From assembly GCF_000420665.1 (NCBI RefSeq), contig NZ_ATVJ01000002.1, positions 248,001 through 312,000 of the forward strand: DNA of 64,000 bases. Reading direction: 5' to 3'. Positions 1-64,000 of this stretch are shown in pieces. The translations under genes and the position numbers were made by a program. Each line of letters starts with the position of its first letter. Position 1 is the stretch's first letter. Under the pieces are notes generated by a model, which was not told where the DNA came from, ran no database searches, and saw nothing but the letters and a program-made list of their open reading frames with translations. Origin of the DNA: Ponticaulis koreensis DSM 19734 (GTDB lineage Bacteria; Pseudomonadota; Alphaproteobacteria; Caulobacterales; Hyphomonadaceae).

Positions 1-187
1 TGCAACGTTCCTCGCCATTCGCGTAGCGACGCAGTGCGTGTTCGCCACGGAAACGTGGAGATAGCGGGTTCTTCTCGAACGGGTAGTTGATCGTCGCTTT
101 GCGACGGAACAGGTACCGGAAGCCGAGACCCATCGCACCGATAAAGTCGAGAAGAAGGGCGCCTTTGAGGGCTTGTGCAATTCTCAT
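1..187 (-). CDS. nuoI: NADH-quinone oxidoreductase subunit I, partial (N-terminus only)
   Basis: Only the first 62 codons lie in the window; the rest is beyond base 1. The ATG at 187 is preceded by a strong Shine-Dalgarno (AGGAGG). The visible protein begins [15 protein letters not shown] and continues with an amphipathic stretch and the segment [20 protein letters not shown], which is typical of NuoI just before its first ferredoxin-type cysteine cluster. NuoI carries two [4Fe-4S] clusters that bridge the peripheral arm of complex I to the quinone site. The cysteine motifs themselves are not visible here. It is the last visible gene of the nuoA-I run and starts 14 bases after nuoH ends. Confidence 0.93.
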
Positions 188-201
188 AAAATCATCCCCT
201 C

Positions 202-1293
202 CTAAGCGGCCGCTGCGCTTGTGTAGACGACATAGCCACTGATCAGCAGCACTGCCACGAGAGACGTCGGCAGGAAGATCTTCCAGCCAAGGCGCATCAG
301 TTGGTCATAACGATAACGCGGCACCAGCGCACGAACGAACGCAAACATGAAGAACACGAATGTGACTTTCAGAGCGAACCAGAATGCCCCGATAAGGCTT
401 TCAAACGTGCCTGTACCCAGAAGGCCTGCCAGCGTGTTCTCATCGAACAGGCCAAGATCGCCTACAGGAGAATGCCAACCGCCGAGGAACAGTACACTCG
501 TCATCGCGCACATCAGCGTGATTGCGATCTGCTCCCCCAGATAAATAAGAAGGAATGGCGTACCTGAGTATTCGACCTGGTACCCCGCTACGAGCTCTGA
601 TTCCGCTTCCGGAAGGTCGAAGGGAGGGCGGTTCGTCTCAGCCAGCGCCGAGATGAAGAAAATAACCATCATCGGGAACATCACGATAATCGTAGGGAGC
701 TTGAAAGCGTACCAATTCCAGAAGCCACCCGTTTGGGATTCAACGATAGTTGTGAGGTTCATCGAACCGGACAGCAGAATGACCGTAACGAGGACAAAAC
801 CGATAGAGACCTCATAAGAGACCATCTGAGCTGCCGACCGCAGGCCGCCGAGGAATGGATACTTTGAGTTCGACGCCCAACCTGCCATAATCACGCCGTA
901 GACACCGAGTGAAGACATTGCAAGCAGGTAGAGAACACCGACGTTCAGATCAGAAACGACCCAGCCCGGCGCAATCGGAACCACTGCCCAACAGATCAGG
1001 GAAAGCGTCGTCGCGAGGATCGGTGCGATCATAAAGACCGTTTTGTTCGCACCGGCCGGAATGATCATTTCCTTCAGAACAAACTTACCGAAGTCGGCAA
1101 ACGACTGAAACAGACCAAATGGGCCAACAACGTTAGGTCCCTTACGGAGCATCGTGCCCGCGAGAACCTTACGGTCAAAATAGAGAAGGAAGGCAATCGC
1201 CAGAAGAAGAACGACAGTTACCAGCAGGATTTGCCCGAGCGAAAGCAGCACAAGCAAAATCGGGTTTTCTGTCCATCCGAGAAACTGTTCCAT
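202..1293 (-). CDS. nuoH: NADH-quinone oxidoreductase subunit H
   Basis: This 363-residue inner-membrane protein is built almost entirely of hydrophobic helices, about eight. NuoH forms the membrane part of the ubiquinone-binding cavity of complex I and joins the peripheral arm to the proton-pumping arm. The conserved loop [20 protein letters not shown] lies at about residues 216-235, followed by GYQVEYSG; this acidic loop is diagnostic of NuoH. The N-terminal region has the expected [14 protein letters not shown] stretch near residues 41-54. Length matches the family. It sits between nuoG (10-base gap) and nuoI in the operon. Nothing is unusual. Confidence 0.97.
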
Positions 1294-1302
1294 GACGAGC
1301 CC

Positions 1303-3420
1303 CTACTCCGCAGCTGCGGAGACCTCCAGAGTTTGCTTCTGCAGTGAACACTCAGCCATAGTAGCTGATGCACGTGCGATCGGATTTGTGAGATAGAAGT
1401 CGCCGATCGGACAGAAGACCGGATCGTCCGACAGCGATTCTGTAGCTGCAGGCAATGGCGCAGACAGAGCTTCGGCACCAGCATTGCCAGGGGCGAAGTT
1501 CATGCCTGCAAAGCTTGGCACATCTTCACGCAGCGCATCACGAAGCTGGTCAGCGCTGTTGTAAGGAAGCGTTTTACCAACCAGATCAGATAGCGCGCGG
1601 AAAATCGCCCATTCTTCTTTCGCAGCACCTTTAGGCTGAACGGCAGCCGTAGTCATCTGAACGCGGCCTTCTGTATTCACGTAGGTCGCGTTTTTTTCAG
1701 TATAAGCGGCTGTCGGCAGAATAACATCCGCGCGGCTTGCACCTGCGTCACCATGGCTTCCGAGATATACTACGAAGCTGTCACCGAACTGCGACATTGG
1801 AACTTCATCAACACCGAGAAGAATGACGGTGTCGAGGTCCGCACAATTCGATGAGAGATGCTCCGAAGCGGACTTAGCGCCCTCACCCGGCAGGAAGCCG
1901 ACATCCAGAGCGCCAACACGAGAAGCAGCATTATGCAGGACACCAAAGCCAGCCCAGGCATCATCACCAGAAACAATCGCGCCACATTCCAGAGCGAGTT
2001 CATGAGCAGCCTTTAGCGTAGCGTAACCGCTATCACCAACAACCGCCTGCTCACCAACAACGATCATTGGCTTTTTCGCGTTCTTCAGAACGTCACCGAA
2101 TGCACCAAGGTCATTCAATCCTGAAGTAGATGACGCAACGTGCGTGTAATCATAGGTCAGATCATGCGGTTCGCCGATAAGGCCAACTTTCAGATCATTC
2201 CAAAGCCATGCCTTACGAATGCGTGCATTCCAGACGGCCGCCTCGACGCGCGGATTGGCGCCAATTATGAGAAGCGCATCTGCTTCCTCTACGCCCATAA
2301 GCGTAGGGTTAAGAATGTAGCTTTCACGCGGAAGCGCGTCACCAGAAGGTGTAATACCCAATTTCTGGCCAGATAGTCGACAGTCGAGCGCCGTAGCACC
2401 GACTGCTATCATCAAATCTTTCGCTGCTTTCATGCCTTCTACGCAAGCAAGGTCACCGGCAAACGCCGCAATACGGGATGCGTCACCTTTGAGCTTTTCT
2501 GCGACGACTGAAAGCGCTTCGGACCAGTCAGCCGGACGCAGCTTGCCGTTTTCACGAACATAAGGCGTATCAAGACGCTGGCGACCAAGACCGTCCCAAA
2601 CAAAACGGGATTTATCGGACAGCCACTCTTCGTTCACTTCCTCATTCACGCGCGGCATGATGCGCATAACTGCAGCACCTTTAGCGTCTACGCGAATGGA
2701 AGAACCGATAGCATCCATCACGTCGATCGACTCGGTTTTACGAAGTTCCCAAGGACGCGCATTAAACGCGTATGGCTTGGACGTCAGCGCGCCAACCGGA
2801 CACAGGTCAATCACGTTGCCGGAAAGTTCGGATGTGAGAGACTGCTCGAGATATGTCGTGATTTCCGCGTCTTCACCACGGCTGATCATGCCGATCTCTT
2901 CGACGCCAGCTACTTCCGCAACAAAGCGCACGCAACGCGTACACTGAATACAGCGCGTCATTATCGTTTTGACGAGCGGCCCCATGTTTTTGTCTTCGAC
3001 CGCGCGCTTGTTCATCTCATAGCGCGAGTCAGAACGACCGTAGGCGACGGCTTGATCTTGCAGGTCACACTCGCCGCCCTGATCACAAATCGGACAATCA
3101 AGCGGGTGGTTGATCAGCAGGAATTCCATCACGCCATTGCGAGCATTTTCGACGTACTCGCCTTTGGTGTTGATGTTCGGCGGTGATCCATCAGGGTTCA
3201 TCCGCATGTCACCAACCGTCTGCGCACAAGAGGCAATCGGCTTCGGTGCGCCTTCCCACTGGACGAGACACATGCGGCAGTTACCCGCCACAGAGAGACG
3301 TTCGTGGAAGCAGAAACGTGGAATCTCTGCCCCCGCTTCTTCACACGCCTGAAGAAGCGTGTATTCGCGAGGAACTTCCACTTCTTTGCCGTCAACGACG
3401 AGTTTAAAGGTATCTGACAT
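1303..3420 (-). CDS. nuoG: NADH-quinone oxidoreductase subunit G
   Basis: This 705-residue protein is the large iron-sulfur subunit of complex I and passes electrons along the peripheral arm. The N-terminal [2Fe-2S] domain shows CEEAGAEIPRFCFH and NCRMC. The His/Cys-ligated [4Fe-4S] motif HPLDCPICDQGGECDLQDQ and a further ferredoxin-like cluster (CIQCTRC, then CPVGALTSKPYAF) follow in the expected order. The C-terminal half is a molybdopterin-oxidoreductase fold of the kind that in NuoG is catalytically empty. The distance to nuoF is 5 bases, which implies translational coupling. Length is normal for alphaproteobacteria. Confidence 0.97.
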   Translation of the reverse strand: MSDTFKLVVDGKEVEVPREYTLLQACEEAGAEIPRFCFHERLSVAGNCRMCLVQWEGAPKPIASCAQTVGDMRMNPDGSPPNINTKGEYVENARNGVMEFLLINHPLDCPICDQGGECDLQDQAVAYGRSDSRYEMNKRAVEDKNMGPLVKTIMTRCIQCTRCVRFVAEVAGVEEIGMISRGEDAEITTYLEQSLTSELSGNVIDLCPVGALTSKPYAFNARPWELRKTESIDVMDAIGSSIRVDAKGAAVMRIMPRVNEEVNEEWLSDKSRFVWDGLGRQRLDTPYVRENGKLRPADWSEALSVVAEKLKGDASRIAAFAGDLACVEGMKAAKDLMIAVGATALDCRLSGQKLGITPSGDALPRESYILNPTLMGVEEADALLIIGANPRVEAAVWNARIRKAWLWNDLKVGLIGEPHDLTYDYTHVASSTSGLNDLGAFGDVLKNAKKPMIVVGEQAVVGDSGYATLKAAHELALECGAIVSGDDAWAGFGVLHNAASRVGALDVGFLPGEGAKSASEHLSSNCADLDTVILLGVDEVPMSQFGDSFVVYLGSHGDAGASRADVILPTAAYTEKNATYVNTEGRVQMTTAAVQPKGAAKEEWAIFRALSDLVGKTLPYNSADQLRDALREDVPSFAGMNFAPGNAGAEALSAPLPAATESLSDDPVFCPIGDFYLTNPIARASATMAECSLQKQTLEVSAAAE

Positions 3421-3425
3421 ATGCC

Positions 3426-4730
3426 TTACTCCGCCGCTACGCTGGCGCCCTGAACGAGGGGCTTGCCAATTCGATAATTAGAGATGCGCTCTTCGATCTC
3501 GTGACGGAAGTGACGGATGAGCCCCTGAACAGGCCACGCCGCCGCATCACCGAGTGCGCAGATCGTGTGGCCTTCAACCTGACCTGCCACGTCGAGCAGC
3601 ATGTCGATTTCGGAGTGCTCGGCTTCGCCGCGCGCCATACGTTCAAGAACGCGCCACATCCAGCCCGTACCTTCACGGCAAGGCGTGCACTGCCCACAGC
3701 TCTCATGCTTGTAGAAATAGCTGATACGCGCGATCGCCTTCACGATGTCAGTAGAGTTATCCATGACAATCATACCGGCAGTACCGAGGCCAGAACGCAC
3801 CTCACGTAGCGCGTCAAAATCCATCAGAACGGTATCACAAATCTCACGCGGCAGAAGTGGAACGGAAGAACCGCCCGGAATAACCGCTTTCAGGTTTTCC
3901 CAACCGCCACGTACGCCGCCGCAGTGCTCTTCGATGAGTTGTTTCATCGGAATAGACATCGCTTCTTCTACGTTGCACGGCTTGTTCACGTGACCGGAAA
4001 TACAGAACACTTTCGTGCCCTTGTTGTTGTCACGGCCAAAGCTTGAGAACCATTCCGCGCCGCGACGCAGAATAGTCGGCGCTACAGCGATGGACTCAAC
4101 GTTGTTCACAGTTGTCGGGCAACCATAAAGGCCGGCATTCGCAGGGAATGGCGGCTTCAGACGCGGCTGCCCTTTCTTGCCTTCCAGGCTTTCCAGAAGC
4201 GCTGTTTCTTCACCGCAGATATAAGCGCCTGCACCGTGGTGAATATAAACATCGAAATCCCAGCCATGGACGTTGTCCTTACCGATCAGCTTGGCTTCAT
4301 AAGCCTCCTTGACGGCAGCTTCCATACGCTCGCGCTCATAGATGTACTCACCGCGAAGGTAGATATAGCAAGCGTGAGCACGCATTGCGTAAGACGCAAC
4401 AAGGCAGCCTTCAATCAGCAGATGCGGATCATGGCGCATGATGTCACGGTCTTTACAAGTACCGGGTTCGGACTCGTCGGCGTTCACCACGAGATAGTGC
4501 GGGCGATCACCAACTTGCTTTGGCATGAAGGTCCATTTCAGACCTGTCGGGAAGCCAGCGCCGCCGCGACCGCGCAGACCGGATGCCTTGATCTGATCAC
4601 AGATCCAGTCACGGCCACACTGCAGCATATCGCGCGTCAGGTGCCATGCACCACGCTTTTTAGCCGCCTCTAGAGACCAATCTTCTCGGCCGTAGAGGTT
4701 AGTGAAAATGCGATCCTTGTCCTCAAGCAC
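3426..4730 (-). CDS. nuoF: NADH-quinone oxidoreductase subunit F (FMN/NADH-binding)
   Basis: This 434-residue flavoprotein oxidises NADH through FMN at the tip of complex I. The glycine-rich segment [16 protein letters not shown] at residues 51-66 belongs to the NADH/FMN pocket. The [4Fe-4S] motif [14 protein letters not shown] gives cysteines 345, 348 and 351, and the fourth cysteine is in HTIC at residue 391. [19 protein letters not shown] is also present. The gene lies 45 bases after nuoE, the largest gap inside this operon. No anomalies are seen. Confidence 0.97.
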
Positions 4731-4775
4731 AGTTGCGCTCCTTCAAGGTTACAAGCGGATAATGGGTCATAACGA

Positions 4776-5816
4776 TCATGACTTTTTCTTCTCCGCCAGT
4801 TCCTGAGCCTGCGGGATCCAGCGTTCACGCGCGACCCGGCCTTTGAAGCTCAGATACTCATCAATCCATGCCATTTCTGGCTCACCCCAAGCGGCGATCT
4901 GTTCGAAATAGAACACCCCAAGGGAGTTAAGCTTTTTGACCAGAACCGGCCCGACGCCTTTGATCGCTTCCAGATTGTCGGTTTCGCCTTTCGCTGGCGC
5001 TTCGACAACTTCCGGACGCTTCTTGTCATCGGTCTCTTCAGGCAGCTCTGCCGTTGCCTCGATTGCTGCATCAGCAGCTTTCTTCTCGGCTTTGACTGTC
5101 TTTGCTTTTTTGACCTTAGCCGTCTTCGCACCGAGTGGCTGAAGATCGGATTCCGGAAGCTCAGACGGTGCGTTTGGCAGTGCACTAATGCCGGCTGGGA
5201 CAGAGCCATCAAATAGTGCGCTATCAATCAACGTAATGGCGTCACCTTCAGGCGCAGAGCGCTGACGCGCTACAAAGTTACCTGGTTCTACCTCAACGCC
5301 ATTTTCGAGCTTGTCGATAATCTCTGCAAACGTGTCCGACGTCAGGTCTTCATAGTAATAGTCATTGATCTGGACCATTGCGCCATTCACGCATGCGCCC
5401 AGACATTCGACTTCTTCCCATGACAGGCGGCCAGATTCGTTGACCTGAAACGCTTTACCAATCTTGTTCTGGCAAATCTCTTTGAGGTCATTAGCGCCAC
5501 GCAGCATGCAAGGCGTGGTGCCGCAAAGCTGAACGTGAAACTTACCAACCGGCTGCAGACGGAACATCGTGTAGAAAGTCGCAACTTCGTACACACGGAT
5601 GTATGGCATTTCGAGGCGCTCAGCGACTTCGCGCATCGCAGGCTCAGAAAGCCAGCCACCATTATCCTTCTGGGCAAGCCATAGAAGCGGGATTACCGCT
5701 GAACGCTTACGGTCTTCAGGATATTTTGCCAGCCAGAATGAGATTTTGCCCTCTGTTTCAGATGCAAACTCAAACGTGTCACCGCCAGCTTCCAGATCAA
5801 AACGACGAACAGCCAT
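4776..5816 (-). CDS. nuoE: NADH-quinone oxidoreductase subunit E with C-terminal helix-hairpin-helix-like extension
   Basis: Residues 1-170 are a normal NuoE thioredoxin-like [2Fe-2S] protein with ligands Cys98, Cys103, Cys138 and Cys142 (CGTTPC and CLGAC). Complex I NuoE normally ends near residue 170-220. Here a lysine/alanine-rich, low-complexity linker (about 200-278) leads into a compact domain at 280-346 that begins LEAIKGVGPVLVKKLNSLGV. This resembles the helix-hairpin-helix-like domains that end with 'IxGIGP..a..L...G'. Extensions of this kind are known in alphaproteobacterial NuoE, and their job is not established. The start ATG overlaps the nuoD stop by one base (TAATG). Confidence 0.96.
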   Translation of the reverse strand: MAVRRFDLEAGGDTFEFASETEGKISFWLAKYPEDRKRSAVIPLLWLAQKDNGGWLSEPAMREVAERLEMPYIRVYEVATFYTMFRLQPVGKFHVQLCGTTPCMLRGANDLKEICQNKIGKAFQVNESGRLSWEEVECLGACVNGAMVQINDYYYEDLTSDTFAEIIDKLENGVEVEPGNFVARQRSAPEGDAITLIDSALFDGSVPAGISALPNAPSELPESDLQPLGAKTAKVKKAKTVKAEKKAADAAIEATAELPEETDDKKRPEVVEAPAKGETDNLEAIKGVGPVLVKKLNSLGVFYFEQIAAWGEPEMAWIDEYLSFKGRVARERWIPQAQELAEKKKS

Positions 5817-7009
5817 TAGCGGTCAATCTCCCCGAATACGATGTCGAGAGAACCCAGAATGGCGGAAACGTCAGCCAGCTGGTGTCCTTTGGACAGGTAA
5901 TCCATTGCGTGCAGGTGCGGGAAACCCGGAGCGCGGATTTTAAGACGATATGGACGGTTGGTAGCATCCGAGACGAGATACACACCGAACTCGCCCTTCG
6001 GAGCTTCGACTGCTGTGTAAGTTTCACCCGCAGGAACTTTGAAGCCCTCAGTGTAGAGTTTGAAATGGTGGATGAGAGCTTCCATTGATCGCTTCATTTC
6101 ACCACGACGTGGAGGTGCGATCTTCGAGCTCTCTGCAAGCACAGGGCCCGGCTCCATCAGCTCGATACACTGACGAATGATTTTTACAGACTCGCGCATC
6201 TCTTCCATACGGCAGACATAACGGTCATAGCAGTCGCCATGCTTACCGACAGGAATCTTGAAGTCGAGTTCATTATAGCACTCGTAAGGCTGCGCGCGAC
6301 GAAGGTCCCACGCCATGCCAGAACCACGAACCATGACACCTGAGAAGCCCCAGTCGAGCGCATCCTGAACGGAAACAACGCCAACATCACAGTTACGCTG
6401 CTTGAAGATACGGTTGTCGGTCAGAAGACCTTCCATATCGTCGCAAACCGGCAGGAACTCATCGCAGAACTTCAGGATATCATCAAGAAGCTCAGGCGGC
6501 AGGTCCTGGTGAACACCGCCGGGACGGAAATAAGCCGCGTGCATACGAGAACCACACGCGCGTTCGTAGAATACGCAAAGCTTTTCGCGCTCTTCAAAGC
6601 CCCATGTGATTGGCGTCAGCGCACCAACGTCCATTGCCTGTGTCGTGATGTTCAGAATGTGGTTCGAGATACGGCCGATCTCACTATAGAGAACGCGGAT
6701 CAGGCTTGCACGACGCGGCACTTCGAGACCAAGAAGTTTCTCGATCGCCAGACAGTAGGCGTGTTCCTGGTTCATCGGCGCCACATAATCGAGGCGATCA
6801 AAGTACGGCAAAGCCTGAAGATAGGTCTTGTACTCGATCAGCTTCTCTGTACCGCGGTGCAGAAGACCGATGTGTGGATCAACGCGCTCAACGATCTCGC
6901 CATCCATCTCAACAACCATACGCAGAACGCCGTGCGCTGCAGGGTGCTGAGGACCAAAGTTGAACGTAAAGCTACGATCTTCAGGATTGTGGGCTTGTCC
7001 GTCAGCCAT
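5816..7009 (-). CDS. nuoD: NADH-quinone oxidoreductase subunit D
   Basis: This 397-residue 49-kDa-type subunit forms the quinone-reduction chamber of complex I together with NuoB and NuoH. Signature stretches include [15 protein letters not shown] near the N-terminus, [15 protein letters not shown], and a C-terminal DIVFGEIDR ending that is typical of the family. I placed the start at the ATG at 7009, which overlaps the nuoC stop as TGATG and has GGAG about 8 bases upstream. A GTG one codon earlier is possible but less likely. NuoC and NuoD are separate here, unlike the fused enterobacterial form. Confidence 0.96.
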
Positions 7010-7629
7010 CACTCAGCTCCCTCGGTCGCTTTTTCATCGCCTGGAATGACTGCCTGAGCGCCTTCCCATGGTGAGAGGAAATCAAAGTTACGGTATTCCT
7101 GAACGAGCTTAACTGGCTCATACACGACACGCTTTTCAAGCTCGTCGTAACGAACTTCAACATAACCCGTCAGCGGGAAGTCCTTGCGCAGCGGGTGCCC
7201 CTCAAAGCCATAGTCCGTCAGAAGACGGCGCATGTCTGTGTTGCCTGCGAACAGGACGCCATACATGTCGAGGGCCTCACGCTCGAACCACTCCGCACAC
7301 GGGAAAATTTCTACAATGCTCGGAACCGCTGTTTCCGCGTCGGTGCTGACTTTTACGCGAATGCGCTGATTCATACGCATGCTGAGCATGTGATACACAA
7401 TCTCGAAGCGCTCACGGCGCTCCGGGAAATCCACGCCACATACGTCAATCAGGGTTTCAAAGCGGCACTGGCTATCGTCGCGCAGAAACTTGATCAGAGA
7501 TCGGATCTGGTCGCGCACACAATGGATGGTGAGTTCGCCGTGCGTAATCTCCCAGCGCTGAACCGCATGCGGCTCGGCGTGAGCAATGTGATCAGCAAGA
7601 TCGTTCAGAGTCTCGTCCACGTCGTTCAC
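7009..7629 (-). CDS. nuoC: NADH-quinone oxidoreductase subunit C
   Basis: This 206-residue 30-kDa-type subunit is a structural part of the peripheral arm of complex I. The family signature is visible as [20 protein letters not shown] followed by [20 protein letters not shown]. It lies one base after nuoB and overlaps nuoD by one base, so translation of the three is probably coupled. Length is normal. Confidence 0.96.
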
Positions 7630-7630
7630 C

Positions 7631-8203
7631 TTATCGCTCGATCGTACCTTCGCGACGGATCTTCTTCTGAAGCTGAAGGAGACCGTACACGAGCGCTTCT
7701 GCCGTCGGAGGGCAGCCAGGAATATAGATGTCTACAGGAACGATCCGGTCACATCCGCGGACAACCGAATAGCTGTAGTGATAATAACCACCGCCATTCG
7801 CACATGATCCCATTGAAATCACGTAGCGAGGCTCAGGCATCTGATCGTAAACCTTACGGAGCGCTGGAGCCATTTTGTTTGTCAGCGTACCGGCTACAAT
7901 CATCACGTCAGACTGACGGGGCGACCCACGAGGCGCCATACCGAACCGTTCGAGGTCGTAGCGCGGGTTACCCGCATGCATCATCTCGACCGCACAGCAT
8001 GCGAGACCGAAAGTCATCCACATCAGCGAGCCTGTACGCGCCCAAGTGATCAGATCATCGGCAGCCGCGACGAAGAAACCTTTATCTGCGAGCTCATCGC
8101 TCAGCCCCGCGAAAAACGGGTCGTCACCACGAACTGGACCAGCGCCTTCGACGCCAGCCCGACCGCCTGATAATGCGGGGATGTGATAGTCTTTATCAGC
8201 CAC
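7631..8203 (-). CDS. nuoB: NADH-quinone oxidoreductase subunit B
   Basis: This subunit holds the terminal [4Fe-4S] cluster N2, which reduces ubiquinone. The tandem cysteines in [34 protein letters not shown] and the [14 protein letters not shown] motif supply the expected ligands. I chose a GTG start at 8203, giving 190 residues. It overlaps the nuoA stop by one base (TAGTG) and has GGAG about 9 bases upstream. The alternative ATG at 8233 would push ten extra residues into nuoA and lacks a comparable site. The catalytic core is unaffected by this choice. Confidence 0.94.
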
Positions 8204-8577
8204 TATTCCCACTCCAGTGCGCCAGAGCGCCACTCATAAATGAAACCGACGGTCAGAACGCCGAGGAAAACGACCATGGACCAGAATCCGAAGACGCCAA
8301 TCGTCCCGAGGCTGACTGCCCACGGGAAAAGGAAAGCGACCTCAAGGTCGAAAATGATGAAAAGGATGGCGACAAGATAGAAACGGACGTCGAACTTGAG
8401 ACGCGCATCGTCAAATGCCTCAAAACCACATTCGTACGCGGAGAGTTTCTCCGGGTCTGGCTTGGATGGCGCCAGAATGGTCGAGACGAGCAGGAAGGCG
8501 AAACAAAGCCCTAATCCGATAACGAGGAAGATTATCACTGGCAGATAGTTCAGAAGAACAGGTTGCAGCTCGTTCAT
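8203..8577 (-). CDS. nuoA: NADH-quinone oxidoreductase subunit A
   Basis: This small membrane subunit of 124 residues has three transmembrane helices. The loop [16 protein letters not shown] after helix 1 is the family's conserved quinone-cavity loop with its cysteine. The segment [21 protein letters not shown] contains the conserved acidic residues of helix 2. It is the first gene of the nuo operon, so the operon promoter should lie upstream, between 8578 and about 8800. Confidence 0.96.
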
Positions 8578-8856
8578 GTCGATTCAGCCCTTCAATGTTC
8601 CATGCTGGTTATTCAGGTTTTCGTCAGGTTTCAACCACGCAATTGCCTATCTTCGATAAAAGACCTTAAAAAAATTCCAGAAGTCCTGCTGGGAGGCAGG
8701 TTTCCGCAGAAGCACCACCACCCGGAAACGAAACTTACATCAAAATAGACTTTAAGCGTTGTCGCCATAGCAACGGAGCTAGATCACTCTTAAAGCAGTA
8801 CAATGTTTAACCTGAAATTCAGATCAGACAAACGTCATACATTGAAGCAGCTAAGC
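8578..8856 (-). promoter_or_regulatory. Intergenic leader upstream of nuoA (presumed nuo promoter region)
   Basis: This 279-base stretch separates the nuo operon from the SDR gene upstream; both are on the minus strand. I find no credible ORF. On the minus strand there is a short GC hairpin at about 8691-8706 (CCTGC/GCAGG). About ten bases further downstream is a run of T at about 8668-8674. A second overlapping 4-bp stem (CCAG/CTGG) sits directly against the T-run, which resembles a weak terminator or attenuator between the upstream transcript and nuoA. I cannot name a confident -35/-10 pair. Confidence 0.3.
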
Positions 8857-9873
8857 CTACCCGGCACGCGCTAAGTCAGCCGCGACCATCATCTCGACAA
8901 GCGAATTGAACGGCGTCTTCGCTGACCAGCCGAGCTTTTGCTTAGCCCGCTGAGGATTACCGATTAAACCATCAGGATCCTGCGCTCGATAGAATTCGGG
9001 CGCTACCGCTACGATGGTCCGACCCGTTTTTGTGTCGACAGCAATCTCATCGACACCGTCGCCCTGCCACCTTATGTCGAGCCCCAAATAAGCGGCACCG
9101 TTATCAATCCAGTCTCGAACGCAGTGAAACTGCCCGCTCGACAGAATATATCTGCTGGGAGCTTCATTCTGTAGCGACAGCACAGCCGCTTCCATGAAAT
9201 CATCCGCATACGACCAGTCTCGCCGCGAATTAAGATTGCCAACACGCAACACGAACTCTTGATCGCGCGCAGCCTCTACCATTCCCATAGTCACTTTGCG
9301 GCTTAGAAAGCGCTCGGTTCGTAGCGGTGATTCATGATTGTAGAGAACACCTGAAACCGCAAACACGCCGGCAGATCGCGCATCAGAAACGATGTCGTCG
9401 GCAATCACTTTGGCCTCAGCATAGAAGTTTGCTGGATTTACCGGCGTTTCTTCTGTCTGCGGCCCTGAAGTTTCATTTCCAAAAACCTGAGCACTGGACG
9501 CCTGAAAAAATCGAACTGAGTCGTTGGCTTCTAAAGCGGAATCCAGCATCACCTGAACAATTTCGCCATTCACAAAAAGCGTCTTGTCACGACTCACGTC
9601 TGCTTCTGCGAGCGAGGTATAGCCGGCAAGGTTGAAAACCCAATCCGGCTCGGTGTCTCGGATGACTTGTTGGACCGCCTTAGCACTATCGAGGCCGCAG
9701 GTGACCAACGTCACCTGTTCGCAGATACCCAAGAACTGTAGGCGCCATTTATCGCTCAGCTGCACGTGCTGACAGGTACCAGTTACTTCAAACCCAAGCG
9801 CGAGAAGTCTTCTTGCCAGATAAGCGCCATCCTGACCGGTAACACCGAAGATGAGCGCTTTCTGCCTCGACAT
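8857..9873 (-). CDS. GDP-mannose 4,6-dehydratase-like extended SDR protein
   Basis: This 338-residue extended short-chain dehydrogenase has a Rossmann motif GVTGQDGAYLA (residues 10-20) that closely matches GDP-mannose 4,6-dehydratases. The YxxxK catalytic pair is Tyr151/Lys155 (FYAEAK). In the dehydratases the serine/threonine-rich segment reads roughly TSE, and its glutamate is the dehydratase acid/base. Here the same position reads SSAQ (126-129), so glutamine replaces the glutamate. NDP-sugar modification is therefore likely, but dehydratase activity is doubtful; a related epimerase or reductase is possible. The start overlaps the glmM stop by one base (TAATG), which couples it to amino-sugar synthesis. 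Confidence 0.75.
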   Translation of the reverse strand: MSRQKALIFGVTGQDGAYLARRLLALGFEVTGTCQHVQLSDKWRLQFLGICEQVTLVTCGLDSAKAVQQVIRDTEPDWVFNLAGYTSLAEADVSRDKTLFVNGEIVQVMLDSALEANDSVRFFQASSAQVFGNETSGPQTEETPVNPANFYAEAKVIADDIVSDARSAGVFAVSGVLYNHESPLRTERFLSRKVTMGMVEAARDQEFVLRVGNLNSRRDWSYADDFMEAAVLSLQNEAPSRYILSSGQFHCVRDWIDNGAAYLGLDIRWQGDGVDEIAVDTKTGRTIVAVAPEFYRAQDPDGLIGNPQRAKQKLGWSAKTPFNSLVEMMVAADLARAG

Positions 9874-11222
9874 TACTGGCCGTCCGCTTTCAGGATTTCC
9901 GCGATAATCTCGCTTACTGCACGCTCGGCGCTTTCGCGCTCATAGGCTTCAGCCATAACCCTAATAAGTGGTTCGGTACCGGACTTACGCACAACCACAC
10001 GACCAGAAGCACCCAGAGCGTGAGATACGTTCTCAATCCTGGCTTTCACATTTTCAGCCGAAAGTGGGTCGCCCGACTGATAGCGAACATTCTCCAGAAG
10101 CTGCGGCACAGGCTCGAACACCGACAGAACCTCCGATGCTTTTTTGCCTTCGCGAACCATGATGGACAGCACAGCGATTGCGGCGATAATCGCATCTCCC
10201 GTCGTCACATGGTCTGCGAGAACGACGTGCCCTGATTGCTCTCCACCTATCGAGAAACCGCCTTCCCGCAAGCGCTCTACGACATAACGGTCGCCCACCT
10301 TGGTTCGCTCCAGTTTTATCCCTTCGCGCGAGAGCGCACCCTCCAAACCAAGATTTGACATTATTGTAGCAACGACTGTGTCGCCAGCAAGTCGCCCCTG
10401 CGCTTTAGCGTCAATGGCTATGGCACCCATAATCTGGTCGCCATCTGCAACTTCGCCGTTTTCGTCGACAACAAGAATACGATCTGCATCGCCATCAAAA
10501 GCGATTCCAACATTGGCTGAATGCGCACGGACCGCTTCCGAAAGCCCCTCAGGGTGAAGTGCACCGCATTTGGTGTTGATGTTCACACCGTCTGGTGCGT
10601 CGGAAAGCATAATTACTTCAGCAGCCAATGATCGGAAAACAGGTTCCGCGGCGCTCACGCCAGCGCCATTGGCTGCATCAATCACTAGCTTCAAGCCACT
10701 GAAGTTCACATCAGTTCCAGCGGTGCGAGCCGCAAAGTCCACATAAGACGAAACGTCGAATTCGGCATCAACGACACGACCAAAGCGTTCTGCAGGCACT
10801 GTACAATCAAATCCGGGGTCTTGAATAATGGTTTCAATCTCGTCCTGCTGCGCACCTGACAACTTGTAGCCTTCCGGCCCAAAAACTTTCACGCCGTTAT
10901 CGTGGAAAGGATTGTGGGAGGCGGTGATCATAAGACCCGCCGCTGCACCATTCTGAACCGTCAGCCAGCCTAGCGCTGGTGTTGGAAGCACACCCACCAA
11001 GGCGACATCTGCCCCCGCATTCAGAAGCCCCGACACGATCGCCGACTGAAGGATCAATCCTGAGGCACGGGTATCACGTCCAATAACGACGACGGGACGA
11101 TCGCCGGCTTTACCAAGCGTATAGCCGAGCGCCTCTCCGAATCTCAGAAACATATCAGGGCGTATCGCGCCCTTATTTACCGTTCCACGAATTCCATCTG
11201 TGCCGAACAGCTTTTCCGCCAT
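9873..11222 (-). CDS. glmM: Phosphoglucosamine mutase
   Basis: GlmM converts glucosamine-6-phosphate to glucosamine-1-phosphate in the cytoplasm, on the way to UDP-GlcNAc for peptidoglycan and LPS. The 449-residue protein has FGTDGIRGTVN at the start, the phosphoserine loop ITASHNPFHDNG with Ser102, the metal loop AFDGDADR, and the sugar-binding GGEQSGH. All are intact. GGGGATCA precedes the ATG. It follows glmS on the same strand by 48 bases and overlaps the next gene by one base, so glmS-glmM-SDR is probably one operon. Confidence 0.96.
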   Translation of the reverse strand: MAEKLFGTDGIRGTVNKGAIRPDMFLRFGEALGYTLGKAGDRPVVVIGRDTRASGLILQSAIVSGLLNAGADVALVGVLPTPALGWLTVQNGAAAGLMITASHNPFHDNGVKVFGPEGYKLSGAQQDEIETIIQDPGFDCTVPAERFGRVVDAEFDVSSYVDFAARTAGTDVNFSGLKLVIDAANGAGVSAAEPVFRSLAAEVIMLSDAPDGVNINTKCGALHPEGLSEAVRAHSANVGIAFDGDADRILVVDENGEVADGDQIMGAIAIDAKAQGRLAGDTVVATIMSNLGLEGALSREGIKLERTKVGDRYVVERLREGGFSIGGEQSGHVVLADHVTTGDAIIAAIAVLSIMVREGKKASEVLSVFEPVPQLLENVRYQSGDPLSAENVKARIENVSHALGASGRVVVRKSGTEPLIRVMAEAYERESAERAVSEIIAEILKADGQ

Positions 11223-11270
11223 TTGATCCCCGCTGATACATTTTACGACCAGAGATACTGACTCTCGGCG

Positions 11271-13103
11271 CTATTCAACAGTCACAGACTTGGCGAGGTT
11301 GCGCGGTTGATCCACATCCGTGCCCCGCATGACGGCGGTGTGATATGCGATGAGCTGCAAAACAACCGCATACACAAATGGTGCCACGATTGGATTGCAC
11401 GCTGGAATCTCAAGGCTTGCTGTCGGCACATTACCGGCAAGATCAACACCTTTTCGATCAGAGAGCAGTAATACCGGACCCTTGCGCGCAGCGACCTCCT
11501 GCAAGTTCGACAGTGACTTCTCGAACAGCTCGTCTGTAGGCGCGATGAAAACGATGGGGGTTTTGTCGGTTATCAGAGCGATCGGCCCGTGCTTGAGCTC
11601 ACCTGCACCAAATCCTTCAGCGTGAATATACGAAATCTCTTTAAGCTTCAGCGCCCCTTCCAGAGCTAGCGGATAATGCACGCCACGTCCCAGATAGAAG
11701 ACATCATCAGCTTCCGCGATCAGCTCGCAAACGGAATAAATCTGGCGATCAAGATCCAGCGTCTCATCAACGAGATCAATGATAGAAAACACAGATTTAT
11801 TATAATCTGCGAACGCTTCTTCCGTGATCACGCCTCGTGTGTGACCTGCATGGATCGCAGACGCCAGTAAGGAGAGAAGCTGCGCGGTAAAGGCCTTTGT
11901 GCTCGCGACACCGATTTCAGGGCCTGCGAGCGTTGGCAGGACGATGTCCGCCTCACGCGCGATTGTGGACGTTGGCACATTCACGATCGCGATGGTTTTG
12001 ACACCCTGCTCTTTGCAATAGCGGAGCGCCGCCAACGTGTCGGCCGTCTCACCCGACTGCGAAACGAAGATCGCTGCGGAATTTGGCGCAAGCGCTGGTC
12101 GGCGATACCTGAATTCAGACGCGATATCCGTTTTGCAAGGAATGCCAGCAAGCTGTTCAAACCAGTACTCTGCCACCCGCGTCGCATAGTGCGCCGTGCC
12201 GCAGGAAATCAGGTAGAGACTGGATACCGTTGAAAAATCGAGCTCTTCTTCACCAGATTTAGGAAGACTAACCGTTCCGCGCGCAGGATGCGTATACGCC
12301 TTCAGAGTACGCGTCAGCGCTTTCGGTTGCTCGAAAATCTCTTTTAACATGAAGTGCGGATAATTGCCTTTGTCAGCAACGCTGTCTTCGGTTTCAACCG
12401 TCTGAACAGGACGCTCGGCCGGCTGATCGTTCATATCAAAGATTTCATATCCCGTGCGAGACAGAATGCACCAATCTCCTTCTTCAAGGTAAATCACTTG
12501 ATTCGTAAAAGGAGCGATTGCCAGCGCGTCGGAACCCAGGAACATTTCATCCTTACCGACACCAATCACGAGCGGGCTACCCTGTCGGGCGCCAATCATC
12601 ATGTCGGTATAACCTTCAAAAATCATACTAAGCGCATACGCACCTGTGAAACGCTTCAACGCCTTTGAAACAGCGACCTTCGGGTCATCCCCTTGTTTCA
12701 GAAACGTACTAATGAGCACCGCAACCGTTTCACTGTCTGTCTCTGTATGAAACTCATATCCTTGGCTGCGCAGTTCGGTTTTAAGCTCGGCATAATTTTC
12801 AATGATACCGTTGTGGACGATAGCCACGCCTTCTGCAGTGTGCGGATGTGCGTTTCGTTCGCTAGCTTCGCCATGTGTAGCCCAGCGGGTATGTCCGATG
12901 CCAGTGAAGCCAATCAAAGGCTCTTCCTGAAGCTTGTCTTCCAGCGACACAATTTTTCCGACACTTCGGCGTCGCTCAATGCCTTCTGGCAGAACAACCG
13001 CAACACCTGCACTGTCATAACCACGGTATTCCAGACGCTTCAGCGTCGCAACGAGACGAGCCGTTACTGGCGCCATGCCTACGATACCAATAATTCCACA
13101 CAT
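11271..13103 (-). CDS. glmS: Glutamine-fructose-6-phosphate aminotransferase (isomerizing)
   Basis: GlmS makes glucosamine-6-phosphate from fructose-6-phosphate and glutamine, the first step of UDP-GlcNAc synthesis. The 610-residue protein begins MCGIIGIVG; Cys2 is the glutaminase nucleophile. RWATHGEASERNAHPH and HNGIIENY belong to the glutaminase domain. Two SIS domains follow (SCGTAHYA and SQSGETADTLAAL in the first). The tail ends in DVDQPRNLAKSVTVE, as is usual. There is no sign of a glmS ribozyme leader, which is expected outside Gram-positives. A 221-base divergent region separates it from the thioesterase gene. Confidence 0.97.
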   Translation of the reverse strand: MCGIIGIVGMAPVTARLVATLKRLEYRGYDSAGVAVVLPEGIERRRSVGKIVSLEDKLQEEPLIGFTGIGHTRWATHGEASERNAHPHTAEGVAIVHNGIIENYAELKTELRSQGYEFHTETDSETVAVLISTFLKQGDDPKVAVSKALKRFTGAYALSMIFEGYTDMMIGARQGSPLVIGVGKDEMFLGSDALAIAPFTNQVIYLEEGDWCILSRTGYEIFDMNDQPAERPVQTVETEDSVADKGNYPHFMLKEIFEQPKALTRTLKAYTHPARGTVSLPKSGEEELDFSTVSSLYLISCGTAHYATRVAEYWFEQLAGIPCKTDIASEFRYRRPALAPNSAAIFVSQSGETADTLAALRYCKEQGVKTIAIVNVPTSTIAREADIVLPTLAGPEIGVASTKAFTAQLLSLLASAIHAGHTRGVITEEAFADYNKSVFSIIDLVDETLDLDRQIYSVCELIAEADDVFYLGRGVHYPLALEGALKLKEISYIHAEGFGAGELKHGPIALITDKTPIVFIAPTDELFEKSLSNLQEVAARKGPVLLLSDRKGVDLAGNVPTASLEIPACNPIVAPFVYAVVLQLIAYHTAVMRGTDVDQPRNLAKSVTVE

Positions 13104-13324
13104 GCAGCTAATACCTCTTGTCCAACAAACGCATCCCGTGTCCGGAATGTGCCAACAATCTATGAATATTGTGCAGACAAAAAGGTAAGAATGCAGCAGG
13201 CGCGTTCACCTTTTCCGACAAAGTGTAGCGCTACGTCATCTTGTTTTGCTTCCAGAAATCCGACTAAGGAAGCTAAAAAGACGTTCAGTAAAAGCGTCGC
13301 GCTCTCGATGAATTGGAGAATTGC

Positions 13325-14209
13325 TTGGCTACCGAAGGCAAAAAAGTCGACCCGGTTGATGAACTGGTCGGAATTCTGGACCTGGAACGCATTGAGGTTG
13401 ACCGGTTTCGCGGTTTCACACCGCCGTCTCGTTCAATCCGCATTTTTGGCGGTCAGGTAATCAGCCAGGCTCTCGTTGCCGCCTGCCGTACTGTTGATGG
13501 TCCGATTTGCCACTCTCTCCATGCGTACTTCATCCGCCCGGGCAATCCAGAGGTGCCGATTCTTTATGAAGTCGATCGCGCACGTGACGGAAAAAGCTTC
13601 GCGACGCGCCGCGTAATCGCGATCCAGAACGGCGAGCAGATTTTCAATCTCGCAGCTTCATTCCATAACATAGAAGATGGCTTCGAACACCAGCAGGACA
13701 TGCCCGACGTTCCCGCCCCCGAAGACCTGACATCAGAGGCCGAACAACGCCTCAACATGGCACAACAACTTCCAGAACCAATGAAGTCTGCCTTTCTGGC
13801 AGAGCAGCCAATCGATATTCGATCGGTAAAGCCTCAGAATATCATTAATCCGCAAAAACTTGAGCCAGAGAACTTCACCTGGATCAAACTCAAAAAGCGC
13901 GTGACAGCCGATGATCAGCATACGCACCACACTATTCTTGCCTATGCCTCCGACATGTCGCTGCTAGACACTTGCGTTCGTCCGCACGGTGTAAACTTTT
14001 TCAAGGGTGCGCAGATGGCGAGCCTCGACCACGCGATGTGGTTCCACGGTGAATTCCGCGCGGATGAATGGCTTCTCTATGTGCAGGAAAGCCCGAAAGC
14101 CTCCAATGGCAGAGGAATGAATTTCGGGCGCATATATCGCCGCGATGGCGTTCTGATTGCTACTGTCGCTCAGGAAGGCCTTATTCGACCTTACAAATCC
14201 AAACGCTGA
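13325..14209 (+). CDS. tesB: Acyl-CoA thioesterase II (TesB family)
   Basis: This protein hydrolyses acyl-CoA to free acid and CoA; the family has a double hot-dog fold. The N-terminal half contains FRGFTPPSRSIRIFGGQVIS and HSLHAYFIRPG. The C-terminal half contains AYASDMSLLDTCVRPHG, HAMWFHGEFRADEWLLY and the ending GMNFGRIYRRDGVLIATVAQ, all TesB hallmarks including the catalytic Asp and Gln/Thr regions. I placed the start at a TTG at 13325 (294 residues) because GGAG lies six bases upstream. An in-frame TTG at 13313 is possible but has no such site. It points away from glmS and stands alone. Confidence 0.92.
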   Translation: MATEGKKVDPVDELVGILDLERIEVDRFRGFTPPSRSIRIFGGQVISQALVAACRTVDGPICHSLHAYFIRPGNPEVPILYEVDRARDGKSFATRRVIAIQNGEQIFNLAASFHNIEDGFEHQQDMPDVPAPEDLTSEAEQRLNMAQQLPEPMKSAFLAEQPIDIRSVKPQNIINPQKLEPENFTWIKLKKRVTADDQHTHHTILAYASDMSLLDTCVRPHGVNFFKGAQMASLDHAMWFHGEFRADEWLLYVQESPKASNGRGMNFGRIYRRDGVLIATVAQEGLIRPYKSKR

Positions 14210-14224
14210 GTAGGAACGAAGCGG

Positions 14225-14245
14225 GCTCAGGCGAACTGCCTGAGC
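14225..14245. terminator. Inverted repeat between convergent genes
   Basis: An 8-bp perfect stem (GCTCAGGC / GCCTGAGC) with a 5-base loop lies just after the thioesterase stop and over the last codons of the convergent glycosyltransferase gene. It could form in either transcript. Neither side has a clear T-run, so it is at best a weak or Rho-assisted bidirectional terminator. Confidence 0.35.
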
Positions 14246-15423
14246 TCGTCAGACGCGAAGAGCGGCTCATTCGGAGTAACATCACTCCAGTCCTGAGAGA
14301 GTTTCGCGAGTTCGCTACGCATGCCCTGCCCCTGATCTATGGATACAGTCTCTGCCGCTCTCAGGAAGGCTTGCACGACTGAACTGAATTGAACTTCCGC
14401 CCATCGGCGTTCACCATCAGCCATACGGCCATAAACATCATCGCTTTCCTTGATGCGGATGAACCGGTAATCAATCAGAGCGTCCTTCTCGACTGACATA
14501 AAGTCCATATTACCGGACCATCCTGTCGCGTAGGCCTGGCGCCCCGTAGATACCGCTTCAGCGAGCGCGAGGCCGTAGCCTTCGGAGCGATGGGTGGAGA
14601 TTACGCAATCTACATCGGTCCACAGCTCGGCTAGCTCTTGTTCGGGCAGCTTTTTGTCTATCCATTGAACATTTGGCGCGCCATCGATCCATCCGCGTAT
14701 CGTCTGGCGCTGCAGCTCTGAAAGTGACTGAGTTTTCACCTTGAGGAGGAATTCAGAACTATCTCCGAAAGCATGCCGGAAGGCGCGAATAGCTGCACCG
14801 ATATTCTTACGCGACAGACTGGACTTACCGTCCATCTGAACAATGAAATTCCGCGCATATTTGTTTTTCGGTGGCCCAAGCATTTGAACGAGACCGCTGG
14901 TTTCAACTGGATGGGTTCTTCGGATCACATTCTCTCGGAGTTCACCAAAGCTATCCTTCACGAAGGTGCTGGGAACGATGATCTGATCGAAGACTTTGGA
15001 AATCTGTTTCCATTCTTCTGGTAAGTCTTCCAGCTCCCACGCCCAATATCCGAGACGCGGCCCATTCGGAAGCTTCATCGGGTTGGTTTTTGCGAGCGTT
15101 GCAAGCGCCTCAGGCGCATTACAATGCATGATCCAACCAAAGTCCTTTGGTGCATCAAGCTCACAACCGAACATACCCTTGGAATAAAGAAAAGCGTTTA
15201 ACCGGTGCTTTATAACCTGAAAGCCGAGCTGCTCGAGCTTGTGGACAGTCAGATCCGCTGAGCGCGCAACGCCGAACGTGTCCCCAAAAAATCCGGAAAC
15301 CACGAACCCCCGCGGCCAGAACGTATTATGACTATGTGAAAGATCACGCGTAAAAACGTGACGGGCCGTCCTCAGTATTCCGCGGATAGCCAGATCTTTC
15401 AAAATCATACCAATACCCAGCAT
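14227..15423 (-). CDS. Glycosyltransferase, GT4-like
   Basis: This 398-residue protein looks like a GT-B glycosyltransferase. The N-terminal half has GFFGDTFGVARSADL, a pattern of GT4 enzymes. The C-terminal half has a donor-binding motif THRSEGYGLALAEA around residue 295, corresponding to the E-x7-E element. Donor and acceptor cannot be read from the sequence. An envelope polysaccharide or LPS role is a reasonable guess because glmS/glmM and an NDP-sugar SDR are nearby, though this gene is in a different transcript. The start is uncertain: ATG 15423 gives the full length, and ATG 15408 is a possible alternative. Confidence 0.82.
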   Translation of the reverse strand: MLGIGMILKDLAIRGILRTARHVFTRDLSHSHNTFWPRGFVVSGFFGDTFGVARSADLTVHKLEQLGFQVIKHRLNAFLYSKGMFGCELDAPKDFGWIMHCNAPEALATLAKTNPMKLPNGPRLGYWAWELEDLPEEWKQISKVFDQIIVPSTFVKDSFGELRENVIRRTHPVETSGLVQMLGPPKNKYARNFIVQMDGKSSLSRKNIGAAIRAFRHAFGDSSEFLLKVKTQSLSELQRQTIRGWIDGAPNVQWIDKKLPEQELAELWTDVDCVISTHRSEGYGLALAEAVSTGRQAYATGWSGNMDFMSVEKDALIDYRFIRIKESDDVYGRMADGERRWAEVQFSSVVQAFLRAAETVSIDQGQGMRSELAKLSQDWSDVTPNEPLFASDELRQFA

Positions 15424-15640
15424 GTATTACTTAAACACAGTACACAGCGGGAAGGTCGATAGATGGTATCCCTGTCAGACACAAGCGTCGTCATGTCATC
15501 AAATCCCCGCATGCCACATTCTGAACACAAATGACGTGCGATGAAAATCTTTAATCCCGATTTTCTGCATAATGCGACAACGACGGTTTCACCACTTCCT
15601 ACTTAGAGATGGCGAAATTCGAATGTGTTTCAGGAGAAAA

Positions 15641-15716
15641 TGGTGGGCGGTAACGGGCTCGAACCGCTGACCCTCTCGGTGTAAACGAGATGCTCTTCCA
15701 ACTGAGCTAACCGCCC
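15641..15716 (-). tRNA. tRNA-Val (anticodon UAC)
   Basis: The 76-base gene folds into a full cloverleaf. The acceptor stem is GGGCGGT/ACCGCCC, the D arm contains GCTCAGTTGGAAGAGC, and the anticodon stem is TCTCG/CGAGA. The anticodon loop TTTACAC puts TAC at 15683-15681. The T arm contains GGTTCGAGCC. The discriminator A and the CCA end are encoded. It reads valine codons, mainly GUA/GUG. It stands alone between the glycosyltransferase and purU genes. Confidence 0.97.
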
Positions 15717-15726
15717 TGAGCGGCGC

Positions 15727-15755
15727 ACAAATCATCAAAATATCGCTCGGGTCAA
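15727..15755 (-). promoter_or_regulatory. Predicted sigma-70-type promoter of tRNA-Val
   Basis: On the minus strand a TTGACC (15755-15750) is followed after 17 bases by ATTTGT (15732-15727), about 11 bases before the tRNA's first base. The -35 is strong and the -10 weak, as is common for alphaproteobacterial stable-RNA promoters. This is an assignment by eye. Confidence 0.4.
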
Positions 15756-15873
15756 GAGGTTATTTTCATTTCGATGCAAAGAGTTTGTTTTTCCACGATG
15801 GTACTTGCCCAAAATTGTGGATATCTACCCTTCCGGCGCCTCGCCGCTTTGTTGAATTATCTCGGATTCCAGC

Positions 15874-16728
15874 ATGCCAAAGAGCTACATCCTCACCCTC
15901 GCCTGCACTGACCGCTCGGGAATCATTGCGGCTGTCTCAAATGTTTTGCTGAATCACTCATGCTTCATTGCGCGTTCTCGTTCATTCGGTGATGACGCAA
16001 CGAAGACATTCTTCCTCAGGCTTTCATTCCAACCAGAGAATGATTCGTTTTCTCTGGATCAGCTTCAGGCCGAATTGAAGGAAACAGCCTCCCGGTTGGA
16101 AGCCGAATGGGATATCGAACCTGAAGAGCGCAAAATGAAAACGCTCATCATGGTCTCAAAGCTGGACCACTGCGCGAACGCACTTCTCTATGGCGCTCGT
16201 ATTGGCGAACTTCCCATCGAACCGGTTGCGATTCTTTCAAATCATCCAGACCTCGCGCCAACGCTTCAACATTGGGGTCTGCCGTTTCACACCGTACCCG
16301 TTACGCCTGACACCAAGCCACAGGCCGAACAGGCAATGTTTGATATCATCGAGCAGACCGGAGCAGAGCTCACGGTTCTCGCACGTTATATGCAAATTCT
16401 ATCGAATGACGCATGCCAACAGCTTTCAGGAAAGTGCATCAACATTCACCACTCGTTCCTGCCAAGCTTCAAAGGCGCACGCCCATATCATCGGGCGCAC
16501 GAGCGTGGCGTGAAGATGATCGGTGCCACAGCGCACTATGTCACCGCAGACCTGGACGAAGGTCCGATCCTTGCTCAGGTGACGCAGGACGTGGATCACT
16601 CTCATTCTGCCGGGGATTTTGTAGCGATGGGCCGATCACTTGAGGCAACCGCGCTGGTTCGCGCAGTAAAGGCTCATGCTGAAAGACGGGTTTTCCTAAA
16701 CGGCCTGAAAACAGTTGTTTTCGCCTGA
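15874..16728 (+). CDS. purU: Formyltetrahydrofolate deformylase
   Basis: PurU hydrolyses 10-formyl-THF to formate and THF, balancing one-carbon pools. The 284-residue protein has an N-terminal ACT domain (about 1-85; TLACTDRSGIIAAVSN) and a C-terminal formyltransferase domain. The catalytic region reads INIHHSFLPSFKGARPYH, followed by DLDEGPILAQ, giving the expected Asn, His and Asp. Length is typical. Its 3' end faces the Anbu gene with only 9 bases between the stops. Confidence 0.95.
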   Translation: MPKSYILTLACTDRSGIIAAVSNVLLNHSCFIARSRSFGDDATKTFFLRLSFQPENDSFSLDQLQAELKETASRLEAEWDIEPEERKMKTLIMVSKLDHCANALLYGARIGELPIEPVAILSNHPDLAPTLQHWGLPFHTVPVTPDTKPQAEQAMFDIIEQTGAELTVLARYMQILSNDACQQLSGKCINIHHSFLPSFKGARPYHRAHERGVKMIGATAHYVTADLDEGPILAQVTQDVDHSHSAGDFVAMGRSLEATALVRAVKAHAERRVFLNGLKTVVFA

Positions 16729-16737
16729 CGGGGCGCT

Positions 16738-17469
16738 TTATACGTCCATCAACCGCATTTGTGAAAAGGCGTTCTTCAGCGCGTTTGACCAAGCCTCACT
16801 AAAAGCAAAGAACCGAGGATCGTCGGCATCGATTCTGCGCTGTTGCTCGAACATCAACGAGTTTGTTCTCATGACCGCAAGGTCCAGCGGCATACCTACC
16901 GTCAGGTTGGATCGCAACGTCGAGTCCATAGACAAGAGTGCGCAGATCACGCCGTCCTGAATATCGGTGTCTACATTGACGACGCGATCGAGAATTGGTT
17001 TGCCGTACTTATGCTCACCGAGTTGGAAGAATGGAGAATCTTCGGTGGCCTCAATGAAATTACCCGCAGCGTAGACCATAAACAGACGCGGCACCCCGCC
17101 CACACGCTGACCGGCAACCAGAATTGACGCCCCTGAGTCGACATTACGCGCAGTCAGACCGGGCCCATAGCGCGCCTGAACCTTGCGCATCGTATCTCCT
17201 ACGACCTGAGCGACCTCAAACATGCTCGGCGCTGAGAAGATCGTTGGCTCATTGGGATTAGGTGCATCAAGGCGTTCATTGATTTCGCTGATAACCGCCT
17301 GTGTGATCGCGAGATTACCCGCTGTCATCATGGCGATAGCCCGTTCACCGGGCACCTGCCACGTGAACAACTTTTTCACTCGCGAGATATTATCAACACC
17401 CGCATTGGTTCTGGTATCCGCCAGCAGCACAAGGCCCTGATTGAGCTTGATACCAACACAATACGTCAT
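16738..17469 (-). CDS. Anbu-type proteasome-like peptidase
   Basis: This 243-residue protein has the N-terminal nucleophile fold of proteasome beta subunits. After removal of Met1, Thr2 would be the catalytic Thr1; Asp18 and Lys33 stand at the positions of the proteasomal Asp17 and Lys33-type residues. GIKLNQGLVLLADTRTN matches the Anbu (ancestral beta subunit) family rather than HslV. Anbu proteins form helical or ring-like assemblies and their substrates are unknown. It is the last gene of a minus-strand set after an ATP-grasp gene and an alpha-E gene, the typical Anbu neighbourhood. The ATG has GAGGAGACCTCA upstream. Confidence 0.9.
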   Translation of the reverse strand: MTYCVGIKLNQGLVLLADTRTNAGVDNISRVKKLFTWQVPGERAIAMMTAGNLAITQAVISEINERLDAPNPNEPTIFSAPSMFEVAQVVGDTMRKVQARYGPGLTARNVDSGASILVAGQRVGGVPRLFMVYAAGNFIEATEDSPFFQLGEHKYGKPILDRVVNVDTDIQDGVICALLSMDSTLRSNLTVGMPLDLAVMRTNSLMFEQQRRIDADDPRFFAFSEAWSNALKNAFSQMRLMDV

Positions 17470-17602
17470 TGAGGTCTCCTCGCGATTGCTCTGTTATTAT
17501 AAATCGCAAGCAACGCTTCTACGCCTTCGCTCGGCATTTTCAAGCAGCAAAACTGAAAGCTTTACGTGAGTAACACGGCGAACTGTCTTGTAATTTAGCC
17601 AG

Positions 17603-18622
17603 TTAAGTGCCTTGAGACTGAGTCTGCCCCTCAGTTTCGACTTTCTCTTCACCATCTTCCACCGTTAAAGGCGGCGCAAACGCGAAGGAGAGCCCGATTT
17701 CGTGAGACAGATTACCTACGCTTTCGATAAACCATGTGAGGTATTCGTGCAGGCCGTCAGTAAGAATTTGCTCGATGTCAGCAGTGCGAAGCCCGCTAAG
17801 CATGACTTCTGCACGAATGCGGCATGATGTTTGCCGATCGTAATATTCTTCTAGTTGTGTGAGCGATTGAACCACTCTGTACAGGCTGTAGCTCAGGGAT
17901 CTTGGATTCACTTCATTCTGAATAAGGAATGCTGCAACACCATCCCGGGTCACGTCGGACTTCGTCACAAAGTGATAAGCACGTTGAACGCCGACTGCCT
18001 GCAATAATGAAATCCATTGATAATGGTCCAGGGTACCACCGATCGCCCCGAGCGACGGCAGCAAAACGTGATACTTCACATCCAAAATACGCGCAGTCGC
18101 ATCGGCGCGCTCAAGGTGACTACCAATCCGCAAAAACTCGAGGCCGTCATCACGCACAAGAGTGCCTTCCACAGAGCCTCTATATTGAGCCTGACAAACT
18201 TTCACCCAATCAACAAACTCTGCCAGATACGCCTTGCGCGTCCGGAGCATACCTATCTGTGCTGGCAATTCATTCCAACCAGAGTTGAGGCTGTTCCAGA
18301 CCTCCGAGGTCAAGCCAAACCGAATTGCACGCGCATTTTCGCGGGCATTACGAAAGCAGTTATAAATACTGGAAGGATTATCAGGGTCAGCGACAAGATG
18401 CTCAACGGCCTCTTCTCGCGTTACGTGTTCTAGGTCTCCCTTAAATGTGCCACCTGCTCCAGCCGCAATCAGAATGGACGACCATTCATTCGCTAGCGGA
18501 CGTCCGGATTCGTTGGGCAGCGTGACCATACGACGTGCCGTATCGATGAGACGGGCGACATTGTCCGCACGTTCCATTGAACGCGCAATCCAGAAGAGGT
18601 TTTCAGCTACACGGCTAAGCAT
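17603..18622 (-). CDS. Alpha-E domain protein
   Basis: This 339-residue all-helical protein starts MLSRVAENLFWIARSMERAD, the diagnostic N-terminus of the alpha-E family. The domain is rich in conserved Arg and Glu and no enzymatic role has been proven. It is found almost always beside a circularly permuted ATP-grasp protein and a transglutaminase, as here. The start lies 6 bases after the ATP-grasp stop with GTAGGATAAG in front, so the two are translationally coupled. A 133-base gap separates it from the Anbu gene. The C-terminal tail after residue 320 is acidic and Gln-rich. Confidence 0.9.
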   Translation of the reverse strand: MLSRVAENLFWIARSMERADNVARLIDTARRMVTLPNESGRPLANEWSSILIAAGAGGTFKGDLEHVTREEAVEHLVADPDNPSSIYNCFRNARENARAIRFGLTSEVWNSLNSGWNELPAQIGMLRTRKAYLAEFVDWVKVCQAQYRGSVEGTLVRDDGLEFLRIGSHLERADATARILDVKYHVLLPSLGAIGGTLDHYQWISLLQAVGVQRAYHFVTKSDVTRDGVAAFLIQNEVNPRSLSYSLYRVVQSLTQLEEYYDRQTSCRIRAEVMLSGLRTADIEQILTDGLHEYLTWFIESVGNLSHEIGLSFAFAPPLTVEDGEEKVETEGQTQSQGT

Positions 18623-18628
18623 CTTATC

Positions 18629-20038
18629 CTACTCCGTCAGAACCCAAGTATCTTTAACGCCGCCGCCCTGGCTGGAATTGACCACCAGAGACCCCTCACG
18701 CAGCGCCACACGTGTCAGTCCGCCGGGCGTGACCTGCGTGATATCACCAGTCAAAACGAACGGTCGGAAATCCACATGACGTTCCGCAACGCCTTCTTCA
18801 ACGAGCGTCGGACAAGTCGACAATGACAATGTTGGCTGTGCGATAAACGCTGAAGGCTTGGCTTTGAGACGTTGCGCATATTGTTCACGCTCTTCAGCAG
18901 TTGATTTCGGGCCAATCAACATGCCGTAACCACCCGAACCGTGCACTTCCTTCACAACGAGATGTTCGAGGTTTTCGAGAACATGGCTGAGCTGCGATGG
19001 CTCACTGCAGCGGAAGGTTTCAACGTTTTTCAGAACAGGATCTTCGCTCAGATAGAAGCGGATCATGTCTTCCACGAAACAGTAGATTGCCTTGTCATCC
19101 GCCACACCAGTGCCAGGTGCGTTAATGATGGTCACGCCGCCGGCTTTATAAGCGCGTATCAGGCCGGGTACGCCGAGCATAGAGCTTGGATTAAACTGCT
19201 CTGGATCCAGAAATGCATCATCAATCCGACGGTAGATAACATGCACGCGTTGCGGGCCGCGCGTCGTACGCATGTAGACTTTATTGTCATCTACGAAGAG
19301 GTCAGACCCCTCAACGAGAGGAATACCCATTTCATCAGCGAGGAAAGAATGTTCGTAATAAGCGCTATTAAAGTGACCAGGCGTCAGGATAACGCTGACA
19401 ATACCTCCGTCATCTACTGCATTCATAGGCGCGACGCTTTCCATGGTCTGGCGCAGCATGTCCGGATAATATTCGACCGGCGCAACGTCTCCGTTCATGA
19501 ACAGCTCGGGGAATAAACGTGACATCATACGGCGGTTCTCAAGAACGTAAGAAACGCCTGATGGTGTACGGCAATTGTCTTCCAGAACGTAAAATCCGTC
19601 TTCGCCGGTTCGGATCACATCGATCCCCGAAATGTGAGAGTACACATTCTTCGGCGGCATGAAATCACGCATAACCGGCTCGTAAGCCTCGTTATTGAAG
19701 ATAATTTCGGCTGGCACGATACCTTCTTTTACAATGCGTGCCGCACCATAAACGTCTGCGATGAAAGCATTGAGAGCCTGTGCACGCTGAACAACGCCGC
19801 GCTGCAGAACATTCCATTCAGATGCAGAAAAAACACGTGGAATGACATCAAACGGAATCAAACGTTCGGGATCACCGCCCTCGCCATAGACCGCGAATGT
19901 AATACCGATTTTTCGAAACAATGTCTCAGCTTCCGAGGAAGCCTGTTTGAGGTCATCTATCGACTGACTTTTCAGCCAGGTATCAATTTGTTGATACTCG
20001 GGCCGCACCAGCCCGCTCTGAGTCATCTCACTGAACAT
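18629..20038 (-). CDS. Circularly permuted ATP-grasp protein
   Basis: This 469-residue protein belongs to the circularly permuted ATP-grasp family (type 2; older DUF404/DUF407). Visible elements are FAVYGEGGDPERLIPFDVIP near the N-terminus, FYVLEDNCRTPSGVSYV, a glycine-rich lid VKEVHGSGGYGMLIG, and the C-terminal RPFVLTGDITQVTPGGLTRV, in which PGGLTRVA is highly conserved. ATP-grasp enzymes usually ligate a carboxylate to an amine, so peptide or isopeptide bond formation is the inferred chemistry. The substrate is unknown. It is the first gene of the operon that contains alpha-E and Anbu, and it diverges from the transglutaminase gene. Confidence 0.92.
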   Translation of the reverse strand: MFSEMTQSGLVRPEYQQIDTWLKSQSIDDLKQASSEAETLFRKIGITFAVYGEGGDPERLIPFDVIPRVFSASEWNVLQRGVVQRAQALNAFIADVYGAARIVKEGIVPAEIIFNNEAYEPVMRDFMPPKNVYSHISGIDVIRTGEDGFYVLEDNCRTPSGVSYVLENRRMMSRLFPELFMNGDVAPVEYYPDMLRQTMESVAPMNAVDDGGIVSVILTPGHFNSAYYEHSFLADEMGIPLVEGSDLFVDDNKVYMRTTRGPQRVHVIYRRIDDAFLDPEQFNPSSMLGVPGLIRAYKAGGVTIINAPGTGVADDKAIYCFVEDMIRFYLSEDPVLKNVETFRCSEPSQLSHVLENLEHLVVKEVHGSGGYGMLIGPKSTAEEREQYAQRLKAKPSAFIAQPTLSLSTCPTLVEEGVAERHVDFRPFVLTGDITQVTPGGLTRVALREGSLVVNSSQGGGVKDTWVLTE

Positions 20039-20175
20039 TTAACACCGTCAACCATTGCTCCATTGCCTATGAAGCTGGCATGCGGCTGATCATTTACCAA
20101 GACAAAGACCGAAAAAAATCACGTAATTGATTGTTTTGGTTGCAGGCCGTCCGATTTAGGCGTTAGCCATGCCTT
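20039..20175. promoter_or_regulatory. Divergent promoter region between ATP-grasp and transglutaminase genes
   Basis: This 137-base region lies between the two divergent halves of the locus and must contain both promoters if they are not co-transcribed from elsewhere. I see no strong consensus boxes and no striking inverted repeat. The bases just before the plus-strand ATG (TTAGGCGTTAGC) offer only a weak ribosome-binding site. Confidence 0.35.
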
Positions 20176-23100
20176 ATGACTATACGCATTGGCCTTACGC
20201 ACCGCACTTCGTATTCCTACGACAAACCTGTCAAAATGGGGCCGCAGACAATCCGGCTACGCCCGGCGCCTCACTGCCGCACGCCAATCGTCAGCTATAG
20301 CCAGACCATTCTGCCAGAAGATCACTTTATCAACTGGCAACAAGACCCGTTCGGGAACTACCTTGCTCGCATCGTCATTCCTGAAAAGACGACGCAGTTT
20401 TCTGTAGAGATCGACCTTGTCGCTGACATGATCGCGATCAACCCGTTCGACTTCTTTCTGGAAGACAGTGCGTCCCACACGCCTTTTAGCTACGACGACG
20501 ACACCAAAAAGCAGCTCCAGCCCTATCTTGAAACAGACACGACAGGACCGCAGTTCGAGAAATTTCTCCTGCAGGCGAAGAAGATCTGGGGATCAAAGCA
20601 AGGCGAAGCGACGTCAACCGTCGATACGCTTGTCGCGTTGAACCAGCTCGTCGAAGCCAAAATTGACTACACAATTCGCATGGAGCCCGGCGTTCAGACG
20701 CCCGAGGAAACGCTGGCGCTGGCAAAAGGCTCGTGCCGCGACTCCAGCTGGCTGCTCGTCAACATCTGCCGACGCCTCGGACTCGCAGCACGATTTGTTT
20801 CAGGCTATCTGGTGCAGCTAACCGCCGACATCGCGTCTGTGACAGGCCCATCTGGTCCAGAAGTCGATTTTACAGATCTGCATGCCTGGGTGGAAATCTA
20901 TATTCCCGGAGCTGGCTGGATCGGGCTCGACCCAACATCAGGCCTGTTTGCAGGTGAAGGGCATATCCCGCTTGCAGCGACACCTGTGCCATCATCGGCA
21001 GCCCCTATTTCTGGCGGACTGGAACCTTGCGAAGTAGAGTTCGACTTCGAAATGAAGGTCGAGCGTCTCATTGATCCACCCCGTCATTCTAAACCTTTGA
21101 GTCCGGCGCAGTCTGAAAAGATCAATATCGCAGGCCGCGCGATCGACAAAATTCTCAACGATAATGATGTCCGTCTGACCATGGGCGGAGAGCCGACCTT
21201 CGTGTCAGAAACGAACCGTGATGCGCCAGAATGGACAACGGACGCGGTTGGTCCGGAAAAGCGCACATATGCCGACCAGCTGATCCGTCGTCTCAAAAAG
21301 AAGTATGCGCCAAATGGCCTGCTCACACACGGTCAGGGAAAATGGTATCCGGGCGAACCGCTCCCGCGTTGGGCATTCACAGTTTACTGGCGCAATGACG
21401 GGGAACATCTGTGGCGCAATCCCGAACTGATCCAAAAAGAAGAAGAGCCGGCATCATTTAAATCCGAAGATGCCGAAGTGCTCGCCAAGACAATTGCGAC
21501 GCGCCTCGATCTGGCGCCGGAATGCGCCCAACCAATTTATGAGGACCCTGCTGAAATTATTCTCGGTGAGGGCAATCTTCCGATCAATCTCGATCCTGAA
21601 GATCCAAAGCTAAAAAAATCCGAGGAACGCCGCACACTGGCTCGTGCGTTCGAACAAGGCCTTGGACATCCAAAAGGCTTCGTCATTCCACTTCAGACTC
21701 AGCAAGCTCGTAACAAGCAGGGCCGGATTTTCGAATGGATGACTGAAATCTGGGAAAGCCGCCGCGGCAAACTCTTCCTGGTGCCGGGCGACAGCCCCGC
21801 AGGTTTCCGTCTTCCGCTCAAATCGCTTCCTGAGCTGAATGCGAGCCTCTATCCGGGTCTAATTCCTCTCGATCCGTTTGCGATCGAAGGCGAAATTGCA
21901 GCACCTCAGAACCTGCCGCCACGCCTGCAAAGTAAGGCATCTGGCGACACTGGCAAGCGTGCCGTACCAGAGTATATGCCAGAGCGCGAGTTCGTTCAGG
22001 CGGGCATCCGAACCGCGATGTCAATTGAACATCGCGACGGCCATCTGTGTGTATTTATGCCGCCTGTGTTCTCAACAGAAGCGTTCCTTGATCTGATCTA
22101 CGCCGTTGAAGAAGCCGCGTCACAGACGGGGCTACCAGTGCGGATTGAAGGCTACCCGCCGCCTCGTGACCCACGCATCAGCGAAATCAAGGTCACACCG
22201 GATCCGGGCGTAATCGAAGTCAACGTGCAGCCTACGTCCACATGGGATGAGCTCTCAGATCTGACACGCACATTGTACGAAGACGCCCGTCAGTGTGGGC
22301 TGGATTCATCGACATTTCTGATTAATGGTCGACCGACTGGCTCAGGGGGCGGCGCGCACATCGTCATGGGCGGCGCGTCACCAAACGACAGTCCGTTCCT
22401 TCGTCGCCCGGATCTGCTGGCCTCGATCATCAGATACTGGCAGAACCACCCTGCCCTGAGCTACTTCTTCGCTGGAACGTTTATCGGGCCAACAAGTCAG
22501 GCGCCGCGTATCGACGAAGCCCGCCACGACCAACTCTACGAGATGGAACTGGCGCTCAAACAGCTGCCACCATCTACGGAACAGGCACCGCCATGGCTTG
22601 TCGACCGTGTGTTGCGGCACCTGCTTGTCGACACGACCGGCAACACACACCGTTCCGAAATTTGCATTGATAAGCTCTATTCTCCGGATGGTCCCGCAGG
22701 GCGCCTCGGACTGGTTGAATTCCGCGCGTTCGAAATGCCTCCGCACGCAGAAATGAATCTCGCTCAGCAACTCTTGCTAAGGGCGCTTATCGCCTGGTTC
22801 TGGACCACGCCTTACACGGCGCCCCTCAAGCCGCTCGGGACGGACCTGAATGATGAGTTCATGCTGCCTGCAGTCCTTCGCGCAGACCTGAACAACATTC
22901 TGCGAGAAGTCTCCGAAGGCACCGGTGTTCAGCTGGACCCAAGCTGGTTCGATGCACACATGGAGTTCAGGTTCCCGAAAATCGGCAACGTTTCCTATGA
23001 CGGAGTTGATATTGAGCTACGCCATGCTCTGGAGCAATGGAACGTGTTGGGCGAGGAAGGCGCAGTCGGAGGAACCGCCCGTTTCGTAGACTCGTCTCTG

Positions 23101-23508
23101 GAACGCATTCAGGTCACCGTGACCGGCGATCTCGGATCGAGACAATTGCTCTGCAACGGCATCGTTGTCCCTCTGAATAAAATCCCGGGCAGCGAGACAA
23201 TGATTAGCGGCGTACGTTTCCGGACCTGGCTACCGGCTTCCTGTCTGCATCCGACAATCCAGCCTCATGGACCACTAACGTTCGACCTGTATGACAGCCG
23301 TGTTGGACGCTCCATTGGTGGATGCACTTACTTCCCTACCCATCCAGGCGGTCGCAACTTCGACACACGGCCGATTAATGCACTGGAAGCAGAAGGACGG
23401 CGGATCGCATCTTTCACAGAAACCGGCCATACAGCGGGGCAATTCACGCCGCGTTATATCCAGACGGATCCGCGTTTCTCATCGACGCTGGATCTTCGCT
23501 GGTCGTAA
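20176..23508 (+). CDS. Transglutaminase-like protein with C-terminal DUF2126 domain
   Basis: This is a very large protein of 1110 residues. Residues 1-100 are the bacterial transglutaminase N-terminal beta domain. The papain-like transglutaminase core follows: Cys187 in AKGSCRDSSW, His236 in DLHAWVEIY and Asp252 in GLDPTSG form the triad. The long C-terminal region (about 300-1110) corresponds to DUF2126, with LTMGGEPTFVSETNRDAPEW and GRPTGSGGGAHIVMGG; its sugar- or carboxylate-ligase-like fold has been proposed but not proven. Such proteins are cytoplasmic, and no signal peptide is seen. The gene diverges from the ATP-grasp/alpha-E/Anbu operon, giving all four parts of the known cluster. Confidence 0.9.
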   Translation: MTIRIGLTHRTSYSYDKPVKMGPQTIRLRPAPHCRTPIVSYSQTILPEDHFINWQQDPFGNYLARIVIPEKTTQFSVEIDLVADMIAINPFDFFLEDSASHTPFSYDDDTKKQLQPYLETDTTGPQFEKFLLQAKKIWGSKQGEATSTVDTLVALNQLVEAKIDYTIRMEPGVQTPEETLALAKGSCRDSSWLLVNICRRLGLAARFVSGYLVQLTADIASVTGPSGPEVDFTDLHAWVEIYIPGAGWIGLDPTSGLFAGEGHIPLAATPVPSSAAPISGGLEPCEVEFDFEMKVERLIDPPRHSKPLSPAQSEKINIAGRAIDKILNDNDVRLTMGGEPTFVSETNRDAPEWTTDAVGPEKRTYADQLIRRLKKKYAPNGLLTHGQGKWYPGEPLPRWAFTVYWRNDGEHLWRNPELIQKEEEPASFKSEDAEVLAKTIATRLDLAPECAQPIYEDPAEIILGEGNLPINLDPEDPKLKKSEERRTLARAFEQGLGHPKGFVIPLQTQQARNKQGRIFEWMTEIWESRRGKLFLVPGDSPAGFRLPLKSLPELNASLYPGLIPLDPFAIEGEIAAPQNLPPRLQSKASGDTGKRAVPEYMPEREFVQAGIRTAMSIEHRDGHLCVFMPPVFSTEAFLDLIYAVEEAASQTGLPVRIEGYPPPRDPRISEIKVTPDPGVIEVNVQPTSTWDELSDLTRTLYEDARQCGLDSSTFLINGRPTGSGGGAHIVMGGASPNDSPFLRRPDLLASIIRYWQNHPALSYFFAGTFIGPTSQAPRIDEARHDQLYEMELALKQLPPSTEQAPPWLVDRVLRHLLVDTTGNTHRSEICIDKLYSPDGPAGRLGLVEFRAFEMPPHAEMNLAQQLLLRALIAWFWTTPYTAPLKPLGTDLNDEFMLPAVLRADLNNILREVSEGTGVQLDPSWFDAHMEFRFPKIGNVSYDGVDIELRHALEQWNVLGEEGAVGGTARFVDSSLERIQVTVTGDLGSRQLLCNGIVVPLNKIPGSETMISGVRFRTWLPASCLHPTIQPHGPLTFDLYDSRVGRSIGGCTYFPTHPGGRNFDTRPINALEAEGRRIASFTETGHTAGQFTPRYIQTDPRFSSTLDLRWS

Positions 23509-23647
23509 GAGATCACACATTCGTAACCGCGTAGGATTTCCCTTATCCGACGCGACGGAAACCCTAGGTTCACCCGTATAGTGATCCAGAACGTTCGATT
23601 ACGCGTAGGAATGCCAACAGGCAATCTGACTATTTGAAGGAAACACT

Positions 23648-24766
23648 GTGCGTTTGATGTCACCGAAGCGCCTCGGCCTCATTGCGATCCCCGCCCTATT
23701 CCTCGTCGGATGCTCCGATAACAATGCATCGACGGGCCCGGCGATGGGTGGCGGGCGTGAGATGCCCGCAACAAGAATTCTGGCAGAACGTGTAGAGTTT
23801 CGTGCTGACCGCGAGCAAATCGAGTCCGTAGGGACAGCCCGGGCACGTCTCGCAGCTACTATCTATCCACAAAGCTCCGGCGAAATCGTTTCGGTCAGCT
23901 TCACTTCTGGCCAGTATATCGAAGAAGGACAGGTCCTCGCGCGTTTGGACAGCGCTGAAGAACGCCTTCGTGTAGCACAGGCCAATGTGACGCTTCAGAA
24001 CGCACAGCAACTTCTCGCGCGCTATGAACGTATTGATGTCGACGGCGCGATTTCCGAAAGCCAGATTGATAGCGCACAAACGGCCGTTGAGGCCGCTACA
24101 ATCGATCTGAGACTGGCTGAAGAAACTTTGGCGGATCGCACAATACGCGCTCCGTTTTCTGGCTATGTCGGGCTCACCGACATTGATATAGGGGCGACGG
24201 TAAACCAGCAGACCGAAATTACCCGCATCGATGACAGAACGGAATTGTTCGTCGATTTCGCATTGCCTGAACAGGTATTCGGGCGGGTCAACGTAGGTGA
24301 CACTCTGCCGATGCGTCCGTTCGCTGCTGCGGAACGCGACATCGAAGCCATTGTCGCTTTCGTGGATAGCCGTATTGATGCTGATCGTCGCTCATTCATG
24401 GTCCGCGCTGCAGTAGACAACAGCGCTGATGACCTTCGTCCAGGAATGAGTTTCCGTGTCGAGTTCTCGCTTCCCGGCAATGATTATCCGGCGGTTCCAG
24501 AAGCGTCTATTGTCTGGGGTGGTGACGGCGCATATCTCTGGAAGGTCGTGAACAACCAGGCTCAGCGGGTTCCGGTAACGATCGTGTCTCGCGACAACGG
24601 CTATGCGCTCGTCCGCGCTGATCTCAGCGAAAATGATATGATTATCACAGAAGGCGTTCAGAAAGTTCGTCAGGGTTCGGCAGTTTCTGTGGTGCAACCG
24701 ACTGCTAACAACGAGATTCCTGTCGCGGAAATCAGCCGCACGATTACGGGCGCTGCAGTACAATGA
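23648..24766 (+). CDS. RND efflux pump membrane fusion (periplasmic adaptor) lipoprotein
   Basis: This 372-residue adaptor links an RND transporter to an outer-membrane channel. A GTG start at 23648 with AAGGA just upstream is preferred. A lipoprotein signal ends LFLVGC, giving acylated Cys22. The biotinyl-lipoyl-like stretch VVSFTSGQYIEEGQVLARLD precedes an alpha-helical hairpin (about 95-150), the returning lipoyl half (TIRAPFSGYVGLTDIDIGA) and a beta-barrel. The stop overlaps the RND permease start by four bases (ATGA). The substrate cannot be read from the sequence. Confidence 0.92.
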   Translation: MRLMSPKRLGLIAIPALFLVGCSDNNASTGPAMGGGREMPATRILAERVEFRADREQIESVGTARARLAATIYPQSSGEIVSVSFTSGQYIEEGQVLARLDSAEERLRVAQANVTLQNAQQLLARYERIDVDGAISESQIDSAQTAVEAATIDLRLAEETLADRTIRAPFSGYVGLTDIDIGATVNQQTEITRIDDRTELFVDFALPEQVFGRVNVGDTLPMRPFAAAERDIEAIVAFVDSRIDADRRSFMVRAAVDNSADDLRPGMSFRVEFSLPGNDYPAVPEASIVWGGDGAYLWKVVNNQAQRVPVTIVSRDNGYALVRADLSENDMIITEGVQKVRQGSAVSVVQPTANNEIPVAEISRTITGAAVQ

Positions 24767-27700
24767 TTGGCGCGCCTAAATCCGGTCTCCCAGAACTTGC
24801 GGTCAAGCGTCCGCTACTCATTACCGTATTCAACCTTCTCATTGTTCTGGCGAGCGTAGCTGCGCTATTTGGCGTAGAAGTCCGCGAACTTCCCGACGTT
24901 GACCGTCCAATCGTTTCGGTTACGGCGAGCCTTCCTGGCGGCGCACCGGAAACAATGGATGCCGACGTCACCAGCGTGCTTGAGGGCGCTGTTGCAACCG
25001 TTTCTGGCGTTAAAGAGATAAACGCCTCCAGTGAAGAAAACTCGGCCCGCATCCGGATCGAGTTCAATCCGGGGGTCGATCTCAACTCAGCAGCTTCCGA
25101 AGTACGTGAAGCTGTCAGCCGTGTGCAACGTCGCCTGCCCGACGGCGTGGAAAACGTCTTCGTAACCAAGGCCGATAACGACGCGCGTCCAATGATGCAG
25201 CTGGCTGTCGTGTCGCTGGAATATCCCGAAGACGAGCTTACCCGTATTATCGAAACCGACATCATGCCAGCGCTGCAAGCCATTGATGGTGTCGCGACGC
25301 TCAACGAATTTGGCACGCGCGAGCGCCAGATGCGCGTCGTCGTCGATCCACAGCGCATGAACCGCTTCGGTCTCACCGTCAGCGATGTTGCAACGGCTCT
25401 GCGCCTCGCCCCGTTCGACGTGCCCGCCGGGAGCTTCCAGTCAACCGATCAGGCGCTAATCGTGCGCGCAGAAGCAACCGCGTCTACGCCCGAGCGCATC
25501 AAGGAAGTCATCATCCGTGATGATATTCAGATCGGTGATGTCGCGGAGGTGACACTTGCTCCGGCCAATGCCAACAACCTGCTTCGTCTCAATGGTGAGC
25601 CAATCATTGGTCTCGGCGTGGTACGTCAGGCCCAATCCAACACAATTCAGATTTCCGACTCCGTTCGAGATGTTGTCGAACGCCTGAATAACCGGATTGA
25701 GGGTGTCACGATTAGCGTCACATCCGACGATGCCGTCTTCATTCGAAAATCCGTTCAGGAAGTTCTGATCTCTCTCCTGATCACGGTCGCTATCGTAGTC
25801 GCCACAATCTGGGTGTTCCTCGGGTCATGGAAAGCGACGATCATTCCAACTGTCGCGATCCCGATTGCTCTTGTCGGTACGCTGACCGGCATCTGGTTGA
25901 TGGGATTCTCCATCAACCTCCTCACGCTCCTTGCTTTGGTTCTGGCAACCGGCCTGATTGTGGACGATGCGATTGTTGTCCTGGAAAACATTCAACGACA
26001 GCAATCTCAGGGAGTGCCAAAGCGCGCGGCAGCCGCAATAGGCACACGACAGGTTTTCTTCGCTGTTATAGCGACCACAGCGGTTCTTGTGGCGGTGTTC
26101 GTGCCACTTTCATTCTTGCCATCGACGGTCGGCCGTTTGTTCCGTGAGTTTGGTTTTGTGCTCGCCTTCTCGGTTATTATTTCATCCTTTGTTGCGCTCA
26201 CTTTATCGCCAGCAATTGCAGCGAAAGTCACGCTCGTAGAAAAATCCGATAAGCCAAACGTTTTCGCACGCATCGGCAATCCGCTTCGTGATCTCTACGG
26301 CCGGATGCTCAAGCTTTGTCTCGCCTTCCCACTCGTAACATTTTTCGTCAGCCTAGCAGCAGCTGGCGGCGCTTACTTCGCATACCAGAACATCTCATCT
26401 CAGCTCGTCCCAAGTGAAGACCGCGGGCGCATCGAAATCTTTGCATCCGGTCCTGACGGCGTGGGACTCAACTTCATGGAACGCCAGGCCGACGAAGTCG
26501 AAGCGATCCTTCAGCCGTATCTGGACTCAGGCGAAATCCGTTCGATCTTTACAGTGGTTGGTCGCTGGGACCCGAACCGCGTTGGCGTCACCGCCGAACT
26601 TGCGCCATGGGAAGAACGAACGCGATCTCAGGAAGAAATTGTCGCTGAACTTCGCCGCCCACTCTCACAGGTTCCCGGCATTCGAGCCAGCGCGTTTGGG
26701 CCGAGCAGTCTGAGCTTTGGCCGTGGTGGACGCAGCTCAGGCCTTGAAGTCGCACTCACAGGCCCTGATTACCAGTCAATCTATCTTGCAGCGCGCCAGC
26801 TTGCTGACACGGTCGAGACAGAATCGACCATCCTCTCAAACGCAGAAATTTCTTATCAGCCGACACAGCCACAGCTATCCATTCAGGTTGATCGACGCCG
26901 CGCGGCAGATCTCGGTGTATCACTCGATCAGATCTCATTGACGCTTCGCGCAATGGTTGGCGGTGAAGATATCACTGACCTGAACGTGCAGGATCAGGCT
27001 ATTCCAATCATGTTGGAAGCAGAAACCAACGCCATTGAGACACCGACCGATCTCAGCAATCTGTTTGTGAGGTCTAACAGCGGTGAGCTTGTGTCTCTTT
27101 CGAGCCTTACAACTCTGGTCGAGGAAGGTGTTGCCGCCGAGCTAGACCGAGTTGAACAGCGACGGGCAATTACGGTACAAACCGATGTTGCGTCAGGCAC
27201 GCCACTCGCAGAAGCGATTGAAGAAATGCAACGCCTTGCGGCCGACACCTTGCCTGAAGGCATCTCCATGATCTTTCGTGGCGAGGCCGAAACGCTAGGC
27301 GAGTCCAACCGCGATCTTTTGATCACTTACGGGTTTGCGCTTTTGATCGTCTTCCTGGTGCTGGTCGCCCAGTTCGAGAGCCTGTCCAGCCCGCTCATCA
27401 TCATTATCACTGTGCCATTTGCGCTCGCAGCCGCGATCTATGCACTATTCTTATCTGGCGTGTCACTGAACATCTATTCCCAGATCGGGCTCGTGCTGCT
27501 GATCGGATTGATGGCAAAAAATGGCGTCTTGTTGGTAGAGTTTGCTAACCAGCTGCGCGCTGAAGGACTGTCCCTGAAGGACGCAGTTTATGAGGCTGCG
27601 ACGGTTCGCGTGCGCCCGATCGTCATGACCGTAATTTCAACTGCATTCGGGGCCATCCCTCTACTGCTCTCCAGCGGAGCGGGCGCAGAGGCGCGAAATG

Positions 27701-27888
27701 CTATCGGTTGGGTTATCTTTGGCGGACTTGGTCTGGCGTCGGTCTTCACGCTCTTCCTGACACCAGTTCTGTATCTCTCAATCGCGCGTTTCACCTCTCC
27801 TAAAACGCAGACTGACGATGAGCTGGACAACGATCTGCAACGTTACAGCGAACAGGACGAGCAACCTCATGCGGGGCCCGCAGAGTAA
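24763..27888 (+). CDS. RND-family efflux transporter, HAE1-type
   Basis: This 1041-residue inner-membrane proton antiporter has the AcrB/MexB plan of 12 helices and two large periplasmic loops. The paired acidic residues of helix 4 are present in ATGLIVDDAIVVLENIQ. ISSQLVPSEDRGRIEIFASG and the second half's LIGLMAKNGVLLVEFANQL are further signatures. It overlaps the adaptor gene by 4 bases and the outer-membrane gene by 1 base (TAATG). Drug, detergent or metabolite export is likely; no local regulator gene is present to suggest the inducer. The C-terminal tail is acidic. Confidence 0.95.
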   Translation: MIGAPKSGLPELAVKRPLLITVFNLLIVLASVAALFGVEVRELPDVDRPIVSVTASLPGGAPETMDADVTSVLEGAVATVSGVKEINASSEENSARIRIEFNPGVDLNSAASEVREAVSRVQRRLPDGVENVFVTKADNDARPMMQLAVVSLEYPEDELTRIIETDIMPALQAIDGVATLNEFGTRERQMRVVVDPQRMNRFGLTVSDVATALRLAPFDVPAGSFQSTDQALIVRAEATASTPERIKEVIIRDDIQIGDVAEVTLAPANANNLLRLNGEPIIGLGVVRQAQSNTIQISDSVRDVVERLNNRIEGVTISVTSDDAVFIRKSVQEVLISLLITVAIVVATIWVFLGSWKATIIPTVAIPIALVGTLTGIWLMGFSINLLTLLALVLATGLIVDDAIVVLENIQRQQSQGVPKRAAAAIGTRQVFFAVIATTAVLVAVFVPLSFLPSTVGRLFREFGFVLAFSVIISSFVALTLSPAIAAKVTLVEKSDKPNVFARIGNPLRDLYGRMLKLCLAFPLVTFFVSLAAAGGAYFAYQNISSQLVPSEDRGRIEIFASGPDGVGLNFMERQADEVEAILQPYLDSGEIRSIFTVVGRWDPNRVGVTAELAPWEERTRSQEEIVAELRRPLSQVPGIRASAFGPSSLSFGRGGRSSGLEVALTGPDYQSIYLAARQLADTVETESTILSNAEISYQPTQPQLSIQVDRRRAADLGVSLDQISLTLRAMVGGEDITDLNVQDQAIPIMLEAETNAIETPTDLSNLFVRSNSGELVSLSSLTTLVEEGVAAELDRVEQRRAITVQTDVASGTPLAEAIEEMQRLAADTLPEGISMIFRGEAETLGESNRDLLITYGFALLIVFLVLVAQFESLSSPLIIIITVPFALAAAIYALFLSGVSLNIYSQIGLVLLIGLMAKNGVLLVEFANQLRAEGLSLKDAVYEAATVRVRPIVMTVISTAFGAIPLLLSSGAGAEARNAIGWVIFGGLGLASVFTLFLTPVLYLSIARFTSPKTQTDDELDNDLQRYSEQDEQPHAGPAE

Positions 27889-29288
27889 TGACATCAATTC
27901 GAATTTTAGCACTCGGCGCCACTGCGTTCTGCGCAGCCTGTGCCACGAGCACCATAGAGCCTACATTAGATCAATCTCTTCCGGAAAGTTATGTCACAAA
28001 CCTTCCGGCAGAAGACACAACTCTCTCCTATGCTGACTGGTGGCTTGGGTTCAATGATCCGGTTCTGACTGAGCTGGTAGACCGCGCGCAAGAAAATAAC
28101 ATCAGCGTCGCCCAGGCGCTTTTGCAAACCGATATCGCGCAGCTTCAGCGAGACGCATCTCAATCAGATTTGCTTCCCACACTAGACGCATTCGTAAACA
28201 ACCAGCTGAGCGGCGTCATCACTAGCGGCTTTGATGGAAACTTTACTGGCTCGACCGGCATTGGCGGCACGTTCGATCCTGACCTGAATGGACAAACTGC
28301 GGCTCGCATTGCCTCGGTTCAGGCGGCTTTGGAATCAAGTGCTTTGAACGCAAACGATGTTCGTCGTTTGATAACCCGTGCAATTGCGCTCCAGTATATC
28401 GAATTTCGCCGCGCCAGCGCCCGACTGGCCCTGTTAGAATCCACGTTGGAACTTCAGGAGCGAACGCTTCAAATTGTGGAATCCCGCTATCGCGCCGGCT
28501 TGTCACCAAAACTCGACGTAGACCGCACCCAGGCAGATTACGCTCGCACAGCTGCGCAGCGTAGCCAGATCATCGCAGCACGCAGGCAGGCGGAATTTGA
28601 AATCCAGCGCCTGATGGGAGAACCGTCGGCTCTGGACCAGATCACAAATCCTGACAGAGAAACCATTCCTCAGATTCAGTTTGTCTCTGATATCGGTATT
28701 CCAGCTGATCTGGTGAGACGTCGCCCGGACGTTCGTGCTGCGGAAGCTGACTATCGCTCCGCCTTGGCCTTGATAGATACTGAACGCGCAGACCTTTTGC
28801 CGTCCATTCGGATACCAGGTCAAATTCAGGCAGGTTTTGGTGACGTTTCAGGACGCTCTGACGAAATCGGTTATAGTCTGTCCGCGCTCATAGACATCCC
28901 TGTATTCGATTTTGGACGCCGTCAGGCAGAGGTCGACATACAGATCGCACGCACTGAACTTGCCGCTCTCACATATAGAGCGACACTGCTGGACGCGCTT
29001 CAGGAAGTTGAGATAGCGCTGGTAAACATTGAGGCCATCCAAGAGACACTTGAAGGACAGCTTCGCGCCGTGGAAGCCAGTCAGGCGGCTTACGACCAAC
29101 TCGACGCCTTGTACCGCGAGGGTCTTGCCAGCTTCATTGATGTTCTGGATTCCCAGCGCACACTTATTTCTAGCCGTGAAACGATTGTTCAGACAGAAGC
29201 TAATCTAGCTGCTGCAACTGTTTCTTTGCTAGCCGCGCTTGATGCAGGCTGCGATGAGACAGGCATTGTAGCTTGCGAAGGCGAGTAA
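27888..29288 (+). CDS. Outer-membrane efflux channel lipoprotein, NodT/TolC-like
   Basis: This 466-residue protein completes the tripartite RND pump. The N-terminus has a lipoprotein-type signal ending FCAAC (Cys18), with a slightly unusual -3 Cys. Typical family elements are YADWWLGFNDPVLTELVDRA, the coiled helical repeats with RYRAGLSPKLDVDRTQADY, RRPDVRAAEADYRSALA and the second repeat YREGLASFIDVLDSQRTL. These two homologous halves make the beta-barrel and tunnel of TolC-like trimers. It starts on the stop of the transporter gene and ends the cluster. Confidence 0.93.
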   Translation: MTSIRILALGATAFCAACATSTIEPTLDQSLPESYVTNLPAEDTTLSYADWWLGFNDPVLTELVDRAQENNISVAQALLQTDIAQLQRDASQSDLLPTLDAFVNNQLSGVITSGFDGNFTGSTGIGGTFDPDLNGQTAARIASVQAALESSALNANDVRRLITRAIALQYIEFRRASARLALLESTLELQERTLQIVESRYRAGLSPKLDVDRTQADYARTAAQRSQIIAARRQAEFEIQRLMGEPSALDQITNPDRETIPQIQFVSDIGIPADLVRRRPDVRAAEADYRSALALIDTERADLLPSIRIPGQIQAGFGDVSGRSDEIGYSLSALIDIPVFDFGRRQAEVDIQIARTELAALTYRATLLDALQEVEIALVNIEAIQETLEGQLRAVEASQAAYDQLDALYREGLASFIDVLDSQRTLISSRETIVQTEANLAAATVSLLAALDAGCDETGIVACEGE

Positions 29289-29313
29289 CTCGCCCCCGCA
29301 AACTGGGTTTAGA

Positions 29314-31068
29314 TTACAGGAAGCGTTCTTTAAGCTCGCCCTTCAGGATTTTGCCGTTCGCATTACGTGGCAGCGGCTCTCGTTCGAACTCCACTCGTTT
29401 TGGGACTTTGAATGCCGCTAGCTTACCTGCAACGAAGTGACGAATTTCCTGCTCGCTTACGTCCATGCCGGGTTTCAGCTGCACCACAGCGCCCACTTCT
29501 TCACCAAGCACTTTATCCGGAATACCCACAACGGCAGCATCCATAACTGCCGGGTGTTCGTAAAGCGTATTCTCGACTTCGATACAGTAGATGTTCTCAC
29601 CGCCACGGATGAGCATGTCCTTAGCGCGGTCTACCAGATAGAGGAAACCCTCTTCATCCATACGCGCCAAGTCACCAGTGACGACCCAACCATCAATGAA
29701 GGTTTCCGCGGTTGCGTCTGGCCGATTCCAGTAGAGTTTGGCATTTGACGGGCCGAAGCACCAAAGCTCTCCAACCTCACCGCGCGGCACTTCCTTACCG
29801 TCAGGGCCAACAATTTTGAGGGACATTGCGAAGCCCGGAAGACCGGCACTTTGCGGACGCATAATATAGTCTTCAGCAAGGTTGAGCGTAGCGGTGGCGC
29901 AGGTTTCGGTCATACCCCAGCCATTCGCGGCATGCGCATCTTTAAAAGTGCGTTTAATCGTTGCGACAAGTTCAGGTGCAGACGGCGCGCCGCCATATGA
30001 AACGCCCTCCACTGATGAAAGATCGTACTTTTCGCGATCCGGATGCTCCAATACCTGCCATGCGATCGCTGGAACGCCGCCAAATGTCGTGATCTTTTCC
30101 CGCTCAATGATAGGGAGCGCTTCACCGGCGTCCCATTTGTACATCGAGACGATCTTCTGACCGTTATGCATCGTCGGAGCCAGCACAGCAAAAGCGCCCG
30201 TCGCATGGAAGAAAGGGATTGCGAGGAGCGTCGCCTTTTGTGGCTCGTCAGGCCCGTTAACCGGGATCTCGTCACCACGTCGCAGAAGCGCGCGCGCCTG
30301 ATTACCCATCGAATTGAACATGTTGGATACGATCGCGCGGTGTGTAGCCAGAATGCCTTTTGGGCGACCTGTAGTTCCTGACGAATACATGATGGTTGCG
30401 TCGTCATCCGGCAGAAGCTCAACCTCTGGAAGCCCGACAACCGGGAGCTTCGCCCAATTGCCTACATTGCCAATAACTTCTTCAAGTGCCGTGACACTCG
30501 GGTCGGCATAATCATCCTGATCTGCACGTGCTACGATCACCCGCTCAAGAGTTGGGACATTTGGCCAGTGCTCCTGAATACGCTCAAAAATCTGCGGATC
30601 CACGATTGCGACACGCGCAACGCTATTTTCAAGACCGTATTCGAGCTCTTCACCCTTCCACCAGGAATTCAGAGGCGTGGCGATAAGACCGCTAACAAGG
30701 CACGCCCAGAATGCGACCGGCCATTGAGGATAGTTACGCATACAGATCGCGACGCGATCGCCTTTTTTCAGACCGAATTCGTTGAGCAATGCCTTTGCCA
30801 GATGTTCCACAGCCCGGGCATTTGCCTCAAAGGTCACCCGCTCGTCTTCGAAAACGACCATATCGCGCGGCCCCCAAGTCGCACGACCATACTCAAAAAG
30901 AGCCCGCATAGTAGGATAAGCGTTCTTGTACACAGGCATGCGAACGCCATTGACGGATTGGATTTCCATTTCAAACGGCAGACCTGGTGATGTAAGAACT
31001 TTGCTTGCGTCCTCAATGGACATAACGGGCCAGCCTTCTGGTAAGGCGGCTACTGGTTGACCGGACAA
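29314..31068 (-). CDS. Class I adenylate-forming acyl-CoA synthetase
   Basis: This enzyme activates a carboxylic acid as acyl-AMP and transfers it to CoA. The P-loop-like motif IMYSSGTTGRPKG, GWGMTETCATATLN (A5), TGDLARMDEEGFLYLVDRAKDMLIRGGENI (given in two overlapping pieces, VTGDLARMDEEG and DRAKDMLIRGGENI) and the C-terminal PRNANGKILKGELKE with the catalytic Lys are visible. I prefer the TTG start at 31068 (584 residues), because AGGGAG lies six bases upstream. The longer TTG start at 31101 has no such site. The chain length of the substrate is not evident; a medium- to long-chain fatty acid is the usual case. Confidence 0.9.
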   Translation of the reverse strand: MSGQPVAALPEGWPVMSIEDASKVLTSPGLPFEMEIQSVNGVRMPVYKNAYPTMRALFEYGRATWGPRDMVVFEDERVTFEANARAVEHLAKALLNEFGLKKGDRVAICMRNYPQWPVAFWACLVSGLIATPLNSWWKGEELEYGLENSVARVAIVDPQIFERIQEHWPNVPTLERVIVARADQDDYADPSVTALEEVIGNVGNWAKLPVVGLPEVELLPDDDATIMYSSGTTGRPKGILATHRAIVSNMFNSMGNQARALLRRGDEIPVNGPDEPQKATLLAIPFFHATGAFAVLAPTMHNGQKIVSMYKWDAGEALPIIEREKITTFGGVPAIAWQVLEHPDREKYDLSSVEGVSYGGAPSAPELVATIKRTFKDAHAANGWGMTETCATATLNLAEDYIMRPQSAGLPGFAMSLKIVGPDGKEVPRGEVGELWCFGPSNAKLYWNRPDATAETFIDGWVVTGDLARMDEEGFLYLVDRAKDMLIRGGENIYCIEVENTLYEHPAVMDAAVVGIPDKVLGEEVGAVVQLKPGMDVSEQEIRHFVAGKLAAFKVPKRVEFEREPLPRNANGKILKGELKERFL

Positions 31069-31148
31069 TGATATCTCCCTCAGACGATTTTTATATTTCA
31101 ATCTGAGTGCCGGTCATCACCGTTAAAATCAAGGGGTACCGTAAGGTG

Positions 31149-31170
31149 AAGGCGGCTAGACTGCCGCCTT
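31149..31170 (-). terminator. Inverted repeat overlapping the dxs stop
   Basis: An 8-bp perfect stem (AAGGCGGC / GCCGCCTT) with a six-base loop includes the dxs stop codon. It lacks a T-run on the minus strand, so it may be a weak terminator or an mRNA 3'-end stabiliser for the xseB-ispA-dxs transcript. Confidence 0.4.
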
Positions 31171-33072
31171 ATTGAGCTCCGCTACACTGCCCCGGCCGAG
31201 AGCGGAAATTGCTTTCTCGGCGATATGTCGCGCACTGAGGCCTGCAAGTTCGTACATAGCCTCAGGTTTGTCCTGATCAATAAAGATATCAGGCAGCGTC
31301 ATAGTGCGTACTTTAAGTCCCTGGTCGAGATGACCTGCGTCCGCAAGATAGTGCATCACGAACGCACCAAAACCGCCGACAGAGCCTTCTTCCACCGTTA
31401 TAAGAACCTCATGATGGCGCACCAGCTGGTCGATCAGAGCATGATCCAGAGGCTTTGCGAAACGGGCATCTGCCACGGTAGCTGTGAGGCCCTGTGCATT
31501 CAGCAAATTTGCTGCCTTGAGGCACTCTGCAAGGCGGGTGCCCAGTGAGAGAATGGCGACCGAACTTCCTTCCCGAACAACGCGGCCTTTACCGATTTCC
31601 AAAGGCTGAAGGAGATCACCCGTCGGAATTTCGACACCCACGCCCGCTCCTCGCGGATAACGGAACGCAGACGGAGAATCGTCGATCAAAGACGATGTCA
31701 GAACCATGCGCGCAAGTTCGGCTTCGTCAGCCGCAGCCATAACCACCATATGCGGCAAATGCCCCATAAAGCTGATATCAAAGCTGCCAGCGTGGGTTGG
31801 ACCGTCCGCGCCGACAAGACCAGCACGGTCGATTGCGAACCGCACAGGTAGCCTTTGAATGGCTACGTCATGTACCACCTGATCATAGGCGCGCTGAAGG
31901 AAGGTAGAATAGATCGCCGAAAACGGCTTAAATCCATCTGCTGCCAGACCCGCTGCAAACGTCACCGCATGTTGCTCAGCGATGCCCACATCGAAGGTTC
32001 GCTCGGGGAACGCGTCGGCAAAGAGCGAGATGCCCGTACCAGAAGGCATGGCAGCCGTAATACCCACGATCTTATCATCGGATTTTGCGAGGTCCGTCAA
32101 CGTCTGACCAAATACTTTCGTGTAGCTCGGCGCCGCCGGTTTTGCTTTTGCCTGTTCACCGGTTACGACGTTGAATTTGGAAACGCCGTGATACTTGTCG
32201 TCAGCGTTTTCAGCCGGTTCATAGCCTTTGCCTTTTTGCGTAACAGCGTGAATCAGCACCGGCCCATCAAAGCTGTCCCGGACGTTTTCGAGCACAGGGA
32301 TCAAGACTTCAAGGTCATGTCCATCGACCGGACCGATATAGTAGAAGCCCAGCTCCTCAAACATGGTGCCACCCATGGCGAAACCGCGAGCGTACTCTTC
32401 CGCCTTACGAACCGGCTTTTCGAGCCCCATAGGTTTTACGAGGTTTTTCGCAAGCTTGCGCAACGAACGATAAGGCTTACCAGAAACCAGCTTGGACAGA
32501 TAATGGCTCATCGCGCCGACCGGAGGTGCGATCGACATATCATTATCGTTCAGAATGACGATCAACTTCTTGTTGAGCGCGCCGGCATTATTCATCGCCT
32601 CATAGGCCATGCCGGCAGACATCGCGCCATCACCGATCAGACAGACCGTCTGGTCTTCGCGCCCATCAAGCCCGCTGGCGACAGAGAACCCCAGGCCAGC
32701 TGAGATAGACGTAGACGCGTGAGCCGCACCGAACGGATCATATTCGCTTTCAGCGCGTTTGGTGAACCCCGACAGACCACCGCCTTGACGAAGCGTACGA
32801 ATACGATCACGACGTCCTGTCAGAACCTTATGTGGATAACACTGGTGCCCAACATCAAAGATCAGTTTATCATTTGGCGTGTTGAAGACGTGGTGAATTG
32901 CCACCGTCAGCTCTACAACACCCAGACCGGCACCCAGGTGACCACCCGTCGTCGAAACGGCATTTACGACCTCAGTACGTAGTTCGTCACAGATCACCTT
33001 CAGCTCGTCGCGAGATTTATCGCGGAGGTCTGAAGGCAGGTGAATTTCGTCCAGATGCGGCGTGGTAGTCAT
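31156..33072 (-). CDS. dxs: 1-deoxy-D-xylulose-5-phosphate synthase
   Basis: Dxs condenses pyruvate and glyceraldehyde-3-phosphate, the first step of the MEP isoprenoid pathway, using thiamine diphosphate. The 638-residue protein shows [56 protein letters not shown] and the transketolase-type [15 protein letters not shown]. Length is typical. It follows ispA by 33 bases and xseB by a further 11, the classic xseB-ispA-dxs order found in proteobacteria, so FPP synthesis and its precursor supply are probably co-expressed. Confidence 0.97.
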
Positions 33073-33105
33073 TTCAGCAATTTCCGACTATAATCGTCTT
33101 TTTAT

Positions 33106-33993
33106 CTAGTTTTGTCGTTCTAGTACAAAATCAACGGATTGAAGCAATAAGGTGGCACGATTACGGAACATTGCGAGATGTTCTTTGGATTGTGTGGCTA
33201 AAAACCGCACACGCTGGCGTGCATCTTCAACACCCAAAACGGATACAAAATTCGCTTTACCGGCCTCTTCATCCTTCTGAGTCTGTTTTCCGACGACTTC
33301 CGGATCGCCTTCGACGTCCAGCAAATCATCGGCGATCTGATATGCCAGACCGAGATCATGGGTAAAGCCCTGAATTGCATGTCGCTCGGCATCGCTTGCC
33401 CCGCCGAGTATGCAGGCTGCTTCACCAGCATAGGAAATCAGCGCGCCTGTCTTGAGGCGCTGCATTCTGGTGATGGAGTTGAGATCCTGTCTTACGGCGC
33501 CAGACAGCATATCGATCATCTGGCCACCGACCATGCCTTGAGCGCCGGAGGCTTTCGCCAATTTCTCAATAAGCTTGCAACGGACATGCGCATCCGGATG
33601 GGTTTCGGGGCTCGCCAGAATTTCAAACGCCAGCGTGAGCAAGGCATCCCCAGCTAGAACTGCAGTCGCCTCGTCGAACTTTTTGTGAACCGTCGGCTGA
33701 CCGCGCCTTAGATCATCATCATCCATACAAGGAAGATCATCGTGGATCAGCGAATAAGTATGCACGCATTCCAGCGCCGCGGCGGTACGCATCAGAGATT
33801 TTTCTGGTGCATCAAACAGCGAGCCGAAAGTCAGCACGTAGAATGGACGCAAACGTTTACCCGTCGCGAGCGACGCATAACGCATGGCTCGCATAAGCTG
33901 AGCCTCCGGCCCATCCGCTGGCGCAATCAGACGATCCAGCACGACAGTTACTTTATCAGCGATTTCAGAAAGCTTGGTTTCAAAATCCGTCAC
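33106..33993 (-). CDS. ispA: (2E,6E)-farnesyl diphosphate synthase
   Basis: This 295-residue polyprenyl synthase extends DMAPP with IPP to FPP for undecaprenyl, quinone and carotenoid synthesis. The first Asp-rich motif reads HDDLPCMDDDDLRRGQPTVH and the second YQIADDLLDVEGD. GKRLRPFYVLTFG is also present. The start appears to be a GTG at 33993 with GGTG only weakly resembling a ribosome-binding site, 11 bases after xseB stops. Length fits short-chain trans-prenyltransferases. Confidence 0.95.
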   Translation of the reverse strand: MTDFETKLSEIADKVTVVLDRLIAPADGPEAQLMRAMRYASLATGKRLRPFYVLTFGSLFDAPEKSLMRTAAALECVHTYSLIHDDLPCMDDDDLRRGQPTVHKKFDEATAVLAGDALLTLAFEILASPETHPDAHVRCKLIEKLAKASGAQGMVGGQMIDMLSGAVRQDLNSITRMQRLKTGALISYAGEAACILGGASDAERHAIQGFTHDLGLAYQIADDLLDVEGDPEVVGKQTQKDEEAGKANFVSVLGVEDARQRVRFLATQSKEHLAMFRNRATLLLQSVDFVLERQN

Positions 33994-34004
33994 AGAAACA
34001 CCAA

Positions 34005-34250
34005 TCAGCTTTCTGTAGAGACGGGAGTCGCTGAAACGTCACCATCCTGATTAAGCACGATCTGTTCGACCTTGAGCTGGGCATTTTTCAGCTTTCCGAG
34101 GCAATGCGCTTTAAGCGCGGCACCGCGTTCGTAGATCTTGATAGATTCTTCGAGTTCGACATCGCCGCCCTCGAGCTTTTCGACAATCGTCTCAAGCTCT
34201 TTCAGCGCGTCCTCAAAACTCAGGTTTTCAACGGATGTCTGATCACCCAT
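34005..34250 (-). CDS. xseB: Exodeoxyribonuclease VII small subunit
   Basis: This 81-residue protein is the small subunit of exonuclease VII. It shows [20 protein letters not shown] and [19 protein letters not shown], which is the whole family signature. An AGGAG box is six bases before the ATG. It is the head of the xseB-ispA-dxs block. The large subunit gene is not in the window. Confidence 0.95.
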
Positions 34251-34302
34251 GTTTTACTCCTACAGGAAATAAGCCGAACATCTTAAGCTACAGGGATACA
34301 CG

Positions 34303-34941
34303 TCATTCATCGAATGTGTACAGCCGGTATGACCAATACCGGTCTCCGCCATCCTGCTTACAAGTCCAGCCGCGCTTTCTGAGACGTGGACGCAGCATGC
34401 GATTGAACCAACCATGCGCAGCCAGAAACACTTGCCCCTCCTGTGCGCGATCAATCAGATAGTCCACAGCCTGTTCTGCACGTGCTTCAGCTTCGCGTAT
34501 GCCTTCACCGTCCAGTTTATGCCCGCGAAGCCATGCAGCACGCGCGAGGATATTCCAAGTTTTCGGCAAAAATCGTACACGCTCCCAGGTCGGTGGCGGC
34601 AAATTTGCCTCCCAAAAGAGCTCAGATGATTCGATATCAGCCCAAGGTGCGGCCTTCATTGCTGTCTCGCGTGCACGCGGGCGGCTTGAAGATAGAACGA
34701 CATCACTATCCGCGACTATGTCTTTGAGTTTCTGAGGCGCTTCCTGTCCATCGGCGAGGCTGCCGATTTCATAACGCGCCCACCAGTCTTTGTATTCCTG
34801 CCAAGACAGGCGTGGACCCGCGGCACGATCAAGAGCCGGACGACCATGGCGCGCCACGATAATCGGACCCGGCTTCTTTGTGGAAGCCTGCGTTTCTTCT
34901 GAAGGACTTTGCGTCATGTGACTGTCCGTTTCTGTCGCCAC
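34303..34941 (-). CDS. Histidine phosphatase family protein
   Basis: This 212-residue protein has the phosphoglycerate-mutase-like motif ARHGRP at residues 30-35, with catalytic His32. The second His lies in FLAAHGWFNRML near the C-terminus, with Arg side chains at the expected places. The start is a GTG at 34941 with GGAGG five bases upstream; the first 25 residues (Ser/Thr/Glu-rich) may be a disordered tail. The phosphorylated substrate is unknown. It lies 52 bases upstream of xseB on the same strand. Confidence 0.85.
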   Translation of the reverse strand: MATETDSHMTQSPSEETQASTKKPGPIIVARHGRPALDRAAGPRLSWQEYKDWWARYEIGSLADGQEAPQKLKDIVADSDVVLSSSRPRARETAMKAAPWADIESSELFWEANLPPPTWERVRFLPKTWNILARAAWLRGHKLDGEGIREAEARAEQAVDYLIDRAQEGQVFLAAHGWFNRMLRPRLRKRGWTCKQDGGDRYWSYRLYTFDE

Positions 34942-35031
34942 ATGGACCTCCCCAAAAAACGATACCCTTCAGGTGTTAACCGTCGCTCCGGACATGCGCA
35001 AGCCATTGCGGGCACAGATCGGTAAACGTCT

Positions 35032-36201
35032 TCAGCTTTCCGTATCTTCAGGCAGCTCCGACGAACGTTTTGGTCCGCTGACAACATTTTTAGCAGCGCT
35101 CGCTACACCCGCCATGCGGCCGCTGAAGCTCGGTTCAGCGGAGCGGATAATTTCATAGCGGCGCCGAATCTGCCCCATTACGTGACTGACCTTCGGAATA
35201 TGCGCGTCTTCCAACTTCAGCCAAAGCCGCTCATTTGCGCCGCCTAATGTCGACATTACAGAAGAAGATCGGATCGCCCCTCGAATAACGGGTATCTGAT
35301 ACTCGACATAGTATTTTTTATAGTGACCGGCCGAAACACCGAGATCGTAGAAACTCAGACCGTAGTCTTCCATGCCCTCGATAATGAAATCCTGCAGCAT
35401 GTTACCGGGAGAATAGCTGTGAAACTCCGGGTCATAGGAAGGCACCCAGCCGTGGATGGTGGATTTGTTTCCAAGGTTAAACTCAGCAGCTACGAGTCTA
35501 CCCTCATGGGTCAGAGTATGTAGATACCCTCTGCAATCGGCATCATCGCTCTTCCATAGCCTAAAGAGCATGTCCTGTACCCATTTCGGGCCAAGCACAT
35601 TATGGCGCCCCGTCTCATTGTACTGACGCTGCTTCCAGCGCATCAATGTTGACCAGTGCTCTTCATTTCGGTCATCAAAATCAAAGCTGATCGGACCGAC
35701 CTCACGCTCCATTTTTCGCTTGATGCGCCGCTGCTTTTTTGCGTGACGGGAGTAGAGTTCTCGCTGAGTGGCAAAGTAGGCATCCACCCCTTTGCGAACG
35801 TCGACTACGAAGGCGCCATCAAACTCCTGTGCATAGGCGTGTAGCCGACAGGCTTGGTCATGCACGCCCGTCATTCTAATGACGCTCAGGCCAACAGCAT
35901 TGATCATTTCTTCCGGATCAAAATCTGCACCAGCCGCCACGATGGGGCCGTGATAGTCGGAGAATGGTGCACCGACTGGTTCTGCCACCCGTCCGTCCTG
36001 TTGCATCGGCCATACGAGTTGCAATTTACCATCCTGGTGACCAAGCACGATCCATACATCATCTCGGACTTCAGACACAACGCGGGTGAATGCAGGTTCG
36101 AAGAACGGGCTTGAAAGCGAAATATCGCCGGAGATGATCGCTTTCCAAACGGAAATATCATCGTCTGACAAGTCGGCGAAGCGAACAAATTCATACAGCA
36201 T
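35032..36201 (-). CDS. GNAT-superfamily acyltransferase, CelD/FemAB-like
   Basis: This 389-residue protein resembles the two-domain GNAT family (BcsL/CelD, Acetyltransf_6) often found with exopolysaccharide loci. Visible elements are SLSSPFFEPAFTRVVSEVR, PVGAPFSDYHGPIVAA and the C-terminal GNAT-like LVAAEFNLGNKSTIHGWVPSY followed by GNMLQDFIIEGMEDYGLSFYDLG. The reaction is probably acyl-CoA- or tRNA-dependent acyl transfer to an amine or hydroxyl on a cell-wall or polysaccharide precursor. The exact substrate is not known. It follows lepB by 61 bases on the same strand. Confidence 0.8.
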   Translation of the reverse strand: MLYEFVRFADLSDDDISVWKAIISGDISLSSPFFEPAFTRVVSEVRDDVWIVLGHQDGKLQLVWPMQQDGRVAEPVGAPFSDYHGPIVAAGADFDPEEMINAVGLSVIRMTGVHDQACRLHAYAQEFDGAFVVDVRKGVDAYFATQRELYSRHAKKQRRIKRKMEREVGPISFDFDDRNEEHWSTLMRWKQRQYNETGRHNVLGPKWVQDMLFRLWKSDDADCRGYLHTLTHEGRLVAAEFNLGNKSTIHGWVPSYDPEFHSYSPGNMLQDFIIEGMEDYGLSFYDLGVSAGHYKKYYVEYQIPVIRGAIRSSSVMSTLGGANERLWLKLEDAHIPKVSHVMGQIRRRYEIIRSAEPSFSGRMAGVASAAKNVVSGPKRSSELPEDTES

Positions 36202-36262
36202 GGAGCAATCCCTCTAGGCGAGGGACGCTCTCATAAACTGGCTAATTAAGGGATAATCAGGC

Positions 36263-37126
36263 CTACAAACTTTTCCAGACCCGACCTTCCGGACAGCCTG
36301 ATTCGTAGCGGCTACAGAAGTTCAGAGTGAAGAGAACCGTATCCGCACGGCCAATCAGGTGATCAAACGGCACAAAGCCGATGCTGGCTTCCTGACGATA
36401 GCGGCGCGCTGGGGTACAACCGGCACGATCAATCACGCCTTCGGAACTCTGCGGACAGTGCCCTGTAAGAGCACGCGCATCTGTAGAGTTGTCGCGATTA
36501 TCACCCATGAAGAAGTAGTGCCCCTCTGGTACGATAAACAACGGGGTCTCCGCGCGTGGCTCGCGATCTTCACTCGTTCCTTCTACGATATCATGCACCA
36601 GATAAGATACGCCTTCAGGTGTCGTCTCCATCAGCTCATCTGCATTTAGAAGCTGACCGTAGCGATGTTCGTGATAGCTGACACGGCGCACAGGCTCCTG
36701 TCGCATTGGTTCGCCGTTGAGAAGTACCAGATTATCAAACATCTGAATTCGATCGCCGGGCAAACCGATCAGTCGTTTGATCATCACGCGGTCCTGGTGG
36801 GGGTGGCGAAACACGATGACGTCACCACGTTCAGGTTCACCCGCGAACATTCGCCCTTCACCCAATGGCAGAAACCGGCCGACGCCAAGTGGAAGAGAAT
36901 AGCGCGAATAGCCGTATGCGAATTTTGAAACTGCAACCCGGTCACCAACCTGAAGGTTTGGCACCATGCTTTCACTTGGAATAGAACGGAGCTCATAGAA
37001 AAACAGCGAAACAAAAAACCAGACCGGCAGAAATACCGCGATGGTGACAATCAGCTCTTTCAGTTCGCCAAGACCACGCTCAAGAAGCGATGCCTTTTCC
37101 TGATTGTCCTCAGTAATATCGTTCAT
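36263..37126 (-). CDS. lepB: Signal peptidase I
   Basis: This 287-residue inner-membrane serine protease cleaves Sec and Tat signal peptides. One N-terminal anchor helix (about 25-47) is followed by IPSESMVPNLQVGDRV, with catalytic Ser53, and by MIKRLIGLPGDRI, with general-base Lys117. The GHYFFMGDNRDNSTDAR box is intact. The ATG overlaps the stop of the ybjQ-like gene by four bases (ATGA). It therefore shares a transcript with an MBL hydrolase and two small proteins rather than with rnc/era as in many proteobacteria. Confidence 0.96.
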   Translation of the reverse strand: MNDITEDNQEKASLLERGLGELKELIVTIAVFLPVWFFVSLFFYELRSIPSESMVPNLQVGDRVAVSKFAYGYSRYSLPLGVGRFLPLGEGRMFAGEPERGDVIVFRHPHQDRVMIKRLIGLPGDRIQMFDNLVLLNGEPMRQEPVRRVSYHEHRYGQLLNADELMETTPEGVSYLVHDIVEGTSEDREPRAETPLFIVPEGHYFFMGDNRDNSTDARALTGHCPQSSEGVIDRAGCTPARRYRQEASIGFVPFDHLIGRADTVLFTLNFCSRYESGCPEGRVWKSL

Positions 37127-37437
37127 TTCAGACGTACCGCCGTTCCATAGGTCATGATCTCAGATGAGCCTTGCATGATAAGGGATGTTGTGAACCGGAC
37201 GTTCACGACGGCATCTGCACCCATTTGCCTCGCAGATTCAAGCATGCGGTCGTAAGATTGTTCACGCGCTTCGGCCATAAGTTTGGTGTATTCGTCGACT
37301 TCACCGCCAACTAGCGTCCTGAGGCCTGCAATAATGTCGCGCCCCACAAAGCGTGCACGTACAACATTGCCCTTGGTGATACCAATCACCTCAGAGATTT
37401 CGCGACCAGGAACCGTCTCTGTTGTCGTGATAATCAT
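37123..37437 (-). CDS. YbjQ-family (UPF0145) protein
   Basis: This 104-residue cytosolic protein matches the YbjQ/UPF0145 family, with MIITTTETVPGREI at the start and DAVVNVRFTTS plus IMTYGTAVRL at the end. The family forms pentamers and has been called a heavy-metal-binding domain, but no function is proven. I chose the ATG at 37437 because it begins the family's conserved start and follows GGAG. It lies right behind the stop of the upstream gene (TGATATG). An ATG five codons earlier exists but would overlap. Confidence 0.88.
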   Translation of the reverse strand: MIITTTETVPGREISEVIGITKGNVVRARFVGRDIIAGLRTLVGGEVDEYTKLMAEAREQSYDRMLESARQMGADAVVNVRFTTSLIMQGSSEIMTYGTAVRLK

Positions 37438-37438
37438 A

Positions 37439-37699
37439 TCAGCGCTCCACATTCTTCGAATAGTAATCGTCTTCTTTGCTGTTCAATCTGTCCATGACGA
37501 CCTGAATGAGCAGAACAAGCATGCCCAATCCCCCGCAAATTGGAAGCAGTGCGCTGAACACCAACGATGATTGAATCGTGCCCGACGATCCTGCAGCAAA
37601 ACCGAAAAGCTGCAATCCGATTACGGCAATCCAGCCCAAAACGCTCAGGCCAATAAGTCCGATACCTATGCGATACATCGGCTTCTTTTCACGTAACAT
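37439..37699 (-). CDS. Small two-helix membrane protein, unknown function
   Basis: This 86-residue protein has two hydrophobic helices (about 10-34 and 47-69) and a charged C-terminal tail (KEDDYYSKNVER). I do not recognise a family. It starts on the stop of the MBL gene (TGATG) and ends two bases before YbjQ, so it is a translated link in the MBL-YbjQ-LepB run and probably real. Confidence 0.75.
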   Translation of the reverse strand: MLREKKPMYRIGIGLIGLSVLGWIAVIGLQLFGFAAGSSGTIQSSLVFSALLPICGGLGMLVLLIQVVMDRLNSKEDDYYSKNVER

Positions 37700-38778
37700 C
37701 AGTCCATCCTTTCATATCGCCACACGCCATCGTCCCCGAGCGTACGAACGACCTGACCACGTCCAATCAGACAATTGAGATGGGCCAGAGTTTCACCTGT
37801 CGCAAGCGAAAGTATGTCCGGACTGATTTCACGAACAAAAATCGCGCCGAAACATTCCGGCACTGTTTTTGGTTCGTCCAGTCGGCGCAGAAGCCGACGC
37901 AAGGACTTCTCATGTCCATCGATCAAAGCCTGAAACCGTGCCTTTGCTCCACGAAATGGGAGATTATGCGCTGGCAGAACCAGTACATCTTTCGGCAAGG
38001 CATCGCGCAATCGAGCGCAACTCTCAATCCAGTCAGTCAGAGGATCAGCGTTTGGTTCAGTTGGATGCACTGAAACATTCGACGAGATCCGCGGAAGCAA
38101 TTGATCGCCCGAAATGAACAAGTTCTTTTCGGCATTGAACAGACATGCATGCTCCGGCGAGTGTCCAGAGCCGACTAAAATTTGCCACTCACTTCCATCG
38201 ATTGAAAGCACGTCTCCATCAGAAAGACGCTCGTAGGAATCAGGCAGTCGTGAAACGGCGAGCCCAAACCGTCCGAAACGGTCCTTATAAGTTTGAATGG
38301 CCTGATCATCCCAGCCTGAAGCCTTGAAGAACCGAATGCCCGCTTCAGGCGCCTTACGCCCAGTATCACCGACAAGCGTGCGGCACATAAGATATTCGAG
38401 TTGAGACATATGAAGTGGCGCATCGAACTTTCTCGATATCCACCCTGCAAGGCCAACATGATCCGGGTGCATGTGTGTGACGATTACACGAGTGACCGGC
38501 TGACCTTCCAGAACGGTGTCAAAAATAGTCCGCCAGTGTTCACGGGTCTCTTCCATTCCCATGCCGGTATCGACAACCACCCAACCGTCATGATCACGCA
38601 AGAGCCAGAGGTTGATCCACTGCAGAGAGAACGGCAGCGACATTCGCACCCAGAAAACGCCGTCAGCGACTTCTTTTACCTTCCCCTGCTCCGGTGCTTC
38701 GCTTTCTTCATATGGATAGTCCAACTTCACCTTGGGCGATTTTCCGATCTGCTCGTCAGGTGATGTTTTTGTATCCAT
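37699..38778 (-). CDS. MBL-fold metallohydrolase
   Basis: This 359-residue protein has the zinc-binding THMHPDHVGLAGW motif (HxHxDH) and a later GSGHSPEHACLFN that supplies another metal-binding His, then LPAHNLPF. The first 60 residues form a distinct N-terminal extension. Hydrolysis of a thioester, lactone or phosphodiester is plausible but the substrate is not indicated. It is the first gene of a four-gene run ending with lepB and is divergent from the Sua5 gene. Confidence 0.85.
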   Translation of the reverse strand: MDTKTSPDEQIGKSPKVKLDYPYEESEAPEQGKVKEVADGVFWVRMSLPFSLQWINLWLLRDHDGWVVVDTGMGMEETREHWRTIFDTVLEGQPVTRVIVTHMHPDHVGLAGWISRKFDAPLHMSQLEYLMCRTLVGDTGRKAPEAGIRFFKASGWDDQAIQTYKDRFGRFGLAVSRLPDSYERLSDGDVLSIDGSEWQILVGSGHSPEHACLFNAEKNLFISGDQLLPRISSNVSVHPTEPNADPLTDWIESCARLRDALPKDVLVLPAHNLPFRGAKARFQALIDGHEKSLRRLLRRLDEPKTVPECFGAIFVREISPDILSLATGETLAHLNCLIGRGQVVRTLGDDGVWRYERMD

Positions 38779-38903
38779 ATCTCTGTTCCCCGATATTTTT
38801 TATATGTCGTATAACGCTGGTACAACGAGCCGTCCGCTGTCGTCAAAGGCAGCAGCAAACAATAAGAGTTTATGTCGTCCTCTTTATCCGGTATCAGCGC
38901 CGA

Positions 38904-39815
38904 ATGACGAACTACACCGCTGCAATAGAATTGCTCTCCGCAGGCGAGTTGATCGGCCTCCCAACCGAGACCGTTTACGGGCTTGCCGCTGATGCGACCA
39001 ATGCAGACGCCGTAGCAAAGATTTTTGCGCTTAAAAATCGCCCGCAGTTCAATCCGCTAATTGCGCACGTCAGTTCAATGGACATGGCGTCGGCGCAAGC
39101 AGAATTCAGTGGCAAGGCTCAACAGCTCGCAGAGGCCTTCTGGCCCGGCCCCTTCACTATGGTCCTTCCGAAATCCGCTTCTAATACAATATGCGATCTG
39201 GCGAGAGCTGGTCTCGATACGCAGGCACTGCGCTTTCCAGCCCATCCCGTTGCGCAAGAAGTGATCGCCGCCTTCGGAAAGCCGATCGCCGCCCCGTCCG
39301 CCAACATTTCCGGCCATGTCAGCCCGACTTCCGCGCAGCATGTGAAAGATGAGTTTGGTGCAAATCTCTCGCTCGTTCTGGATGGTGGAAATGCACGTAT
39401 TGGCCTGGAATCTACGGTTGTCGCTGTATTGAGCGATGAAGTGACCCTGCTGAGACCCGGAAGCATTTCAAAAGACGATGTCGAGGCCGTAGTCGGCAAA
39501 ATCGGGTCGTCTTTACACGACGATAACGCGCCCAAATCTCCTGGTATGCTTTCCCGACACTATTCTCCGAAGGCCAGACTTCGCCTGAACGTCACGTCTC
39601 CGGAAGCTGACGAAGCCTATGTCGGCTTCGGACCTGTCACTGCGAAGACGACGCTGTCACTCTCTGAGACAGGAGATCTCACCGAAGCCGCTTCCAACCT
39701 GTATGCGATGATACGCAAACTCGATCACTCTTATGATGCCATCGCCATTGCTCCCATTCCCGAAGATGGAATTGGCGCAGCCATTAACGATCGTCTTCGT
39801 CGGGCCGCCCTGTGA
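38904..39815 (+). CDS. Threonylcarbamoyl-AMP synthase (Sua5/YrdC family)
   Basis: This enzyme makes threonylcarbamoyl-AMP for the t6A37 modification of ANN-reading tRNAs. The 303-residue protein starts MTNYTAAIELLSAGELIGL. The YrdC core shows PTETVYGLAADATN, IFALKNRPQFNPLIAHV and APSANISGHVSPTSAQHV. The C-terminal Sua5 extension follows (about 200-303; PGMLSRHYSPKARL), so it is the long Sua5 form rather than the short TsaC. I placed the start at the ATG at 38904. Upstream in-frame sequence to 38694 overlaps the divergent MBL gene and is not credible. Confidence 0.93.
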   Translation: MTNYTAAIELLSAGELIGLPTETVYGLAADATNADAVAKIFALKNRPQFNPLIAHVSSMDMASAQAEFSGKAQQLAEAFWPGPFTMVLPKSASNTICDLARAGLDTQALRFPAHPVAQEVIAAFGKPIAAPSANISGHVSPTSAQHVKDEFGANLSLVLDGGNARIGLESTVVAVLSDEVTLLRPGSISKDDVEAVVGKIGSSLHDDNAPKSPGMLSRHYSPKARLRLNVTSPEADEAYVGFGPVTAKTTLSLSETGDLTEAASNLYAMIRKLDHSYDAIAIAPIPEDGIGAAINDRLRRAAL

Positions 39816-39845
39816 TTCACTAAGCTCAGCTATTATTTAATCCAC

Positions 39846-41267
39846 ATGACCCACAACGCCCAAAGCCTCCCGCAAGCCTTTCTCGACGAAATCAAGTCCG
39901 CTCTTAGCGAAAAGAGCTGGAGTCTCGATGCTGAGGAAATAGGTCCACACCTCGAAGACTGGCGCGGAAATTATCGGGGGCATTCGCAGCTTCTTCTGAA
40001 GCCGGCATCGACCGAGGAAGTGGCAATTGCGGTCAAACTATGCGCGAAACATAACGTCGCGATCACCCCTCAGGGTGGCAATACCGGCCTTGTGAACGCG
40101 GGCCTCGCACATGGTGAAGTTATCCTCTCTCTCAGACGCATGAACACAATTCGTGACGTTGATCCGCTGAACAATTCAATCACGGTTGATGCCGGATGCA
40201 TTCTCACATCGGTGCACAGCGCCGCCGAAGACAACGACCGCTTCTTTCCGCTCTCACTCGGAAGCCAGGGGACTGCAACAATCGGCGGATTGATCTCCAC
40301 TAACGCAGGTGGCGTTGCCGTGCTCCGTTACGGAATGATGAGGGACCTGTTGCTCGGCATCGAAGTCGTAACGGCCAATGGTGAAATCTGGGGCGGGCTG
40401 CGTGGTCTTCGAAAAGACAATACCGGGTATGATCTAAAGCACCTTTTTGCAGGCGCAGAGGGTACACTAGGTATTATCACCGGCGCTTGCCTTAAACTGT
40501 TCCCGACACCGCGCACCGCTACAGCATGGCTGGCGCTGGAAACGCCGGAGCACGCAGTAGACCTCCTGTCGTTATTCCGTAGTGAAGCAGGCGACACGGT
40601 GACCAGCTTCGAACTCATGCACAAAAGCGGTGTAGAACTCGCAGCTTCCGAGATCACAGGATGCAGAGACCCACTACCAAATGAACTTCCTTGGCGCGTT
40701 CTCGCGGAGCTTTCCTTTGCGGACGAAGCACTCGCGCAGAGCACGATGGAACGAGTGCTCGAAAAAGCATTCGAGAGCGGACTTATTGCTGATGGAACAA
40801 CAGCCGCGTCCCTCACCCATGCCGAGGAGTTCTGGAAGGTCCGGGAAAGCCTTCCGCTCGTAAAACGCGGCTTCCTGACATCGGTAAACCACGACATTTC
40901 AATCCCGGTATCGCGTATCCCTGAATTTCTGAAAGAATGCGAAGCCAAGCTAAAATCCGACGTGGCGAATGTTGATATCTTTGCATTCGGTCACCTAGGC
41001 GACGGTAATCTTCACTATGCGGTGGCAGAGCCTGCGTCAGCGGAGCACCCGATCGTTAAGGCGCAGGCTGAACACATAACGGATCTGGTCCACACGCTTG
41101 TGACCTCAATGGGCGGTTCGATTTCAGCAGAGCATGGGATTGGCCTATTGAAACGCCACGAACTTCCCGACCATAAAAATCCTGCAGAGCTTGAGACCAT
41201 GCGACGGATCAAACGCGGACTGGACCCCCAAAACATCATGAATCCAGGCCGAATATTTACTGTCTAG
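39846..41267 (+). CDS. FAD-binding oxidoreductase, GlcD/D-2-hydroxyacid dehydrogenase-like
   Basis: This 473-residue VAO-type flavoprotein has the N-terminal FAD-binding PP-loop ITPQGGNTGLVNAG and LGSQGTATIGGLISTNAGG. The FAD-oxidase C-terminal domain ends FGHLGDGNLHYAVAEP and AEHGIGLLKRHELPDHK. Family members oxidise D-lactate, D-2-hydroxyglutarate or glycolate and usually pass electrons to a quinone or ETF. A D-2-hydroxyglutarate-type role is a reasonable guess for a single-chain enzyme of this length. It follows the Sua5 gene by 30 bases. Confidence 0.9.
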   Translation: MTHNAQSLPQAFLDEIKSALSEKSWSLDAEEIGPHLEDWRGNYRGHSQLLLKPASTEEVAIAVKLCAKHNVAITPQGGNTGLVNAGLAHGEVILSLRRMNTIRDVDPLNNSITVDAGCILTSVHSAAEDNDRFFPLSLGSQGTATIGGLISTNAGGVAVLRYGMMRDLLLGIEVVTANGEIWGGLRGLRKDNTGYDLKHLFAGAEGTLGIITGACLKLFPTPRTATAWLALETPEHAVDLLSLFRSEAGDTVTSFELMHKSGVELAASEITGCRDPLPNELPWRVLAELSFADEALAQSTMERVLEKAFESGLIADGTTAASLTHAEEFWKVRESLPLVKRGFLTSVNHDISIPVSRIPEFLKECEAKLKSDVANVDIFAFGHLGDGNLHYAVAEPASAEHPIVKAQAEHITDLVHTLVTSMGGSISAEHGIGLLKRHELPDHKNPAELETMRRIKRGLDPQNIMNPGRIFTV

Positions 41268-41425
41268 TCGACGATCAGCCCGCTCGCGTTCGAATCGGGG
41301 CAGATAAAACAAACGCTTGGGTTTGCTCGCGCCAATTGAGCGCTACATCCAAACCTCATCAGGATGACGTCACGAAATATCGAAAGCGCCAGAATAGCGC
41401 GTTACTTCAGGGTAAAGACACAACA

Positions 41426-42208
41426 ATGCTCGTACTTCTATCACCAGCCAAAAACCTGAACTTTGAAGAGATGCCTGTAGCGCTCGACAAGACAGCTCCA
41501 CGGCTGGAAAAGGATACAGCAGAGCTCGTTGAACGCACCAAAAAGCTGAGCCGCTCCGAGATCGGCTCGCTCATGAAACTGTCAGACGATCTCTCAAATC
41601 TCAATTTTGAACGATATCAGGCGCTCGCAAAAGGCATGTCTGCCGAAGAAGCGCAACCTGCCCTATTGGCATTTAACGGCGACGTTTACCGCGGATTCGA
41701 CGCGCGTAACGCGTCGACTGAAACGCTCGACTATGCCCAAAGCAATCTGCGCATCCTGTCCGGCCTGTATGGCCTCCTCCGACCTATGGACTTGATCCAC
41801 CCGTATCGCCTCGAAATGGGCACTCGATTAAATACAAAGCGTGGCCAGAACCTGTATGACTTCTGGGGCAAGAAAATCACTGATCTTATAAATAGCGACC
41901 TGCAATCCGCGGAGGGTCCTGTCATCAATCTCGCTTCAAACGAGTATTTTTCGTCCGTTAAAAAGAAGCATCTCGATGCGCCCGTTCTGGAAATGGTTTT
42001 CCGCGAGGAGAAAGATGATAAGTCGCGCGTGATAAGTTTTTATGCAAAATACGCACGTGGCCTGATGGCTCGATGGATATGCGACAATAAGATTACTTCC
42101 GAAGACGCGTTAAAAACTTTCGCGCTGGAAGGTTATTCTTATAATGAAGCGCAAAGCACCAACACAAAGTATGTATTCAGCCGACCGCAACCCGACCCTA
42201 AATCCTAG
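41426..42208 (+). CDS. yaaA: YaaA-family peroxide stress protein
   Basis: This 260-residue protein of the UPF0246/YaaA family starts MLVLLSPAKNLNFEE. Typical stretches are LLAFNGDVYRGFDARN, LSGLYGLLRPMDLIHPYRLE, INLASNEYFSSVKKK and ISFYAKYARGLMARW. E. coli YaaA limits intracellular iron under peroxide stress and binds DNA; whether that holds here is not shown. The start is set to the ATG at 41426, because the 30 extra upstream codons have no family match. Confidence 0.93.
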   Translation: MLVLLSPAKNLNFEEMPVALDKTAPRLEKDTAELVERTKKLSRSEIGSLMKLSDDLSNLNFERYQALAKGMSAEEAQPALLAFNGDVYRGFDARNASTETLDYAQSNLRILSGLYGLLRPMDLIHPYRLEMGTRLNTKRGQNLYDFWGKKITDLINSDLQSAEGPVINLASNEYFSSVKKKHLDAPVLEMVFREEKDDKSRVISFYAKYARGLMARWICDNKITSEDALKTFALEGYSYNEAQSTNTKYVFSRPQPDPKS

Positions 42209-42271
42209 TTAGACCGTATCGCGCGGTTATTCGTTGTGTTGTGACGCCCGGCACGGGGACAGATATCTAAT

Positions 42272-43288
42272 ATGGCAGCACAACCGATCAGCCTTGCCCT
42301 ACAGGGGGGCGGCGCCCATGGCGCTTTCACCTGGGGGGTGCTCGACTATCTGCTCGAGGAAGGCTCACTCGACATCAAAGCAATCACCGCGACGTCCGCT
42401 GGAGCTATGAATGCCGTCGCGCTTGCCTATGGCTATGCAGTAAACGGCCGAGATGGTGCACGCGAAGTACTGGAAGCCTACTGGCGCGACGTCTCGCAAC
42501 GTGGCGCACCGCTCGCGGCAGCGAGCAGCATGTCTCCCGCGTTCGGCCCATTCACGCCATTTGCTATGTTTCAGGCGCTGACAAATGTTGCCAGCCCATA
42601 TGACCTGAACCCGTTCGACTATAATCCGCTCAAGCAAACGCTGCGGAAGATAATCGACTTTGATGTCCTTAGGGCGGAAACCGAGATTGATCTCTTTATC
42701 GCTGCTACAAACGTTGAAACCGGCAAAGCCCGCATTTTTAAAGCTAACGAGATAACCGAAGATGCGGTTCTTGCATCGGCGTGTCTACCTCAGGTGTTCA
42801 AAGCGGTAGAGATAGAAGGCACACCGCTTTGGGATGGCGGGTATGTCGGCAACCCTGCCCTTTATCCGCTATTCTATGCTGACGTGCCCAAAGATATTCT
42901 TATCGTCCACATCAATCCGTTGATACGTAAAGGAACGCCAAAAACGGCATCGGCCATTCTGGATCGCCTAAACGAGATCACCTTCAATGCGTCTCTGGTG
43001 TCCGAACTACGATCTATAGCATTCGTTCAAAAGCTTCTTGATGAGAACTGGCTCGCTGATCGGATGCAGTCGCGGTATCGCCGCCTGTTTATTCATGCGA
43101 TCCGCGCGGACCAGCAACTCTGCAAGCTGTCGATCGAAACCAAATACGAAACAAGCTGGCGGTTTCTGACCGAACTTAAGAACCGCGGACGCGACGCAGC
43201 TCAGACATGGATTGCAGACCATAGAGGCGTAGTTGGCACGAAGTCGTCCGTCGATATCAAAGATGAGTTTTTGGATAATCTCAGCTAG
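42272..43288 (+). CDS. Patatin-like phospholipase
   Basis: This 338-residue protein has the patatin oxyanion loop LALQGGGAHGAF and the nucleophile elbow ATSAGAMNA with Ser42. The catalytic Asp is in WDGGYVGN (Asp188). The elbow reads A-T-S-A-G, so the first glycine of GxSxG is alanine. A serine-aspartate dyad still fits. The product is probably a lipid acyl hydrolase; no signal peptide is seen. Its 3' end overlaps the convergent rsmD gene by four bases. Confidence 0.87.
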   Translation: MAAQPISLALQGGGAHGAFTWGVLDYLLEEGSLDIKAITATSAGAMNAVALAYGYAVNGRDGAREVLEAYWRDVSQRGAPLAAASSMSPAFGPFTPFAMFQALTNVASPYDLNPFDYNPLKQTLRKIIDFDVLRAETEIDLFIAATNVETGKARIFKANEITEDAVLASACLPQVFKAVEIEGTPLWDGGYVGNPALYPLFYADVPKDILIVHINPLIRKGTPKTASAILDRLNEITFNASLVSELRSIAFVQKLLDENWLADRMQSRYRRLFIHAIRADQQLCKLSIETKYETSWRFLTELKNRGRDAAQTWIADHRGVVGTKSSVDIKDEFLDNLS

Positions 43289-43854
43289 GTTTGCGGTGAA
43301 TAACGATAGATACGGACTTTCGTATCACCGTAGAGCCGCTCATCCAGCTGCTCCCAGTTCGTGACTTCCAGCTCTTCTTCTGAGTCAGTTTCAACGATTG
43401 CTACCGCGTCAGACGTGATCCACTCACCATATTCAAGCTGTCGCAGAGCTGGCGCGACAAGACCCTGATTGTACGGTGGATCCAGAAAAACCAGATTAAA
43501 CGGGTCGCTGAGACCGGCAGGCTTTTTACCGAGATCAGTAGCAGAGCGTCTGTGGATACGAGTGATACCGAAGAGCTGGAACTCCTCGATATTTTCACGG
43601 ATGATCCCACGTGCACCTGCCGCAATTTCAACGAACAGGCAGAATGACGCACCACGCGAAATCGCTTCAAACCCGAGCGCGCCAGAACCCGCAAATAAAT
43701 CGATTACACGGGCCCCATCCAGGGACGGCATATCGTCATTGTGTTCAAGTAGATTGAAAACAGACTCACGAACGCGGTCTGTCGTCGGCCGGGTGGACTT
43801 TCCGTCAGGTGTTCTGATCGAGCGGCCTTTAAGTTTACCAGCAACAATTCTCAT
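43285..43854 (-). CDS. rsmD: 16S rRNA (guanine(966)-N(2))-methyltransferase
   Basis: RsmD methylates G966 of 16S rRNA during ribosome assembly. The 189-residue protein starts MRIVAGKLKGRSIRTPDG and contains RVIDLFAGSGALGFEAISRG (SAM-binding) and the FLDPPYNQGL motif (a D/N-PPY catalytic loop). Its start is the ATG at 43854; the longer upstream frame has no family match. It is divergent from tadA by 91 bases, a common alphaproteobacterial neighbour. Confidence 0.95.
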   Translation of the reverse strand: MRIVAGKLKGRSIRTPDGKSTRPTTDRVRESVFNLLEHNDDMPSLDGARVIDLFAGSGALGFEAISRGASFCLFVEIAAGARGIIRENIEEFQLFGITRIHRRSATDLGKKPAGLSDPFNLVFLDPPYNQGLVAPALRQLEYGEWITSDAVAIVETDSEEELEVTNWEQLDERLYGDTKVRIYRYSPQT

Positions 43855-43945
43855 TGAACTCAAATCTCTGTAGTACAAAACGAAGCTGTACCGCTTAAAC
43901 ACACATTCGATAAAGTCCATAGCCGCGATCAGGAGCACAGTCAGA

Positions 43946-44446
43946 ATGTCGGATAAATCGACTTACATGCGAAGGGCTTTGGAACTTGCCGAGGAAGCAG
44001 CGGCTGCAGGTGAAGTCCCCGTAGGCGCCGTGCTGGTCGATCCGGAGACCGGAGACATCATTGCCGAAGGCCGAAATGGTCCCATCGAGCGTCATGACGC
44101 GACCGCGCATGCCGAAATCGTAGCCATTCGGGCCGCTTCAATTATTCTCGAAAACTACCGCCTGATGGGATTGCATCTCTATACCACACTGGAACCTTGC
44201 ACGATGTGTGCTGGTGCTATTGCGAATGCACGGATCGAACGGATCATATTTGCAGCCGAAGACGTTAAAGGTGGTGCGGTGACGAATGGCATAAAGTTCT
44301 TCGAACAACCAACTTGCCACTGGCATCCGGAAGTCGAACAAGGCCCTTTCGCCGAAGAATCGTCCGCGCTTCTGCAGTCGTTTTTTCGCGCGCGTAGGAA
44401 ATCAGGCAAACCTCAAATAACCGGCGACAACAACCAGTCCGAATAA
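43946..44446 (+). CDS. tadA: tRNA-specific adenosine deaminase
   Basis: TadA makes inosine at the wobble position of tRNA-Arg(ACG). The 166-residue protein shows the zinc-binding HAEIVAI (His and catalytic Glu) and LEPCTMCAGAI (two Cys), plus PVGAVLVDPETG. An AGGAG box precedes the ATG. The C-terminal tail after residue 150 is short and basic. Its 3' end overlaps the convergent pxpC gene by 34 bases, an unusually long overlap that must restrict codon choice in both. Confidence 0.93.
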   Translation: MSDKSTYMRRALELAEEAAAAGEVPVGAVLVDPETGDIIAEGRNGPIERHDATAHAEIVAIRAASIILENYRLMGLHLYTTLEPCTMCAGAIANARIERIIFAAEDVKGGAVTNGIKFFEQPTCHWHPEVEQGPFAEESSALLQSFFRARRKSGKPQITGDNNQSE

Positions 44447-45348
44447 GCCTCCCAACGAGCCCTGAGTCGATCCGCCGCGTCGTCCGGAGTTCTTAGCATA
44501 AAACGAACCCTCGCACCGGGTTTGATCTGGCCCAATTGGAATCGGTCGCTTCTGATCACCTGAAGAATATGCGGATAGCCGCCCGTCGTTTGCGCATCTG
44601 CAAGCAAAATGAACGGCTTGCCTTCCGGCGGACATTGAACACTTCCGGGAAAAACCGGTGAACTTTGCTTCTCTGGCGCATTGCAGCTGACCACACGGTC
44701 TCCGGAAAGCTCCACACCCATCCGGCTGGAGCGCTGTGTCGCCTTCAAGCCTTCTTCGAAAAGTATCGTTTGCGCATCCTCATTCAGAAATTCGAACTCC
44801 GATGACGGACACGCTTGCAAAAGAACATTGTCATTGAACAAAGGACGAAGTTCGTGCGGCGTTTCAAGCTTCTCGACAGACCGCACATCTGAGACACCGA
44901 TACGGTCTCCAGCTTTTAAAGCTCGGCCTTCATATCCTCCAAACCCGCCCGGAAGGTAGGTGGAACCTGAGCCCAAAAATTCCGAGACGTTTAACCGCCC
45001 CGATATCGCCAGATAGGACCTGCAGCCATGTCGGGCCGGAGCAACCTCCAACTCATCTCCCGCTGCTACCGGAACCGTTGCATGCATGGGCGCTTCGACA
45101 CCATTCAATGATAAGCTCGCCTCAGCGCCGGTCACAGAGACCATCATCGCGGAATGGAAGCGAAAGCTTGCTCCCGTCAAAGACATCTCAAATGCCGGCT
45201 GTATAGCGTCCGCTCCGACCAACCGGTTCGCGAGCGACATCGATAAAAGATCAGCCGGCCCTGAACCCGGAACACCGAAATGTCGGTGACCTCCTCTGAT
45301 GCCGGCCTGAATTGTTGTCTGAAGCCCTGCGTTCAAAACCTCAATCAT
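44413..45348 (-). CDS. pxpC: 5-oxoprolinase subunit C (biotin-dependent carboxyltransferase family)
   Basis: This 311-residue protein is one part of the bacterial PxpABC enzyme, which hydrolyses 5-oxoproline to glutamate with ATP. It has RGGHRHFGVPGSGPADLLSM near the start and RPLFNDNVLLQ..SRMGVELSG and TTGGYPHILQVIRSD later, all typical of the family. It overlaps pxpB by four bases (ATGA) at its start and tadA at its end. Confidence 0.92.
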   Translation of the reverse strand: MIEVLNAGLQTTIQAGIRGGHRHFGVPGSGPADLLSMSLANRLVGADAIQPAFEMSLTGASFRFHSAMMVSVTGAEASLSLNGVEAPMHATVPVAAGDELEVAPARHGCRSYLAISGRLNVSEFLGSGSTYLPGGFGGYEGRALKAGDRIGVSDVRSVEKLETPHELRPLFNDNVLLQACPSSEFEFLNEDAQTILFEEGLKATQRSSRMGVELSGDRVVSCNAPEKQSSPVFPGSVQCPPEGKPFILLADAQTTGGYPHILQVIRSDRFQLGQIKPGARVRFMLRTPDDAADRLRARWEAYSDWLLSPVI

Positions 45349-45986
45349 ACTTCGCTCCGGCGCACGACACGCACTTTTTGACCTGCAGACAGAAGAAACG
45401 GCTGCTCACTTTTTGGATTGAACAAACGGTTCACGACACGACCGATCAAGAGCCATCCTCCAGGCCCCTCCAGTGCATAGGTACCGCATTTTCCAGCGGC
45501 GATGCCGAAAGAGCCCGCTGGGACACGTTTTCGAGGCTCCTTCAGGCGCGGCACTGTAAGCACCTCTGGAAGACCGGATATGTATGCAAAGCCCGGTGTA
45601 AACCCAACGATATCGACACAAAGCTCAGCGTCACAAATCGCGGCGATCAATTCCTGCTCCGTCAGTTTCAATTCGTCACAAACAGAATTGAAATCTGGGC
45701 CGTTTTCTCCGCCGAACTCTACCTCAAGACAAACCTCCGGAAGTTCGGCGTCGCTGCCAATTTCATTGACCGGCTTTGAAGACAATAAATGACGTACAGC
45801 CTCATCCGGTCGCCATCGTAACGGCTCAAACTGGGCTACGCAGTCTTCAATTCCATCGACGACCTCCAACCATTCGCCGCTAGCGCGGAGCGCGCGAACC
45901 AGTGTTCGCAGCGCTGGTCCGGGAAGGCCCGCAACGCGGATAAGATCGTCGCCAATCACATTGATATTGTCTTCAGTCAGAGCCAA
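45345..45986 (-). CDS. pxpB: 5-oxoprolinase subunit B
   Basis: This protein partners PxpC in the carboxyltransferase-like half of PxpABC. FTPGFAYISGLPEVLTVPR, KRVPAGSFGIAAGKCGTYA and LEGPGGWLLIGR are diagnostic. I chose a TTG start at 45986 (213 residues), because an AGGAG box lies six bases upstream. An ATG at 46037 would give 230 residues but an overlap of 65 bases with pxpA. With the TTG start the overlap is 14 bases. Confidence 0.9.
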   Translation of the reverse strand: MALTEDNINVIGDDLIRVAGLPGPALRTLVRALRASGEWLEVVDGIEDCVAQFEPLRWRPDEAVRHLLSSKPVNEIGSDAELPEVCLEVEFGGENGPDFNSVCDELKLTEQELIAAICDAELCVDIVGFTPGFAYISGLPEVLTVPRLKEPRKRVPAGSFGIAAGKCGTYALEGPGGWLLIGRVVNRLFNPKSEQPFLLSAGQKVRVVRRSEV

Positions 45987-46725
45987 TGAAAACTCCTGTC
46001 GCCTCAAGCGCTTTCCGAATTGCTTTGGCGGCTTCAAATGCGCCCGGAGTGTCGCCGTGCAGACAAATCGTTTGAACGTCCAATGAAATATGTTCGCCTG
46101 AAAACGTCGTCACGTTCCCACTGACAAGCTCCCACGCCTGCCTCGCTTGCTCGTCCGCATTATGAAGCACCGCGCCATTTTTGGCGCGTGCTCTCAGACT
46201 TCCATCGTTTTCATAGGCTCTATCGGCAAAGCCTTCAGCACAGAACTGCAGATTTTGAGTGATTGCAGCATCTCGCACTTTGCTACCTGGTAGCCCCACT
46301 ATAGTTGATATGCCGCGTTCAGCCGCGACGCCCGCTATCACGGCAGCAAGGTCCTCGTCTTTCGCTGCATCATTATAAAGAGCGCCATGAGGTTTCAGGT
46401 GCGTAATCGATACCGCCTCATCTTCCGCTATTTCCATGAACGTCTGGACCTGCTGCTTCAGGCTGGCCCGCAACGCTTCAGGTGAAACGGCCATGGACAC
46501 ACGGCCAAAGTTTTCACGGTCAGGATAAGATGGATGCACTCCGGCTTTAACGCCAAGCTTCTTAGCGAGCCTCAGCGTTTTTCGCATACTCTCTTCATCA
46601 CCAGCATGACCACCACACGCGATATTACATGAGGTCACCACGCTAAGAATGTCGGCATCCAGACTGCGGCCTGCATCGCCTTCGAGCTCGCCAATGTCTG
46701 CGTTGAGATCAATTGTTTTCGTCAT
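45973..46725 (-). CDS. pxpA: 5-oxoprolinase subunit A (LamB/YcsF family)
   Basis: This 250-residue TIM-barrel-like enzyme begins TIDLNADIGELEGDAG and has GGHAGDEESMRKTLRLAK, HPSYPDRENFGRV and LKPHGALYNDAA. It is the ATP-independent hydrolase part of the complex. Its start overlaps the transporter stop by four bases (ATGA), so transporter-pxpA-pxpB-pxpC form one operon that clears 5-oxoproline formed from glutamine or glutathione breakdown. Confidence 0.93.
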   Translation of the reverse strand: MTKTIDLNADIGELEGDAGRSLDADILSVVTSCNIACGGHAGDEESMRKTLRLAKKLGVKAGVHPSYPDRENFGRVSMAVSPEALRASLKQQVQTFMEIAEDEAVSITHLKPHGALYNDAAKDEDLAAVIAGVAAERGISTIVGLPGSKVRDAAITQNLQFCAEGFADRAYENDGSLRARAKNGAVLHNADEQARQAWELVSGNVTTFSGEHISLDVQTICLHGDTPGAFEAAKAIRKALEATGVFIGSD

Positions 46726-47942
46726 GGCCAGAACCCGACGGCGCGCCCAATCCCGCGAATACCCATTAAAAGTGTGATCAGAACCACACCCACGCCCAGA
46801 ATGTTCGAAAGCAGTCCATTGACGCGGTCACCAAGCAGAGACTTTCTATTCATCGCATATAGCAGGCTTGCTGCAATGATCGGCAGAAGTAGCCCATTCG
46901 CGATCTGCGCGATAAAAATCACATCGGTCGGACGGATACCCGAAACCGCCAATCCTGTTCCGATCATCAATGTGATTAGCGCCACGCCCTTGAACACGCT
47001 TTCCTGAATGCGCGGGTCATCACTTTTGAAAAGCTCGGTCACAGCAAAGGCAGTGGCCATAGGTGCGGTAATCGCTGAACTCAGACCGGCTGCAAGCAAA
47101 CCGACGCCCACAAGCCAACGTGCAAACTGGCCATAAGTCGGCTCTATAGCTGCCGCCATATCCAGCGCGTTCGAAATCTCGCTCCCCGTTCCAAACAAAC
47201 TTGCCGCAGCAGTAGTCAAGACAAAAATCGAGATCAATCCGCCAAGCCCAACCGAAATCACCGTGTCACTCTGTGCTTCGTTGACGGCAACATCACTAGT
47301 CCCAGTCCAGCGCTTGCGCGCAGAGGCGGCATGCAGAAACAAATTATACGGTACGATGGTCGTGCCAATTAGCGCGATCGCAGTAAAAAGGCCGTTTTCC
47401 GGAATCGCCGGAACCAACCCGTTTATCATAGCGCCCACATCAGGTTTCACCAGCACAGCGGCGACTAAAAACGCCAAAGCCATCAAGATCACAACGGATA
47501 CCAGTGCCTTCTCGATCAGCTTATATCCACCAAGCATGAGCAACGCAGCCGCGAGCGCCGATAACGCAAGAACCACGGCTTTAAACTCGTCCTCGTTCAG
47601 ATCACCCAATAGCGCCTCGGCACCGAGAGCTCCGCCGGAAAGGTTACCGCCCTCATAGGCCGCATTCCCCAACCCCAGCGCCGCAAGCACCAGTCCCGCA
47701 ATCACGTACCGAACTGGTGTTCTTCCCGCGCCCGCCATTAAAGCTTCGCCAAGCCCCAAGCGCGCGCCCACACCAAGGCGCGCAGACATGGATTGCAAAA
47801 TCATAGTCGCGAAGGTCGCAAAAACGAGAGCCCAGAGCAGAGCAAATCCGAAGTTTGCACCGGCGAGCGTGCAGGCAGTAACGGTTCCCGGCCCGATAAA
47901 TGCTGCGGCAACGAGAGCGCCTGGTCCGATGCTAAGTTTCAT
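46722..47942 (-). CDS. Nramp-fold transporter associated with pxp genes
   Basis: This 406-residue membrane protein has about 11 helices and the Nramp/LeuT-like layout. Normal Nramp metal transporters have DPGN in helix 1 and MPHN in helix 6. Here the helix-1 segment reads GPGT (residues 17-20) and the helix-6 one VPYN (197-200), so the metal-binding Asp, Asn and Met are lost. A substrate other than Mn or Fe, possibly an organic acid such as 5-oxoproline, is inferred from the operon. It is the first gene of the pxp operon. Confidence 0.85.
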   Translation of the reverse strand: MKLSIGPGALVAAAFIGPGTVTACTLAGANFGFALLWALVFATFATMILQSMSARLGVGARLGLGEALMAGAGRTPVRYVIAGLVLAALGLGNAAYEGGNLSGGALGAEALLGDLNEDEFKAVVLALSALAAALLMLGGYKLIEKALVSVVILMALAFLVAAVLVKPDVGAMINGLVPAIPENGLFTAIALIGTTIVPYNLFLHAASARKRWTGTSDVAVNEAQSDTVISVGLGGLISIFVLTTAAASLFGTGSEISNALDMAAAIEPTYGQFARWLVGVGLLAAGLSSAITAPMATAFAVTELFKSDDPRIQESVFKGVALITLMIGTGLAVSGIRPTDVIFIAQIANGLLLPIIAASLLYAMNRKSLLGDRVNGLLSNILGVGVVLITLLMGIRGIGRAVGFWP

Positions 47943-48099
47943 TCAAACCTCTGATCAAAAACGTCGCATACAGTGAACCGTCACCATGACCTCTACACAT
48001 CCCCTGAACGAAGGAGGGACGTTCCACGACTTGCATGTTTTACTGACTTCATTCCTAATCATTTGAGGGACGTGGCCCAAAAGGGTCAAGGGGGGAAGA

Positions 48100-49233
48100 A
48101 TGATCAAGCACGTATCAGCAGCCATGTTTGCGATCGCAATACTCGCGGCCTGCACAACAACCACATCGACACCCGACACTGAAGCGCGCGCGCCGCTCGC
48201 AGCATCAAGCAGAACGTTGGATATGTTCCGCGAAGGTCCGGATCAAGCCTGTTATGATCGTGCAACGCAGCCTTCAACTTTTGTTGTCGACACCCATAAC
48301 CACTTCCGCCCGTTTGGAGGCCAGCCACGACCATACGAGGAGGTGCTCGCCTATCTCGAAGACAGCGGCGTGTTGTTCGCTAACATTTACGGCATAGGTC
48401 AATCGCTGCCGTTCACGAATAGCTGCACCTATTATCTTGATTGCCCCGGTGTTCCCGCAACGTCGTCCATCCAGAACGACATGGCCAATGCCGCCAACCT
48501 CGCTACGAACCGACCAGATAACCTGGTGCTGACACTATCGGCGACCTTCCCCGACCTCGCCAATCCAGAGAATGTGAATGACGTGCTGGATTTGTATGAC
48601 GCCACGTATCCTGGACTGTTCGAATGGATGGGCGAAGTGAACCTTGTGAAGCAGGCCCTGTTTGGCAATGGCCATGTCCCGGCTACTCCCGAAAATATCG
48701 ACGATTGGCGAGGCTTTATGGAGCGCCTTCGACATTTCGATATGCCAATCGCCATCCACTCGGATCTCGGCTCTGATGATGACCCGACGGAGTATCTCGC
48801 GCTGATGGATTATGCGTTGCAACGCTATCCGCACAACAGGATCATCTGGGTGCATATGGGCTTGTCGCGCGAACTCACGACAATACCGGCCAACGATCAT
48901 ATCGCGCTGATGTCCGAGCGTCTTGACCGTTATCCGAACCTGATGCTCGATATAACCTGGCGCGTGATCGCTGATAACTACTTCGATACGCCCGAAAATA
49001 TCGCGGCTTACACAGCCTTCTTCAATCATTATTACGATCGCATCCTTACAGGAACAGACTTCGTTGCCAGCTTCAATAAATCCTTCGACGTGTACGCCGA
49101 AGAAGTTGAGGTGAACTCCATGATACTGTCAGAGCTGGATGACCGCGCGTTCCGCCACATCGCACTCGGACAAACCTATTTTGATCTGCTGGGCCTTCCC
49201 TATCGCGCGCCTGACATCTGCACTACGAATTAA
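48100..49233 (+). CDS. Amidohydrolase-family lipoprotein
   Basis: This 377-residue protein has a lipoprotein signal ending ILAAC (Cys18), so it is anchored to a membrane in the envelope. The mature part begins with VVDTHNHFRPFGG, an amidohydrolase HxH motif, and has IAIHSDLGSD and IWVHMGLSRE for further metal-binding histidines. GTDFVASFN supplies the catalytic Asp. The substrate is unknown. A very strong GGGGGGAAG precedes the ATG. A perfect hairpin with a T-run follows the stop. Confidence 0.83.
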   Translation: MIKHVSAAMFAIAILAACTTTTSTPDTEARAPLAASSRTLDMFREGPDQACYDRATQPSTFVVDTHNHFRPFGGQPRPYEEVLAYLEDSGVLFANIYGIGQSLPFTNSCTYYLDCPGVPATSSIQNDMANAANLATNRPDNLVLTLSATFPDLANPENVNDVLDLYDATYPGLFEWMGEVNLVKQALFGNGHVPATPENIDDWRGFMERLRHFDMPIAIHSDLGSDDDPTEYLALMDYALQRYPHNRIIWVHMGLSRELTTIPANDHIALMSERLDRYPNLMLDITWRVIADNYFDTPENIAAYTAFFNHYYDRILTGTDFVASFNKSFDVYAEEVEVNSMILSELDDRAFRHIALGQTYFDLLGLPYRAPDICTTN

Positions 49234-49247
49234 ATTGAAAACCCCAC

Positions 49248-49271
49248 AAGGCGCCAAACGGCGCCTTTTTT
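49248..49271 (+). terminator. Rho-independent terminator after the amidohydrolase gene
   Basis: A perfect 8-bp stem (AAGGCGCC / GGCGCCTT) with loop AAAC is followed at once by six T residues (49266-49271). It lies 15 bases after the stop codon. It is one of the clearest intrinsic terminators in the window. Confidence 0.92.
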
Positions 49272-49350
49272 ATGCTCCGTTCAGGCACGCACTTGAACTC
49301 ATCTGCGATCACCTCCAGCTTTCAAATCAAGAAAATCACAAGGATGTACA

Positions 49351-50103
49351 ATGCGCCTGCAACTTTCCACATGGCCTGAAGTCGAAACTTATCTCAAAAA
49401 ATCCAAAGCAATTCTGATACCTGTCGGCTCCACCGAGCAACACGGACCGAACGGTCTGATCGGCACAGACGCGCTCTGCCCGGAGATCATTGCTTTCGCT
49501 GCTGAGCAGAAAACGGACATGCTGATCGGGCCAACCTTTAATGTCGGCATTGCTCAGCACCATCTTGGCTTTCCTGGCAGTATGACGGTACGACCGTCAA
49601 CCATGATCGCTACAATGAAGGACTGGACAGATTCCCTGATCCGTCACGGCTTCGAACGCATCTTCTGGTTCAACGGCCATGGCGGTAACACAGCAACGCT
49701 TCAGGCTGCATTTGCCGAACTATATGCCGAACGAAGCTTCCAGCGCCCGGGCAGAAATTCACTTCCTGATCTACGCCTGAAGGCTAAAAACTGGTGGGAA
49801 ATGCCCGGAGTGATGGAAGAGTGCCGCCGCCAGTTCCCGACCGGAGACGGCATGCATGCAACCGCATCAGAGGTCGCGGTCACCTATGCAGGCTACCCTG
49901 ATCAGGTACGAAATGTGGAAATTTCTCCGAAGATTGCGCCAGTTTCAGACTTCCGCGACGCCGACAATTACCGCGATAATTTCCCTGATGGCCGGATCGG
50001 TTCAGACCCGTCTCAGGCGACAGTGGAAAAAGGCCAGATCATCATTGAGTCAGCTGCCTCTTCTCTCGCACGCGTCTTCCGAAGCTTTGCAGATGAAGCC
50101 TAG
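49351..50103 (+). CDS. Creatininase-family amidohydrolase
   Basis: This 250-residue protein matches the creatininase fold, in which a binuclear metal site hydrolyses cyclic amides. STEQHGPNGLIGTDALC supplies Glu29, His31 and Asp40; FNGHGGN has His110; and GMHATASEVAVTYA has the last Glu. The family includes creatinine amidohydrolase and enzymes of cofactor (mycofactocin, MftE) and riboflavin/F420 biosynthesis, and the specific reaction is not evident here. No mycofactocin genes are nearby. The 3' end overlaps the convergent VWA gene by four bases. Confidence 0.88.
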   Translation: MRLQLSTWPEVETYLKKSKAILIPVGSTEQHGPNGLIGTDALCPEIIAFAAEQKTDMLIGPTFNVGIAQHHLGFPGSMTVRPSTMIATMKDWTDSLIRHGFERIFWFNGHGGNTATLQAAFAELYAERSFQRPGRNSLPDLRLKAKNWWEMPGVMEECRRQFPTGDGMHATASEVAVTYAGYPDQVRNVEISPKIAPVSDFRDADNYRDNFPDGRIGSDPSQATVEKGQIIIESAASSLARVFRSFADEA

Positions 50104-51449
50104 CTGTAGTGCATCAACACGTCATCAATGGCTCTCTCCAACTGCTTCAGGTTGGAGAGCATTGTGACGGTAGAACAATGCGGGAAATAGCGTAGCATTT
50201 CGCTATCACCCGTTCCCCAAAGCGGACGCGCTTCGGGATTGAGCCAGACAATACGCTTCGTCTTGGCCGCCAGTTCTTCAAAAATATCAATGCGCGGGTC
50301 ACCATGATTGGATCGCGCATCACCAAGAACGATAACGGTCGTACGTCGATCAATCTTGGACCAATGATCCACTTGAAGGTCTGACAGCGCCTGGCCGTAG
50401 TCAGTGGAACCCCATCCGATTTCCGCAAGGATTCGCTCCATCGCGCTTTCGAACCCGTCCAGTGACGTATCGAGATATGGCCCAACATCCTTGAGACGTG
50501 CCGAGAACGCGTAAGTGTGCAGATCCGGTACGACATCGCGAACGCAATACAGGAACAGGAGCAAAAACCGGACAAACCGCGCAACTGAACCAGAGACATC
50601 ACAAATCAAAACCAGCTTTGGTCGATCCTTTTTGGTCTGTCTCCAATGGACATCAAATGGCACGCCGTCACGGCCTGCATTGGCCCTCAACGTTTTGCGA
50701 ATATCGAGCTGCCCGCGGTTTTTCCGGCGCTTGCGCCGCGAATGTTTGCTGACGAGACGTTTGGCTAGCTTCTGAATGAGCGGCTTCATGCGCTCCATAT
50801 CCGAGCGGTCCATCTCGTTGATGCGCTTGCCGGCAAGGAAGTCTTCGCGGAACTGCTGCGTAGCGCCAGCACCAAAGACTTCAAATTGCTGTTTCGCAAA
50901 CTCGATAGCGCGCGCCGTCATTTTTTTGCGCGCGTCCATCATCCTTTCAGCTTCAGCATCGCCTTCAGGTGTGTGTGCCTGCAATTGCTCCAGAAGCTCT
51001 GCCTCCATCTCGCGGACGCCCATCTCCTTGAGCATTTGCTGAGCATAATACGAGGTCTGGGTAGAGAAGCGTATATCCTGAAGACCAGATGCCTGCCCTG
51101 CACGCTCCAGCGCCATCTCTATGACTGCTTCATCAGAACTTTCGGCGATATCCATGAAGTTCTGCGGCTCGCCAGAATCTTCATCGGTCTCCTGCTCTGA
51201 AGACTCTGTTTTTTCGCTCTGCTCTTTCTGCTTTCTTTGAAAGAACAGCTCGAAGAGCCGGTCATAAGTATCTTTTTCGGCCTCGGACTTTGCCAGAACC
51301 GAGCGAAGCGCCGTCTTCAGAAACTCACGGTCTTCGTATCCAACGAGATCAACAGCTTTCACCGCATCCAGCGTTTCAGCCGTTGAAACCTTCACATCAG
51401 CCGAGCGCAGCGCCCTCACAAAATCCGTGATGGTGCGTTCCGCGCTCAT
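50100..51449 (-). CDS. CoxE-like VWA-domain protein
   Basis: This 449-residue cytosolic protein has an acidic/Glu-rich N-terminal part (about 75-115) and a C-terminal VWA domain. The MIDAS motif reads LICDVSGSVARF, with Asp284, Ser286 and Ser288. It corresponds to CoxE and related partners of MoxR ATPases. The start overlaps the MoxR stop by four bases (ATGA). CoxE/CoxD help metal insertion into CO dehydrogenase in some alphaproteobacteria, and many homologues act on other complexes. Confidence 0.88.
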   Translation of the reverse strand: MSAERTITDFVRALRSADVKVSTAETLDAVKAVDLVGYEDREFLKTALRSVLAKSEAEKDTYDRLFELFFQRKQKEQSEKTESSEQETDEDSGEPQNFMDIAESSDEAVIEMALERAGQASGLQDIRFSTQTSYYAQQMLKEMGVREMEAELLEQLQAHTPEGDAEAERMMDARKKMTARAIEFAKQQFEVFGAGATQQFREDFLAGKRINEMDRSDMERMKPLIQKLAKRLVSKHSRRKRRKNRGQLDIRKTLRANAGRDGVPFDVHWRQTKKDRPKLVLICDVSGSVARFVRFLLLFLYCVRDVVPDLHTYAFSARLKDVGPYLDTSLDGFESAMERILAEIGWGSTDYGQALSDLQVDHWSKIDRRTTVIVLGDARSNHGDPRIDIFEELAAKTKRIVWLNPEARPLWGTGDSEMLRYFPHCSTVTMLSNLKQLERAIDDVLMHYS

Positions 51450-52447
51450 GACAGGCTGGGATATCCGCTCGGAAGGCGTTTGGATTCAGATGCAGAAGCT
51501 GCGTTACGCGCCATAGATCCGATCGCATTAGACGTAGCCTCAATGTCGCTCTCGTATTTCAGAAGCACATTGAGTGTCTTGCGGACCATTGCTTCATCAA
51601 GTGAGTCTGCATGCATAAGCAGGAGCGTTCTCGCCCAGTCGACAGTCTCGGAAATCGAAGGTCGCTTTCGGAGGTCCTTTGTCCGGAGATCCTGAACGAA
51701 CGACACCAGCTGAGTCAGGAGACTATCGGAAACATCCGGCACGCGCGCTCGCACAATTTCGCGTTCACGTGCTGCATCCGGGAAACCGATATAGAGGTGC
51801 AGGCAGCGGCGCTTAAGCGCATCCCCGAGGTCTCGCACATTGTTCGACGTCAGAATAACGATAGGCGGCACGTTGGCTTTAATCGTACCGATCTCCGGCA
51901 CCGTCACCTGATAGTCCGAGAGCACTTCCAACAGAAAAGCCTCGAACTCTTCATCAGACTTATCGATTTCATCGATGAGCAGCACAGAGCCACTTGTCTG
52001 CTCCATAGCTCGGAGCAATGGGCGCGGCTCAAGGAAGTCGTGCGAGAAGAACAGGTCTTCAAATGTCGCCAGACGACCCGTCAGATCGGCAATCGTGCCC
52101 GCATCGCCAACAACATCATTAAGGCGGTCTTTGAGGATCTGGGTGTAGAGAAGTTGCTTACCGTATTTCCACTCGTAGAGAGACTTGCTCTCATCAAGAC
52201 CTTCATAACATTGCAGGCGCTCAAGCGGCACATCGAGATATCGAGAAAGAGACTGCGCGAGGTCTGTTTTCCCCACGCCAGCCGGACCTTCGATCAGGAT
52301 GGGCTTCCTGAGGTGGACGGCAAGATAGATCGCCGTCGATATTTCTTCACTGGAAATATAGCCAACTGAAAGCAGGCCTTCGGAAACCGCGGCGACGGAA
52401 GAGAGAGGCGAATACGTCTCCGCGATGAGGTCTTTATCTATCGTCAT
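51446..52447 (-). CDS. MoxR-family AAA+ ATPase
   Basis: This 333-residue ATPase has the Walker A GPAGVGKTDL (54-63) and Walker B VLLIDEIDKSD (155-165), with ILTSNNVRDLGDALKRRCLH as sensor 1 and arginine finger. Its length and layout match MoxR/CoxD chaperone-like ATPases that work with VWA proteins. It is coupled to the CoxE-like gene and follows a 66-base gap after a small membrane-protein gene. Confidence 0.92.
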   Translation of the reverse strand: MTIDKDLIAETYSPLSSVAAVSEGLLSVGYISSEEISTAIYLAVHLRKPILIEGPAGVGKTDLAQSLSRYLDVPLERLQCYEGLDESKSLYEWKYGKQLLYTQILKDRLNDVVGDAGTIADLTGRLATFEDLFFSHDFLEPRPLLRAMEQTSGSVLLIDEIDKSDEEFEAFLLEVLSDYQVTVPEIGTIKANVPPIVILTSNNVRDLGDALKRRCLHLYIGFPDAAREREIVRARVPDVSDSLLTQLVSFVQDLRTKDLRKRPSISETVDWARTLLLMHADSLDEAMVRKTLNVLLKYESDIEATSNAIGSMARNAASASESKRLPSGYPSLS

Positions 52448-52513
52448 ATCCCATGCCTATGGCGTGAAAATCGATAGAGCAAGCTATTTCCACTCGGTCA
52501 TGCAAGGGATTTT

Positions 52514-53053
52514 TCAGGTCTTCTTTTCGTCGTCCGCAGCTTCCGTAGCGTCAGGTTCAACCGGGTTCTCTGCATCCTTCGCAGGTAAAGTTGATAGGTC
52601 AGTTTCTTCCTTAGTTTCAATTTCTTCCGACACTTCCTCGGTAGAGACAGGCTCGGCTCCTGTTGTTCCTTTATCTGTCTTCGTAGCGAAGCTCGGAAGG
52701 CCGCCAGCGAACAGACTGATCGCACCTGATATCGCGATGTAAAAGAAGAGTATGATCGAGCCATACAACAAAAGCGTTGGCAGTGAGGCGAGATCAAAGA
52801 GTAGTGGCAATCCGAATCTCAGGGCGAGAATTGCCGCCACAACAACGTGCGCAATATCGAGCAGACGATTTTCGTCCTTTGCGATAAAGCGCTGATAAGA
52901 TGCCAGCAGCAAGCTTCCGATCGCCAGTATTATCGTAAAAATATCGAGTGGCTGGAGTTTGAACTGATATCCAATCATGATCATCCCGACGATGAATGCG
53001 ATCGTTGCTACAAAAATCAGTCCGGTTTTCCGGGATTCGGATTTTTCCGACAT
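52514..53053 (-). CDS. Four-helix membrane protein with acidic C-terminal tail
   Basis: This 179-residue protein has four hydrophobic helices within residues 12-115 and then a tail of about 60 residues rich in Glu, Asp and Thr (about 118-179). I do not recognise its family. The tail is presumably disordered and cytoplasmic or periplasmic depending on topology. It lies 15 bases after the PPC-like gene and 66 bases before moxR, which suggests it belongs to the same module. Confidence 0.75.
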   Translation of the reverse strand: MSEKSESRKTGLIFVATIAFIVGMIMIGYQFKLQPLDIFTIILAIGSLLLASYQRFIAKDENRLLDIAHVVVAAILALRFGLPLLFDLASLPTLLLYGSIILFFYIAISGAISLFAGGLPSFATKTDKGTTGAEPVSTEEVSEEIETKEETDLSTLPAKDAENPVEPDATEAADDEKKT

Positions 53054-53067
53054 AAGCTTCCCTCTCT

Positions 53068-54591
53068 CTAATTTTCAGGCTCTGCAGGTTGGAAATATCT
53101 GAGAATGCGGTCTCTGAAACGCGCCGCTTGTTGCGCGGCAATATCGCCAGCAGGATCTTCCTGCGGCTCAAACAATTCAGTCTCCGCGAGCCGCGAAGCA
53201 GATGATGCACGCCACGCTGCAAGATCGTTCTCAGGTGGGGTACCCAACCTCTGAAGCATGACCTGAGACGTCGCCCGCAGGTAATCGATTATGGTAAGCG
53301 TGCGCCCCTCGGATCGGGACACAATGTTGGCCAGTGTCAGTCCCAACTCCATATCGTCGCCTGACACGGGTATCGTCTCACCACCGCCTGCAGACGCGAT
53401 ACTGCTAATCGAATTCTGAAGCGCTTCGTTCGCGGCGTCGGCCAATCCAACAATGAAGAAGTTTGTATCTGTTTCTTCGACGTCTTCCGTCTGCCGCGGG
53501 CGGAAATTCGCGCGAATCTGAGTTCTTAATTCGGCGTTTGGTCCCGTAACTCGAAGGAGATACCGTCCGGCTTCAAGGCTGTACGCGAGAATACCCGTTC
53601 GGGAGTTCCAGTTGCCGCTTATATAGCTGTTAAGATCCGCCTCGGGATAAAGATATGCTGTCGGATATCCAATGTCAGTCGGTTCGACGGGCCGGAAGCC
53701 AAATTCAAGATGCCCCGCCACATCCAGCTCTACCTCCAGCCAGTCTGTATCCCCCCGATAAGTATGAACATCTGAAACGGACTGGTTAAGCGGAAAATAG
53801 CTCGCCATTTCAGGTGCATCGTTGGGCTCGAAAGCATCTCCAGGTGCCCCAAGAGAGAACGACACACGCGCTGGTCCGTCAGGCGCACCGTAGCGGCTTA
53901 AATGCACTTCATATTCACCCGGGAACAGCTGGACGAGCGCTGAGGGATCGACATCGCTTGTGTCAATGAACGGCAGTATCGGAACCGTTTCTCCTGTCTC
54001 GGTATTCAACACCTGGCCGGCAAACTGCGTTTGCACGTCGGAGAGGTTATCATACCGGATACGAAGCGTACTGAAATCATCTACCTCAAGTGAGAAAACG
54101 GTTGGCGCATTGCTGCCCTCAAGATGAACAGGATAGCTTCCACTTGCGCTGGGTGTTTCGACAACGTTAGCCCAATAGGCTTCTCCGATAGAGAGCGGCG
54201 CCAAATCCAGTTCAAAGCCATATTCGCCCGGAGCCGTTGGACTACTCACTCCGATAAAATGAATGCCAGGCTCGACAATCGCGCTTTGAGAAACAGTACC
54301 CGAATCATCCGTTATCGCAGACGAAAGAGCTAGCTCTTCGTCATCACTCATCAGCGTGAATTGAGGGAGTGCTCCTGAACCATCTCCTGCTGAATAATCC
54401 ACACTAAGGCGCCCGGGACGGGTTACATCGAGACGGAACCAGTCGATATCATCGACACTTGCAACCTCCGTTGTCATCTCGAAATTGAGATAGGCAGCTC
54501 TTGCAAATCGTGTGTTATCATCAGGTTCCTGCGCGAACGCTGGCAACACGAGGACACAAGCTGTCAAGAGTGAACTCAAAACGCGGATCAT
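53068..54591 (-). CDS. Secreted protein with PPC-like beta domains
   Basis: This 507-residue protein has a Sec signal peptide ending PAFA (cleavage after about residue 20). Two or three beta-rich repeats follow, recognisable by DDIDWFRLDVTRPGRLSVDY, GDTDWLEVELDVAGHLEFGF and the ends GIHFIGVSSPTAPGEYGFEL and AGRYLLRVTGP. Pairing of DxDW with a later Y-x-L/F is a pre-peptidase C-terminal (PPC)-like pattern. The C-terminal third (about 380-507) is not a PPC domain and I cannot place it. It starts on the stop of the large VWA gene (ATGA), so the two secreted proteins are co-translated. Confidence 0.75.
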   Translation of the reverse strand: MIRVLSSLLTACVLVLPAFAQEPDDNTRFARAAYLNFEMTTEVASVDDIDWFRLDVTRPGRLSVDYSAGDGSGALPQFTLMSDDEELALSSAITDDSGTVSQSAIVEPGIHFIGVSSPTAPGEYGFELDLAPLSIGEAYWANVVETPSASGSYPVHLEGSNAPTVFSLEVDDFSTLRIRYDNLSDVQTQFAGQVLNTETGETVPILPFIDTSDVDPSALVQLFPGEYEVHLSRYGAPDGPARVSFSLGAPGDAFEPNDAPEMASYFPLNQSVSDVHTYRGDTDWLEVELDVAGHLEFGFRPVEPTDIGYPTAYLYPEADLNSYISGNWNSRTGILAYSLEAGRYLLRVTGPNAELRTQIRANFRPRQTEDVEETDTNFFIVGLADAANEALQNSISSIASAGGGETIPVSGDDMELGLTLANIVSRSEGRTLTIIDYLRATSQVMLQRLGTPPENDLAAWRASSASRLAETELFEPQEDPAGDIAAQQAARFRDRILRYFQPAEPEN

Positions 54592-57500
54592 GGCGCATCC
54601 CCCAACGCACGATACGCCCGTTGCTCAGCCGATGACCTGGCGGTTTCGAAGTCACTTCCGGATAAGTTGGCCCATTGGGAACGGATACGATCCATTCCGG
54701 CCTGTCCACGAATACACAAAGCAAAATCCAGCGTATCCGAGCTTGATGGTGTGCCGTTAACGCCGAACCGACGGCGTTCAGATCCGTCTGTTGCCTGTGA
54801 AGCGCCATAATACGTGTAAAAACGTTGCTCGGTAACTTGCGCAGCGCATTCATTATCGCGCCCCCATTCTCGAAACCGGGTCTCGATCAGGACGAAGGTG
54901 GGCATGGACTGGCTACCCACCTGCTCTACACGCCATGCTGTACGCTCATCTGGCCGAACAGCGACCACCTCGTCTTCATCGTCTTGCGCGGGCGGATCGG
55001 CTGGCTCGTCTTCATTCTCGCCCGGCTCGGTATCAGCCGAACTATTTCCAATGTCGCCTAAAAGATCAGCCTCACTCCTGAACTGAGCTGCTGCTGCCTG
55101 CGGGTCACCACTGCAGCTTTCTTCCCCATCAGTGAGAACAATCAGACTTCGTCTGTCGTAATGTGCGGACTCAAGAAGGAAGTTCCCACCCGTCATGATC
55201 GCAGCAGCGAGTGGCGTTCCTGAGGCGTGATTGATGCCATCAATTGTCTGGAGCACGGCGGCTTTATCGCGCGTGAAGTCTCTCAGTAGCTGGATGTTTC
55301 CGCAGTCAAAAAACGCGAACACCGCTACTTCGTCGGCATCTTCCATACTTGCCAGAAAACTACGTGCGCTACGCCGTACATTTTGAATACCTGGCCCGGC
55401 CATCGAACCGGATGCGTCGACGACGAAGACATAGCTCGTTCCGCCAGTACCGATGACATTGAGTTCGTGCCAGCGGTCCGGGCCGGCACTTCCGATCGCA
55501 GTGCCACTTCTGACCGCTTCAGAATACGTCCAGTTTCCGTATTGGTTGGTGCGGGCGGAAGTTCGCGGATCAGCATCCAGATTCTTACCTGCCGCATCTG
55601 TTGCTGAGACTGCGACTTGAAGCGGCTCATTGCGTTCAAACTGGCCCCGCAAAGGCCGCAGCGGAAAGCGACCGTTCCAGTTGGCACCGCTTCCGGACAA
55701 CTCCGCGAGGACTGAGCCCTCCATGTCGGGAAGTGGCAGTCCATCACCTGCTGGTGCATCACTCCACGCGACGGCCGCTCCAGCGCCAATCTGAGCCGTG
55801 GGCGTCGCCGTGACCGGTTGTGAAAAGGTCAGCTGAATTTGCGCATATCCGGAATTATCCTGTCTGAGCTGCTCATTGGTATGAACTGTAAGCTTGCGTA
55901 CCGCGGCGCCCGGAAGCTCTTCGCGCAATTCACGCAGCCGGTCTTCGGTCTCTGTACGCAAGTCGGCAAGCCTTACAAGGTCCCGCTCAACCATTCCCAC
56001 GAAACCGCGATATCCGTCCCGCATAGCTTCCCAATAACGGATTTGGGCCAAATCATAAGCCATCGCGATATCAGCATTAGTTTCCCAGACATGGCCAACT
56101 AACAGGGTGCGCGCCCAGGAGTTTTCCCGGTCCCGTATGGCTGAATTCACGTCTTCCAGCGCCCAGCTCGCCATCAGGCTCGCCTGCATCTCATACTGAC
56201 GGCGTGCATTCATGGCCGCAGTAAAATCAAGCACATCGTTATTGTAGCTATCGATACGACGAATGGCTCGACGCATCCGCTCATCAAAGCGTCGCTGGTC
56301 TGCATCATTGTATCGCTCAGATACAGAGTCTGCGAACAAAGACCCATCGATCGCTCCACGCACACCGCCATAAGTTTGATACAAGGTAATGCCCGCAGCA
56401 ATCGGTTCAGTGAGGGTGTTTGCCGTCATCAGCATTTGACGGGCAGTGTTTACATTCGAGACCACACCGAAAAAACGTCCGACCCGTTGTGCGTATTCAG
56501 GCCAGACAAGAAAATTCGGCAATCCGCTGGATCCGAGCGTCAGCCCCACATTCAGCGCCGTCTGCCGAGGAATTTCGCGCGCGATAAATTGAGTGAGCGC
56601 CGCCCGTGTCACGTTCGCTCGCCCGGCCGTCGCAATCATCGCCGTGGTTTCAAGATAGACACCTTCAACAATACTCGCTGGTGTTGCTATCAATAAAAGA
56701 AGCTGACCAAAATTATACAGCCGATCCGACCAGAGGATGACGCCTTCATTCCATTCCAGCTCTTCACGAAGCCCCGGAAGCTCTGCAAGCGCGATATTCA
56801 CCGTACGTTGATAGGTCGACTGCTCCCTCAAAAGCTCAGCGCGCAGGTTCTCAAACCCGCGGAGCTGATTTTCCAGATCCTGAATGCCCGCAATAACCAG
56901 ATCGTATTCTTCCGTATTCTCACTCCAGGAGGCGCGATAAACTTCGCGACCGCCCTGGGAAATGACTATCTCTTGCAAGAATGGCGGGGCCGCATTTTCG
57001 GACAGCTGCGCAGCTCTTTCCAGCAGGCCGCCCAACTCTGCCTCACGCGCCCTCTTTTGTTCTTCTGCGCGGGATAACGCTGTCGTAGCGGTACGAACCT
57101 GAACCGTGGCCGTCTCGACCTCTGCATTGGCTCGGCTAACGGCAGTTAGAGCCCTATCCAAAGCAGACTGCCGCCCCTGACTGGCCCGGCCATAGCGACG
57201 GGCTTCCTCATCCAATTGGCGACGCAAAGCTCTGATCTGGGCATCGAGAACATCCCGCTCGGAACCAGACGCTAAAGCACGTTGCCGCCGCAGGTCATCA
57301 AGCGCCTCCCGTGTTGCAGACAGATAATCAGAGGCAGATTGAGACGACAGCGATCTGTCGCGTGCAATGCGAAGCTCTGTTTCCGCTGAACTCAGAGCGC
57401 TACGCGCATCGCGCAAATTTTGCTGGGCAGCTTCAAGTGCAGAACGCCTTGTGTCGATCACCGTCTGGGCTTGCTGGATTTCAGAGCGCTTCTCCGAGAT

Positions 57501-57647
57501 TTCCTGATAAATGGCCTGCACAGCTTGATCGCCTGAATCCCGCGCTGACGCCAATGGAACAAGCATCATACAAGCAAAAAGCAACCAAGCGCTAAGATAT
57601 AGCGGCTTGGTTGAAGCGCGATGGCCAGACAAAAGACCTTGCATCAT
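54588..57647 (-). CDS. Large secreted coiled-coil VWA-domain protein
   Basis: I set the start at the ATG at 57647 (1019 residues): GGGGTGGAA precedes it and the N-terminus then reads as a signal peptide ending ASA. An ATG at 57764 would give 1058 residues. After the signal there is a long heptad-rich coiled coil (about 45-200), a hydrophobic middle segment, and a beta domain around 620-700. A VWA domain follows with FVVDASGSMAGPG (MIDAS Asp at about 744) and VLTDGEESCSGD. An acidic linker (EDEPADPPAQDDEDE) and a C-terminal domain with paired cysteines complete it. I do not recognise the whole. It heads a five-gene run ending with moxR and coxE-like. Confidence 0.78.
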   Translation of the reverse strand: MMQGLLSGHRASTKPLYLSAWLLFACMMLVPLASARDSGDQAVQAIYQEISEKRSEIQQAQTVIDTRRSALEAAQQNLRDARSALSSAETELRIARDRSLSSQSASDYLSATREALDDLRRQRALASGSERDVLDAQIRALRRQLDEEARRYGRASQGRQSALDRALTAVSRANAEVETATVQVRTATTALSRAEEQKRAREAELGGLLERAAQLSENAAPPFLQEIVISQGGREVYRASWSENTEEYDLVIAGIQDLENQLRGFENLRAELLREQSTYQRTVNIALAELPGLREELEWNEGVILWSDRLYNFGQLLLLIATPASIVEGVYLETTAMIATAGRANVTRAALTQFIAREIPRQTALNVGLTLGSSGLPNFLVWPEYAQRVGRFFGVVSNVNTARQMLMTANTLTEPIAAGITLYQTYGGVRGAIDGSLFADSVSERYNDADQRRFDERMRRAIRRIDSYNNDVLDFTAAMNARRQYEMQASLMASWALEDVNSAIRDRENSWARTLLVGHVWETNADIAMAYDLAQIRYWEAMRDGYRGFVGMVERDLVRLADLRTETEDRLRELREELPGAAVRKLTVHTNEQLRQDNSGYAQIQLTFSQPVTATPTAQIGAGAAVAWSDAPAGDGLPLPDMEGSVLAELSGSGANWNGRFPLRPLRGQFERNEPLQVAVSATDAAGKNLDADPRTSARTNQYGNWTYSEAVRSGTAIGSAGPDRWHELNVIGTGGTSYVFVVDASGSMAGPGIQNVRRSARSFLASMEDADEVAVFAFFDCGNIQLLRDFTRDKAAVLQTIDGINHASGTPLAAAIMTGGNFLLESAHYDRRSLIVLTDGEESCSGDPQAAAAQFRSEADLLGDIGNSSADTEPGENEDEPADPPAQDDEDEVVAVRPDERTAWRVEQVGSQSMPTFVLIETRFREWGRDNECAAQVTEQRFYTYYGASQATDGSERRRFGVNGTPSSSDTLDFALCIRGQAGMDRIRSQWANLSGSDFETARSSAEQRAYRALGDAP

Positions 57648-57933
57648 TTCCACCCCGGATCTGCTTATCGCCCGCCCGTGTATTGGCGAGGATAAGCTGA
57701 ATTCCCGGCGATAATAGTGCGCCTGAAACCGTTTTCTTTCAAGGTCGGCCGAATTATCAGGCAAATCCCGAGCGTTTTCAGAGGTGTTGACTAAACAAGT
57801 TCACCTCACGTTACGGCATAGATTTCCCGAAACTCCAAAAATCCGAGTTCCCCCGACTCAGCTGTTTCATCCACCGGAAATCTCATTTACTAAGTTAGCG
57901 AGCTATAAGAATCTGAACTCGAGGGAGACAATA

Positions 57934-59244
57934 ATGGACGACATGCAACAGCCACTGGATACGCACTCACCGGAGATGAACGATCTTCGTATGTCCGATG
58001 CTGCACGCCCGCTCTATGAGCACGTAAAAGCTTTCATCAAGGACGTCGTGAACCCAATGAGCGAAGAGTTCCATCGTCTTGGTGAAGGCAAAACCAACCC
58101 GTGGAGCTATAACCCAGGCCAGCTGGAAGCACTTGAAGCGGCAAAAGACGAAGCAAAGAAGCAGGGCCTCTGGAACTTCTTCCTTCCTGACGCTCATACT
58201 GGCGAAGGCCTCAAAAACCTCGACTATGCGTACATCGCAGCTGAACTTGGCAAGAACCCACTCGCATCCGAGACAATGAACTGCGCAGCGCCTGACACTG
58301 GCAATATGGAAGTTCTCGAACGCGTCGGCACGCCTGAGCAGAAAGAAAAATGGCTCAAGCCTCTTCTGAACGGCGAAATCCGTTCTGCTTTCGCGATGAC
58401 CGAACCGGGCAAAGCTTCTTCCGACGCACGTAACGTCTCAATGTCTGCGGTTCTCGAAGGCGATGAGTGGGTCATCAACGGCGAGAAATACTACATCTCA
58501 GGTGCGGGCGATCCGCGCTGCCGCATCATGATCTGCATGGTCAAAACCAGCCCTGATGCAGAACCACACAAGCAACAGTCGCAAATCCTGGTACCGCTGC
58601 CGCACCCTGGCGTGACGATCGTCGACGGCATGATGGTATTCGGTGACTATGATGCGCCGCACGGCCACATGCACCTGAAATTCGACAATGTCCGCGTTCC
58701 TAAAGAGAACATGCTTCTCGGCGAAGGTCGCGGCTTTGAAATTTCACAGCTTCGCCTCGGCCCGGGTCGTATCCACCACTGCATGCGCTCCCTTGGCGCT
58801 GCGGAACGCGCTCTCGATCTCATGGTCCGTCGCGGCCTGACACGTGAAGCTTTCGGTCAGCCACTCGTAAAACTTGGCGGCAACCGTGAGAAAATCTCTC
58901 GCGCTCGCATCGAAATCGAAGCAATGCGCCTGATGGTTCTCAAAGCTGCAAAAGCCATGGACGTTCTCGGCAACAAAGAAGCCCGCGTCTGGATTTCCAT
59001 GGTGAAAGCTATGGTTCCTGAGAAGGTCTGCAAAATCATCGACGATGCCATCCAGATGCACGGCGCGACAGGCGTATCCCAGTGGTCACCTCTGTCTCGC
59101 ATGTATGCACAACAGCGTACGCTGCGTCTTGCTGACGGTCCGGACGAAGTGCACCACATGGTTGTCGGTCGTCACGAAGAGCGCAAATACACTGGCTCTG
59201 AGGATCTCGAAGATCCGGTTCTCGCGTCCGTCTGGCGCAAATAA
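57934..59244 (+). CDS. Acyl-CoA dehydrogenase family protein
   Basis: This 436-residue flavoprotein oxidises acyl-CoA to enoyl-CoA and passes electrons to ETF. FAMTEPGKASSDARNVS is the FAD-binding signature. GEKYYISGAGDPRC and LRLGPGRIHHCMRSLGAAER are typical. The C-terminal YAQQRTLRLADGPDEVHHMV contains the catalytic-base region; in this subfamily the base usually sits within this loop. The ATG at 57934 follows GAGGGAGACAATA. The 50 codons upstream are not conserved and are left out. Likely substrate is a medium- to long-chain or branched acyl-CoA. Confidence 0.93.
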   Translation: MDDMQQPLDTHSPEMNDLRMSDAARPLYEHVKAFIKDVVNPMSEEFHRLGEGKTNPWSYNPGQLEALEAAKDEAKKQGLWNFFLPDAHTGEGLKNLDYAYIAAELGKNPLASETMNCAAPDTGNMEVLERVGTPEQKEKWLKPLLNGEIRSAFAMTEPGKASSDARNVSMSAVLEGDEWVINGEKYYISGAGDPRCRIMICMVKTSPDAEPHKQQSQILVPLPHPGVTIVDGMMVFGDYDAPHGHMHLKFDNVRVPKENMLLGEGRGFEISQLRLGPGRIHHCMRSLGAAERALDLMVRRGLTREAFGQPLVKLGGNREKISRARIEIEAMRLMVLKAAKAMDVLGNKEARVWISMVKAMVPEKVCKIIDDAIQMHGATGVSQWSPLSRMYAQQRTLRLADGPDEVHHMVVGRHEERKYTGSEDLEDPVLASVWRK

Positions 59245-59256
59245 AACCTTCCAATC

Positions 59257-59286
59257 AAAACGCGCGGTCATAGATCGCGCGTTTTT
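59257..59286 (+). terminator. Rho-independent terminator after the acyl-CoA dehydrogenase gene
   Basis: The stem AAAACGCGCG pairs with CGCGCGTTTT across a nine-base loop and runs into TTTTTC. It lies 12 bases after the stop codon. Confidence 0.9.
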
Positions 59287-59361
59287 CTTTTCTCTCCGTT
59301 CACCGACTTTTGAGAACGGCAGGGTTTCGCAATATCCGCCATCAATGCATAGATACCGCAG

Positions 59362-60873
59362 ATGACGAGCGTTCAATCGACATATGAGGCGCACGCGCAG
59401 GATGTAATCGCGCGACTTCTGGACTGGCATATGTCCGGAAAACGCATTGCCATTGCAGTGATAACGGAAACAGTTGGCGGCGGCGTCAGAGCACCCGGTT
59501 CACTTATGGTCGTAACGGAGGACGGCCTCTCAGCCGGCTATCTTTCCGGTGGTTGCATCGATAGCGATATTGTTCTCCAGGCACAGCGATCGCTCGAAGC
59601 GAACTCTCCTGTGGCCCTGCACTACGGTCAGGGCTCTCGTTTCATAGACCTGCCCCTACCCTGCGGCGGCGCAATACATGTCTATATCGAACCAATAAAT
59701 GACCCATCAAAGTTGCGCACCACGCTTTCAACGCTGCAAGCACGGTCTGTTGGCTCGCTCGAATTCGCCGTTGGAAGCGAGACTATAAAATTCGATTATA
59801 AACCCAAACTACGCCTTCGCATTGCAGGACGTGGCGCCGACTGTCTCGACCTCGCACGTCTGGCCACGGCAAGCGGGCTTGAAGTTCATCTGCAACTGCC
59901 AGACACAAATGATTACGCTTTTGCAGATCAGATAGGTGTTTCGAAACTAGAGCTACTGAAAACGCCCAAAACGCTTCCGCTCGTGTCAGATGACCCATGG
60001 ACGGCTTTCGCCTTGATGTTCCATGATCGCCATTGGGAAACGGCGCTATTACAGCAAGCGCTTGAGTATCCGTCATTTTATATCGGCGCAGTCGGCAGCC
60101 CGCGTACGCACGCAATCAGGTGCCGGGAACTCAATTTGTCTGGCGTCCCACAGCATGAGATCGGTAGAATACACGGCCCTATAGGGCTCGTTCCATCTCT
60201 ACGCGAGTCATCCTCCATAGCTGTGTCGACACTCGCGGAGATCATCGCCGCGTTTCAGACCCGAACTCATAATATTTACGCAGAATCCGCTGTTCTTCTC
60301 CTCGCCGCAGGACAGTCATCTCGTTTCGAAGATGGCGACAAACTTCTCGCGGACTTAAATGGTCAATCTGTGCTTGCAACGGTAGCGTCTAAAGCTGGCG
60401 AGAAGCGCTTTCGCTCACGCATTGCCATTACGGGCAGACAACAGAACGACCGCCAATCCGCCCTCAAAGCCAATCACTGGTCCATTGTAGAAAATCCCGC
60501 CCCCGAGCAAGGCCTGTCTTCGTCCTTAAAGCTTGGCATTCAGGTGGCGCAGGCAAACTCTGATATCCAATCAGTGCTCGTCCTGCTTGCAGACATGCCT
60601 TTTGTGCCAGACGAACACATTGAAGCGCTGTATGCAGCGTTCAAACCTGGCGTAACTGCCGTAATGAGCGAATTTGAAGGTAAGTTGACACCGCCAGCGC
60701 TCTTCTCGCGAGCAAGTCTTAGTGAAATCCTTGCTGCCGAGGGTGATCAGGGCGCTCGCAAGATATTCAAAGCACTGTCGAATACCGCCACTGTGCCTCT
60801 GCGACCTCAGCACGCTATAGATATCGACACGGTTTCCGATCTGGAAGCCATGAAGGAAGTTATACATGGCTGA
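59362..60873 (+). CDS. XdhC-family protein fused to a MobA/MocA-like nucleotidyltransferase
   Basis: Residues 1-300 are XdhC-like: [15 protein letters not shown] and [11 protein letters not shown] at the N-terminus and [19 protein letters not shown] further on. XdhC proteins bind molybdenum cofactor, promote sulfuration and insert it into molybdenum hydroxylases. Residues 307-503 are a nucleotidyltransferase with [18 protein letters not shown] and LLADMPFV; this resembles MocA, which adds CMP to the pterin. The fusion would link cofactor maturation to its insertion. The gene heads the moa operon and its end overlaps moaA by eight bases. Confidence 0.88.
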
Positions 60874-61897
60874 TGATCTGAAACATCCCAAGATGAATTC
60901 ACTCATCGACCCGTTCGGGCGGGAGATTACATATCTTCGCCTGTCGGTGACCGATCGATGCGATCTTCGGTGCACGTATTGCATGGCAGAGAACATGACA
61001 TTTCTGCCGAAAAAGGACCTGCTGTCTCTCGAAGAAACAGAGATGGTTGCTATTGCCTTCATTGATCGAGGCGTGTCCAAAATTCGTATCACTGGCGGCG
61101 AGCCACTCGTGCGCCGCGATATCATGACGCTATTCCGCGCGCTGGGTGACCGGCTGGGTTACGGCCTTAAAGAGCTCACCCTGACGACGAATGGCACCCT
61201 TCTGGCGCAATATGCCGAAGAGCTCTACGCCGCTGGTGTCCGGCGCGTGAACGTCTCTCTCGACACACTAGACGAAGACAGATTTCTCAAGATCACGCGA
61301 CGCGGCAAACTCACACCTGTGCTGAAAGGACTTGAAGCAGCGCAACGCGCAGGGCTTAAAGTGAAGCTGAACACCGTCGCGCTGAAGCACGATAATCTGG
61401 CCGAAATTCCGTCCATGGTGCAATGGGCCCATGGCGAAGGCTTCGATATGACGCTCATTGAAGTCATGCCTCTGGGAGAGACCGGCGAAGACCGTTTCGA
61501 TCAATATGTGCCGCTGCCCGACGTCCGCGGACAACTCGAAGAGCGTTGGACATTGAAAGACCTGCCCTATTCTCCAACGAATGCGGGGCCATCTCGTTAC
61601 GTTCGTATTGCTGAGACCGGCGGCAAACTCGGCTTTATTACGCCGCTTACCAACAATTTCTGCGCCGGTTGTAACCGCGTTCGCGTTACGTGCACGGGAC
61701 GCATTTACATGTGCCTTGGTCAGGATGACTGCATTGATCTGCGCGCCGCGGTTCGCGACACCGATAACCCGCAAGCCGCGCTAGATACCGCACTCGACCG
61801 TGCGATCCGAAAAAAGCCGGAGAAGCACGACTTTGAAATCAGTGCGAACGGTCAGACGTCCGGCGTATCACGCCATATGTCGACGACCGGAGGTTAA
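60866..61897 (+). CDS. moaA: GTP 3',8-cyclase
   Basis: MoaA starts molybdenum cofactor synthesis by rearranging GTP with SAM radical chemistry. The 343-residue protein has the radical SAM motif CDLRCTYC (Cys32, 36, 39) and the second cluster [14 protein letters not shown] (Cys266, 269 and 283). The tail ends in MSTTGG, the conserved double-glycine end. An AAGGA box precedes the ATG at 60866; the ATG at 60893 is a less likely alternative. It is translationally coupled to the fusion gene. Confidence 0.96.
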
Positions 61898-61900
61898 CTT

Positions 61901-62149
61901 ATGGCTGATATTCTTTATTTCGGTCGCCTCAGCGACATCACCCGGAAACCGACCGAGAGCATTGATCTGCCATCGGACATTTCGCATGCACGCGATCTTA
62001 GATCATGGGCTGAAGCGCGATTTCAGGCAGCAGGTGTGTTTCTCGAACCGACTGTCCGCATCGCCGTAAATGGCGAAATTGTCGATGACGCACATCCTCT
62101 GGCCAATGCAAATGAAATTGCCTTCATGCCTCCCGTTGGTGGTGGATGA
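61901..62149 (+). CDS. moaD: Molybdopterin synthase sulfur carrier subunit
   Basis: This 82-residue ubiquitin-like protein ends in FMPPVGGG; the C-terminal Gly-Gly is thiocarboxylated and donates sulfur to the pterin. The start MADILYFGRLSDITRK is typical. It follows moaA by three bases and overlaps moaE by four bases (ATGA). Confidence 0.95.
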   Translation: MADILYFGRLSDITRKPTESIDLPSDISHARDLRSWAEARFQAAGVFLEPTVRIAVNGEIVDDAHPLANANEIAFMPPVGGG

Positions 62150-62622
62150 GAATGAGCGTTCTCATCAACATTTCGGATCAACCAATTTCTGCCCCTGAAC
62201 TTCTGAACGATTTCGAATCCAGGCTGTCGTCATCCGGTGGCGTTGTCAGCTTCTCTGGCGTCGTTCGGCCAGATGGTAAGGATACCCGCGTGTTGGGGCT
62301 ATTTCTTCAATCCTACTCTCCCATGACCGAGAACGGGGTTGAAGCAGCGGTCGAGCAAGCACTCAACCGCTGGCCACTGGAAGCGCTGTCCGTGTATCAC
62401 CGAACGGGAAAAATCCGGACCGGTGAAACCATCGTATTTGTTGCGACGGCATCCAGACATCGGCGCGCAGCTTTCGAAGCCGCAGACTTTCTGATGGACT
62501 ATTTGAAAACCGAAGCTGTTTTCTGGAAAAAAGAGATCACGGAAACTGGCGAAGTCTGGATTGAACCGCGCGAACAGGATTATCAAGATAACCAGCGCTG
62601 GCAGAAATCGGAGACCAACTGA
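62146..62622 (+). CDS. moaE: Molybdopterin synthase catalytic subunit
   Basis: This 158-residue protein joins MoaD to make molybdopterin from cPMP. MDYLKTEAVFWKKE contains the two conserved lysines of the E. coli MDYLKTxxxFWK motif, and SRHRRAAFEA keeps the substrate-binding His/Arg. The usual LEHYPGMT of the substrate loop reads LQSYSPMT here, so the conserved His is a serine. Whether the start is ATG 62146 or the next ATG 62152 is unclear. Confidence 0.93.
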   Translation: MRMSVLINISDQPISAPELLNDFESRLSSSGGVVSFSGVVRPDGKDTRVLGLFLQSYSPMTENGVEAAVEQALNRWPLEALSVYHRTGKIRTGETIVFVATASRHRRAAFEAADFLMDYLKTEAVFWKKEITETGEVWIEPREQDYQDNQRWQKSETN

Positions 62623-63153
62623 ATGGCAGGAATCGATGAATCACTGAACTTCAAACCCGTACGCATTGCCGTTCTGGTAGTCAGTGATACCCGCACCATG
62701 GAAACTGACACTTCAGGCCAGACACTCGCGGACCGTTTGACCGAAGCCGGTCATGTTCTTGCAGACCGTAAAATTGTGATCGATGACCGTCAGCTGGTTC
62801 GGCAAGCCGTTCAAAGCTGGATCGCTGATCCTAAGGTGGACGCGGTCATCACCAGTGGCGGTACAGGCCTGACTGGTCGCGACGTCACAGTGGAAGCACT
62901 TACGCCACTCTTTGATAAAGTCATTGATGGCTTCTCAGCGGTATTTCATCAGGTCAGCTTTCAAACGGTCGGTCTATCAACCCTACAGTCGCGCGCTGTT
63001 GCGGGCCTTGCTGGCAGCACGTTTGTGTTCTGTCTTCCGGGTTCGACCGGTGCCGTCAAAGATGGCTGGGACCAAATACTCAAATACCAACTCGATAGCC
63101 GCTATCGCCCGTGTAATATGGTCGAACTTATGCCGCGCCTGACGGAGGTCTGA
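62623..63153 (+). CDS. moaB: MoaB/Mog-family molybdopterin protein
   Basis: This 176-residue protein has the pterin-binding [18 protein letters not shown] and [18 protein letters not shown], which define the MoaB/MogA family. MogA adenylates molybdopterin; MoaB is a paralogue that can take over this role where MogA is missing. No separate mogA or moeA is in the window. It follows moaE directly and overlaps moaC by one base (TGATG). Confidence 0.93.
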
Positions 63154-63632
63154 TGCCTAACGATCTGACACATATAGGCCCTGACGGTCGCGCGCGGATG
63201 GTAGATGTAAGCACCAAGGCGCAGACCGAGCGCGTCGCTGTTGCGATCGGTTATGTCGAAATGAAGCCGGAAACACTCACGCTAGCCTTGCAGCGTTCAA
63301 CCAAAAAAGGTGACCCGCTTGCAATACCTGAACTCGCAGGAATCATGGGGGCAAAAAAGACCTCGGACCTGATCCCACTCTGCCACCCTCTTCCTCTCAC
63401 AGGCGTACTTGTCGAGATAAGCGAGGCCGATCGTCCGAATAGTCTCGCTGTACGAGCAACTGCGAAAACGACGGGAAAAACTGGTGTAGAGATGGAGGCT
63501 TTGACAGCCGTATCTGTCGCCTGCCTGACCGTTTACGATATGCTCAAAGCTGTAGACAAAGGCATGGTCATCACGGGTGTCGAACTGGTTTCCAAAACGG
63601 GTGGTAAATCAGGCGACTTCCACAAGGCTTGA
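63153..63632 (+). CDS. moaC: Cyclic pyranopterin monophosphate synthase
   Basis: MoaC turns the MoaA product into cPMP. The 159-residue protein has MVDVSTKAQTERVAVA, LIPLCHPLPLTG and TGVEMEALTAVSVACLTVYD followed by DMLKAVDKGM, with the catalytic Lys and Asp in place. It closes the moaA-D-E-B-C run. No clear terminator follows; a T-run at about 63656-63662 lacks a good stem. Confidence 0.96.
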   Translation: MPNDLTHIGPDGRARMVDVSTKAQTERVAVAIGYVEMKPETLTLALQRSTKKGDPLAIPELAGIMGAKKTSDLIPLCHPLPLTGVLVEISEADRPNSLAVRATAKTTGKTGVEMEALTAVSVACLTVYDMLKAVDKGMVITGVELVSKTGGKSGDFHKA

Positions 63633-63842
63633 GGCGGCTCATTCGACGTCGCTCACTTTTTTGTTAGACTGGCCGCTAAACGAGTTCATATTGAACTGTA
63701 GGCAGGTTGGATAAATTAAACTATCCTGAAGTGAAACAGAGCGTATCGCTTAGGGGAGACGAAGCGTTCAGAGACGAAAGACTGGTTTCAACTATCTCTT
63801 TCGGACGTTTGAGCCTTCGACAAATCAAGAAGGGCTATCGGA

Positions 63843-64000
63843 ATGGCAAGACTGCACGTGAACGGTCAGGTAGTAGACGTCGAATTTGACGACGACACAC
63901 CTCTGCTTTGGGTACTGCGTGAACAACTCGGCCTTACGGGGTCGAAATACGGCTGTGGTGTCGCAGCGTGCGGCGCATGTACCGTTCACATTGACGGCAT
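63843..64000 (+). CDS. [2Fe-2S] subunit of a molybdenum hydroxylase, partial
   Basis: The first 52 codons are visible before the window ends. [19 protein letters not shown] is followed by [19 protein letters not shown] and [13 protein letters not shown]. The CxxxxCxxC pattern is the plant-type [2Fe-2S] cluster of molybdenum hydroxylase small subunits (isoquinoline 1-oxidoreductase or aldehyde oxidoreductase alpha). The large molybdenum-binding subunit probably follows. The placement after the moa operon and an XdhC-MocA fusion says that this enzyme uses the molybdopterin cytosine dinucleotide cofactor. The 210 bases before it hold no credible gene. Confidence 0.92.

Follow-up and report, generated by a model that had tools for sequence, protein, structure and literature searches.

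A variant Anbu operon of Ponticaulis koreensis with a probably exchanged transglutaminase

The locus at positions 16738-23508 of the window (the whole stretch of 64,000 nucleotides analysed, from Ponticaulis koreensis DSM 19734) is very probably a variant Anbu operon with an exchanged transglutaminase. The variant with the swapped transglutaminase appears to be new; the Anbu gene set itself and the idea that it writes and removes a mark are already known. The features were as follows:

16738-17469, minus strand: Anbu, a proteasome beta-like N-terminal-threonine peptidase, 243 aa, assigned by Pfam, PDB matches and active-site residues
17470-17602: intergenic gap of 133 bp between alpha-E and Anbu, the slot of a small transglutaminase of about 270 aa in canonical operons
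17603-18622, minus strand: alpha-E protein, 339 aa, assigned by Pfam and predicted fold
18629-20038, minus strand: circularly permuted ATP-grasp ligase, 469 aa, separated from alpha-E by 6 bp, assigned by Pfam and 3n6x
20039-20175: divergent intergenic region between ATP-grasp and the large gene, containing TGTTTTGGTTGCAG at 20132-20145, unchanged across the 7 congeneric genomes aligned
20176-23508, plus strand: transglutaminase-DUF2126, 1110 aa, with the transglutaminase part at about 1-275 and DUF2126 at 283-1108

The four open reading frames lay where the sequence-only reading had placed them and were all intact, and Pfam bore out the identities it had given to all four genes. The orientation was also as described, with Anbu, alpha-E and ATP-grasp on the minus strand and the large gene divergent. 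The claim that the locus is complete, with all four partners, did not hold. In the canonical Anbu operon, of which P. putida PP_2685-2688 and Yersinia bercovieri are examples, the published order is ATP-grasp, alpha-E, small transglutaminase, Anbu. Its fourth partner, a small transglutaminase encoded separately, is missing here, and the window set is therefore not a canonical complete operon. The window shares with that operon the three other families, their order, the active sites and the grouping of its ATP-grasp with canonical ATP-grasps in the tree, and differs by the absence of the small enzyme and the presence of the divergent large gene alongside.

Between alpha-E and Anbu the window held no transglutaminase, only the 133-bp gap, in which no ORF of at least 20 aa was conserved beyond three near-identical genomes (the window genome, L064 and L067). 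PF08379 searched against the window genome (G000, 100% complete) matched the large protein and no small transglutaminase. Exactly one PF08379 match, again the large protein, was found in each window-type genome (11 of 11 among 61 genomes, together with G150 and G298, the genome of L119). PF08379 missed at least one divergent small transglutaminase, at L165 (9103-9885), that was caught by a custom profile; a divergent copy could therefore lie elsewhere in the window genome. Among the 36 Anbu genomes of the 61, the small enzyme stood between alpha-E and Anbu in 25 (G035 scored from coordinates), and it was near Anbu in 71 of the 80 named Anbu loci. In four named loci (L162, L185, L188, L190) it was lost with no large gene beside Anbu, and their genomes had PF08379 matches elsewhere.

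The window arrangement was found in 13 loci of at least four genera. Their large proteins formed one group of 13 in the large-protein tree (SH-aLRT 100), and the concatenated ATP-grasp, alpha-E and Anbu sequences of the same loci also formed one group (support 95). In the ATP-grasp tree, built without L116 and L118 (broken ATP-grasp), 12 window-type rows shared a branch of 24 rows (98) with those of 12 canonical Anbu operons. The four proteins diverged in step with one another, their pairwise values correlating over 10 loci (r 0.88-0.98). The single-gene trees were weaker (two changes each for ATP-grasp and Anbu, one for alpha-E at support 83). All trees were quick and midpoint-rooted, with L199 and L119 on long branches, and for the ATP-grasp, single-gene and concatenated trees the canonical loci of L119-L198 were thinned to every third. 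The arrangement is one clade in both the large-protein and the operon tree and thus a coherent, inherited variant, and the 13 loci represent one origin, not 13 independent cases.

Co-conservation of the four genes as a set, as the sequence-only reading proposed, held within the genus and failed beyond it for the large gene. In the seven congeneric genomes, ATP-grasp, alpha-E and the large gene were present in all (one alpha-E cut by a contig end) and Anbu in six, the seventh contig stopping inside alpha-E. Across the 61 genomes the large gene was not a regular partner of Anbu; 22 of the 36 Anbu genomes had it, 10 of them next to the Anbu operon.

The large gene might be a mere neighbour belonging to another pathway, with a three-gene operon that works without any transglutaminase. 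Such independence would suit the 8 of 80 named loci in which both the small transglutaminase and the large gene were missing around Anbu; two of these genomes had no PF08379 match (none was found in G304 and G305, each with a lone Anbu; completeness not given). It is made highly improbable by the matching groups of 13 in the two trees, by the large protein being the only PF08379 match in the window-type genomes searched, and by the class sample (n=172), in which PF08379 was present in 47 of 47 Anbu genomes vs 64 of 172 genomes overall. L165, L200 and L201, which the large-protein tree places outside the window group, also had Anbu linked to the large gene, either adjacent or at a distance of two genes.

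The usual home of the large gene was a fusion locus consisting of transglutaminase-DUF2126, an ATP-grasp::alpha-E fusion and a small transglutaminase, found in 10 loci among relatives; an eleventh fusion (L096) was without the large gene. The large proteins there belong to the same family and shared 52-54% identity with that of the window (four compared). The window departs from the fusion locus in that ATP-grasp and alpha-E are separate genes, the small transglutaminase is absent, Anbu is present and the large protein groups apart in the tree. In Burkholderia cenocepacia, I35_5080-83 encode DUF404/407, DUF403, transglutaminase-like and large transglutaminase-like proteins (PMC5491218), so that ATP-grasp, alpha-E and the large gene occur together as in the window. 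They differ from it in retaining the separate transglutaminase-like gene, and no Anbu is mentioned for them in the available text of that paper, the main text of which lacks the word proteasome. RimK/RimB and RloA/B/C of Pseudomonas offer a works-like analogy, in which an ATP-grasp protein is paired with a peptidase and, for RimK/RimB, the peptidase takes off the product of the ligase (PMC12239564); they have an aspartic peptidase instead of Anbu and no alpha-E, and the window is not a member.

Anbu scored 31.4 bits with Pfam Proteasome (cut-off 22.4) and matched 5loy, 5nyj, 5nyf, 5nyw and 5lox among PDB sequences at E 0.001 (best E 1.3e-84). Three of these carry the name Anbu; 5nyw and 5lox are named 'Peptidase', and 5LOX is referred to as Anbu in PMC8665760. 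The triad Thr2/Asp18/Lys33 named in the sequence-only reading was present and becomes Thr1/Asp17/Lys32 once Met is removed, in line with the N-terminal Thr, Asp17 and Lys32(33) given for mature Anbu (PMC6376114). Asp18 and Lys33 were conserved in 117 of 117 aligned rows. These rows were chosen by a start motif that includes Thr2 and Cys4, and the 117 of 117 for Thr2 is therefore by construction; three rows outside the motif (L062, L172, L177) also had Thr at position 2, giving 120 of 120, with Gly instead of Cys at position 4 in L172 and L177.

The ATP-grasp protein matched CP_ATPgrasp_2 (535.7 bits) and CP_ATPgrasp_1 (472.5 bits) over cut-off, and its sole solved relative among PDB sequences was 3n6x (E 9e-182), labelled a putative glutathionylspermidine synthase. 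Its motifs were intact as claimed, the conserved core being kept with 90 invariant positions of 469 across 108 rows (400-600 aa only). The ATP-grasp enzyme of an Anbu operon has been reported to release phosphate from ATP. The alpha-E protein (Pfam Alpha-E, 276 bits) kept E17/R18 of the ER motif invariant across 48 rows. Its predicted structure was all-helical (mean pLDDT 91.4); a single-sequence search against PDB sequences gave no match at E 0.001, and a Foldseek comparison of the model with PDB returned 116 hits up to E 10, none of them at 0.001. ATP-grasp and alpha-E presumably act as one unit, because in 11 loci of relatives the two are fused into a single protein of about 800 aa.

The large protein matched Bact_transglu_N (85.6 bits), Transglut_core (67.6 bits) and DUF2126 (1161.9 bits), and a single-sequence search of its 1110 aa against PDB sequences gave no match at E 0.001. 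The Cys-His-Asp triad of the transglutaminase-like superfamily was present, with Cys187 and Asp252 conserved in 41 of 41 large proteins and His236 in 40 of 40 readable rows (one X); large proteins were counted above 1000 aa and small transglutaminases at 255-345 aa. The active sites named for the locus were thus found in the window and conserved among relatives, with no triad replacement in the Anbu and large-protein rows. The transglutaminase triad was intact in all 41 large proteins, including those that coexist with a small enzyme, so its intactness is no sign of takeover. DUF2126 is perhaps a second ligase-like domain, as its Pfam description suggests. Its invariant GxGGGxH and EFR motifs may resemble glutamine-synthetase motifs. 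Comparison of the DUF2126 profile with glutamine synthetase and Amidoligase_2 by hhalign gave no match, as did the positive control of glutamine synthetase vs Amidoligase_2, and an AlphaFold2 model built from 3 sequences only had a mean pLDDT of 39.7. Viral contigs were discarded as a source of relatives of the large protein (134 pattern matches, zero true relatives).

The recurrence of the gene set and its predicted role in making and removing a tag, both raised in the sequence-only reading, are already in print. An amide or peptide mark written by the ligases and removed by Anbu is predicted in PMC5666114 and PMC6376114, each with reference to Iyer 2009 and to Valas and Bourne 2008, and the prediction was described as still unconfirmed in 2017. 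The window arrangement is not described in the available parts of PMC5666114, PMC6376114 and PMC8665760. A literature search by the COG numbers of the four families found no paper with any two together. Purified Anbu showed neither peptidase nor amidase activity and no specific interaction with its operon partners (PMC6376114), and activity on standard proteasome substrates has been reported as not detected.

Beyond the arrangement itself, we infer the takeover of function, the write-and-erase chemistry and the role of DUF2126. The window locus would be a derived Anbu operon that lost its dedicated small transglutaminase-like enzyme, whose job would have passed to the divergently encoded transglutaminase-DUF2126 neighbour. 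ATP-grasp and alpha-E, as a unit, would spend ATP on activating a carboxylate, which would then be linked through an amide or isopeptide bond to an amine of a protein or peptide. In the large protein the Cys-His-Asp domain may trim, transfer or cross-link the product via a thioester, DUF2126 perhaps adds a further amide, and Anbu, as an N-terminal-threonine hydrolase, would cut the mark off again. We place this chemistry slightly below an even balance, and variant, takeover and chemistry taken together evenly between right and wrong. A wider proposal, which we consider rather doubtful, is that the Anbu and transglutaminase-DUF2126 systems are halves of one pathway on one substrate. The window clade would have brought the two together in a minimal four-gene unit, with the large protein replacing the small transglutaminase, and alpha-E (all-helical, no confident solved counterpart) would be an obligate ligase subunit.

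A fifth co-occurring small peptide gene, which the sequence-only reading suggested looking for, was not found among the flanking and gap ORFs of the 13 window-type loci. Flanking ORFs of at least 60 aa, compared between genera (E 1e-6) over 1 to 10 kb per locus, included none common to three genera; the sole cross-genus match was the L119/L199 pair (27% identity). A PurU-like neighbour adjoined six of the seven congeneric loci (in the remaining one the contig ends too early) and, within the flanks covered, no other locus. With no substrate gene linked to the locus, the product could be, in place of a protein tag, a small oligopeptide metabolite assembled by ATP-grasp/alpha-E and the large protein and hydrolysed by Anbu for amino-acid recovery. 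The small-molecule ligase name of 3n6x agrees with this, and a nitrogen-rich compound would suit the response of homologous operons to nitrogen limitation along with urea transporters (PMC7801951, PMC5491218). Such a metabolite is nevertheless unlikely, given that the proteasome kinship of Anbu suggests peptidic substrates and that no transporter gene was common to the loci across genera.

Nitrogen control also bears on a scavenging role put forward in PMC6376114, by which in starvation the transglutaminase would deamidate and Anbu degrade proteins to ammonia and amino acids. P. putida PP_2685-2688 are listed among ntrB/ntrC-controlled genes (PMC7801951) and B. cenocepacia I35_5080-83 are sigma54/NtrC targets (PMC5491218). 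However, the first numerical column for P. putida (its heading is not part of the text available) gives 11.0 to 14.7 for PP_2686-2688, and the Anbu gene PP_2685 hardly moves there (1.12; PMC7801951). The ATP-consuming ligase and alpha-E would be left unexplained, and unlike I35_5080-83 the window had no sigma-54 (-24/-12) or NtrC site in 20039-20175 at up to 2 mismatches to the consensus, so we consider scavenging quite improbable. The best upstream sigma-54 score in the window was 8/12. A score of at least 10 was reached by 11 of 141 loci vs 5 of 141 random stretches; the highest were L185 (12) and L171 (11), labelled Tepidiphilus and Methylophilaceae. In some congeners the divergent region carries a TGGCACG-like sequence, which was rejected as a sigma-54 site, as it misses the proper -12 spacing. 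Scans of 16600-23700 gave 3 promoters vs 4.3 expected and 13 terminator-like sites vs 7.5 (sd 3.0) expected, with no minus-strand terminator-like site in the 133-bp gap.

Anbu is a proteasome relative without known function, and a lineage with a naturally exchanged operon part narrows the question of what it does. The agreement of the large-protein tree with the operon tree on this group ties together two loci that are usually apart. With one PF08379 protein per genome, the window-type lineage has a simple version of the system, in which the two domains of the large protein can be separated for testing. The transglutaminase step seems to be needed, whereas the small enzyme looks replaceable.

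The span 16738-23508 of the window was occupied by four intact genes, and the four-gene locus described in the sequence-only reading was confirmed. All four identities were backed by profiles. The locus and its neighbours were as follows:

15641-15716, minus strand: tRNA-Val (TAC), beyond the PurU-like gene
15874-16728, plus strand: PurU-like gene, convergent with Anbu, downstream neighbour
16738-17469, minus strand: Anbu (profile match and solved relatives)
17603-18622, minus strand: alpha-E (profile match)
18629-20038, minus strand: circularly permuted ATP-grasp (profile match and solved relatives)
20176-23508, plus strand: transglutaminase-DUF2126 protein, the large protein (profile match)
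23648-29288, plus strand: RND efflux set (membrane fusion protein, AcrB-type permease and outer-membrane factor), directly after the large protein gene

The spacing was 6 bp between ATP-grasp and alpha-E, 133 bp between alpha-E and Anbu, and 9 bp between the ends of the PurU-like gene and Anbu. The PurU-like gene adjoined the locus only in six of seven congeners.

Row alignments showed that the catalytic residues previously named were correct. In Anbu, Asp18 and Lys33 were kept in 117 of 117 aligned rows, and Thr2 was present in 120 of 120 rows seen, 117 of which had been selected by a motif including Thr2. In the large protein, Cys187 (41/41), His236 (40/40 readable) and Asp252 (41/41) were kept in the aligned rows. 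In two loci labelled Hyphomicrobium, L172 (10001-10732) and L177, the otherwise constant Cys at Anbu position 4 was replaced by Gly.

The Anbu operon was described by Fuchs 2017 (PMC5666114) and in a Y. bercovieri paper (PMC6376114), the latter giving the conserved gene order of the four as ATP-grasp, alpha-E, transglutaminase-like, Anbu. Both trace the proposed attachment and removal of a tag to Iyer 2009 and to Valas and Bourne 2008. Homologous genes are reported to be NtrC-controlled in P. putida (PMC7801951) and B. cenocepacia (PMC5491218), and their domains to associate with urea metabolism in marine metagenomes (PMC3597751). The basic system and the tag idea are therefore not new. The window differs from the canonical operon in that no small transglutaminase (an enzyme of about 270 aa) lies between alpha-E and Anbu, and the large gene is divergent from ATP-grasp. 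The interpretation of the locus as a complete four-part set predicted to make and remove a tag was partly supported: the residues named in Anbu and the large protein were borne out, but no small transglutaminase was found in the operon.

The window's own genome and 60 relatives were searched with the profiles Anbu, CP_ATPgrasp_2, Alpha-E, DUF2126 and Bact_transglu_N (PF08379), which matched in 36, 46, 45, 25 and 46 of the 61 genomes, respectively; ATP-grasp, alpha-E and PF08379 matches were each present in 36/36 Anbu genomes. Arrangements were assigned by reading 57 loci, with genome G035 judged from coordinates. The small transglutaminase sat between alpha-E and Anbu in 25 of the 36 Anbu genomes (G035 included, by coordinates), Anbu lay apart from the other genes in one (G012), and the window arrangement was found in 10; an eleventh genome with this arrangement, G005, had a contig that stopped within alpha-E. 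Each of these 11 genomes had a single PF08379 match, the large protein. Elsewhere in the relatives, 10 loci combined the large gene with a small transglutaminase and a fused ATP-grasp::alpha-E gene, and in L072, L074 and L077 the large gene was divergent from the gene of a longer transglutaminase. ATP-grasp and alpha-E formed one protein of about 800 aa in the fused loci (L080, L089, L106 and others), while in the window they were unfused and the small transglutaminase was not found. Interrupted ATP-grasp or DUF2126 copies were seen in L116 (G050), L118 (G032) and contig C32 of G032, so some lineages may be able to do without these systems.

Among 80 named Anbu loci, the best 80 of at least 594 confirmed and thus biased toward the window, 71 had a small transglutaminase near Anbu, one (L119) was of the window type, four had ATP-grasp and alpha-E with neither transglutaminase nearby, and four had Anbu alone. 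PF08379 was then searched across the genomes of 12 named loci, their completeness not being given. The L119 genome had exactly one match, the large frame; matches elsewhere in the genome were found for all four loci without a nearby transglutaminase and for two lone-Anbu genomes, and none was found in the genomes of L141 and L143. In the stretch examined, L141 and L143 had no ATP-grasp, alpha-E or transglutaminase near Anbu, which was apparently solitary.

In a class-wide sample of 172 genomes, Anbu was found in 47, DUF2126 in 27 and PF08379 in 64. PF08379 was present in 47/47 Anbu genomes (Fisher p 3e-28, kinship uncorrected) and DUF2126 in 19/47. Judged by coordinates, four of these genomes had DUF2126 no more than 10 kb from Anbu: the window's, G150 (L199, window type), G085 (L200) and G219 (L201). 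L165, L200 and L201 were arranged differently, with Anbu and the large gene adjacent or two genes apart, and their large proteins fell in other branches of the large-protein tree. L165 also carried a second small transglutaminase. A divergent small transglutaminase-like ORF beside Anbu in L165 (9103-9885), found by a custom profile, was passed over by PF08379; the absence of the small transglutaminase as judged by PF08379 is therefore strong, but not final. The distribution supports a putative takeover of the small transglutaminase's role by the large protein.

Quick trees were constructed, with midpoint rooting for drawing. The 13 window-type loci grouped together by their large proteins (support 100; 99 in a tree with 12 of them) and also by their concatenated ATP-grasp, alpha-E and Anbu (support 95), where L066 lacked Anbu and had a truncated alpha-E. 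The ATP-grasp tree placed 12 window-type rows and 12 canonical Anbu operons in a 24-row branch (support 98) that stood apart from the fusion type and two longer-transglutaminase loci, with the window-type member L070 weakly outside the others. In the single-gene trees, two changes were needed for Anbu and one, at support 83, for alpha-E. Pairwise divergences of the four proteins were correlated (r 0.88-0.98, 10 loci; equalled in no more than 2 of 2000 permutations), which fits genes inherited together, although vertical descent alone gives the same pattern. The simplest reading is that, on a single occasion, a canonical Anbu operon lost its small transglutaminase and gained the large one as a permanent neighbour, and that the block then spread or descended.

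In the window's divergent region, no NtrC or sigma-54 match was found with up to two mismatches. Of the upstream stretches scored, 11/141 reached 10 of 12 matches, versus 5/141 random stretches; the window scored 8 at best, and the two top scores came from loci with the labels Tepidiphilus and Methylophilaceae. Promoter-like sites were not above chance (3 found versus 4.3 expected). The sequence TGTTTTGGTTGCAG (20132-20145), 30 bp before the large gene, was invariant in all seven congeneric genomes aligned, while its surroundings were mostly variable; it is a possible regulator site. A fifth co-occurring gene, for which the sequence-only reading had suggested a search, was sought in the window-type loci, and none was common to three genera. 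The window's genome encoded an Amidoligase_2 (PF12224) protein (L259; G000 contig C1 1548070-1548990), of a family present in 19/240 class genomes.

The alpha-E model (48 sequences) had a mean pLDDT of 91.4 and 14 helices; Foldseek against the PDB gave no match at E 0.001 and 116 at E up to 10, with top-listed TM-scores of about 0.2. The DUF2126 model, built from three sequences only, had a pLDDT of 39.7, and profile comparison was uninformative; the putative "second ligase-like domain" therefore stays a label. The fused ATP-grasp and alpha-E of the sister locus support the view that the two act as one unit, and give some indication that alpha-E may be a subunit of the ligase. The most likely mechanism as a whole, with about an even chance of holding, is that ATP-grasp together with alpha-E would make an amide bond, the transglutaminase domain of the large protein would process the product, and Anbu would take the mark off. 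The window locus is a coherent variant of the known Anbu system.
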